A stretch of 36,520 nt of DNA from Cryobacterium sp. (GTDB lineage Bacteria > Actinomycetota > Actinomycetes > Actinomycetales > Microbacteriaceae), in NCBI GenBank assembly GCA_014376815.1, contig JACMQV010000207.1, positions 1-36,520 of the forward strand, written 5' to 3'. Of the stretch, positions 1 through 36,520 are shown one piece after another. A program made the translations under genes and the position numbers. The notes beneath the pieces were generated by a model. The model made no database searches. It had not been told where the DNA came from and saw nothing but the letters and a program-made list of their open reading frames with translations. Each line of letters begins with the position of its first letter. Within the stretch, counting starts at the first letter, position 1.

Positions 1-1407
1 ACTCGCAACGAGGACGTCGAGAGCGAGGAAGACGAGACCGAGAACCTGATCAAAGCCCTCGAGAAGGAACTGCTGCGTCGCCGGTTCGGCCCGCCCATCC
101 GCCTCGAGATCACCGAAGACATGGACGAGGTCACCCTGGGCCTGCTGGTGCGCGAGCTCGACGTGACCGAGCAGGAGGTCTACCGCCTGCCCGCGCCGCT
201 CGACCTGGGCGGCCTGTTCGACCTGCGCATCGACCGGCCCGACCTGCGGTACGCCAAGCACGTGCCGACCACGGCGGTGCAGCTGCTGGCGCCCGAGCCG
301 AACGCGGAACCGGACATCTTCAGCGCCATCGCCCGCCGGGACATCCTGCTGCACCACCCGTACGAATCGTTCGCGACCAGCGTGCAGGCGTTCCTCGAGC
401 AGGCCGCGGCCGACCCGGACGTGCTCGCCATCAAGCAGACCCTGTACCGCACCTCCGGGGACAGCCCCATCGTGGAGGCGCTGATCGCGGCCGCCGAGTC
501 CGGCAAGCAGGTGCTCGCCCTGGTCGAGATCAAGGCCCGCTTCGATGAGCAGGCGAACATCACCTGGGCGCGCAAGCTCGAAAAGTCCGGCGTGCACGTG
601 GTCTACGGCCTCGTCGGCCTGAAGACCCACTGCAAGCTCGCCCTGGTCGTGCGCAACGAAGGCGGAGTGCTGCGCCACTACAGCCACATCGGCACGGGCA
701 ACTACAACCCCAAGACCAGCCGGCTGTACGAGGACCTCGGCCTCCTGACGGCGGATCCGCAGGTCGGGAAGGACCTCACCCGGCTGTTCAACGAGCTCTC
801 CGGCTACGCCATCGAGAAGAAGTTCAAGCGTCTCCTCGTGGCCCCGCTGCACCTGCGCCGCGGGCTGCTCAAGAGCATCGCGCTGGAAACCGCCGCCGCC
901 CAGGCCGGCAAGCCGTCCGGCATCCGGATCAAGGTCAATTCCATGGTCGACGAGGCCATCATCGACGCACTCTACCGGGCCAGCCAGGCCCGGGTGCCGG
1001 TCGAGATCTGGGTGCGCGGCATCTGCAGCCTCAAACCGGGCGTGCCCGGGATGAGCGAGAACATCAAGGTGCGCTCCATCCTCGGCCGCTACCTGGAGCA
1101 CTCGCGGATCTTCTCGTTCCACACGAACGGCGACCCGCAGGTCTACATCGGCAGCGCCGACATGATGCACCGCAACCTCGATCGCCGCGTCGAGGCACTG
1201 GTGAGACTGGTCGACCCTGACCACCTCGCCGAAATCGACGCCCTTTTCACCCGGGCGATGGACGACCGCACCTCGTCGTGGTGGCTGGACAGCTCGGGCG
1301 AGTGGACCAGGCACCATCAGGACGAATCCGGGCACCCGCTCGACGACATGCAGAACAGGCTCATGCAACAAATATCCCTCCGCAAGCGCCCCACCGGCCG
1401 TCGATGA
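1..1407 (+). CDS. ppk1: Polyphosphate kinase (PPK1), 5'-truncated by the window edge
   Basis: PPK1 makes long-chain inorganic polyphosphate from ATP, reversibly, through a phospho-histidine intermediate. The frame is open from base 1 with no start codon, so the N-terminal part lies outside. The 468 residues present are roughly the C-terminal two thirds of a protein that is usually about 700 residues. The histidine motif [11 protein letters not shown] is near base 690. The second conserved block, [15 protein letters not shown], is near base 1155 and matches the end of the C2 catalytic domain. The N-terminal part visible here contains a very acidic stretch ([10 protein letters not shown]). The stop codon overlaps the next start (ATGA), so the NUDIX gene is probably translationally coupled. 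The family call is firm; only the 5' end is missing. Confidence 0.95.
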
Positions 1408-2339
1408 CCGACCCCGTATACGCCGCCGGCGCCGTCTGCTGGCGCCTGATCGACGGCAAGATGAACGTCCTGCTCATCCACCGCACCGTGTACGGCGACG
1501 TGACCATCCCGAAAGGGAAGGTCGATCCCGGTGAAACGCTGCCGCAGACGGCCGTGCGCGAGATCGGGGAGGAGACGGGACTCGCGATCGCCCTCGGCGT
1601 GCCCCTGGGCATCTCGGCCTACTCCCTGCTCAACGGACGCGAGAAGATCGTGCACTACTGGGCCGCTGAGGTCTCCCCGGAGGCCATCCAGCACTCCACG
1701 TTCGTTCCCAACGGCGAGGTGGCCGCGATCGAATGGGTCACCATCAAGAAAGCCCGCACCTACCTCAGCTACACGCCCGACGTGGACATCATCGACGCGT
1801 TCGCAAAACTGGTCGACATCGGTGTCACCCGTACGTTCGCCCTGATCGCGCTCCGGCACGGCAAGGCCGTTCATCCGGGCAACTGGGACGGCCCGGACAG
1901 CAGCAGGCCACTCACCGAGCGCGGGGTCAGGCAGGCCGCCGCCATCGTGCCCACGATCGCCGCCTGGCAGCCCCGGCGGATCGTGTCGAGCACCGCGACG
2001 CGCTGCGTGACCACCGTCGCCCCGCTCGCCGCGGCCACGGGCATCCAGGTCAAACGCACCGAGCGGTACAGCCAGGACGCGTTCGAGCAGGGCCGCGCGG
2101 ATGTGCGGGCGGGCATCGGCAAGCGGGTGCGCTCGCGCAAAACGGCCGTCATCTGCAGCCACGGGCCGGTGCTCCCGGAGATCCTGCACGAGATCGCCCT
2201 CGCCACCGGCAGCACCTACGGTTCCTACATTTCTGATGCCTCGGCGCTGGAAACCGGGTCGTTCTCGGTCGTGCACCTGTCCGCCGACAATCCGAGCTCC
2301 GGAATCGTCGCGATCGAAACACACTCGCCTGCCGTCTGA
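1404..2339 (+). CDS. mutT1: NUDIX hydrolase fused to histidine phosphatase (MutT1-like)
   Basis: This is a 311-residue two-domain protein. Residues about 4-140 form a NUDIX domain with an intact box: G38, E44, R52-E53 and E56-E57 in the GX5EX7REUXEEXGU spacing. Residues about 145-300 form a histidine-phosphatase domain with RHG at 151-153 and a second catalytic histidine at H253 (SHGP). The mycobacterial MutT1 has the same architecture and hydrolyses 8-oxo-(d)GTP and diadenosine polyphosphates. It also lies beside ppk, which supports the assignment. An upstream in-frame start exists at 1278, but it lies inside ppk. The ATG at 1404 overlaps the ppk stop and starts directly before the NUDIX fold, so it was chosen. 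The substrate is inferred from family knowledge. Confidence 0.9.
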
Positions 2340-2361
2340 CCGGGCCTTTCTCGAATGCGTC

Positions 2362-2387
2362 GTGGCGGGCCCCTCCGGGCTTGCCAC
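2362..2387 (+). terminator. Hairpin after ppk-mutT1
   Basis: GTGGC (2362-2366) pairs with GCCAC (2383-2387). An inner GGCCC/GGGCT stem (one G-U pair) closes a four-base loop. It lies 22 nt after the mutT1 stop and 5 nt before the PHO box. There is no T-run, so it may be an actinobacterial-style U-less terminator insulating the pst promoter. Confidence 0.5.
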
Positions 2388-2392
2388 AGCTC

Positions 2393-2433
2393 GTTAACCT
2401 TCCGTTCACCTGCGTGCAGGGGTGTCGTTAACC
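2393..2433 (+). promoter_or_regulatory. PHO box (PhoP operator) upstream of pstS
   Basis: GTTAACC at 2393 and GTTCACC at 2404 are spaced exactly 11 nt apart, which is the direct-repeat unit of the actinobacterial PhoP site (GTTCACC plus four bases). A third GTTAACC starts at 2427, 23 nt later, close to two more units. A possible -10, TATTGT, follows at 2442-2447. This predicts phosphate-starvation induction of pstSCAB by PhoR-PhoP. Confidence 0.75.
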
Positions 2434-2518
2434 GCAAGGAATATTGTCTCCACGAGGCCGGCACCGGCCTTTACCGAGCAGTCAGTTTCTTTGCAGTCAA
2501 CCCTCGAAAGGGATCCTT

Positions 2519-3601
2519 GTGAACTTCACGCGTTTTGGCCGACCCGCGGTCATCGCCGTCGTTGCCGCTCTTGCACTGTCTTCATGCGCCTCGAACGAAT
2601 CCGCCGCCCCCGCCAGCGACAGCGCCCTCACCGGTACCCTGACCGGCGCCGGCTCCTCCGCGCAGGGCTCAGCCCAGGAGGCCTGGATCGCAGCGTTCCA
2701 GACCGCCAACCCCGACGTCACCGTCAACTACGACCCCTCCGGCTCCGGCGCGGGCCGCGAAACCTTCATCGGCGGCGGCTCGGACTTCGCCGGCAGTGAC
2801 TCCTACCTGAAGGACGAGGAGCTGGCCGGCACGTTCACCGCCTGCGCCCCCGGCGCGACCGCCGTGGACCTCCCGGTCTACATCTCCCCGATCGCCGTGA
2901 TCTTCAACGTCGAGGGCGTCAAGGACCTCAACCTGGACTCCGACACGCTCGCCAAGATCTTCAAGGGCGAGATCACGACCTGGAACGACCCGGCCATCGC
3001 CGCGTTGAACCCGAAGGCGAAGCTCCCCGCGGCCGCGATCACCCCCGTGCATCGCTCGGACGACTCCGGCACCACGAAGAACTTCACCGACTACCTGTTC
3101 CAGACCGCTCCCGACGTGTGGACCGACGCACCGGCCGACCCGTTCCCGCTCCAGACCGGTGAGGGCGCCAAGGGCACCTCCGGTGTCGTCGACGCCGTCA
3201 CCAACGGCGTGGGCACCATCGGCTACGCGGATGCCTCGAAGGCCGGCAAGCTCGGCGTCGCCAAGATCAAGGTCGGCGACGAGTTCGTCGGCTACACGGC
3301 CGACGCTGCTGCCGCCGTCGTCAACGACTCGCCCCTCGTCGAGGGTCGCGAGGCGAACGACATCGCCATCAAGATCGACCGCCTCACCACGGACCCGACG
3401 CACTACCCGCTCGTTCTCGTGAGCTACGCGATCGTCTGCACCGAATACGCCGACGCCGCCAAGGGTGAACTCGTCAAGGCTTACGTCAGCTACATGGCCG
3501 GCGAAGACGGCCAGAAGGTCGCCGCATCCGCCGGTGGCGCCGCGCCGCTGTCGACCGAACTCGCCGACAAGGTCGCCGCGGTTCTCGAGACCGTCAAGTA
3601 A
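2519..3601 (+). CDS. pstS: Phosphate ABC transporter substrate-binding lipoprotein PstS
   Basis: PstS captures phosphate outside the membrane and delivers it to PstCA. The GTG at 2519 was chosen over upstream starts because AAAGGG lies about 8 nt before it and because it yields a proper lipoprotein signal: a short basic start (NFTRFGR), a hydrophobic stretch, and lipobox LSSC with Cys23. Phosphate-contact loops are visible as TGAGSSAQ (about 42-49), SGSGAGRETF (74-83) and HRSDDSGTTKNF (178-189). The length of 360 residues is normal. It is first in pstSCAB, downstream of a PHO box. A strong hairpin follows before pstC. Confidence 0.96.
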   Translation: MNFTRFGRPAVIAVVAALALSSCASNESAAPASDSALTGTLTGAGSSAQGSAQEAWIAAFQTANPDVTVNYDPSGSGAGRETFIGGGSDFAGSDSYLKDEELAGTFTACAPGATAVDLPVYISPIAVIFNVEGVKDLNLDSDTLAKIFKGEITTWNDPAIAALNPKAKLPAAAITPVHRSDDSGTTKNFTDYLFQTAPDVWTDAPADPFPLQTGEGAKGTSGVVDAVTNGVGTIGYADASKAGKLGVAKIKVGDEFVGYTADAAAAVVNDSPLVEGREANDIAIKIDRLTTDPTHYPLVLVSYAIVCTEYADAAKGELVKAYVSYMAGEDGQKVAASAGGAAPLSTELADKVAAVLETVK

Positions 3602-3626
3602 CACCCCGTCACAAGCACCACCTCTG

Positions 3627-3680
3627 GTCTGCCCGGTCCGGGACGCGTCGCATTGCATGCGCCTCCCGGACCGGGCAGAC
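3627..3680 (+). terminator. 17-bp perfect hairpin between pstS and pstC
   Basis: GTCTGCCCGGTCCGGGA (3627-3643) is perfectly complementary to 3664-3680 across a 20-nt loop. No strong U-tract follows (TGAGGTTTGTGG). It starts 25 nt after the pstS stop and ends 70 nt before the pstC start. The likely role is partial termination or protection of the pstS mRNA 3' end, giving more PstS than membrane components. Confidence 0.75.
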
Positions 3681-3750
3681 TGAGGTTTGTGGCCAGCGGC
3701 TCGAACCTCCCCCACACTCACCACCTCACCACTTCAGGGAGATGCCAGGC

Positions 3751-4695
3751 ATGACCACCGCAGTTGCCCGTGGAACGATCCGGGCGCCTCAGCGCCCGGG
3801 CGACCGCATCTTCTCCACCGCCACTGTGGTCTCCGGCGGCCTGATCCTCGCCGTACTCGCCGCGGTCGCCGCCTTCCTGCTGGTGCAGAGCCTGCCCGCC
3901 TTCGTGGCGAAGCCGGAGGACTTCACCGGGGGATACACCAACTTCTGGTCGTATGCCTGGCCGCTCGCCTTCGGCACGCTCTGGTCGGCGTTCCTGGCCC
4001 TGCTCATCGCCGTTCCGCTGGCCATCGGCATCGCACTGTTCATCTCGCACTACGCTCCCCGCAAGCTCTCGCAGGGACTGGGCTACATCGTCGACCTGCT
4101 CGCCGCCGTGCCGTCCGTCGTCTTCGGCCTCTGGGGCATCGGCGTTCTCGCCCCGCTGCTGCAGCCGTTCTACGCCACCCTGGTGGAATGGTTCGGCTGG
4201 ATCCCCCTCTTCGCCGGTCCGGTCTCCGGGACCGCCCGCACGATCCTGACGGTCGCGATCGTGCTGGCCGTCATGGTGCTGCCGATCATCACCGCCCTGT
4301 GCCGTGAGATCTTCCTGCAGACCCCCGTGCTCTACGAGGAGGCGTCCCTCGCCCTCGGAGCGACCCGGTGGGAGATGATCGCGATGGCCGTGCTGCCGTT
4401 CGGCCGGTCCGGCATCATCTCGGCGTCGATGCTCGGCCTCGGCCGCGCGCTGGGCGAGACGATGGCCGTGGCCATGGTGCTCTCCCCCAGCTCCCAGGTC
4501 GTCTTCCAGCTGCTCACCTCGCAGAACCCCACCACGATCGCCGCCAACATCGCCCTGAACTTCCCCGAGGCGCACGGGACCGGCGTGAACATCCTGCTCG
4601 CCACCGGCCTGGTGCTCTTCGTCATCACGCTGGCCGTGAACATGATCGCCCGCCTCATCATCAACCGCCGCAAGGCCTTCTCGGGAGCGAACTGA
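3751..4695 (+). CDS. pstC: Phosphate ABC transporter permease PstC
   Basis: PstC is one of the two membrane subunits forming the phosphate channel. The 314 residues show a cytoplasmic N-terminus, a first transmembrane helix at about 28-50, and a binding-protein-dependent permease domain. The coupling (EAA) loop reads EEASLALGATRWEMI and contacts PstB. The ATG at 3751 was preferred over the ATG at 3742 because AGGGAG (3736-3741) lies 9 nt before 3751 but touches 3742. The stop overlaps the pstA start in TGATG. Confidence 0.95.
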   Translation: MTTAVARGTIRAPQRPGDRIFSTATVVSGGLILAVLAAVAAFLLVQSLPAFVAKPEDFTGGYTNFWSYAWPLAFGTLWSAFLALLIAVPLAIGIALFISHYAPRKLSQGLGYIVDLLAAVPSVVFGLWGIGVLAPLLQPFYATLVEWFGWIPLFAGPVSGTARTILTVAIVLAVMVLPIITALCREIFLQTPVLYEEASLALGATRWEMIAMAVLPFGRSGIISASMLGLGRALGETMAVAMVLSPSSQVVFQLLTSQNPTTIAANIALNFPEAHGTGVNILLATGLVLFVITLAVNMIARLIINRRKAFSGAN

Positions 4696-5783
4696 TGAGC
4701 ACGACCACCCTGGCCGCGCCCATGTCGAACTCGCTCACGGCCGGCAAGCTTCCGAAGCACTCGGGTCTGGCCGTGCTGCTGGGCAGCTGGCTGGTCACCG
4801 CCGCGGCGTTCTTCGTGGTGCAGCTCTCCGGAGCCAGCACGAGCTTCAACATCGCCGGCACGCTCTTCTTCGGCACGGTGCTCTACTGCGTCGCCATCTA
4901 CCTGCTGTCCTACTTCGTCGAGGGTGTGCGCAAGGCCAAGGACCGCCTGATCACCGCCCTCGTCACCGCTGCCTTCGTCATCGCCCTGCTCCCGCTCGTC
5001 TCCCTGATCGCCACCACGGTGATCAACGGCCTGCCGGCCTTCCTCACCCCGACGTTCTTCACGGCATCCCAGCGCAACGTGGTCGGTGCGGGCGGCGGGG
5101 CCCTGCACGCCGTGATGGGCACTCTGCTGATCACGGGCGTCGCCACCCTGATCTCGGTGCCGATCGGCCTGCTCACGGCCATCTACCTCACCGAGTACGG
5201 CCGCGGTCGCCTGTCACGGGCGATCACCTTCTTCGTGGACGTGATGACCGGCATCCCCTCGATCGTCGCGGGCCTCTTCGCCTTCGCCCTGTTCTCCCTG
5301 CTCTTCAGCGACCCGGGCATCCGGTTCGGGTTCGGCGGCGCGATCGCCCTGTCGGTGCTGATGATCCCGGTCGTCGTGCGCTCGAGCGAGGAGATGCTCA
5401 AGCTCGTTCCCAATGAGCTGCGCGAGGCCGCGTACGCGCTCGGCGTGCCGAAGTGGCTGACGATTCTCAAGGTCGTGCTGCCCACGTCCCTGGCCGGCAT
5501 CGTCACCGGAATCATGATCTCGATCGCACGCGTGATCGGCGAGACCGCGCCGCTGCTGATCATCTCCGGTTTCACGGCGAGCATGAACTATGACCTGTTC
5601 AACGAGCGGATGATGACCCTGCCGGTGTTCGTGTACACGCAGTACGCCAACCAGGGTGCGGACACCCAGGCCTACCTGGACCGGGCCTGGGCCGGCGCGC
5701 TGACCCTCGTCCTGATCGTGATGCTGCTCAACGCCCTCGCACGCATCATCGCCAAACTCTTCTCCCCCAAGCTCGGCCGCTAG
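4695..5783 (+). CDS. pstA: Phosphate ABC transporter permease PstA
   Basis: PstA is the second membrane subunit and pairs with PstC. It starts at the ATG sharing one base with the pstC stop (TGATG), preceded by GGGAGC. The protein is 362 residues, longer at the N-terminus than the roughly 300 of E. coli PstA. It has extra helices at about 30-85 before the permease core. The coupling loop reads [18 protein letters not shown]. The C-terminus ends in a hydrophobic helix and KLFSPKLGR. The family call is secure from sequence and position. Confidence 0.94.
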
Positions 5784-5823
5784 GCTCCACCCCGGCCGCT
5801 GGCCGTCCAACTCGAAGGAATGC

Positions 5824-6603
5824 ATGTCCAAGCGCATTGAAGTCAACGACCTCAACGTCTATTACAGCAAGTTCTTGGCTGTCGAAGGCGTGTCGCTGAC
5901 GATCGAGCCCCGCACCGTGACGGCCCTGATCGGGCCCAGCGGGTGCGGGAAGTCCACGTTCCTGCGCACCCTGAACCGGATGCACGAGGTCATCCCCGGG
6001 GCGTACGTCACCGGCGAGGTGCTCATCGACGGCAACAACCTCTACGGCCCGGGCGTCGACCCGGTGCTCGTGCGCCGGCAGGTCGGCATGGTGTTCCAGC
6101 GTCCGAACCCGTTCCCCACCATGTCGATCGGGGACAACGTGCTGGCCGGCGTGAAACTCAACAACCGCCGGATGGCCAAGACCGACGCCGACGACCTGAT
6201 GGAGAAGTCCCTGCAGGGGGCGAACCTCTGGAACGAGGTCAAGGACCGGCTCGACAAGCCCGGCTCGAGCCTGTCCGGCGGGCAGCAGCAGCGCCTCTGC
6301 ATCGCGCGGGCGATCGCGGTGCAGCCCGACGTCATCCTGATGGACGAGCCCTGCTCGGCCCTGGACCCGATCTCGACGCTGGCGATCGAGGACCTGATCG
6401 AGGAGATGAAGGCCGACTACACGATCGTGATCGTCACGCACAATATGCAGCAGGCCTCGCGGGTCTCCGACCGCACCGGATTCTTCAACATCGCCGGCAC
6501 CGGCAAGCCCGGCAAGCTGATCGAGTACGACGACACCACCACGATCTTCTCCAACCCGGGCGTGCAGGCCACCGAGGACTACGTCTCCGGCCGATTCGGC
6601 TAA
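5824..6603 (+). CDS. pstB: Phosphate ABC transporter ATPase PstB
   Basis: PstB powers phosphate import on the cytoplasmic face of PstCA. The 259 residues carry Walker [10 protein letters not shown] (37-45), ABC signature LSGGQQQR (150-157), Walker B ILMDE (171-175), and a switch histidine in [20 protein letters not shown] is typical of PstB. GAAGGA sits just upstream of the ATG. It is the last gene of pstSCAB here. No phoU follows: the next feature is an inverted-repeat element and then a convergent gene. Confidence 0.97.
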
Positions 6604-6621
6604 CAGTTGGTGGCCTGCCCC

Positions 6622-6708
6622 CAACGAATTCGACGGAGATTCTGGCCCAAACGCGCCAGAATCGCCTGATCCGTCCTCGTGGGAGCAGAATCTCCGTCGA
6701 ATTGGTTC
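6622..6708. repeat. Interspersed inverted-repeat element, copy 1
   Basis: This 87-nt element has 18-bp perfect arms AATTCGACGGAGATTCTG (6627-6644) and its complement (6686-6703), flanked by CAACG and GGTTC. A nested alternative hairpin, ATTCTGGC/GCCAGAAT, forms within the left half. It fills the gap between the convergent ends of pstB and the PLP enzyme gene, so it could serve as a bidirectional terminator. Copies 2 and 3 at 12002 and 20327 share the arms but not the centre. Confidence 0.85.
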
Positions 6709-6729
6709 AGAGCTGGTCGCTGCTGCGGG

Positions 6730-7617
6730 TCAGGTGGTGCGGGCCAACAGGTGGACGTTCATGGCGCGGGTATGCTCCGCGTCGACGGGCAGGGAGCGCC
6801 CGTCGAGCTCGGTGACGTGCACGGCCATCCGAATGCTCGACGCCAGCCAGAGAGCCTCCGCCGCCCGCAGCTCCTCGACGGTCACGTCCCGGTATTCGGT
6901 GCGCTCCCCGGCCGCCTGCAGGTGTTCGAAGACGCTCTGCTGGGTCGTTCCGTGCAGGATCGACCCGCTGGGCACCGGCGTGACGTAGACCCCGCCGGAG
7001 CGGAGGACGACGCTCGACGTGGGCCCCTCCAGCACGAACCCGTCGTGGGTGATGAAGATCGTGTCGTCCGCGCCCCGGCGCTTCGCCTCCCGCAGCGCGG
7101 CCATGTTCACCGCATAGCTGAGCGTTTTGGCCCCCATCAGCAGCCACGGCGCCTGCTCGGCGACGCCGCGCGGATACCCGCGGTCCAGGGTGACCGCGCG
7201 CACGCCGTGCGCGCGGACGGGACCGAAATCGGGCGCCTTGGTCGCCTGCAGCCAGGCCGTGGGGACCGGACCGGGTTCGACCCCGCGGCTGAGCACGATT
7301 TTCAGGGCGATCTCACCCGTGCGGGGAAGCCGTCCGGTGGCGTGCGCGATCGCGGCGAACCACTGGGCGACGTTGGGCGACGGGAGGTCACAGATCGCCG
7401 CCGAATTGCACAGGCGCCCGACGTGCGGCCCGACCTCCTGCGGATACCCGTCGATGAACCCGAGGGTTTCGAAAATGCCGTCTCCACGCTGGGCGCTGAG
7501 GTCGTCCACGCGCAGGGCGGGCGCGTCGGAGGCGACCTCATGGAACGTGTCGCCGAAATCCGTGCGGGGTGAATCGGCCGGCACCGGGTCGATCAGCAGC
7601 GTGAATGGCAGTGTCAT
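6730..7617 (-). CDS. Aminotransferase class IV / aminodeoxychorismate lyase-like
   Basis: This is a 295-residue fold-type IV PLP enzyme. The probable PLP lysine is K164 in MGAKTLSYAVNM. The conserved VLEGPTSSV (E197) and the N-terminal RGDGIFETL also fit the family. The best guess is 4-amino-4-deoxychorismate lyase (PabC, folate synthesis), because AKTLSYAVNM resembles that group more than branched-chain or D-amino-acid transaminases; the substrate cannot be proved from sequence. There is no pabAB nearby. It follows rskA on the same strand after 21 nt but appears to have its own leaderless promoter. Confidence 0.85.
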   Translation of the reverse strand: MTLPFTLLIDPVPADSPRTDFGDTFHEVASDAPALRVDDLSAQRGDGIFETLGFIDGYPQEVGPHVGRLCNSAAICDLPSPNVAQWFAAIAHATGRLPRTGEIALKIVLSRGVEPGPVPTAWLQATKAPDFGPVRAHGVRAVTLDRGYPRGVAEQAPWLLMGAKTLSYAVNMAALREAKRRGADDTIFITHDGFVLEGPTSSVVLRSGGVYVTPVPSGSILHGTTQQSVFEHLQAAGERTEYRDVTVEELRAAEALWLASSIRMAVHVTELDGRSLPVDAEHTRAMNVHLLARTT

Positions 7618-7623
7618 ACGCCG

Positions 7624-7629
7624 AGCATA
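7624..7629 (-). promoter_or_regulatory. -10 box for a leaderless start
   Basis: TATGCT on the - strand ends exactly 6 nt before the ATG at 7617, so the transcript would begin at or next to the start codon. No Shine-Dalgarno sequence is present. It lies in the 21-nt gap after rskA. Confidence 0.55.
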
Positions 7630-7638
7630 AACGATTGA

Positions 7639-8583
7639 TCAGGAACTCTGGATGGCGACAATCGGGTCGGTGGTGGGCTGCCGGGAGCCGCCGCGGGGTT
7701 CAACGGTCACCCCGATCGTGTCTCCGGCCGTCAGCGTGCCGTCAAGCACGCGCCAGACGGTGCCCGTGCCGGAGGAGTCGAAGGTGCCGGCCGAGACCGC
7801 GCCGTCGCCCCCGATGTACCAGAGCTGGTAGTCCTTGTCCGAGGGCAGGGACGGCAGGTCGTCGACCAGCAGCGCGGAGAGCCGGCGTTCGCTGGACCAG
7901 ACCAGGGTGGCCGGATGCCCGTCGGCCGTGGTCGTCGACGCCCGCTGCGAGTCCGGGGCGGCGTTGATCTCCGCCAGACTGGCGGCCTGCTGCGTTTCGA
8001 ACCGGTTCGTGTTGAACGCCTGGCCGGCGAATCCTCCGGCCACGAACAGCGCCACGGCAGCGGCGGCGGCCAACAGGAGTGCGACGGGCCGCTGGAACCA
8101 GCGCGCGCGGGCCCGCCCTGCGGCCGCCCCGCCGCCCGGCGGCGCGGCCGTTGGGGCTGTTGGGGGGACATCCGTCGTGTCGGGCTTCGTCGCCTCTGGC
8201 GAGGTCGTCTCGGGCGCCACCGCATCGGGCTTCGTCGCCTCGGGCGAGGTCGTCTCGGGCCGGGTCGCCTCGGTCCTGACCGGTTCGGCCTGCGGAGCGG
8301 CAGCCTGAGCGTCCAGTGCGGGCAGCTGGGGGGTCGACGCGAGCTTCGCCATCAGCGAGGCCCTGAGCCCCGCAGACGGCTGCACGGGCGCCGTGGCCAG
8401 GCCCAGCGCGACTGCGGTGTCGCCCAGCTCGGCAGCCTCGATCCTGGCCTGCTCCGACTCGGCGAGGTGCTCCTCGTACTCGGCGGCGTCGTCTGCTCCG
8501 AGCGCGTTCAGGGCGTAGGCGCCGGCCAGGTCGCCCGGGTGGTCAGTGCGGTCGTCGCCGTTCGGACGGGAGTTCTCGCTCAT
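7639..8583 (-). CDS. rskA: Anti-sigma factor, RskA family
   Basis: This is a 314-residue single-pass membrane regulator expected to hold the neighbouring ECF sigma factor inactive. Residues 1-60 form the sigma-binding domain (GDLAGAYALNALGADDAAEYEEHL). They lack the cysteines of zinc-binding anti-sigma factors, reading HLAESEQ where many relatives have HLxxCxxC. A Pro/Thr/Glu-rich linker follows (about 95-150) with a duplicated PETTSPEATKPD motif. The transmembrane helix is about 167-187, followed by the extracytoplasmic RskA domain. The start overlaps the sigK stop in ATGA, as expected for a stoichiometric pair. Release probably needs regulated proteolysis, as in the family. Confidence 0.9.
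   Translation of the reverse strand: MSENSRPNGDDRTDHPGDLAGAYALNALGADDAAEYEEHLAESEQARIEAAELGDTAVALGLATAPVQPSAGLRASLMAKLASTPQLPALDAQAAAPQAEPVRTEATRPETTSPEATKPDAVAPETTSPEATKPDTTDVPPTAPTAAPPGGGAAAGRARARWFQRPVALLLAAAAAVALFVAGGFAGQAFNTNRFETQQAASLAEINAAPDSQRASTTTADGHPATLVWSSERRLSALLVDDLPSLPSDKDYQLWYIGGDGAVSAGTFDSSGTGTVWRVLDGTLTAGDTIGVTVEPRGGSRQPTTDPIVAIQSS
8180..8260. repeat. 45-bp period repeat inside rskA
   Basis: A 36-base segment at 8180-8215 recurs at 8225-8260 with a single base change. It encodes the duplicated PETTSPEATKPD linker on the - strand. The unit keeps the reading frame. Confidence 0.8.
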
Positions 8584-9176
8584 GACGCCACGCCCAACTC
8601 GTCGCGAAGCCTGATCATGCCGTCTCGCAGCCTCGTCTTCACCGTTCCGAGCGGGATCTGCAGTCGCTCGGCCACTTCGCTCTGGCTGAGGCCGCCGTAA
8701 TAGGCGAGGCTGATCGCCTGGCGTTGCAGTTGCGTCAATCTGGACATCGCCTTCTCCACCCTTTCGTGCTCGAGCCGTACTTCCACTGTTTCGGATACCT
8801 CGTCAAAGGCAACCGCGAGGTCACGGATGCCGATTTTCACATCACGCTCGCGACTGGCCTGCGAGGACCGAATCCGGTCGACCGCGCGCCGGTGCGCCAT
8901 CGTCAGGATCCAGGTGGAGGCCCCACCACGCTGAGCCTCGTACCGGGTCGCCGATTGCCAGATCTCCAGGAATATCTCCTGGGTCACCTCCTCCGACTGG
9001 GCGGGATCGACCAGCAACCGTCTGACCAGTCCCAGTACGCGCGGCGCCATCTGGTCGTACAGCTCGCCGAACGCCGCTTCGTCACCCTGCGCCACCCGGC
9101 CCAGGAGTTGTTCCTTGGTGTCCGCGACCGTCGACTCAGGCTCGAAGTCGAAGTCAGAAGGCATGAGAACAAGCAT
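8580..9176 (-). CDS. sigK: ECF RNA polymerase sigma factor, SigK-like
   Basis: This is a 198-residue group 4 sigma factor. Region 2 is at about 30-100 (DEAAFGELYDQMAPRVLGLVRR, then SEEVTQEIFLEIW). Region 4 is at about 140-192, with the helix-turn-helix LSQSEVAERLQIPLGTVKTR. The adjacent RskA-type anti-sigma gene and the sequence fit the SigK group of actinobacteria. Two in-frame ATGs, at 9176 and 9164, are possible; neither has a good ribosome-binding site. If the later one is right the protein loses four residues. The order sigK-rskA with a 4-nt overlap implies one transcript. The regulon is unknown here. Confidence 0.9.
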   Translation of the reverse strand: MLVLMPSDFDFEPESTVADTKEQLLGRVAQGDEAAFGELYDQMAPRVLGLVRRLLVDPAQSEEVTQEIFLEIWQSATRYEAQRGGASTWILTMAHRRAVDRIRSSQASRERDVKIGIRDLAVAFDEVSETVEVRLEHERVEKAMSRLTQLQRQAISLAYYGGLSQSEVAERLQIPLGTVKTRLRDGMIRLRDELGVAS

Positions 9177-9387
9177 GTCAGGTCTTGTCGCGTTCCATGA
9201 CTGAGGTTCGGTGCCGAGTCCGCATCGGATTGGTCCGGCCCACGCCCGGAGGCGGCGGGTCGCGAAGTGAAGGCCGGGCCGCAGAACGCCTCTCGGCGCG
9301 AGGCCGCTCGAAGCGGCGAATATTGGAGCCCGGGGTTACTGCGGCCCGACCAGCATTCAGTCTAAACGACGCGGCCGGTGAATTCGT

Positions 9388-10017
9388 CTAGTCGAGCGAC
9401 TCGCTGCGCCACAGTCGGGCGCAGGAACCGAATTCCTGCGCTGTAGTCGAGAACCGCAGGGCGCGGGTGGTGAGTTCGGTGGACCGGACCGGCTCCGTCG
9501 TCTCCAGGTCATCGGCGACGCTCGTGCAGCCGACCGAGGTCACGCGGCAGAACGCCGCCGCCCGGTCCAGCGCCACGGCGAAGTCGCCCGTGAAGATCCC
9601 GCGCAGGATCTGGTCGGCCAGGGCGATGATCTCCCCCGGCCCCGTCGGGGCCGCGGCGCCCGCGACCAGCGGATCGATGGCGACCGTGACCTCGGTTCCG
9701 CGCTGGTAGAGGAACGCGGTGCCTTCCGGATCCTGACGGATCAGCAACCGCACCAGGTAGAGGCGCCAGAGCGCACCCGGAAGGCTGCGCGGCGTCGCCC
9801 GTGACCACAGCTCAGCCACGGCGTCGATGCCGTGCTCGTCGGTGTAGGCCACGAGTCGCTCCACCACCTCAGGGTCAGGGTCGCTGCGCACGCGCGCCAG
9901 GAGAGCGTGCGCGGTTTCGTGCGCGACCCGGCTGATCGAGGCGGGGTCCTCGCCCCCCTGGAAGGATTCGAATTTGCTGCCGGAGAACTGGGTCGGTTTG
10001 TGGAAGTCTTCGGCCAT
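9388..10017 (-). CDS. Uncharacterised actinobacterial protein
   Basis: I do not recognise a function. The 209-residue soluble protein begins MAEDFHKPTQFSGSKFESFQ. This N-terminus recalls a group of actinobacterial proteins that databases sometimes label, doubtfully, as RNA polymerase beta subunit. The ATG at 10017 was chosen over upstream starts because AGGAGG lies 5 nt before it. The middle is alpha-helical and leucine/arginine-rich (ATPRSLPGALWRLYLVRLLI) and the C-terminal half is Thr/Ala-rich. There is no signal peptide, membrane helix or metal motif. It runs into the 211-nt gap upstream of sigK on the same strand. Confidence 0.75.
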   Translation of the reverse strand: MAEDFHKPTQFSGSKFESFQGGEDPASISRVAHETAHALLARVRSDPDPEVVERLVAYTDEHGIDAVAELWSRATPRSLPGALWRLYLVRLLIRQDPEGTAFLYQRGTEVTVAIDPLVAGAAAPTGPGEIIALADQILRGIFTGDFAVALDRAAAFCRVTSVGCTSVADDLETTEPVRSTELTTRALRFSTTAQEFGSCARLWRSESLD

Positions 10018-10127
10018 CGCATCCTCCTGTGTGTTCGCTGTGGGCGCATCCGTCTCGACGCTTGCGGGACGTTCTCTCACGGTACCGAGAAAAACCCTCG
10101 GGCAATCCCCTGTACATTATTAACCGC

Positions 10128-10200
10128 GGGCCTCTAGCTCAGTTGGTAGAGCAAAGGACTTTTAATCCTTGGGTCGTCGGTTCGAGCCCGACGGGGCCCA
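10128..10200 (+). tRNA. tRNA-Lys (anticodon TTT)
   Basis: This is a 73-nt cloverleaf. The acceptor stem GGGCCTC pairs with the 3' GGGGCCC (one G-U pair), followed by discriminator A. The D arm is GCTCAGTTGGTAGAGC. The anticodon stem AAGGA/TCCTT encloses loop CTTTTAA, with TTT at 10161-10163. The T arm contains GGTTCGAGCC. CCA is not encoded. A possible -10, TACATT, at 10113 gives only a short leader. Confidence 0.96.
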
Positions 10201-10217
10201 CTTTCTTCATTCGGGGC

Positions 10218-11399
10218 ATGCAACCTGAAATGGAATCAGCGATGACCTTCCAGACACTCGCGATCATCTCCCTGGTGGCGTTGCTGGGCCCCTTGCTGGC
10301 GATCCCCCGCCGGTGGAGCCTGCCGGTGATGCTCGGACAGCTGCTGGCCGGAATCACCGTGGGACAGACCGGGCTCCGGCTCGTCGATCCGACGGACCCG
10401 ACCTTCGCCTTCCTGGCGGATGTGGGCTTCGCCCTGATGATGTTCGTCGCCGGCAGCCACGTGCCCATGCGCGACGGCCAGCTTCGCTCCGCCCTCGGCA
10501 CGGGCGTGGTCCGCGCCGGGGCCGTCCTGGTGCCGGCCGTCATCCTCGGGGTCGGCATCGCCGCGCTGTTCGGCACCCTGCACGCCCCGCTGTACGTCGT
10601 GCTGCTCGCGTCGTCATCCGCCGCCCTGGTTCTGCCGATCGTGCAGTCCCTGCGGCTGCGCGGCACCCCGCTCCTGCCGCTGACCGCGCAGGTGGCCGTC
10701 GCGGACATCGCGGCGATCATCGCGCTCCCCCTCGCGATCGATCCGCCCAACGCCGCCCGCACTGCCCTGGGAGCCGTCGTCGTCTCCGCCGCGGCCCTCA
10801 CCCTGTACCTGGTGCTGTCGCGGCTGGAGCGGAACGGCTCAAGGATGGCCGTGCACCGGTTGTCGGAGCAGCGCAAGTTCGCCCTCGAACTCAGGCTCCA
10901 GCTGGCCACCCTGTTCGCGATGGCGGCCCTCGCCGTCTACAGCAACGTGTCGATCATGCTCGCGGGCTTCTCGTTCGGACTTGCGGTCGCGGCGGTCGGC
11001 GAGCCGCGGCGCCTGGCCCGGCAGCTGTTCGCACTGGCCGACGGCTTCCTGGGGCCGCTGTTCTTCGTCTGGCTCGGCGCATCCCTGAACCTGCTGGACC
11101 TGGTGGAGCACCCCCAGATGATCCTGCTGGGACTGCTGCTCGGCGGCGGGGCTCTGCTCGCTCACATCATCACGCGACTGCTCGGGCAATCGCTCCCCTT
11201 CGGCCTGCTGTCCGCGGCCCAGCTCGGGGTGCCCGTCGCGGCGGTGACGATCGGTACGCGGTCAGACCTGCTGCTGCCCGGCGAAGGGGCAGCCGTGATC
11301 CTGGGGGCCCTCGTCACCATCGTGGCCTCCTCGCTCGCGGGCGGCCGGGCGGCCAAGGCGCAGGCACGGGCCGGGGAGGCGACGCCCGCCGCATCCTGA
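10218..11399 (+). CDS. Cation:proton antiporter, CPA2/Kef-type
   Basis: This is an integral membrane protein of 393 residues (385 if the ATG at 10242 is used) with about 12 hydrophobic helices. The N-terminal half has the family pattern: a PVMLGQLLAGITVG helix, then FAFLADVGFALMMFVAG. The C-terminal half ends with FGLLSAAQLGVPVAAVTIG. This fits the Na+/H+ or K+/H+ exchangers of the CPA2 group. There is no TrkA-N or other regulatory C-terminal domain, so it is the transporter core only. The ion cannot be told from sequence. Start codons at 10218, 10230 and 10242 lack clear ribosome-binding sites, and 10242 gives the shortest hydrophobic lead-in. Confidence 0.85.
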   Translation: MQPEMESAMTFQTLAIISLVALLGPLLAIPRRWSLPVMLGQLLAGITVGQTGLRLVDPTDPTFAFLADVGFALMMFVAGSHVPMRDGQLRSALGTGVVRAGAVLVPAVILGVGIAALFGTLHAPLYVVLLASSSAALVLPIVQSLRLRGTPLLPLTAQVAVADIAAIIALPLAIDPPNAARTALGAVVVSAAALTLYLVLSRLERNGSRMAVHRLSEQRKFALELRLQLATLFAMAALAVYSNVSIMLAGFSFGLAVAAVGEPRRLARQLFALADGFLGPLFFVWLGASLNLLDLVEHPQMILLGLLLGGGALLAHIITRLLGQSLPFGLLSAAQLGVPVAAVTIGTRSDLLLPGEGAAVILGALVTIVASSLAGGRAAKAQARAGEATPAAS

Positions 11400-11449
11400 T
11401 TCGAACGCGGCGGATACCCAGCCGCGGAATTCCCGGCCCGCACCCAGCG

Positions 11450-11476
11450 TTGACACGGACAGCGTTCGGGTAGCTC
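11450..11476 (+). promoter_or_regulatory. Candidate promoter of the hexapeptide-repeat gene
   Basis: A consensus -35 TTGACA at 11450-11455 is followed 15 nt later by TAGCTC (11471-11476). The spacing is short, so the -10 assignment is uncertain. Confidence 0.35.
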
Positions 11477-11535
11477 CTGCATACTTCATGGAATGGAACG
11501 GGCACTCCCGCGCCAGCGACAGAAGGAGGTCGCAG

Positions 11536-11988
11536 ATGGAAAAAGTGAATGAAGAAGTTGAAATTGAGACCGGGGTCGTGACGAAATACCGGCGCCACCC
11601 CAATGGGCGCGGGCTGGTGTCCCCGGCCGCCCGCGTGCATCCCGGCGCGTTCGTGTCCCGAACGGCCTACGTCGAAAGCGGCGCACGGGTCGGACCGGAT
11701 GCGTGGATCGGGCCGGGCAGCTGGATCGACAGCGACGCGCACGTCGGATCACGGGTCTTCATCGGCCAGAACGTGCATGTCGGCGCGGAAGCGGCAATCG
11801 GCAGTGGAGCGCGCCTGGGCAGTTACGTGCGGATCGGCCGGCGGGCGCGGGTGGCCGCCGGCACCGTCCTGGAGCGTGACGTGAGCGTGCCGGATGACGG
11901 CGTGATCGGCGACGCACCGCGTTCCGCGGCGACGCCACGGCGCATCTCCCCCGGATCGTCACCGGCCCGGCTCAGCGAAGCCGCCTAA
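11536..11988 (+). CDS. Left-handed beta-helix (hexapeptide repeat) protein
   Basis: This is a 150-residue protein starting at the ATG preceded by AAGGAGG (11522-11528), which rules out the longer frame from 11488. From about residue 28 to 115 it shows at least six hexapeptide turns of the [LIV]-G-x4 type (GAFVSRTAYVESGARVGPDA, then VGSRVFIGQNVHVGAEAAIG). This is the fold of acyl-/acetyltransferases and gamma-carbonic anhydrases. None of the expected zinc histidines or a clear transferase histidine is obvious, so a catalytic role is unsupported. A Ser/Arg/Pro-rich tail follows. The gene is alone; an inverted-repeat element begins 14 nt after its stop. Confidence 0.7.
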   Translation: MEKVNEEVEIETGVVTKYRRHPNGRGLVSPAARVHPGAFVSRTAYVESGARVGPDAWIGPGSWIDSDAHVGSRVFIGQNVHVGAEAAIGSGARLGSYVRIGRRARVAAGTVLERDVSVPDDGVIGDAPRSAATPRRISPGSSPARLSEAA

Positions 11989-12001
11989 GTGCCGGGACAG
12001 C

Positions 12002-12088
12002 GAACCAATTCGACGGAGATTCTGGCGTAAACAAGGGTTTTCGCGGCCTCCAGGGTCTCTGCGGCCAGAATTTCCGTCGAATTCGTTC
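12002..12088. repeat. Interspersed inverted-repeat element, copy 2
   Basis: This is 87 nt, the same length as copy 1. The arms AATTCGACGGAGATTCTGG (12007-12025) and 12065-12083 pair with one mismatch, which would be a G-U pair in RNA. The outer GAAC/GTTC (12002-12005, 12085-12088) extends the stem. The centre differs from copy 1 except for CTGGC followed a few bases later by AAAC. It lies between the convergent ends of the hexapeptide gene and the DUF445 gene. Confidence 0.85.
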
Positions 12089-12100
12089 GGGAGGGTGCAG

Positions 12101-13414
12101 CTACAGCAGGGCGAGCCCGGCCTGCGCCGACGCGAAGATCAGCAGCCCGGCCAGCGCGCCGACGACCGTGCCGTTGATCCGGATGAACTGCAGGTCCTTA
12201 CCGACCTGCAGTTCGATCTTCTCGGCGGTCTCGGCGGCATCCCACCGCGCCACGGTCTCGGTGATCACGCCGGCGATCTCATGCCGGTAGCTGCGCACGA
12301 CGTAGCTCGCCGAGTCGGCCAGCCACCGGTCGATGCGGGTGCCGAGCGCCGCATCCGTCGTCAGGCGCCCGCCCACCTCCATCACGGTCGACCGGATGCC
12401 GGCGCACAGCCCGCTCTCCGCGTCGTTCAGCGCCTCCACGAGGGACGCCTTCACGGATTCCCAGGTCTCGCTGGCGAACTCCCGCAGCCGGGCGCTGTCG
12501 AGCAGCTCGACCTTGACGGTCTCGACCCGGTTGATCATGACCGGGTCGTGCTGCAGATCGGCCATCACCTCGGCGAGGTAGCGGTCGATGGCCTCGCGGA
12601 GGGGATGAGCGGCATCCGCCCGCACGGTGGCGATGAAGGCGAGCACCTCCCGGTGGGCCTTGTCGTCGACCAGCTTGTCGACGAATCCGGGCAGCCAGCT
12701 CGGCAGCCGCTGCGACACGGCCCGGCCGAAGGCTTCCGGATGCGCGAGCAGCCAGGCCGCGGCCCGGTCGAGCAGCAGGTCGACGAGGGCGTGCTGCTGG
12801 CCGGACTCGACCAGCCGCTGCCCCACCCTCCCGAGCGGCGGTGACCACTCGGGCCGCAGCAGGTGTTCGCGCGCCACGGTTTCGATCAGGTCCTTGATCG
12901 CGTCGTCGCTGAGCAGCTCGAGCAGGCCGGCGCCCGCCACGGCGACCTCGTCGGTGAGCCGCCGGGCGTTCTCCGGCACGGTCAGCCAGGCACCGAGCCG
13001 GCGGGACACCCCCATCGACTCCAGCTTGCCGCGAATGACCGCCTCGGAGAGGAAGTTGGTCTCGACGAACTCGCCGAGGCTCGCCCCGATCTCGTCCTTG
13101 CGGCCGGCGATGATGTTGGTGTGCGGGATGCGCAGGCCCATCGGGTAGCTGAACAGGGCCGTCACGGCGAACCAGTCCGCGATGGCGCCGACCATGCCGC
13201 CCTCGGCCGCGGCGCGCACGTACTGGAGCCACGGGTAGGTGTCCTGCAGGGCGAACGAGGTCGCGAACACGACCGCCATCAGGAGGAGCAGGCCGATGGC
13301 GAGCCGCTTCATCCGGATCAGCGCGCTCAGCCGAGCCGCATCCTGCGGGCTCAGCGGCGGGCGGCCCGGCACTGTCACGGTCACGGTCACGTCACGCCTC
13401 AGATCTTCGGCCAT
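12101..13414 (-). CDS. DUF445 family membrane protein (YjiN-like)
   Basis: This is a 437-residue protein. A transmembrane helix at about 37-55 (RLAIGLLLLMAVVFATSFAL) is followed by the DUF445 hallmark GGMVGAIADWFAVTALF (71-87) and PHTNIIAGRKDEIG. A long charged helical region of amphipathic segments follows, and a C-terminal membrane helix closes it (GTVVGALAGLLIFASAQAGLALL). The cellular role of this family is unknown. The start at 13414 lies 6 nt after CAGGCT, a near-consensus -10, so the mRNA may be leaderless. It is monocistronic and ends at repeat copy 2. Confidence 0.88.
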   Translation of the reverse strand: MAEDLRRDVTVTVTVPGRPPLSPQDAARLSALIRMKRLAIGLLLLMAVVFATSFALQDTYPWLQYVRAAAEGGMVGAIADWFAVTALFSYPMGLRIPHTNIIAGRKDEIGASLGEFVETNFLSEAVIRGKLESMGVSRRLGAWLTVPENARRLTDEVAVAGAGLLELLSDDAIKDLIETVAREHLLRPEWSPPLGRVGQRLVESGQQHALVDLLLDRAAAWLLAHPEAFGRAVSQRLPSWLPGFVDKLVDDKAHREVLAFIATVRADAAHPLREAIDRYLAEVMADLQHDPVMINRVETVKVELLDSARLREFASETWESVKASLVEALNDAESGLCAGIRSTVMEVGGRLTTDAALGTRIDRWLADSASYVVRSYRHEIAGVITETVARWDAAETAEKIELQVGKDLQFIRINGTVVGALAGLLIFASAQAGLALL

Positions 13415-13420
13415 CTACCC

Positions 13421-13426
13421 AGCCTG
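13421..13426 (-). promoter_or_regulatory. Possible -10 box for leaderless DUF445 gene
   Basis: CAGGCT on the - strand sits 6 nt before the ATG at 13414. It departs from TAnnnT only at the first base. Confidence 0.35.
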
Positions 13427-13473
13427 CCCGATCAGTGCCGGGGAGGGAAACCGCGGGGGGCTGGTGTCGCCCA

Positions 13474-13515
13474 ATCGGACAACTGTTGCCGGTGGGACGG
13501 CAACAGTTGTCCGAT
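13474..13515. terminator. 18-bp perfect palindrome downstream of galM
   Basis: ATCGGACAACTGTTGCCG (13474-13491) is perfectly complementary to 13498-13515 around the six-base loop GTGGGA. It lies between the galM stop and the DUF445 start on the same (-) strand. No T-run follows on either side, so it is either a U-less terminator or a protein-binding palindrome. Confidence 0.65.
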
Positions 13516-13553
13516 CGAGGAACGGATGCCGGCGGGCGCGCCGGCCGCGGGCG

Positions 13554-13613
13554 TTGTCGGGGTCAGAGCTGTCGGGGTCAGAGTTGTCGGGGTCAGAGGT
13601 GTCGGGGTCAGAG
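13554..13613. repeat. 15-bp tandem repeat over the galM stop codon
   Basis: Four copies of NTGTCGGGGTCAGAG lie head to tail at 13554, 13569, 13584 and 13599. They differ only in the first base. On the - strand each unit contains TGA in the galM frame, so the galM stop (13608-13610) is followed by three more in-frame stops. Confidence 0.9.
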
Positions 13614-14615
13614 CCCGAACCCGGTGTGGCGGATGCCCCAGCGCACCGTCCAGGTCTCCCCCGGTTCCAGCCACCGCAGCCCCGCCCCCGAATTGAACGC
13701 ATCCGCCGGAGCGGTCATCGGCTCGATCGCGACCGCGCGCCCGGGTACGGGCTCGTCCTCGTCGTCACTGCCGGGGGCCGTGACGGGGAAGTTCCGCGGT
13801 GTGAAGACCTGCACGTAGCGGATGTTCTCGTCCCCCCAGAGCATCACGGTGCGCCCGTCGGGCGCGGCCAGGGAGTGCTCGCTCCGCGCCTCCGGGTGGC
13901 CCGGGGACGCCGGGCGCCCGAGCGGGCCGGAGGCCGCCCCGTGCGCTCCCACGCCGCCGAAGCCGTCGTCGAGGTCGAGGTCCCGCACCGGGCGGCCCCC
14001 GCGCAGGTCGAACCGGGTGCCGTCGACGGGGCTTTCCCCGACCGGGTTCGACCGGTCGTCGACGTCGATGTGGATGTCGGCCGCGATCCGGAGGGTGAGG
14101 TCCTCGGTGGGCACCCCGCCGATCTTCAGGTACGGGTGCGCGCCGAGGGCGACCGGGGCCGGCTCGGTGCCGACGTTCCGCACGGTGTGGGTGACCTCGA
14201 GGCCCTCATCGGTGAGGGTGTACGTCACCGTCGTGTCGAGCTGGAAGGGGTAGCCCCGCTGCGGGAACACGGTGGCGGCCAGGGTCACCGTGCCGGTGCC
14301 GCGGCTGAGCAGCCGATAGGGCGAGTACCGGAGGAGGCCGTGGATGGCATTGCCGAGTTCGGGTTCGGTCAGGGCGAGTTCGCGCCGGACACCGCCCTGC
14401 TGCCAGACCCCGTCACGGATGCGGTTCGGCCATGGCGCGAGTACGATCCCGGCGCCCTTGGGCGGTGCCGACCGGGCCGGGAAGGGCTCGACCAGGTCTA
14501 TGCCGTCCACGGAATACATCCGGAGGCCGGCGGCGACCTCGGTGACGACCGCCAGGGCCGGCCCGCTGGGCGTCGCCGCCCTCAACTCGTACTGAACCCC
14601 TGTGGCTGCGCGCAT
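13608..14615 (-). CDS. galM: Aldose 1-epimerase family protein
   Basis: Mutarotases interconvert alpha and beta anomers of sugars such as galactose. This 335-residue protein has the family landmarks WPNRIRDG (62-69), a likely substrate histidine H92 (NAIHGLL), catalytic H160 in LGAHPYLKIGG, and the probable base E298 in AVAIEPMTAPADAFN. Two insertions are unusual: a Gly/Ala/Pro-rich stretch near 221-247 and an acidic loop near 282-289 (SDDEDEP). The start lies 9 nt after the DeoR-regulator stop, so the two may be cotranscribed. The stop codon is embedded in a 15-bp tandem repeat. Galactose is inferred as substrate from galTK across the divergent promoter. Confidence 0.85.
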   Translation of the reverse strand: MRAATGVQYELRAATPSGPALAVVTEVAAGLRMYSVDGIDLVEPFPARSAPPKGAGIVLAPWPNRIRDGVWQQGGVRRELALTEPELGNAIHGLLRYSPYRLLSRGTGTVTLAATVFPQRGYPFQLDTTVTYTLTDEGLEVTHTVRNVGTEPAPVALGAHPYLKIGGVPTEDLTLRIAADIHIDVDDRSNPVGESPVDGTRFDLRGGRPVRDLDLDDGFGGVGAHGAASGPLGRPASPGHPEARSEHSLAAPDGRTVMLWGDENIRYVQVFTPRNFPVTAPGSDDEDEPVPGRAVAIEPMTAPADAFNSGAGLRWLEPGETWTVRWGIRHTGFGL

Positions 14616-14621
14616 GATGCC

Positions 14622-14627
14622 AATTTA
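14622..14627 (-). promoter_or_regulatory. Possible internal -10 box for leaderless galM
   Basis: TAAATT on the - strand ends 6 nt before the galM ATG and contains the TAA stop of the upstream regulator gene. galM could therefore have its own leaderless transcript in addition to readthrough. Confidence 0.35.
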
Positions 14628-15482
14628 CTCCGGTTGCAGAACGGTCAGGCCGGCCTCGCGCAGCGAGTCCAGCACGTCCTCGGCGGCCGTCGCATCCGTC
14701 ACCAGGGTGTCGAAAGCCCGCAGCGGCCCGACCTGCCCGAGATGCACCTGGCCGAGCTTGGACCCGTCGGCCACGACGACGGCGCGGGCGGAGGCGGCCA
14801 GCATCAGGGTCTTGACGCCGGCCTCGGGCAGGTTGATGTTCGTGACGCCGTGCTCGGCGTCCACCCCGTTGCAGCCGATGAACGCGAGATCGGCGTGCAC
14901 CTGGCTGAGCACGGTCCGGGCCAGCGGCTCCACCAGGGAGTGCTGCAGCGGCCGCAGCGCCCCCCCGGTCACGATCACGGTGAAGCGCGGGATGGCCGGC
15001 TCGAGTGCGAGTGCGATGCTGAGGCCGTTGGTGATGATGACGACATCCGTGAGCTCGGTGCGGGCCAGCAGCGCCCGGGCGATCGCGAGGGTGGTGGTGC
15101 CGACGTCGAGGATCACGCTCTGCCCGCTGGTCACGAGCGACGCGGCGAGCGCACCGATCTGCTGCTTGGGCAGCACGGATGCCGCGAGCGCCTCCTCGAA
15201 CGAGAACTCCCGGATCGGCCGCCCGCTCGTCGGCGCCGCCGGAACGGCCCCGCCGTGCACGCGCTGCACCACGCCGGCTTTCTCCAGCGCGTCGAGGTCG
15301 GCCCGCGCCGTGACGCCGGACACCCCGAACGCCTCGCGCAGCTCCCGCACCCGCACGAAGCCGCGCTCATCGACCAGGCGCTGGATCCGCTCGCGCCGTT
15401 GGTAGGCCGACAGGGTGTCCCTGTCGGCGGGCTCTGCGGCTGGTGCCGGTGCCGGCGTGTCTGCTGCTGCGCTTGTGGCCAT
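14625..15482 (-). CDS. DeoR-family transcriptional regulator of the gal locus
   Basis: This is a 285-residue regulator. After a low-complexity Ala/Pro N-terminus comes a winged helix-turn-helix (about 27-82: RRERIQRLVDERGFVRVREL, then VSGVTARADLDALEKAGVVQ). The DeoR sensor domain follows (about 95-255), with DVGTTTLAIARALL as the sugar-phosphate loop. Such proteins usually repress sugar catabolism and respond to a phosphorylated intermediate. Position between galM and divergent galT makes galactose-1-phosphate or a related sugar phosphate the natural candidate, which is inference. GATGGAG precedes the start. Autoregulation is plausible because the gap to galT is only 84 nt. Confidence 0.88.
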   Translation of the reverse strand: MATSAAADTPAPAPAAEPADRDTLSAYQRRERIQRLVDERGFVRVRELREAFGVSGVTARADLDALEKAGVVQRVHGGAVPAAPTSGRPIREFSFEEALAASVLPKQQIGALAASLVTSGQSVILDVGTTTLAIARALLARTELTDVVIITNGLSIALALEPAIPRFTVIVTGGALRPLQHSLVEPLARTVLSQVHADLAFIGCNGVDAEHGVTNINLPEAGVKTLMLAASARAVVVADGSKLGQVHLGQVGPLRAFDTLVTDATAAEDVLDSLREAGLTVLQPE

Positions 15483-15490
15483 GCTCCATC

Positions 15491-15538
15491 TTCACTTAGT
15501 TTGTTTTAGTTCTCAATACGAAAGTACTGGTTTCACTT
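15491..15538. promoter_or_regulatory. Candidate DeoR operator between regulator and galT
   Basis: This AT-rich 84-nt gap stands out from its surroundings. TTCACTT occurs at 15491 and again at 15532, 41 nt apart (about four helical turns). TTTGTTTTAG lies between them. Spaced direct repeats of this kind suit a regulator of both divergent units, but the exact operator is a guess. Confidence 0.4.
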
Positions 15539-15549
15539 GGGCAAATCAG

Positions 15550-15555
15550 CTAGCG
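15550..15555 (+). promoter_or_regulatory. -10 box of galTK
   Basis: TAGCGT lies 11 nt before the galT ATG, giving a very short or absent leader. No Shine-Dalgarno sequence is visible. Confidence 0.45.
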
Positions 15556-15566
15556 TGGTTTCTGCC

Positions 15567-16781
15567 ATGAACACACCAGACTTCGTCGCCGACACCGGCA
15601 TCATCCGTCACCGCAACACGCTCGCCGACGGGCGTGACCTCATCTACTTCGATGACCCCCAGACCACCCTCGCCCCAGAGCGCGCGGCCGACCTGCGCGA
15701 ACTGGATCCGCGCCCGGCCACGGCCCGGATGCGGCAGGACCCGCTGACCGGGGAATGGGTCTCGATCGCGGCCGCCCGTCAGAATCGGGTGTTCCTGCCG
15801 CCGGCCCACCTCGACCCGCTGGCCCCCTCGACCCCGGGCAATCCGTCTGAGGTGCCGAGCAACTACGACGTCGCCGTGTTCGAGAACAAGTCGCCGTCCT
15901 TCGGTCCGCTCCTGACGGACGCCGACGCCCCCGCCGGGCTCGACGACCTGGCCGTGATCGGTCTGGGCCGCACGCGCACCTCGGTCGGGCGCTGCGAGGT
16001 CGTCTGTTTCAGCCCGGCCACCGAGGGCTCGTTCGGCAGCCTCTCGGTCACCCGAGCCCGCACCGTGATCGAGGCCTGGGCCGAACGCACGCACGCACTG
16101 TCGCAGCTGCCCGGCATCGAGCAGGTGTTCCCGTTCGAGAACCGCGGCGAGGCCATCGGCGTGACGCTCCACCACCCGCACGGGCAGATCTACTCCTACC
16201 CCTACGTCACGCCGCGCACCCAGCGCGTGATCGCGTCTCTCGACCAGTACGGGCCGAACCTGTTCGCCGACATCCTCGCCAGCGAGCAGGCCGGCGGCCG
16301 GGTCATCCTCACCGGCGAACACTGGACCGCCTTCGTGCCGTTCGCCGCACGCTGGCCGATCGAGGTGCACATGCTGCCCCACCGCCAGGTGCCCGACTTC
16401 GCCGGCACGACCCTCGACGAGCGCGACGAGCTCGCGGTGCTCTACCGGCGCCTGCTGCGCGGCATCGACGCCCTCTACGACACCCCGACGCCGTACATCG
16501 CGGCCTGGCACCAGGCCCCGGTGAACGTGCGTCGCGACGAGATCCGGCTCATGCTGCAGGTGACCAGCCCGCGCCGGGCCGAGGACAAACTCAAGTTCCT
16601 GGCCGGCTCGGAAGCCGCGATGGGAGCCTGGATCGGCGACGTCACGCCCGAGCAGGCGGCCGACAACATCCGCCGGGCCGTCGAACGCTCCGCCGCCGCC
16701 GACGCCGACGAGGCAGCCGCGCTCGACGCTGCCGCCGCCGAACGCCCCGCCGCCGCTTTCGCCGGGGAGGCCCGCTCATGA
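15567..16781 (+). CDS. galT: Galactose-1-phosphate uridylyltransferase
   Basis: GalT exchanges UMP between UDP-glucose and galactose-1-phosphate in the Leloir pathway. The catalytic HPHG sits at 203-206 (LHHPHGQIYSYPY), with H205 as the expected nucleotidylated histidine. Other family blocks are RQDPLTGEWVSIAAARQNR (56-74) and FENRGEAIGVTLHHP. The ATG at 15567 was chosen because the earlier in-frame ATG at 15537 lies upstream of the probable -10. The 404-residue protein carries an Ala/Asp/Glu-rich tail of about 40 residues after the conserved end, which is unusual. It overlaps galK by 4 nt (ATGA). Confidence 0.95.
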   Translation: MNTPDFVADTGIIRHRNTLADGRDLIYFDDPQTTLAPERAADLRELDPRPATARMRQDPLTGEWVSIAAARQNRVFLPPAHLDPLAPSTPGNPSEVPSNYDVAVFENKSPSFGPLLTDADAPAGLDDLAVIGLGRTRTSVGRCEVVCFSPATEGSFGSLSVTRARTVIEAWAERTHALSQLPGIEQVFPFENRGEAIGVTLHHPHGQIYSYPYVTPRTQRVIASLDQYGPNLFADILASEQAGGRVILTGEHWTAFVPFAARWPIEVHMLPHRQVPDFAGTTLDERDELAVLYRRLLRGIDALYDTPTPYIAAWHQAPVNVRRDEIRLMLQVTSPRRAEDKLKFLAGSEAAMGAWIGDVTPEQAADNIRRAVERSAAADADEAAALDAAAAERPAAAFAGEARS

Positions 16782-17938
16782 GCGCGCTCGCCCAGGCGGT
16801 GCGCGCCGGCTTCGAGAGCCGATTCGCCGGCCGGCCGACCGGCCTGTGGTCGGCCCCCGGACGCGTCAACCTGATCGGCGAACACACCGACTACAACGAC
16901 GGTTTCGTTTTCCCGTTCGCGATCGACCGGCGCACGGTGGTCGCGGTCGCACTGCGCCCCGACCGCCTGCTGCGGGTGGCGAGCTCGTTCGCCGAGGAGA
17001 GCGTTGAGCTGTCCCTCGACGACCTGGCGCCGGAGAACCTGGCGGGCTGGTCGGCCTACCCGCTCGGGGTGGCCTGGGCCCTCGGACAGTTCGGCGCCGA
17101 CCTCGCCGTCGTGCCCGGCTTCGACGTGTTCATCGACTCCGACGTGCCGATCGGGGCCGGGCTCTCCTCGTCCGCCGCGATCGAGAGCGCGGTCGCCGTC
17201 GCCCTGAACGACCTTTGGCAGCTCGGACTCGACCGGCGCGTGCTCGCCCGGGTCGGTCAGCTGGCGGAGAATCGCGCCGTCGGAGCGCCGACCGGCATCA
17301 TGGACCAGTCCGCGTCGCTGCTCGGCCGGGCCGATGCCGCCGTGTTCCTGGACTGCCGCAGCCTGGAGGCCGAGGTGATCCCGCTCGGCTTCGCCGCGGC
17401 CGACCTCGAGCTCCTGATCATCGACACCCGGGTGAGCCACGCCCACTCGACCGGCGGGTATGCCTCGCGCCGGGCATCCTGCGAGCTGGGTGCCCGGCTG
17501 CTGGGCGCCGAGTCCCTGCGTGACCTCACCGTGGACGACCTGCCGCGGGCCGCCTCGTTGCTGGACGACGAGACCCTCCGCCGGGTGCGGCACGTCATCA
17601 CCGAGAACCAGCGCGTGCTGGACACCGTGCGCACCCTCCGCGAGCAGGGCCCGACCGCGATCGGTGCGCTGCTGGACGCCTCGCACGTGTCCATGCGCGA
17701 CGACTTCGAGATCTCGGTGCCCGAACTCGACCTCGCCGTGGAAACCGCGCGCGGCGCCGGGGCCATCGGCGCCCGCATGACCGGCGGCGGATTCGGCGGA
17801 GCCGCGATCGCGCTCACCCCGCGCTCGCTCATCCCCCAGGTCACGGCGCAGGTCACGGCCGCCTTCGCGGCCCACGGCTTCACGGCGCCGGACCTGTTCG
17901 TGGTGCACGCCGCAGACGGGGCCGGCCGGGCGGAGTAG
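16778..17938 (+). CDS. galK: Galactokinase
   Basis: GalK phosphorylates alpha-D-galactose at C1. The 386-residue protein has the galactokinase signature GRVNLIGEHTDYNDGF (28-43), the GHMP ATP-binding motif PIGAGLSSSAA (124-134), a likely catalytic aspartate D176 in GIMDQSASLLG, and the C-terminal GHMP motif GARMTGGGFGGAAI. It is translationally coupled to galT through ATGA. GalM and GalK act in sequence on beta- then alpha-galactose, and GalT takes the product. galE is not in the window. Confidence 0.96.
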   Translation: MSALAQAVRAGFESRFAGRPTGLWSAPGRVNLIGEHTDYNDGFVFPFAIDRRTVVAVALRPDRLLRVASSFAEESVELSLDDLAPENLAGWSAYPLGVAWALGQFGADLAVVPGFDVFIDSDVPIGAGLSSSAAIESAVAVALNDLWQLGLDRRVLARVGQLAENRAVGAPTGIMDQSASLLGRADAAVFLDCRSLEAEVIPLGFAAADLELLIIDTRVSHAHSTGGYASRRASCELGARLLGAESLRDLTVDDLPRAASLLDDETLRRVRHVITENQRVLDTVRTLREQGPTAIGALLDASHVSMRDDFEISVPELDLAVETARGAGAIGARMTGGGFGGAAIALTPRSLIPQVTAQVTAAFAAHGFTAPDLFVVHAADGAGRAE

Positions 17939-18005
17939 CGCTGCGCGCCGGACGGCCCCGCGTGCCGGACGGGGACATCCGTCACCGGCTCACCGGCGGC
18001 CGGCT

Positions 18006-18482
18006 TCAGGGAGCGACGGCGGTGGGCTCGCCTCCTGTGATCCGCAGCAGCTCGTCGAACGAGGTCGGGAAAACGGTGTGCGCGTGGCCCGCGGCGGCCC
18101 AGACCACCGCGAATTCGGCCAGCGCGACATCGACCAGGGTGCGCAGAGGCGACGGATGCCCGACCGGCGCGACCCCGCCGATCACCTGTCCGGTGGCTTG
18201 CTTGACGACATCCTTCGAGGCGCGTCCAACGGTGCCGCCCAGCCGCTCGCCCAGCCAGGCGGTGTCGACACGGTGCGCCCCCGATGTCAGCACGAGCAGA
18301 GGCACCCCGTCGAGCGTGAAGACGAGCGAATTAGCAATCGCGCCCACCGGGACGCCGAGGGCCGCCGCCGCCGCGGGGGCGGTGGTCGCCGCCTCGTCGA
18401 ACCAGCGGATCTCCGGATCGAGGCCGAAACCGTGCAGGGCGCCGCGCACCCGCTCGGCAGCAGGATGCACGGTGTTTACCAT
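18006..18482 (-). CDS. YbaK/EbsC-family aminoacyl-tRNA deacylase-like protein
   Basis: This 158-residue single-domain protein belongs to the YbaK/ProX superfamily that hydrolyses mischarged tRNAs in trans. Recognisable blocks are VGAIANSLVFTLDGVPLLVL (46-65), GRASKDVVKQATGQVIGGVAPVGHP and TVFPTSFDELLRITGG. The lysine that is catalytic in E. coli YbaK (the KTLV motif) is replaced here by N51 (ANSLV), so the substrate or mechanism may differ. The gene faces galK tail to tail with a 67-nt gap. A TAGGAT box ends 6 nt before the ATG. Confidence 0.82.
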   Translation of the reverse strand: MVNTVHPAAERVRGALHGFGLDPEIRWFDEAATTAPAAAAALGVPVGAIANSLVFTLDGVPLLVLTSGAHRVDTAWLGERLGGTVGRASKDVVKQATGQVIGGVAPVGHPSPLRTLVDVALAEFAVVWAAAGHAHTVFPTSFDELLRITGGEPTAVAP

Positions 18483-18488
18483 GCAGTG

Positions 18489-18494
18489 ATCCTA
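18489..18494 (-). promoter_or_regulatory. -10 box for leaderless YbaK-family gene
   Basis: TAGGAT on the - strand, then six bases, then the ATG at 18482. No ribosome-binding site is present. Confidence 0.55.
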
Positions 18495-18630
18495 GAGCCC
18501 CAGGAGTCGGCCCTCCACAGCCTTTCCGGCAGGTTCTCGTGTCACAGGTCGAGGTTCTCGTGTCGCAGGTCGGCGAGGCCAGGGCGCGGTGCCGCGGCCG
18601 GCGCCCGCGCCGCCGGGCTCCCGCCCCAGA

Positions 18631-18636
18631 TAGGCT
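18631..18636 (+). promoter_or_regulatory. -10 box for leaderless carbonic-anhydrase-like gene
   Basis: TAGGCT ends 7 nt before the ATG at 18644, with no Shine-Dalgarno sequence between. Confidence 0.55.
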
Positions 18637-18643
18637 GACGCGT

Positions 18644-19192
18644 ATGACTGCCGACAGCGCCGCCCGCATCATCACTCTCCCCGACTGCCCCGGACCGGTC
18701 GTCGCCGATACCGCGTATGTCGCCCCCGGCGCCGTACTGGTGGGCAACGTCATCCTGGCCGAGCACGCCAGCGTCTGGTACAACGCCGTGCTGCGTGCGG
18801 AGGCGGAACCCATCCGCATCGGCCCCGGATCCAACCTGCAGGACAATGTCTCCTGCCACGTCGACCACGGGTTCCCGCTCATCCTCGGCCGGGACGTGTC
18901 CGTCGGCCACGGCGCGGTGCTGCACGGGTGCACGATCGAAGACGGATCCCTGATCGGGATGGCGGCGACGGTCCTGAACGGCGCCGTCATCGGCGCCGGG
19001 TCGCTCGTCGCGGCCGGTGCCGTCGTGCTCGAGGGCACAGTCATCCCGCCGCGGTCCCTGGTCGCCGGGGTTCCGGCGAAGGTGCGGCGCGCCTTGACGG
19101 ATGACGAGGTGGCCGGTCTCAGCCACAATGCCGAGGAGTACCTGCGTCACTCCGCGCTGCACGCCTCCGTGAACGCCGCACCCCTGGTTTAG
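18644..19192 (+). CDS. Gamma-carbonic anhydrase-like hexapeptide-repeat protein
   Basis: This is a 182-residue left-handed beta-helix protein. The three histidines that bind zinc in gamma-carbonic anhydrases are present as H72 (SCHVDHG), H89 (VGHGAV) and H94 (LHGCTI). The hexapeptide turns run from about 20 to 140, followed by a C-terminal helix (SHNAEEYLRHSALH) as in the YrdA/PaaY/CaiE group. It may be an active carbonic anhydrase or a related enzyme of unknown substrate; sequence alone does not decide. The start at 18644 fits the TAGGCT box and the fold boundary, whereas the longer frame adds an Arg/Pro-rich non-conserved lead. Confidence 0.85.
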   Translation: MTADSAARIITLPDCPGPVVADTAYVAPGAVLVGNVILAEHASVWYNAVLRAEAEPIRIGPGSNLQDNVSCHVDHGFPLILGRDVSVGHGAVLHGCTIEDGSLIGMAATVLNGAVIGAGSLVAAGAVVLEGTVIPPRSLVAGVPAKVRRALTDDEVAGLSHNAEEYLRHSALHASVNAAPLV

Positions 19193-19388
19193 GGAGAGTG
19201 GCACCGGGCGTGCGACCCGCTCGCTGCTCGCCACACCGCTGACCTTCTCGTTGGTTCACCACCACGCCCGTGGCGCAGGGTGAGGTTCGCGGCACCCGCT
19301 GGAACCTGCGCCGGCTTCCACCGGGTGCGCCGCGACGGCATCCGTGCCGGGTCTCGTGCGGATCGGGCGCTGCGACGACCGGCCCGGG

Positions 19389-20273
19389 CTACCGGCTGAG
19401 CGCGAGTTCGGCGGCCTTGACCACGTTGCAGAGCAGCATGGCCCGGGTCATCGGGCCCACGCCGCGTGGGTTCGGGGAGAGGAATCCGGCCACCTCGGCG
19501 ACGTCCGGATGCACGTCCCCGGTCAGGGTGCCCTTGCCGGTGATCGGGTCGGTCACCCGGGTGATGCCCACGTCGAGGACGGCGGCGCCGGGCTTGACCC
19601 AGTCGGCCTGGACCAGGTGCGGAACCCCCACGGCCGCCACGACGATGTCGGCACGGCGCACTTCGCCGGGCAGGTCGACCGTGCGCGAATGGGTGAGGGT
19701 AACCGTGGCATCCAGGCCCTTGCGGGTGAAGAGCAGGCCGAGCGGGCGCCCGACCGTGAGCCCGCGCCCCACCACAACCACGCGGCGGCCGACGATCGGC
19801 ACGTCGTAGCGGCGCAGCAGTTCGACGATGCCGGCCGGAGTGCAGGGCAGCGGCGAGTCCAGCTCGCCCTCGATGCCGAGGACCAGCCGGCCGAGGTTCG
19901 TCGGGTGCAGGCCGTCGGCATCCTTCGACGGGTCTATCAGTTCGAGCATCGCGTTGTCGTTGTGTCCGACCGGCAGCGGCAGCTGGATGGTGTACCCGGT
20001 CACCTCCCGGGCGGAGTTGAGGTCGGCAATGGCCGCACGCACGTCGGCGCTGGTGGCGGAGGCCGGCAGGTCGACGCGGATCGACTCGATGCCGACTTCG
20101 GCGCAGTCGCGGTGCTTGCCGGCCACGTACGAGCGCGACCCCGGGTCGTCGCCGACCAGCAGCGTGCCGAGCCCCGGAACGACGCCATGCGCCCGCAGTT
20201 CGGTGATGCGGTCGATGAGCTCGGACTTGACCGCGGAGGCGGTCTTGACTCCGTCGAGGGTGATTGCCGTCAT
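19389..20273 (-). CDS. folD: Methylenetetrahydrofolate dehydrogenase/cyclohydrolase FolD
   Basis: FolD interconverts 5,10-methylene-THF and 10-formyl-THF through two activities, using NADP. The 294-residue protein has the catalytic lysine K53 in [15 protein letters not shown], the aspartate D119 in [12 protein letters not shown], the dinucleotide loop [14 protein letters not shown] (170-183), and the C-terminal [15 protein letters not shown]. The ATG at 20273 was chosen over upstream frames because it begins right at the family N-terminus; GGATC is a weak ribosome-binding site. It follows glyA on the same strand across a 248-nt gap that contains inverted-repeat copy 3. Confidence 0.95.
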
Positions 20274-20326
20274 TGTGGATCCATTCAATTCAGTCGTTCT
20301 CAGATGCGGGTACCGCACCGGCCGGG

Positions 20327-20414
20327 TAACGAATTCGACGGAGATTATGAGCGACACGCGGGTGACGGATGCCGTCAGCGCGTTGGTAGAGCAATATCTC
20401 CGTCGAATTCGTTC
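20327..20414. repeat. Interspersed inverted-repeat element, copy 3
   Basis: This is 88 nt. AACGAATTCGACGGAGAT (20328-20345) is perfectly complementary to 20396-20413. The centre differs from copies 1 and 2 and contains its own small hairpin TGACGG-ATG-CCGTCA. Unlike the other copies it lies between two genes in the same direction (glyA then folD), 54 nt upstream of folD, so it could modulate folD expression. Confidence 0.85.
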
Positions 20415-20521
20415 GCCGCCAGGGCGGGGCGCGGCCGGACCGAGACGCGCCCCGCGCGGGGCGATGGCGGCGCGGGGCGGCGCGGGGCGGCCAGCTTGCG
20501 GGGCCGGCGCCACGCGGCGCG

Positions 20522-21820
20522 CTACTGCTGCAGGCCGGGGTACAGCGGGAAGGCCTCGGTGAGCACCTTGACCCGGGCGCGGAGGCCCTGGATGTCGGCG
20601 TCCGGCTTGAGCGCCTCGGCGATCACGTCGGCGACGACGGTGAACTCGGCGTCGTCGAAGCCGCGGGTGGCGAGGGCGGGTGTGCCGATCCGCAGGCCGC
20701 TGGTGACCATCGGCGGGCGCGGGTCGAACGGCACCGAGTTGCGGTTGACCGTGATGCCCACGGCGTGCAGGGCATCCTCGGCCTGCTGGCCGTTGATGGG
20801 AGAGTTGCGGAGGTCCGCGAGTACGAGGTGAACGTCGGTGCCTCCGGTGAGGACGTCCACGCCGCCGGCGCGGGAGTCGTCGGCCATCAGGCGGTCGGCG
20901 AGGATGCTGGCGCCGCGCAGGGTGCGCTCCTGGCGCTCCTTGAACTCGGGCTCGGCCGCGAGCTTGAACGCGGTCGCCTTGGCGGCGATCACATGCATCA
21001 GCGGCCCGCCCTGCTGGCCCGGGAAGACGTTGGAGTTGAGCTTCTTCGCCAGCGCCGTGTCGCGGGAGAGGATCAGGCCGGAGCGGGGGCCGGCGAGGGT
21101 CTTGTGCACGGTGGTCGACACGACGTCCGCGTAGGGAACCGGGGACGGGTGCAGCCCGGCGGCGACGAGGCCGGCGAAGTGGGCCATGTCGACCCAGAGC
21201 ATCGCGCCGACCTCGTCGGCGATGCTGCGGAAGGCCGCGAAATCGAGGTGACGCGGGTAGGCCGACCAGCCGGCGATGATGACCTTCGGCTTGTGCTCAA
21301 GGGCCTTCTCGCGCACGACGTCCATGTCGACCAGGAAGGTGGTCGGGTCGACGCCGTAGGCGACCGGGTTGTAGAGCTTGCCGGAGAAGTTGAGCTTCAT
21401 GCCGTGGGTGAGGTGACCGCCGTGGGCCAGTTCCAGGCCCAGGATGGTGTCGCCGGGCGTCGCGATGGCCGAGAGCACGGCAGCGTTCGCGGTGGCACCG
21501 GAGTGGGGCTGCACGTTGGCGTACTCGGCGCCGAAGAGCGACTTGGCCCGGTCGATGGCGAGCTGCTCGGCGATGTCCACATACTCGCAGCCGCCGTAGT
21601 AGCGGCGCCCCGGGTAACCCTCGGCGTACTTGTTGGTCAGCACCGAGCCCTGGGACTGCAGCACGGCACGCGGCACGAAGTTCTCGCTCGCGATCATCTC
21701 GAGGTAGTCGCGCTGACGCCCGAGCTCCTGCTCGAGCACGGCGGCGATCTCGGGGTCGACACGCGAGAGGGGTTCGTTGAACGTGGATCGAAGGACGTTG
21801 GTCTGCACAGAATCGGGCAC
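20522..21820 (-). CDS. glyA: Serine hydroxymethyltransferase
   Basis: GlyA converts serine and THF to glycine and 5,10-methylene-THF with PLP. The 432-residue protein has the PLP lysine K240 in [14 protein letters not shown], the cofactor aspartate and histidine D211/H214 in [12 protein letters not shown], and [11 protein letters not shown] near the N-terminus. The start is GTG at 21820, with AAGGAG five bases upstream. A ZTP riboswitch ends about 50 nt before the start. Together with downstream folD this makes a one-carbon supply unit. The sequence is full length. Confidence 0.97.
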
Positions 21821-21869
21821 GGGGTCTCCTTAGACGTCTTGAGTGGACGACGTGATGAAAATTTCGTCG

Positions 21870-21957
21870 TAGCCCAGGCGTGCGGCCACTAACCGTGTCA
21901 GTCGCTCCCCGATGGTGACCCATCTTTCGTGCTACGCCAGTTGCGACAGGGTCGAGC
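21870..21957 (-). promoter_or_regulatory. ZTP (pfl) riboswitch controlling glyA
   Basis: On the - strand the pfl consensus is clear. GTCGCAACTGGCG (complement of 21935-21947) opens the first helix. A GATGG/CCATC hairpin with loop GTCA is followed by GGGGAGCGAC, whose GCGAC pairs back with GTCGC. The 3' domain reads CCGCACGCCTGGGC (21872-21885), whose CGCC can form the pseudoknot with GGCG. ZTP riboswitches switch on one-carbon genes such as glyA and folD when AICAR phosphates signal low 10-formyl-THF. A following ACGACG/CGTCGT stem may be the expression platform. Confidence 0.87.
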
Positions 21958-21978
21958 TTAGCAGGCGCCCCCGGGGTC

Positions 21979-22317
21979 TCAACCCGTGCGCTTGCCCAGC
22001 TCGTCGACGATGAGCAGGTCGGTGCGCAGGTGCTCGCTGTCGTGCCCGGCCCGGGCCACCAGGTGCGCCGCCATCGGCGCGGTGAGGGCCTGGAACACGA
22101 CGATGGCCACCACCAGGGTGACGGTTCCGAGGGTGAAATTGTTGATCGCGACATCCGTGGTCACCGCGATCAGGCCGAAGATCTGTGGTTTGGTGGCCGC
22201 GTGCAGGCGGGTGAGCACGTCGGGGAATCGGAGGAGGCCGACCCCGGCCGCGAAGCACATCACCGCCCCGGCCAGCACCAGCACGGCCGTCACCACGTCT
22301 CCCGCGACGGTGTTCAC
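21979..22317 (-). CDS. mrpG: Mrp Na+/H+ antiporter subunit G
   Basis: This is a 112-residue membrane subunit with three hydrophobic helices. The MrpG motif GLLRFPDVLTRLHAATKPQIFG (about 28-49) is clear. The start is GTG at 22317, overlapping the mrpF stop in GTGA; earlier starts would lie inside mrpF. The last gene of the operon, it ends close upstream of the glyA riboswitch. Confidence 0.92.
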   Translation of the reverse strand: MNTVAGDVVTAVLVLAGAVMCFAAGVGLLRFPDVLTRLHAATKPQIFGLIAVTTDVAINNFTLGTVTLVVAIVVFQALTAPMAAHLVARAGHDSEHLRTDLLIVDELGKRTG

Positions 22318-22577
22318 GAGCGCTCCCGAACGCTCAGGAACCGGGCGACGCTGAGCGAGCCGAGCACCGCGAACAGGGCCAGGACGAGCAGCACCGGCAG
22401 GGTGTCGACGTGCCGGTTGAGGGCCATCTCCGCACCCAGTGCGCAGATGACCGTGGCCACGAGCACGTCCGAGGCGATCACGCGGTCGAGCACGGACGGC
22501 CCGCGGATGATGCGGTACAGGGCACACAGGGCGCCGGCTCCGAAGAGCGCCCCGGCCGCAATCGCGACGATTGCCAT
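22314..22577 (-). CDS. mrpF: Mrp Na+/H+ antiporter subunit F
   Basis: This is an 87-residue, three-helix membrane subunit with the family motif YRIIRGPSVLDRVIASDVL followed by a helix-breaking NRHVDTLPVLLVLALFAVLGSL. The ATG at 22577 shares one base with the mrpE stop (TGATG). The frame extends upstream, but only over mrpE. MrpF is needed for assembly of the whole Mrp complex. Confidence 0.92.
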   Translation of the reverse strand: MAIVAIAAGALFGAGALCALYRIIRGPSVLDRVIASDVLVATVICALGAEMALNRHVDTLPVLLVLALFAVLGSLSVARFLSVRERS

Positions 22578-23185
22578 CACTCGTCTCCTGTCTTCTCCCC
22601 GGGCTGCCCGGCGGGCTTCCCGGACGTTTCGGTGGCGGCGGCGCACACCCGCAGCCGTTCCAGGTCTTCTCTCGAGCCGAACGCGTGCACGATCCGGCTC
22701 TCAGTCGCGAACACGGTCTCCCGGAACCGTTCGACCTGCTCGAGCGTGTGCAGGTTCAGCACGTGCAGGTAAAGGGTCGAGGTCACCCGGTCGATGTCCA
22801 CGACGAGGGACCCGGGCACGATCGATGTGGCGATCGCGGTCCAGGTCAGGATCAGGTCGCTTCGGGTGCGCAGCGGCACGGCGAGGATGGCGTTGCCGGG
22901 GCGGTAGCGCGGCGCCAGCGCCAGGGCGGCCACCTGTACCGACGCGGACACGATGTCCAGCAGCAGCCGCAGGAAGAAGAGCACGGTGCGCCACGGGTTC
23001 AGGCGCCCGCTCAACTGCACGGGCGGCAGGTAGAACACGACGGAGACCAGCGCCGCCAGCAGCACCCCAGTGACCAGGCCGAGCCAGTCGAAGCTGCCCC
23101 AGAGCAGCATCCAGAGCAGGACCAGCCCCCCGCCCAGGGTGAGCCGGCTGATGAGTCCGTTCAGGTGCTCGGTCGGGGTGGTCAC
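22577..23185 (-). CDS. mrpE: Mrp Na+/H+ antiporter subunit E
   Basis: This is a 202-residue subunit. Two or three N-terminal membrane helices (about 15-85) are followed by an amphipathic cytoplasmic domain with the family sequence VPLRTRSDLILTWTAIATSIVPGSLVVDID and HVLNL. The C-terminal 30 residues are Gly/Glu/Thr-rich and variable. The start is GTG at 23185 in a GTGA overlap with mrpD. Confidence 0.93.
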   Translation of the reverse strand: MTTPTEHLNGLISRLTLGGGLVLLWMLLWGSFDWLGLVTGVLLAALVSVVFYLPPVQLSGRLNPWRTVLFFLRLLLDIVSASVQVAALALAPRYRPGNAILAVPLRTRSDLILTWTAIATSIVPGSLVVDIDRVTSTLYLHVLNLHTLEQVERFRETVFATESRIVHAFGSREDLERLRVCAAATETSGKPAGQPGEKTGDE

Positions 23186-24750
23186 GGCGCTCCGTCCGGG
23201 AACACGGCATCGATGTAGGTGGCCGGTTCCTCGATGTCGGCGGCGGCCCGAGCCGCGAACGCGAAGACCGGTCCGGCGAAGACCGTGAGGCTGAGCGCGA
23301 GCCCGAGCAGGGCAGTCGTCGCCCCGATCATGAGCGGCGAGATGGTCTTGGTGATGACCGTCCCCTCGTCGTGCGGGTCGTCCGTGAGCCGGTCGAGCAT
23401 GGGCGACTCGTAGTCCTCGATCTCCCGGCGCGGGCGCCAGAAGGCCATGTTCCAGGCCCGGGTGAGCGCGTACAGGGTCAGCAGGGACGTCGCAGCACCG
23501 GCGGCGATCACGATGAAGGTGAGCGGGCCGCCCAGCGCGGTCCCGGCCTGGAAGAGCGCCACCTTGCCGAGGAAGCCGGAGAACGGCGGGATTCCGCCGA
23601 GGTTGAGCGCGCCCACGAAGAAGAGCCCGGCCACGAGCGGGGCCGCCTTGAGCATCCCGCCCAGTCGTGCCAGCGAGGTGGTGCCGCCCACGCGTTCGAT
23701 CAACCCGGCGCAGAGGAACAGGGTCGTCTGCACGGTGATGTGGTGCACCACGTAGTAGATGGTCGCGGTGATTCCCAGGGGCGTGCCCAGGGCGATGCCG
23801 AAGATCATGTAGCCGATATGGCTGACCAGGGTGAAGGAGAGCATCCGCTTGATGTCGGCCTGCGCGAGCGCCCCGAGGATGCCGACCAGCATCGTGAGCA
23901 GGGCCACGATCAGGAGCGGCACCGACAGCGGATTCTCGGGGAACAGGAGGGTCTGGGTGCGCAGGATCGCATACACGCCCACCTTGGTGAGCAGCCCGGC
24001 GAAGACCGCGGTGACCGGCGCGGGGGCGGTGGGGTAGGAGTCCGGCAACCAGAACGACAGCGGGAACACGGCGGCCTTGACGCTGAAGGCCAGCAGCAGC
24101 ATGAGCCCCAGGATGAGCTGCACGTCCGGGGCGAGCTCGGGCACACGCTCGGCCAGCAGGGCCAGGGTCACCGTGCCGGTCGCCCCGTAGAGCAGCGCGA
24201 TCGCGGCGAGGAACAGCACGGACGAGACCAGGCTGACCACGATGTAGGTGACGCCGGCACGGATGCGCGCACCGGTCCCGCCGAGGGTGAGCAGCACGTA
24301 GCTCGCCGAGAGCAGCATCTCGAACCCGACGTAGAGGTTGAACAGGTCACCCGCGATGAACGCGTTGAACAGCCCCGCCGCCAGGACCAGATAGGTCGGG
24401 TGGAAGATCGACACCGGCGTTTCACGGTCACCGTCGAGGATGCCCTGGCCGACGGCGAACACGAGCACGCCCAGCAGCATCAGCGCGGAAACGAGCAGCA
24501 TCAGGGCGGCCAACCGGTCGACCACGAGCACGATTCCCCACGGGGCCTGCCAACCGCCGACGTGCACGACCACGGTACCGCCCTGGTCGACGAGCACGAG
24601 GAGCACGACGCTGATCACCACCACGGCCGCCAGCGCCACCACGCTGATGCCGATCTGGCGGCCCGGCCGCCGGCCGAGGGCCAGGGTGATCGCCGATCCG
24701 AGCAGCGGGAGGGCCACGACCAGGGGCACGAGGATGCCGGCCGGGGTCAC
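23182..24750 (-). CDS. mrpD: Mrp Na+/H+ antiporter subunit D
   Basis: This is a 522-residue homologue of complex I antiporter-like subunits with about 14 helices. The proton-channel residues are in place: E144 in LYVGFEMLLSASYVL, K225 in FSVKAAVFPLSFWLPDSYPT, and K256 in GLLTKVGVYAILRT. The core domain ends near 415, and a cytoplasmic segment RPRREIEDYESPMLDRLTDD precedes the last helix. The GTG start at 24750 overlaps the mrpC stop. It is likely a proton-translocating subunit. Confidence 0.95.
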   Translation of the reverse strand: MTPAGILVPLVVALPLLGSAITLALGRRPGRQIGISVVALAAVVVISVVLLVLVDQGGTVVVHVGGWQAPWGIVLVVDRLAALMLLVSALMLLGVLVFAVGQGILDGDRETPVSIFHPTYLVLAAGLFNAFIAGDLFNLYVGFEMLLSASYVLLTLGGTGARIRAGVTYIVVSLVSSVLFLAAIALLYGATGTVTLALLAERVPELAPDVQLILGLMLLLAFSVKAAVFPLSFWLPDSYPTAPAPVTAVFAGLLTKVGVYAILRTQTLLFPENPLSVPLLIVALLTMLVGILGALAQADIKRMLSFTLVSHIGYMIFGIALGTPLGITATIYYVVHHITVQTTLFLCAGLIERVGGTTSLARLGGMLKAAPLVAGLFFVGALNLGGIPPFSGFLGKVALFQAGTALGGPLTFIVIAAGAATSLLTLYALTRAWNMAFWRPRREIEDYESPMLDRLTDDPHDEGTVITKTISPLMIGATTALLGLALSLTVFAGPVFAFAARAAADIEEPATYIDAVFPDGAP

Positions 24751-25319
24751 CGTGCACCCCCGTCGGAACGCTCGGACCGCTCGGAACGCTCGGAACGCTC
24801 GGCACCGTCAGGGGCCCTCGCGGCGCGCGCTCCGTCGTCCGGGGGCGCGCCGTCGTCCTCGTCCTCGTCCTCGTCGTCCTCATGCTCGGCGTCCTCGTCG
24901 AGCGAGGCCTGCACTGCCGCCTCGTCGTCGCTGGATGATCTGAAATCCCGCTGGTTCTGGCCGGGAGGCTCGGTGGCGTGCTCATCGGTGAGGTTGTCGC
25001 CCTCGTCGCCGAGCTGCGCCAGCCACCAGGAACGATAGATGAGCGCCAGCAGGAGGGCCGTGATCCCGAAGTTGATGACGATCGCGGTCAGCATCAGCAC
25101 CTGCGGCATCGGGTCGACCATGGTCAGGTCCCGGGCCGTGCCGGTGATGATCGGGGAGGTGCCGGGCCGGCCGCTCATGATGAAGATCAGCAGGTTGGTG
25201 GCGTTGCCGACCAGCACGAACCCGATCAGAACCCGGGTCAGGCTTCGCTCGAGCATGATGTAGACGCCGGCCGCGTACAGCACGGCCATGACGAAGACGA
25301 GGGTCAGGGACGCGCTCAC
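24747..25319 (-). CDS. mrpC: Mrp Na+/H+ antiporter subunit C with acidic tail
   Basis: This is a NuoK-like three-helix subunit: residues 1-105 cover the whole family domain (RVLIGFVLVGNATNLLIFIMSG, then PMPQVLMLTAIVINFGITAL). It is unusual in carrying about 85 further residues: a Glu/Asp block (DEDAEHEDDEDEDEDDG) and a final ERSERSERSERSDGGAR repeat. Family members are usually 110-130 residues. The GTG start at 25319 overlaps the mrpAB stop in GTGA. Confidence 0.92.
   Translation of the reverse strand: MSASLTLVFVMAVLYAAGVYIMLERSLTRVLIGFVLVGNATNLLIFIMSGRPGTSPIITGTARDLTMVDPMPQVLMLTAIVINFGITALLLALIYRSWWLAQLGDEGDNLTDEHATEPPGQNQRDFRSSSDDEAAVQASLDEDAEHEDDEDEDEDDGAPPDDGARAARAPDGAERSERSERSERSDGGAR
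24763..24798. repeat. 9-bp tandem repeat at the mrpC 3' end
   Basis: TCGGAACGC occurs four times in a row (24763, 24772 with one change, 24781, 24790). It encodes the ERS repeats at the MrpC C-terminus on the - strand. Confidence 0.85.
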
Positions 25320-28273
25320 GGAACCACCTCGGTCCGGGGCAGGGGCTCGGCGGCGGTCTCGGCGGCGGTCGGGTCGTCTCCGGACGGCGTCTCCTGGTGC
25401 GGTGACGGCGCCTCGCCGGCATCGCTCTGCCGGTCGATCTCGCTGCCGAGGCTGCGCAGGATGTCCAGCACGAGCCCGATCACGACCAGGTACACCCCGA
25501 TGTCGAAGATGGTCGAGGTGCCGAACGAGAGGGCCCCGAGCACCGGGACCTCCGCGCTGAAGTACGCCGACTCGAGGGGGATCCCGGTTAAGAAGAGCGA
25601 CCCGACGGCCGAACCGACGGCCAGGATGACGCCGAGGCCGAGGATCTTGCCGGGGTCCACCGGCACGGCCTCGCCCAGTTCGTAGCGGCCTCCGGCCAGG
25701 TACCGGGCCACGAGGGCGAGGCCCGCGAGCAGGCCGCCTGCGAAGCCGCCGCCGGGGGCGTTGTGGCCGGCGAAGAGCAGGAAGACGGAGACGACGATCG
25801 CCGGGTGGAAGAGCAGGCGCACGAGCACCTCGACCAGGATGGACCGATCCGGTGCGGGAATGGTGCGCCCGGCCAGGAGCCAGGACTGGCGCGAGACCGC
25901 GTGCCCGGCGGAGGACGCGTGCGGGTCGGCGACGACGCGGCGGCGGTTCCGCGGCGACCGCTGGGTGCGGGAACCCTTCAGTCGGGGCAGCGTTACGTTG
26001 CGCCCGGAAACGAAGAGCAGGCTGGCCACCCCGGTCGCCACGACGATCAACACGGAGATCTCCCCCATGGTGTCCCAGGCACGGATATCCACCAGAACCA
26101 CGTTGACGATGTTGGTGCCGTGCGCCTCCTCGGCCAGGCGCGGCAGCTCCGCGGAGATGCTCTCGGCCTGCCGCGCGCCGAGGGCGATCACGCCGATGGT
26201 TCCCATCACGGCGCCCACCAGCATCCCGATCAGCGCGCGGCGGCGGCGGTGCTGCGGCCGGTTGTGCTGCGCGATCCGGGTGGGCAGACGGCGCAGCACG
26301 AGCACGAACACGACCAGCGTCATCGTTTCGACCAGCGCCTGGGTGAGGGCGAGGTCGGGGGCTCCGTGCAGGGCGAACAGCGCCACGAGGCCGTAGCCGG
26401 TGACTCCCGCGAGCAGCACCGACGTCATCCGCTGGCCGACCCGTGCGGCCGCGATCGCCGCGATGCCCATGATCAGGGCGATCACCACCTGGGCCGGGTA
26501 GTCCCACGGCACCACGGCGTCGGGCCAGGTGCGGTTGACCAGTGCCGCGAAACCGAGCGCAAGCACGAAGACCACCAGGATCGTGGAGAGGTACTGCGGC
26601 AGCCCGCCGCGCTGCGCGAAGCGAGTGAGGCGGGCCGCGGCCCGGTCGATGCCGCGCACGGTCACGCCGTAGCCGTGGCCGGCGTCGACCCAGGCCGGCA
26701 CGGTGGCCTGCAGGAGTGCGACCCGTCGGCGCGTGGCGAACATCATCGCGCCGAGGAGAACCACGGCCACGCTGATCAGCAGGGCCGGCTCGAGACCGTG
26801 CCAGAGCGCGAGGTGGTAGTCGCCGCCGCCGACCGTGTCGGCGTAGGCCGCCAGGAACGGGTCGAGCCGGGCGCTCAGCGGGCCGAGCAGCACGGTGGCT
26901 GCGGCAAGCACGGCGGGGGCCAACAGGACATCCCACCGGTCCGGGTGCAGCGCTGTGGCGGCCATCGTCGGCCGGGTCCCGAACGCTCCCCAGATGAAAC
27001 GGATGCTGTACGCCACCGTGAGCACCGAGCCGATGCCCGTGCCGGCCAGGGCGATCCAGCCCCAGCCGTCGCCGGCCAGCCCGGCCTCCAGGAACGCGGT
27101 GAACACGGCCTCCTTGGCGACGAATCCGAGCAGGGGCGGCAGGCCCGCCATCGAGCCGGCGGCGATCACGGCGATAGCCAGCAGCGCGGGCTGACTGCGG
27201 GCGAGACCGGACAGCCGGCGCAGGTCGCGGGTGCCGGCCCGGTGGTCGATGATCCCGACGACGAGGAACAGGGTCGCCTTGTAGAGCGCGTGGGCGAGCA
27301 GCAGCGCCACCCCGGCGAGCGCGGCGTCCCGGGTTCCGAATCCGACCACGACCATCAGGAACCCGAGCTGGCTGACCGTCCCGTAGGCCAGCAGCAGTTT
27401 GAGGTCGTGCTGCCGGAGCGATCGCCACGCGCCGACGAGCATGGTCCAGACGCCGATGGTCACAAGCACCGGCAGCCAGCCGTCCGTGTCGGCATAGCCG
27501 GGGGCGAGCCGGGCGACCAGGTAGATGCCGGCCTTGACCATGGCGGCCGCGTGCAGGTAGGCGCTGACCGGGGTCGGAGCGGCCATCGCCGCGGGCAACC
27601 AGAAATGGAAGGGGATCAGCGCCGACTTGGACAGGGCGCCGACGAGGATGAGCAGCACCGCCCAGGTCACCGCGGGACCGGAGACCGGTTCGGCGACGAT
27701 CACGGCCAGGGACGTCGTTCCCGCCGCGACGGAGAGCACGACGACGCCCACCAGCATGGCCAGCCCGCCGAACGTTGTCACCAGGAGCGCCTGCAGGGCG
27801 GCTCCGCGGCTCGCCCGTCGGCTCGTGTAGTGCCCGATCAGGAGGTAGGAGAGCACGCTGGTGATCTCCCAGAAAATGAACATCACCACGATGTCATCGG
27901 CGGTCACCAGCCCGTACATGGTTCCGGCGAAAGCCAGCAGGAGGGCGGCGAACCGGCCGAGGGAGGGCTCGTCGGCGGCGAAGTAGCGGGCGCAGTAGAC
28001 CAGGACCAGCGCGCCGACCCCGGTCACGATCAGAGCCAACAGCCAGGCCAGGGTGTCGACGCGGAAGGAGAGGGAGATGCCCAGCGTCGGGATCCACGGG
28101 ATGCTCTCGGTCACCGAGTTTCCCGCGGTCACGGCCCCGGTCTGGCCGACGGTGTACGCGAAGGCGCCCGCCGGCAGGAGGGCGATCAGGTAGAAAACCC
28201 GCACCGAGAGGAGTCGGGTGAGGAGCGGGGTGAGAGCGGAGAGGACGCAAAAAGCCAGCAGGATTGTCGCCAT
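25316..28273 (-). CDS. mrpA: Mrp Na+/H+ antiporter subunit A-B fusion
   Basis: This 985-residue protein joins the large MrpA subunit to an MrpB domain (about 811-950: FHPAIVVSVFLLFAGHNAPG, then GTSTIFDIGVYLVVIGLVLDI). It therefore belongs to the group 2 Mrp layout. Antiporter residues are E136 in FIFWEITSVLSYLLIGHY, K216 in ALSKSALIPFHFWLPAAM, and K247 in HAAAMVKAGIYLVAR. About 20 helices are expected. The complex exchanges Na+ (or K+) for H+ and supports pH and salt tolerance. GGGAGG precedes the ATG. It is the first gene of mrpA-C-D-E-F-G. Confidence 0.95.
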   Translation of the reverse strand: MATILLAFCVLSALTPLLTRLLSVRVFYLIALLPAGAFAYTVGQTGAVTAGNSVTESIPWIPTLGISLSFRVDTLAWLLALIVTGVGALVLVYCARYFAADEPSLGRFAALLLAFAGTMYGLVTADDIVVMFIFWEITSVLSYLLIGHYTSRRASRGAALQALLVTTFGGLAMLVGVVVLSVAAGTTSLAVIVAEPVSGPAVTWAVLLILVGALSKSALIPFHFWLPAAMAAPTPVSAYLHAAAMVKAGIYLVARLAPGYADTDGWLPVLVTIGVWTMLVGAWRSLRQHDLKLLLAYGTVSQLGFLMVVVGFGTRDAALAGVALLLAHALYKATLFLVVGIIDHRAGTRDLRRLSGLARSQPALLAIAVIAAGSMAGLPPLLGFVAKEAVFTAFLEAGLAGDGWGWIALAGTGIGSVLTVAYSIRFIWGAFGTRPTMAATALHPDRWDVLLAPAVLAAATVLLGPLSARLDPFLAAYADTVGGGDYHLALWHGLEPALLISVAVVLLGAMMFATRRRVALLQATVPAWVDAGHGYGVTVRGIDRAAARLTRFAQRGGLPQYLSTILVVFVLALGFAALVNRTWPDAVVPWDYPAQVVIALIMGIAAIAAARVGQRMTSVLLAGVTGYGLVALFALHGAPDLALTQALVETMTLVVFVLVLRRLPTRIAQHNRPQHRRRRALIGMLVGAVMGTIGVIALGARQAESISAELPRLAEEAHGTNIVNVVLVDIRAWDTMGEISVLIVVATGVASLLFVSGRNVTLPRLKGSRTQRSPRNRRRVVADPHASSAGHAVSRQSWLLAGRTIPAPDRSILVEVLVRLLFHPAIVVSVFLLFAGHNAPGGGFAGGLLAGLALVARYLAGGRYELGEAVPVDPGKILGLGVILAVGSAVGSLFLTGIPLESAYFSAEVPVLGALSFGTSTIFDIGVYLVVIGLVLDILRSLGSEIDRQSDAGEAPSPHQETPSGDDPTAAETAAEPLPRTEVVP

Positions 28274-28372
28274 GCGGCCTCCCGGCTCTCTCGCTGAGTG
28301 TCGAACTCGAGTCTAACCGAGCAGTCCCCGGCCACAGCCCGGCTCGTGGTATGCACCCCCGTCGGGGGGCGA

Positions 28373-28378
28373 TAGTGT
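28373..28378 (+). promoter_or_regulatory. Possible -10 of the amino-acid permease gene
   Basis: TAGTGT lies 31 nt before the start codon, just after a CCCCC-GTC-GGGGG hairpin (28356-28368). No good -35 is seen. The 136-nt gap also holds the divergent mrp promoter, which I could not place. Confidence 0.3.
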
Positions 28379-28409
28379 TGGCCAAAACCGGATCTATCGG
28401 AAGAGCCCC

Positions 28410-30035
28410 ATGACGAGTGCACACCGGGGGCCTGAGCTTCCCTTGAAACATGAACACCACGAGTATCACGGTCGTGGCACGGAGACCCCCTTCGAGCACA
28501 TCTCGGACGCCGTCAACGTCCACGAGGACGAGGGGCTGCACAAGGGCCTCAAGGCCCGGCAGGTGCAGATGATCGCGATCGGCGGTGCCATCGGCACCGG
28601 ACTGTTCCTCGGTGCGGGCGGTCGCCTCGCCAGTGCGGGCCCGTCCCTCGTGTTCGTGTACGCGATCTGCGGTTTCTTCGCGTTCCTGATCCTCCGCGCC
28701 CTCGGCGAGCTGGTGCTGCACCGCCCCTCGTCGGGCTCCTTCGTCTCCTACGCCCGCGAGTTCTTCGGCGAGAAGACGGCGTTCGTCACGGGCTGGCTCT
28801 ACTGGCTCAACTGGGTGATGACCGCCATCGTAGACGTCACCGCCGTGGCCCTCTACATGAACTTCTTCGCCCGCTACTGGGCGCCGTTCGGAGACGTGCC
28901 GCAGTGGCTCTACGCACTCATCGCCCTGGCGGTCGTGCTCTGCCTGAACCTCTTGTCGGTGAGCGTGTTCGGCGAACTGGAGTTCTGGTTCGCCCTGATC
29001 AAGGTGCTCGCCATCGTGACATTCCTGCTGGTGGGCACCTGGATGGTCATCTTCGGAACGCCCATCCCCGGGCAGGAGGCCGGTTTCAGCCTCATCGCCG
29101 ACAACGGCGGCTGGTTGCCGAACGGGGTGATCGCATCCGTGCTGGTCGTGCAGGGCGTCGTGTTCGCGTACGCGTCCATCGAACTGGTCGGCACGACCGC
29201 CGGGGAGACCGAGAACCCGGAGAAGGTGATGCCGAAGGCCATCAACACCGTCATCGTGCGCATCGCCGTGTTCTACGTCGGCTCGATCCTGCTCCTGTCG
29301 CTGTTGCTGCCGTACACCGCGTACAAGGCCGGCGAGAGTCCGTTCGTGACGTTCTTCGGCACCATCGGCATCGACGGCGTCGACGTGATCATGAACCTCG
29401 TGGTGCTCACCGCCGCCCTCTCCTCCCTCAACGCGGGGCTGTACTCGACCGGGCGCATCCTGCGCTCGATGTCGCTGGCCGGCTCCGCGCCGCGGTTCGC
29501 CGGCAAGGTGAGCCGCACGGGCGTGCCGTTCGGCGGCATCCTGCTCACCGCCGTGGTCACCCTGCTCGGCGTCGGACTGAACGCGGTCGTGCCTGACGCG
29601 GCGTTCGAGATCGTGCTGAACATGGCCGCAATCGGAATCATCAGCGCCTGGGGCATGATCGTGCTCTGCCAGCTGCGCCTGCACGCCTGGTCGAAGCTGG
29701 GCATCCTCGAACGGCCGGCGTTCCGGATGTTCGGGGCCCCGTACACGGGCTACGCCAGCCTGGCCTTCCTCGTCGCGGTGCTCGTGCTGATGGCCTTCGA
29801 CTGGCCGGTCGGCACGCTCACGATCAGCTCGCTCGTGGTCATCATCCCGCTGCTCATCGTCGGCTGGTACGCCTGCCGCGGGCGCATCCTCGAGATCGCG
29901 GCCGCCCGGGAGGGATTCACCGGCCAGATGCCGATCATCCCCAACCGTCCGCTCGCCGACCGGGCGCGCGACGCCGACTCGACGAACACCGACCCGCGGA
30001 ACACCGACCCGCGGAACACCGACCCGCGGGAATAG
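28410..30035 (+). CDS. Amino-acid permease, APC superfamily (AnsP-like)
   Basis: This is a 541-residue, 12-helix transporter. The N-terminal cytosolic tail is histidine-rich ([18 protein letters not shown]). The first membrane segment carries the APC motif [17 protein letters not shown] (57-73). [25 protein letters not shown] (helix 6 and following loop) places it in the amino acid transporter (AAT) group with AnsP, GabP, CycA and Lys[23 protein letters not shown] suggests an L-asparagine permease, though substrate assignment is tentative. GGAAGAG precedes the ATG. The C-terminus ends in three NTDPR repeats. Confidence 0.87.
29985..30029 (+). repeat. 15-bp tandem repeat at the permease 3' end
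   Basis: AACACCGACCCGCGG occurs three times without change, encoding [15 protein letters not shown] directly before the stop. Identical units suggest recent slippage. Confidence 0.9.
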
Positions 30036-30095
30036 CCGGGCGCCTGGTCGCACTTCGCCGCGCCCAAGAAGCCCCTGAGCGAGACGACGGCGCGG

Positions 30096-31439
30096 TCAGG
30101 CGGCGCGGCGGCGGGTGACGGCGTGACTGACGATGACGAGCACGAACGCCAGCGCCAGGATGCCGATGTAGGCCAGCGGCACTGCGGCCATTCCCACGGT
30201 GTTCAGCAGGGCGGCCCCGAACAGGGCGCCGCCGCCGATTCCGGCGTTGAACGCCGTGGTGTAGATGGCGCTCGCGGTGTCACGGATGCGCCGCGAGGCC
30301 GTGCGCAGCAGCCGCGTCTGCAGCAGCGGCGGCAGCGTGCCGAAGGCCAGGCCCCACAGCACGAAGGCGGCGATGGCCACCGGCAGCGTCGACGCGAAGA
30401 GGGCGAGAACACTGACGCTGATCGCGGAGACCGCGATGCCGATCACCAGTCCCAGCTGGGGCCGGGGGGCGAAGACGGTGCCGGAGAGGACCAGCCCGAC
30501 CGCGCCGGCGATGCCGTAGGCGAACAGGAGCGGCGCGACGGCCGCGCCGTCCACGCCCAGCGCGTCGATCAGGAACGGGGCGATGTAGGTATAGAAGGTG
30601 TAATGCCCGACCATGGTCAGGGCCGTGATGGAGCAGAGCAGGATCACGGCCGGCATTGTCGGGTCCCGGCGCGGTTCGGCCGCGGCTCCGGGCGCGGGCA
30701 CGACGGCAGAGCCTGCCGAAGCGAGTCCGGCCGGATCGGCTGCTTCCGCGGCGAGTTCGGCGAGCGCGGCCGCGTCGGCCGTCTCGGCATCCGTCTGTCG
30801 GGCGCCGTAGTGCGAGACGTGCGGCAGGAAACGCCAGACGACGACGGCGCCGACGAGCATCAGCACGGCGAGGGCGATGAAGGAGAGCCGCCAGCCGAGC
30901 AGGTGGCCGGCCGCGGTGGCCAGCGGAACGCCGAGCACGAACGCGAGGGTTCCGCCGGAGACGGTGATCGCCACGGCCCGGCCGATCTGCTCCCGCGGTA
31001 CCAGGTGCGCCGCATAGGCGCCGACGACGGCCCAGAACAGGCCGTGCGCCATGCCACCGAGGATGCGGCCACCGACCATGAAGGCGTAGTTCGGGGCGAC
31101 CGCGGTGAGCACGTTGCTGACGGCCAGCACGACCAGCACGAGCACGATCAGGCCGTGCCGGGGCAGCCGGCGGGTGAGATGGGCCAGGGAGGTGCTGGTG
31201 AGCACCACGGTGAAGGCGAACCAGGAGACGAGCAGCCCCACCTGGGCCTCGCTGACGCCGAGGGCCCGGCTCATGTCCGGCAGCAGGCCGGTCGGCAGCA
31301 TCTCGGAGGTCACCGACAGGAAGACGGCGGCGGCGAGGGCGATCAGTCCCACCCACGGGAAGGGACCCGGCGCCCCGGGGCGGTCCTTCCCGTCGGACGG
31401 GGCGAACGGGGGCAGTGCGATAGGCGCGGTGAATGTCAT
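30096..31439 (-). CDS. MFS transporter, sugar/drug efflux type
   Basis: This is a 447-residue, 12-helix exporter of the DHA1/arabinose-efflux group. Visible marks are SEMLPTGLLPDMSRALGVSEAQVG (helix 1-2 region), HLTRRLPRHG (MFS motif A-like loop), and GGRILGGMAHGLFWAVVGAY. The central loop (about 213-255) is low-complexity Ala/Glu/Pro. The N-terminus has 25 soluble residues. The start at 31439 has no clear ribosome-binding site or TAnnnT box. The substrate is unknown. It is convergent with the permease gene and divergent from purU. Confidence 0.85.
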   Translation of the reverse strand: MTFTAPIALPPFAPSDGKDRPGAPGPFPWVGLIALAAAVFLSVTSEMLPTGLLPDMSRALGVSEAQVGLLVSWFAFTVVLTSTSLAHLTRRLPRHGLIVLVLVVLAVSNVLTAVAPNYAFMVGGRILGGMAHGLFWAVVGAYAAHLVPREQIGRAVAITVSGGTLAFVLGVPLATAAGHLLGWRLSFIALAVLMLVGAVVVWRFLPHVSHYGARQTDAETADAAALAELAAEAADPAGLASAGSAVVPAPGAAAEPRRDPTMPAVILLCSITALTMVGHYTFYTYIAPFLIDALGVDGAAVAPLLFAYGIAGAVGLVLSGTVFAPRPQLGLVIGIAVSAISVSVLALFASTLPVAIAAFVLWGLAFGTLPPLLQTRLLRTASRRIRDTASAIYTTAFNAGIGGGALFGAALLNTVGMAAVPLAYIGILALAFVLVIVSHAVTRRRAA

Positions 31440-31600
31440 GGTGGCTGTGGCTCACAGACGGGAACAGTGGCGCCCGCCGCATCACGCCGCGGGGCCGGTC
31501 CGGATCGACTGCGCGCCGACGTGCGCGCCCGGGGCCGACGTGCTGCGCCGACCACGTCCCAGCCTAGCCGACCGGTGGCCGCGGCGGCCAGGGAGGCCGG

Positions 31601-31606
31601 TAGCCT
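31601..31606 (+). promoter_or_regulatory. -10 box for leaderless purU
   Basis: TAGCCT, then six bases, then the ATG at 31613; no Shine-Dalgarno sequence. Confidence 0.55.
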
Positions 31607-31612
31607 AGTCGG

Positions 31613-32485
31613 ATGACTTCTTCTCTGTCGCCGAACCCGCGCCACCACTGGGTGATCACTCTCGTCTGCGTCGACCGGCCGGGAATCGTGCACGCGATCA
31701 GCGGCGCCATCGTGCGGGCCAGGGGCAACATCACCGAGAGCCAGCAGTTCGCCAGTGCCGACACCGGCCGGTTCTTCATGCGCCTGCAGGTGGAGTCCCC
31801 CGCCCCGCGCGAGGAGCTCGAGCAGGAGCTCGCGCCCGTGGTGGCGCACTTCGTGATGACCTCGACCCTCGACGTGGTGGGGCGCCCGGTGCGCACGCTC
31901 GTGCTCGCCTCGACGGCCGGCAACTGCGTGAACGACATGCTGTTCCGCCAACGCGGCGGCCAGCTCCCGATCGAGGTTCCCCTGGTGCTCAGCAACCACG
32001 GCACGCTGCGCGACCTGGTCGGCTTCTACGGCGTGCCGTTCGAGTCACGGCCGGTGACGGATGCCGCGAGCCGGGCGGCCTTCGAGGCGCGCGTGATCGA
32101 GGCGCTCGACGAGCACGACATCGAGCTGGTCGTGCTCGCCCGGTACATGCAGATCCTCTCCCCCGAGCTCTGCACGCAGCTCGAGGGGCGAGCCATCAAC
32201 ATCCACCACTCCTTCCTGCCCGGGTTCAAGGGGGCCAACCCCTACAAGCAGGCCCACGCCCGGGGTGTGAAGCTGATCGGCGCCACCGCCCACTTCGTCA
32301 CCGGCGACCTCGACGAGGGCCCGATCATCGAGCAGAACGTCGTTCGCGTGGACCACTCCCGCACGCCGGCCGAGCTCGTCGCCATCGGGCAGGACGAGGA
32401 GAGCCGCACCCTGACCCAGGCGGTCACCTGGTTCGCCGAGCACCGGGTTCTGCTCGACGGCGCCCGCACCATCATCTTCAAGTAG
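31613..32485 (+). CDS. purU: Formyltetrahydrofolate deformylase PurU
   Basis: PurU hydrolyses 10-formyl-THF to formate and THF, balancing the folate pool and feeding formate to purine synthesis. The 290-residue protein has an N-terminal ACT domain (about 12-85, LVCVDRPGIVHAISGAIV) and a formyltransferase domain with catalytic N196, H198 and D234 (NIHHSFLPGF; HFVTGDLDEGPII). Length and motifs are typical. It is functionally linked with glyA-folD in this window but not in an operon with them. Its start lacks a leader, so no riboswitch is possible in the 5' UTR. Confidence 0.96.
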   Translation: MTSSLSPNPRHHWVITLVCVDRPGIVHAISGAIVRARGNITESQQFASADTGRFFMRLQVESPAPREELEQELAPVVAHFVMTSTLDVVGRPVRTLVLASTAGNCVNDMLFRQRGGQLPIEVPLVLSNHGTLRDLVGFYGVPFESRPVTDAASRAAFEARVIEALDEHDIELVVLARYMQILSPELCTQLEGRAINIHHSFLPGFKGANPYKQAHARGVKLIGATAHFVTGDLDEGPIIEQNVVRVDHSRTPAELVAIGQDEESRTLTQAVTWFAEHRVLLDGARTIIFK

Positions 32486-32501
32486 CCGCCGGCACCCTCG
32501 G

Positions 32502-32507
32502 TAGGAT
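32502..32507 (+). promoter_or_regulatory. -10 box for leaderless DUF2568 gene
   Basis: TAGGAT ends 7 nt before the GTG at 32515, which decides that start over the ATG at 32506 that overlaps the box. Confidence 0.5.
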
Positions 32508-32514
32508 GGGGCAG

Positions 32515-32865
32515 GTGACCGATACGAGCGCGAAGACCAGCCCCAACGACATCATGCGATTCCTGCTCGAATTGTTCGCGTTCATCAGCCTCGGCATCTG
32601 GGGCTTCCTGGCGTGGCCGCTGCCGTGGCCCGGCGTCGTCGTCGGCATCGTCGCACCGGCCTTCGCGATCCTGCTCTGGGCCCTGTTCCGTTCCCCGAAG
32701 GCCGTGTTCCAGCTCGACCCGTTCGGCAAGGCCGTCGTGGAGATCTGCGTCTTCGGCGCCGCAGCCCTGGCCTGGTGGGACCTCGGCCTGCCGCCGGTCG
32801 GCGTGGTCTTCGCCGTCGTCGCCACCGTCAGCGGCGTCATCTCCGGCCGCTCGGAACTGCGCTAA
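32515..32865 (+). CDS. DUF2568 (YrdB-like) small membrane protein
   Basis: This is a 116-residue protein with four hydrophobic helices: FLLELFAFISLGIWGFLAW, VVVGIVAPAFAILLWALF, VVEICVFGAAALAWW and GVVFAVVATVSGVISG. The pattern FLLELFAFISLGIWGF and a Pro-Lys-Ala loop resemble the DUF2568/YrdB family, whose function is unknown. The GTG start fits the upstream TAGGAT as a leaderless start. It follows purU by 29 nt but appears to have its own promoter. Confidence 0.75.
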   Translation: MTDTSAKTSPNDIMRFLLELFAFISLGIWGFLAWPLPWPGVVVGIVAPAFAILLWALFRSPKAVFQLDPFGKAVVEICVFGAAALAWWDLGLPPVGVVFAVVATVSGVISGRSELR

Positions 32866-32991
32866 CCGCGTCCGCCCGTCCGGCACCGGCCCAGCGCCAT
32901 CGGTACCGACTCGAGCTCCAGCTGGTGGAACGCCCGCGCGCCGGGACCATTGGCCCTGTCGACGCCTGACCGTTCGGAGCAGTGTCGCCGT

Positions 32992-33960
32992 ATGAACGAG
33001 TTCGCCCCGGTTCGCCTGACCCGGCTCAGGAAGCGGTTCGGCCGGGGCCTCGCTCTCGACGGAGTCGACCTCAGCCTCGAGCCCGGCGAGGTCTTCGGCT
33101 ACCTCGGACCGAACGGTGCGGGGAAGACGACCACGATCCGTCTGCTGCTGGGGATGCTCAGACCGACCTCCGGCCAGGCGGAGGTCTTCGGCCTGGACTC
33201 GTGGCGCCAACCGGTCGCCGTGCACCGCCTGGTCGGGTACGTTTCCGGAGAATCGGCGCTCTACGGTCGTCTCACCGGCCGGCAGCACATCGCCTTCTTC
33301 GGTCACCTCCGCGGCCGAGATGACCGAGCAGTCGCCACCGCACTGGCCGCCCGCCTCGACGTCGACCTCGGTCGACCGGCGCGGACGCTGTCCCGCGGCA
33401 ACCGGCAGAAACTCGCGATCGTGCTGGCGGTCATGTCCGCGCCCCGGCTGCTGATCCTCGACGAACCCACCAGTGGACTCGACCCGCTCGTGCAGCAGGA
33501 GTTTCACGCCCTGCTCGGCGAGTACACCAGGGCGGGCGGCACCGTGCTGTTCTCGTCGCACGTGCTCGGGGAGGTGCAGCGGGTGGCCGACCGCATCGGC
33601 GTCATCCGACGCGGACGGCTGATCGCGGTCGAGCGGCTCCAGGAGCTCCGCGCCCGGTCGCTGCAGCGGATTCGGGCGAGTTTCGTGGAGGAGGTGTCGG
33701 GCGAGGACTTCGCCGGGATCCGGGGCGTGCAGGACCTCGTGATCGGCGACCGGAGCCTGAGCTGCAGCGCACCGCAGTACGCCCTCGACGCGCTGCTGAA
33801 ACAGGTGTCCCGCCGGTCGGTGATCGATTTCGAATGCGCCGAAACAGACCTCGAGGAGACATTCCTGTCCTATTACGGGCCGGGCGACACCGACGCGGAC
33901 TCCGACGCGCACCACGACGCAGACCACGAAGCACCCGGCGGTGGGAGCGATGCTGGTTAG
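32992..33960 (+). CDS. ABC exporter ATP-binding protein
   Basis: This 322-residue ATPase belongs to the ABC-2/DrrA-like exporter group. Walker A is GPNGAGKT (39-46). The signature is altered to LSRGN (133-137) instead of LSGGQ. Walker B is LLILDEPTSGLDP (153-165), with switch H190 in FSSHVLGEVQRVADR. The C-terminal extension after 220 is typical of this group. It ends in an unusual Asp/His-rich tail (about 297-322, DTDADSDAHHDADHE). GGAG lies 12 nt before the ATG. The stop overlaps the permease gene. Confidence 0.9.
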   Translation: MNEFAPVRLTRLRKRFGRGLALDGVDLSLEPGEVFGYLGPNGAGKTTTIRLLLGMLRPTSGQAEVFGLDSWRQPVAVHRLVGYVSGESALYGRLTGRQHIAFFGHLRGRDDRAVATALAARLDVDLGRPARTLSRGNRQKLAIVLAVMSAPRLLILDEPTSGLDPLVQQEFHALLGEYTRAGGTVLFSSHVLGEVQRVADRIGVIRRGRLIAVERLQELRARSLQRIRASFVEEVSGEDFAGIRGVQDLVIGDRSLSCSAPQYALDALLKQVSRRSVIDFECAETDLEETFLSYYGPGDTDADSDAHHDADHEAPGGGSDAG

Positions 33961-34750
33961 CCTCTTCACGAAGACCCTGTACGACCGGCGCCGGGGCCTG
34001 CTCGGATGGTCGGTCTCCCTGGTGTTGCTGGTGGGCATGTACGTGGCGCTGTGGCCGAGCCTGCGCGACCAGCCGTCGATGAGCGATTTCCTGCAGCAGA
34101 TGCCCGAGGCCTTCCGCTCCCTGTTCGCCGCGACCGGTGCGGACATGTCGACCCCGGTCGGCTACGTGCAGGTCGAACTCTTGTCATTCATGGGCCCGAT
34201 CGCCGTGCTCGTCTACGCGATCGCCATGGGTGTCGCACTGATCGGCGGCGAGGAGGACCACCACACCATGGACCTCCTGCTGTCCAACCCGGTCGGCCGC
34301 ACCCGGGTCGTGCTGGAGAAGTTCGCCGCCCTGGCGCTGGGTACGTTCCTGCTCGCGGGGGTCACCGGGCTGTCCCTGGTGGGTCTGGGGTCGCTCGTGG
34401 ACATGAACCTCCCGCCCGGGGACGTGGCCGCCACCATGCTGCACCTGGCCCTGCTCGGGGTGGTCTTCGGCGCGCTGGCCCTGACGCTGTCGGCCGCGAC
34501 CGGGAAGACCGGGCTGAGCCGGGGCATCCCGGCCATCGTCGCGGTGGTGGCCTATGTGGTGAACGCGCTGGCGCCTCTGGTCGACTGGCTCGATCCGTTC
34601 CAAAAGCTCTCGCCGTTCTACCAGTACATCGGGCACGACCCGCTCCGGGAGGGCGTGGACGGCCCCAGCGTATTCGTGGCCGTGGCCACGGTCGCCGTGC
34701 TCCTCGGGCTGGCCGTGCTCGGTTTCCGCCGACGGGACATCGCGGCCTGA
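33950..34750 (+). CDS. ABC-2 type exporter permease
   Basis: This is a 266-residue membrane protein with six helices: one near 20-38, then a soluble loop, then a cluster from about 80 on. GEEDHHTMDLLLSNPVGRTRVVLEKFAA is the ABC-2 permease family signature following the second helix. The ATG at 33950 overlaps the ATPase stop; a GTG at 33941 would add three residues. Cargo is unknown; relatives export drugs, antibiotics or lipids. It is the last gene before a large symmetric hairpin. Confidence 0.87.
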   Translation: MLVSLFTKTLYDRRRGLLGWSVSLVLLVGMYVALWPSLRDQPSMSDFLQQMPEAFRSLFAATGADMSTPVGYVQVELLSFMGPIAVLVYAIAMGVALIGGEEDHHTMDLLLSNPVGRTRVVLEKFAALALGTFLLAGVTGLSLVGLGSLVDMNLPPGDVAATMLHLALLGVVFGALALTLSAATGKTGLSRGIPAIVAVVAYVVNALAPLVDWLDPFQKLSPFYQYIGHDPLREGVDGPSVFVAVATVAVLLGLAVLGFRRRDIAA

Positions 34751-34776
34751 ACGCCCCCGCCCGGCCCCACCATGCC

Positions 34777-34841
34777 CGCCGAGCCGTGAGAAAAGCTCCT
34801 CAAAAAGCGGGAAAAAGAGGAGCCAAACTCACGGTTCGGCG
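34777..34841. terminator. Three-tier symmetric hairpin at a convergent junction
   Basis: Stems CGCCG/CGGCG, CCGTGAG/CTCACGG and GCTCCTC/GAGGAGC are nested, separated by matched internal loops (AG opposite TT, AAAA opposite CAAA), with a 15-nt A-rich top loop. It lies 26 nt after the ABC permease stop and 30 nt after the stop of the facing MFS gene. It probably ends both transcripts. Confidence 0.65.
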
Positions 34842-34871
34842 AGTCTTGCGGGGGCCTCAGGGGTCAAGGGG

Positions 34872-36104
34872 TCACGGGGTCACGGGGAGGCGCGAGGCGC
34901 GAGGCATCCGTGTGGCATAGGCGGAGGTCGCGAGGAAGAACAGGGCGCCCACACCGAAAGCAACCGGATAGGACACCTGGTCGGCGAGGAAGCCGGCCGC
35001 GAGCGGGCCGATGATCGCGCCGAGGTCCGAGAACATCGAGAACACCGCCACCGGTCTCCCGCCGCCGGCCCCGGCCGCATCCCCGACGGCGGCCGCCGGA
35101 GCGGTGCCCATGAACGCGGAGGCCACCCCGTAGACGCAGAGCAGCCCGGTGAGGAGGACGATATTGGGCGCGAACGGGACCGCGAAGATGGTCAGCCCGG
35201 CGACCAGGAAGGCCCCGATGATGGCGGGGCGGCGCCCCACCCGGTCGACGAACCGGGACGCGGGGGCGAGCGCGATGGTCTGCGCCACGGCCGCGAACGC
35301 GAATGCGATGCCGGTCCAGGCGGTCGGCCCCCGAAGCACCTCGACCACCAGGACGGGGATCAGCGCGTTGCGCACACCGAAGGAGGTCCAGCCGGTGGAG
35401 AAGCTGGCCAGGCAGGCCGCGCGAAAGCGCTCGTCCTTCAACACCGTGCGGAACGGGACCCGCGGAACCGGCGTTGCGTCCGCGCCCCGCCCGGTGCCCC
35501 GGACCGGCCGCAACAGCACCAGGCCGAGGATCCCGGCGACGGCGAGCGTACCCGCGTAGAAGAAGAACGGCGCCGTGAGGGAGATCGTGGCGAGCAGCCC
35601 TCCGAGGGCCGGGCCGGCCATCCCGCCGAGCAGGAAACCGCCCTGGTAGAAGCCGATGGCGCGGGCCCGGATACCGGGGGCGGTGGAGCCGAGCAGCAGG
35701 GTCATCGCCGCCACCGTGAACATGGCCGAACCGATGCCGCCGATCCCGCGCAGCAGGAGCAGCTGCGGGTAGTTCTGGGCCACGCCGACCAGACCGCTCG
35801 AGACGGCGACGATTCCGATTCCGACGGCCAGGACCGCACGTTCCCCGGCCCAGTCGATCAGGCGCCCGGTGAACGGGCTGGACACGAAGCGCATCAGGGC
35901 GAAGGCGGAGACGACGGCGCCGATTTCCAGGTTCCCCACGCCGAAGCTGCGCACATACACGGGCAGCACCGGGATGACGACGCCGAAACCCACCATCACG
36001 AAGAAGGCGATCACGCCGAGCACGTACACCTCGCGGGACAGCCGGGGGCTCTCGCCGGGGGTCAGGCCAGGGGTCAGGCCGCCAGAGCGGTTTCGTGCAC
36101 GCAT
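34872..36104 (-). CDS. MFS multidrug-type transporter
   Basis: This is a 410-residue, 12-helix exporter. VIPVLPVYVRSFGVGNLEIG after helix 1 and RFVSSPFTGRLIDWAGERAVL (motif A region) mark the MFS drug/H+ antiporter type. FVDRVGRRPAIIGAFL is the second-half copy of the motif. The ATG at 36104 was chosen over an upstream start at 36350 because the extra residues are basic and non-conserved and because TACCCT lies 6 nt upstream. The first 17 residues contain a duplicated GLTPG. Substrate is unknown. The partial gene at the right edge is divergent and may be its regulator. Confidence 0.86.
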   Translation of the reverse strand: MRARNRSGGLTPGLTPGESPRLSREVYVLGVIAFFVMVGFGVVIPVLPVYVRSFGVGNLEIGAVVSAFALMRFVSSPFTGRLIDWAGERAVLAVGIGIVAVSSGLVGVAQNYPQLLLLRGIGGIGSAMFTVAAMTLLLGSTAPGIRARAIGFYQGGFLLGGMAGPALGGLLATISLTAPFFFYAGTLAVAGILGLVLLRPVRGTGRGADATPVPRVPFRTVLKDERFRAACLASFSTGWTSFGVRNALIPVLVVEVLRGPTAWTGIAFAFAAVAQTIALAPASRFVDRVGRRPAIIGAFLVAGLTIFAVPFAPNIVLLTGLLCVYGVASAFMGTAPAAAVGDAAGAGGGRPVAVFSMFSDLGAIIGPLAAGFLADQVSYPVAFGVGALFFLATSAYATRMPRASRLPVTP

Positions 36105-36110
36105 CCCTTC

Positions 36111-36116
36111 AGGGTA
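36111..36116 (-). promoter_or_regulatory. -10 box for leaderless MFS gene
   Basis: TACCCT on the - strand, then six bases (GAAGGG), then the ATG at 36104. The GAAGGG is too close to act as a normal ribosome-binding site. Confidence 0.5.
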
Positions 36117-36385
36117 AGCCTTCGGCCAGGGCCTGGCTGCCGCACAGGGGAGGCGAGCAGGCGGCCCGCGTCGGCAGCCCGCGGAGGCAGCAGCCGCGAT
36201 GGGCAGCAGCCGCACAGGCAGCCGCCGGGCAGGCACGGTCTCCCCATTTCCGCACGGCGCTCCTCCCCCTGCGTCGTGCCCGCCCCGCGGCTCCATCGCG
36301 GACACGCCCTCACCGAGGACAGATTTATCTTCTAAAAAAGTTCTCCACAACCTGAGTCAATCTCGCTTACGCGTTCGATTGAGCG

Positions 36386-36391
36386 TATTCT
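36386..36391 (+). promoter_or_regulatory. -10 box for the right-edge gene
   Basis: TATTCT ends 7 nt before the GTG at 36399, consistent with another leaderless start. Confidence 0.5.
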
Positions 36392-36398
36392 GGTGTTT

Positions 36399-36520
36399 GT
36401 GACCACCCCCATTGAAAGCCCCGAAACGGATGCCGCGCCCGGCCCCTCCGGGGCGGCCCTGGTGGTGTCCGAGCTCGAGGCTATCGCGGGAGAACTGGGC
36501 GGCGCGCTGCGCTGCTCGGG
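36399..36520 (+). CDS. N-terminal fragment of an unassigned protein (regulator?)
   Basis: An open frame of 40 codons begins at GTG 36399 and runs off the window: VTTPIESPETDAAPGPSGAA, then LVVSELEAIAGELGGALRCS. The start position, 7 nt after TATTCT, supports a real gene. The predicted helix and its divergent position next to an MFS exporter recall MarR-family regulators, but too little is present to assign a family. Confidence 0.5.
   Translation, partial: MTTPIESPETDAAPGPSGAALVVSELEAIAGELGGALRCS

Follow-up and report, generated by a model that had tools for sequence, protein, structure and literature searches.

In the 36,520-nt stretch of Cryobacterium sp. DNA that was analysed as a whole, hereafter called the window, glyA, encoding serine hydroxymethyltransferase (20522–21820, minus strand; Pfam SHMT, PF00464), is followed in the same direction by folD, encoding methylene-tetrahydrofolate dehydrogenase/cyclohydrolase (19389–20273, minus strand; Pfam THF_DHG_CYH, PF00763 and PF02882). 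A ZMP/ZTP riboswitch (21865–21954, minus strand; RF01750, 55.7 bits) lies upstream of glyA. A gap of 248 nt, exactly positions 20274–20521, separates the stop codon of glyA from the ATG of folD and holds the third copy in the window of an inverted-repeat element. The first-pass annotation had placed this copy between two co-directional genes with the riboswitch ahead of them, and the gap coordinates, the Pfam domains and the RF01750 match all bear this out. Gene contexts here and below were taken from a purpose-written gene finder, not from annotation; its folD start lay 15 nt too far upstream.

Measured between the outer ends of its stem, copy 3 extends from 20328 to 20413; its core is 74 nt long (20334–20407). 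Read on the plus strand, its left arm (AACGAATTCGACGGAGAT, 20328–20345) pairs with its right arm (20396–20413) over 18 bp without a mismatch, which is the stem that had been proposed from the letters alone. An inner inverted repeat, TGACGGATGCCGTCA (TGACGGCATCCGTCA on the mRNA strand), lies at 20363–20377. The RNA of 20318–20423 is predicted to fold at −55.6 kcal/mol (z −6.9), and the z values for the three window copies range from −5 to −7. The other two copies were found, by gene calls and Pfam, between convergent gene ends as described earlier: the core of copy 1 (6629–6701) lies between genes for an ABC-transporter ATPase and an aminotransferase class IV, and that of copy 2 (12009–12081) between genes for a hexapeptide-repeat protein and a DUF445 protein.

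The remainder of the gap had been called unusually G-rich, correctly so. The filler that separates the element from the glyA stop codon (20425–20521) is 91 % G+C, more than any 97-nt segment sampled at steps of 10 across the 36.5 kb, and has 54 % G on the plus strand, hence it is C-rich in the glyA mRNA. Relatives have a different sequence at this place. Directly before folD (window 20274–20305) is a conserved leader of about 25 nt, roughly GAAYGACCGAYTGAATGGATCCACA, which C. shii, C. breve, C. cryoconiti and others have in the same position. A search of 20200–22050 gave no sigma-70-like site. Elsewhere in the window, runs of 15-nt repeats occur at 8180–8284, 13553–13612 and 29965–30024, the first and last inside predicted reading frames.

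The element family and its distribution

The genome from which the window comes (assembly G000, 301 contigs, 6 % contamination) gave 97 matches to a 16-mer pattern on both strands and none to the same pattern read backward, so the family goes far beyond chance. From this assembly 67 complete copies were read, among which four (L027, L160, L180 and L194) share flanking sequence and may be one locus counted several times. Each element consists of two conserved arms of about 20 bp in inverted orientation, a fixed distance apart. The arms usually differ at one outer position, ACCAATTC (alpha) versus ACGAATTC (beta), and 114 of the 157 copies in which both arms can be typed clearly are alpha/beta; most stems therefore bear a C·C or G·G mismatch. 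The element is also polar: when orientation was assigned from the spacer only, 99 of the 114 alpha/beta copies pointed one way and 15 the opposite way. Copy 3 belongs to the rarer beta/beta type (26 of 162), which is fully paired at the alpha/beta position. Unpaired arms are few, 3 beside 55 elements in 1.58 Mb of genomes G012 and G008. Inversion of the spacer by recombination between the arms was rejected, as identity to the reverse complement exceeded forward identity in just 2 of 52 ortholog pairs, both with near-random identity.

Cryobacterium is taken here in the GTDB sense, with Glaciibacter superstes included. A looser two-arm pattern had at least one match in 31 of 57 genomes of the genus and at least three in 21 (range 0–127), some of the single matches probably being chance hits within genes. 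With a stricter pattern, matches were obtained in 4 genomes from 3 genera among 299 genomes of the family Microbacteriaceae (85 genera). The element is patchy within Cryobacterium and present in two further genera. Plasmid and phage carriers were rejected, since phages gave no match to the element and plasmids only two chance-level hits in Novosphingobium. In the literature, no text was found that contains the arm letters of the family of copy 3 (family A) or that combines Cryobacterium, intergenic and inverted repeat, and the arm letters of other families turned up in six texts, all under unrelated titles.

A second family, B, has arms GGCYAACTCAGGA...TCCTGAGTTRGCC that are unrelated to those of family A and is likewise intergenic, in G012 and other Cryobacterium. 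It is present in 16 of the 57 genus genomes, 15 of these being among the 21 with at least three element matches, a co-occurrence that includes shared ancestry. The centre of family B often reads CACTGGTCCG. Five copies of a third family, GTGCATAACTCCTGCAAATT plus an inverted partner, have cores that range from 77 to 119 nt; one further element, whose arms read CAACTTCGGAG, has a core of likewise 73 nt (third family and CAACTTCGGAG element at G008 C31, C27 and C34, G012 C67 and L037).

Core length, phased A/T blocks and mobility

The core was 73 nt long in 54 of the 67 G000 copies, 74 nt in 8 and 83–85 nt in 5. Between orthologs it was equal in 68 of 80 pairs, differed by 1 nt in 11 and by 10 nt in one, unlike the flanks, which are rich in insertions and deletions; the 80 pairs are not independent, and 63 of them involve loci found by exact arms. 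Family B showed comparable steps, with lengths of 91–93 in 58, 102–104 in 16 and 115 in one of the 75 matches considered out of 165, some of them neighbouring duplicates; the pattern allowed 86–116, and the other 24 lengths were not seen among the 75. The increments are thus close to one helical turn in both families, whose arms are unrelated.

Within the spacer of family A, A/T content peaks at core positions 22, 32, 42 and 52, symmetrically about the centre; the best-fitting period is 10.0 bp, a fit reached in none of 2000 permutations. Between orthologs, an A/T position stayed A/T in 79 % of cases within the blocks versus 50 % elsewhere in the spacer. The copies, like the ortholog pairs, are not independent, and the blocks may partly be due to shared ancestry within Cryobacterium. 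In G137, a genome of another genus, 45 of the 50 copies listed among 56 matches had equal length and the blocks lay at the same places (22, 32, 42 and 52), with A/T fractions of up to 0.94 (0 of 5000 permutations). A and T are interchangeable in the G137 blocks, position 22 for example being A in 28 and T in 16 copies, and complementarity between the blocks does not exceed chance. In the G137 spacers, positions 15, 16 and 18, beside the arms, do pair above shuffled sequences (p 0.002, 0.006 and 0.026), which would also come from a hairpin. An A/T period in family B was not significant in 8 copies of one length. Phased A/T blocks fit bendable DNA on a protein surface, and an RNA stem needs none. 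Element ends placed a whole number of DNA turns apart suggest that one protein grips both at once.

Over the 68 ortholog pairs of equal length, identity was 95 % in the arms, 61 % in the spacer and 86 % in flanking DNA, the value for the arms being overstated because entry required recognisable arms. Loci of G000 still held a recognisable element in 17 of 22 cases traced in G012 and in 2 of 14 traced in G008. Because orthologs keep their arms and lose spacer identity, the resident copies look selected.

Pairs of spacers in G000 had a median identity of 41 % versus 29 % for shuffled spacers, and the copies, being more alike than shuffled ones, share common ancestors. Signs of recent copying are thin, and recent movement is hardly seen: a single unlinked pair (L022/L197) has spacers 88 % identical in dissimilar flanks, and other close copies share a flank or sit in a tandem duplication (L169). 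The four G000 copies with a common flank are probably one locus seen repeatedly and so give no sign of movement. A RAYT (Y1_Tnp, PF01797) was found in 0 of 31 Cryobacterium genomes, with control genomes positive in 5 of 14 cases, and the RAYT was rejected as mobiliser on the absence of PF01797 from these 31 genomes of the genus. A scan of 188 elements (4356 combinations of k-mer and offset, the largest excess being 6 or 7 of the 188) detected no target-site duplication, 12 aligned loci showed no clean empty insertion site, and the 1.58 Mb sampled from G012 and G008 gave no element that carries a gene between such ends. Neither a binding protein nor a mobilising enzyme for the element was found. 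An integron attC identity (outer ends AAC..GTT) was dropped on the dispersed copies.

The family could be a purely selfish MITE, in which phasing would serve only the synapsis of the ends by a transposase and the copies in the host would be neutral. The terminal inverted repeats that define MITEs are present, the distribution is patchy, the similarity among paralogous spacers and the L022/L197 pair would be expected of spreading copies, and effects of helical twist have been reported for short transposons and Paramecium IESs (PMC3464196). Orthologs nevertheless keep the arms and A/T blocks as the rest of the spacer diverges, and neither the target-site duplication nor, in 1.58 Mb of two genomes, the gene-bearing relative was found. 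We consider this account possible but doubtful.

Gene context and the glyA-folD junction

In G012, 25 of 46 copies lie in convergent gaps, compared with 185 among the 1044 gaps on the contigs sampled from G012 and G008 (p 6e-8); divergent gaps are under-represented with 5 of 46. A further 16 of the 46 lie between co-directional genes, so that the position of copy 3, which the first-pass annotation had contrasted with that of the other two, is nothing unusual. The median distance from element to stop codon is 35 nt. A bias towards convergent gaps is also reported for REPs (PMC3733652) and does not by itself show termination.

The glyA-folD junction was compared in 34 genomes, with a gap in 31 and an ATGA overlap in 3. 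The element occupies 15 of the 34 junctions, in 3 with degenerate arms, and 16 gaps contain other hairpins. A stem score of at least 11 was reached in 31 of 31 gaps, which are not independent and involve at least four hairpin families as judged by eye; for other G012 gaps of similar size the counts were 34 of 80 (co-directional), 24 of 36 (convergent) and 6 of 61 (divergent), and for shuffled co-directional gaps 6 of 80. The riboswitch was present in 20 of 20 loci searched, including all three with ATGA. Outside the family Microbacteriaceae, seven junctions could be read, of which six overlap or leave at most 29 nt between the genes, and four more loci had no folD in range.

Seven species have the 74-nt form of the element at this junction, with spacers 80 % and arms 89 % identical. 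The inner inverted repeat TGACGGCATCCGTCA is identical in five of the seven and has one change in each of the other two. Conservation of spacer and arms is here nearer to equal than the 61 % and 95 % of the family at large, for species distances that are unmatched between the two comparisons, and the copy may have a local role. Arm mismatches at the ten core positions of the glyA-folD copies are G·U in 4 of 5 cases, which leans to RNA with a count that is too small.

Several other sequences were noted at the junction. A second long palindrome occurs in the gap at L141, L142, L144, L145 and L147 (G010, G013, G009, G014 and G015, respectively); it centres on TGGGCCCAGGTTATAACCTGGGCC with small changes and is flanked by GGGCCCGGGCCC-rich repeats. 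The gap of L299 (G021) has a distinct hairpin around GCGAGAGTGCAGTTGTTGTTGC with a stem score of 25.5. The sequence GACGGATGC, the stem of several glyA-folD hairpins, occurs 332 times in the sampled contigs of G012 and G008 where 42 would be expected, an eightfold over-representation.

These stems raise the question of whether the family consists of bidirectional transcription terminators or mRNA 3′-end hairpins, with a stem-loop that acts in RNA. The folds of the three window copies are strong, convergent gaps are enriched, stop codons are near and every one of the 31 glyA-folD gaps holds a strong stem. At copy 3, however, the G+C-rich stem is not followed immediately by a T run, and the loop is about 50 nt; a scan of 20200–22050, the region around copy 3, gave no T-tract or terminator-like site at the copy, its sole hit being on the opposite strand within glyA. 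In 90 co-directional copies, mismatches between the core arms, read on the transcribed strand, comprised 25 G·U, 23 A·C and 34 others. Position 14 carries most of the G·U and A·C mismatches, and without it the numbers are 6 and 5; with no G·U bias among the mismatches, selection on the arms at the RNA level was rejected. At position −2, C·C or G·G mismatches are frequent in co-directional (54 of 90) and convergent (70 of 93) copies alike. Orientation with versus against transcription was 29:33, and in convergent gaps 30:32. The helical length steps and A/T blocks, finally, are unnecessary for RNA. Because copy 3 has no T-tract and neither a G·U bias nor an orientation bias was seen, the family seems not to be chiefly an RNA terminator, and because lengths step helically and A/T blocks are phased, it looks like a double-stranded DNA device. 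A terminator family is, in our estimate, decidedly unlikely.

The first-pass annotation had posed an alternative: either the stem of copy 3 terminates transcription, or the idea of a terminator family weakens. The annotation was partly supported. For the family, a terminator is a weak idea, on the missing T-tract of copy 3, the mismatch ratio of 25:23, the orientation ratio of 29:33 and the helical phase. At glyA-folD itself, the comparison of the gap in relatives, which had been proposed as a check, lends termination some support, with a strong hairpin, from several unrelated families, in all 31 gaps and an ATGA overlap in the three hairpin-free genomes. Uncoupling of folD from the riboswitch by the element would be plausible. 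In the mRNA, the old glyA-folD copy that many species share is probably a barrier or a hairpin for processing, which would loosen folD from the ZTP-controlled glyA message.

DNA gyrase is a general enzyme whose strong sites are cleaved centrally within about 130 bp of wrapped DNA. That the elements are strong gyrase sites like E. coli BIME-2, with wrapped, phased A/T DNA at the ends of transcription units, is very improbable, since the location at gene ends and the resemblance to the E. coli motif, whose G/C content varies in 10-bp phase and whose sites are enriched behind highly transcribed operons (PMC6379681), are set against invariant 20-bp arms that gyrase does not require, a patchy element for a general enzyme and a phased stretch shorter than the gyrase motif.

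A DNA-level reading and known systems

The reading that we prefer, and hold to be probable though well short of certain, is that of a miniature, polar inverted-repeat DNA element whose phased arms are bridged by a protein and whose glyA-folD copy loosens folD. Its DNA part is founded on the core lengths, the phasing and the apparent selection among orthologs. The element would work as double-stranded DNA, with a putative protein complex binding both arms on the same helix face and the phased, nearly free spacer bending into a tight loop between the bound arms. Copies would once have spread like REPINs or MITEs by a route other than RAYTs, and the putative protein, once bound, may serve the host, for example in chromosome architecture at gene ends. 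At glyA-folD, the old copy with its uninterrupted stem and conserved inner hairpin would separate folD from the ZTP-controlled glyA message.

A broader version, which we think unlikely, is that several unrelated families of short inverted-repeat elements in Microbacteriaceae, spread without RAYTs, serve a single host DNA-bridging system as docking sites, and that the glyA-folD site was co-opted to split an operon under riboswitch control. Arms on one helical face and a nucleosome-like, phased and bendable spacer would then make topological or architectural marks at gene ends.

On the preferred reading of a bridged DNA element, the one-turn steps of two families and the interchangeable 10-bp A/T blocks of one would be natural evidence for a protein holding a very short loop of double-stranded DNA, coming from bacteria in which the RAYT search found none. 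The riboswitch-led glyA-folD operon, either overlapping by ATGA or split by a hairpin within one genus, provides a comparative set for repeat-driven rewiring.

ERIC and Correia elements are short imperfect palindromes between genes, as is this element. REPIN-like repeats are usually taken to be single-strand hairpins moved by a RAYT, or RNA terminators. The element resembles the REPIN/RAYT system as described in PMC3116915 in its inverted conserved ends containing a 16-mer, set distance, poorly conserved spacer, extragenic location and many copies, and two inverted conserved ends around a variable spacer of set length, as in a REPIN, were indeed found. It differs in that no Y1_Tnp/RAYT was found in the 31 Cryobacterium genomes and in a spacer with 10-bp A/T phasing and one-turn length steps; by inspection, its arms do not look like GTAG- or CGTC-tagged stem-loops. 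With the CGTC-tagged REPs, as presented in PMC3733652, it shares a palindromic, intergenic nature, the lack of a dedicated transposase and a location mostly in co-directional and convergent gaps; unlike these it lacks a free CGTC tag next to a stem of 8–9 bp, its arms being 18–20 bp and its spacer about 41 nt. The main text of PMC3733652 does not use the word actinobacteria, but the paper names M. tuberculosis as having untagged REP-like families.

The E. coli gyrase motif and BIME-2, as described in PMC6379681, are similar in their 10-bp A/T-G/C phasing and enrichment downstream of operons, and differ in having no invariant arms and a longer wrapped region, the periodic areas of the motif reaching about 65 bp on each side. 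Paramecium IESs (PMC3464196) are eukaryotic, are excised in development and have weak ends and a piggyBac-type enzyme, so that no sequence relation to the element is expected. They are like it in that the lengths of the short elements cluster in steps of about 10 bp, which for IESs has been read, in the same source, as looping of the DNA between ends held in a transpososome-like complex.
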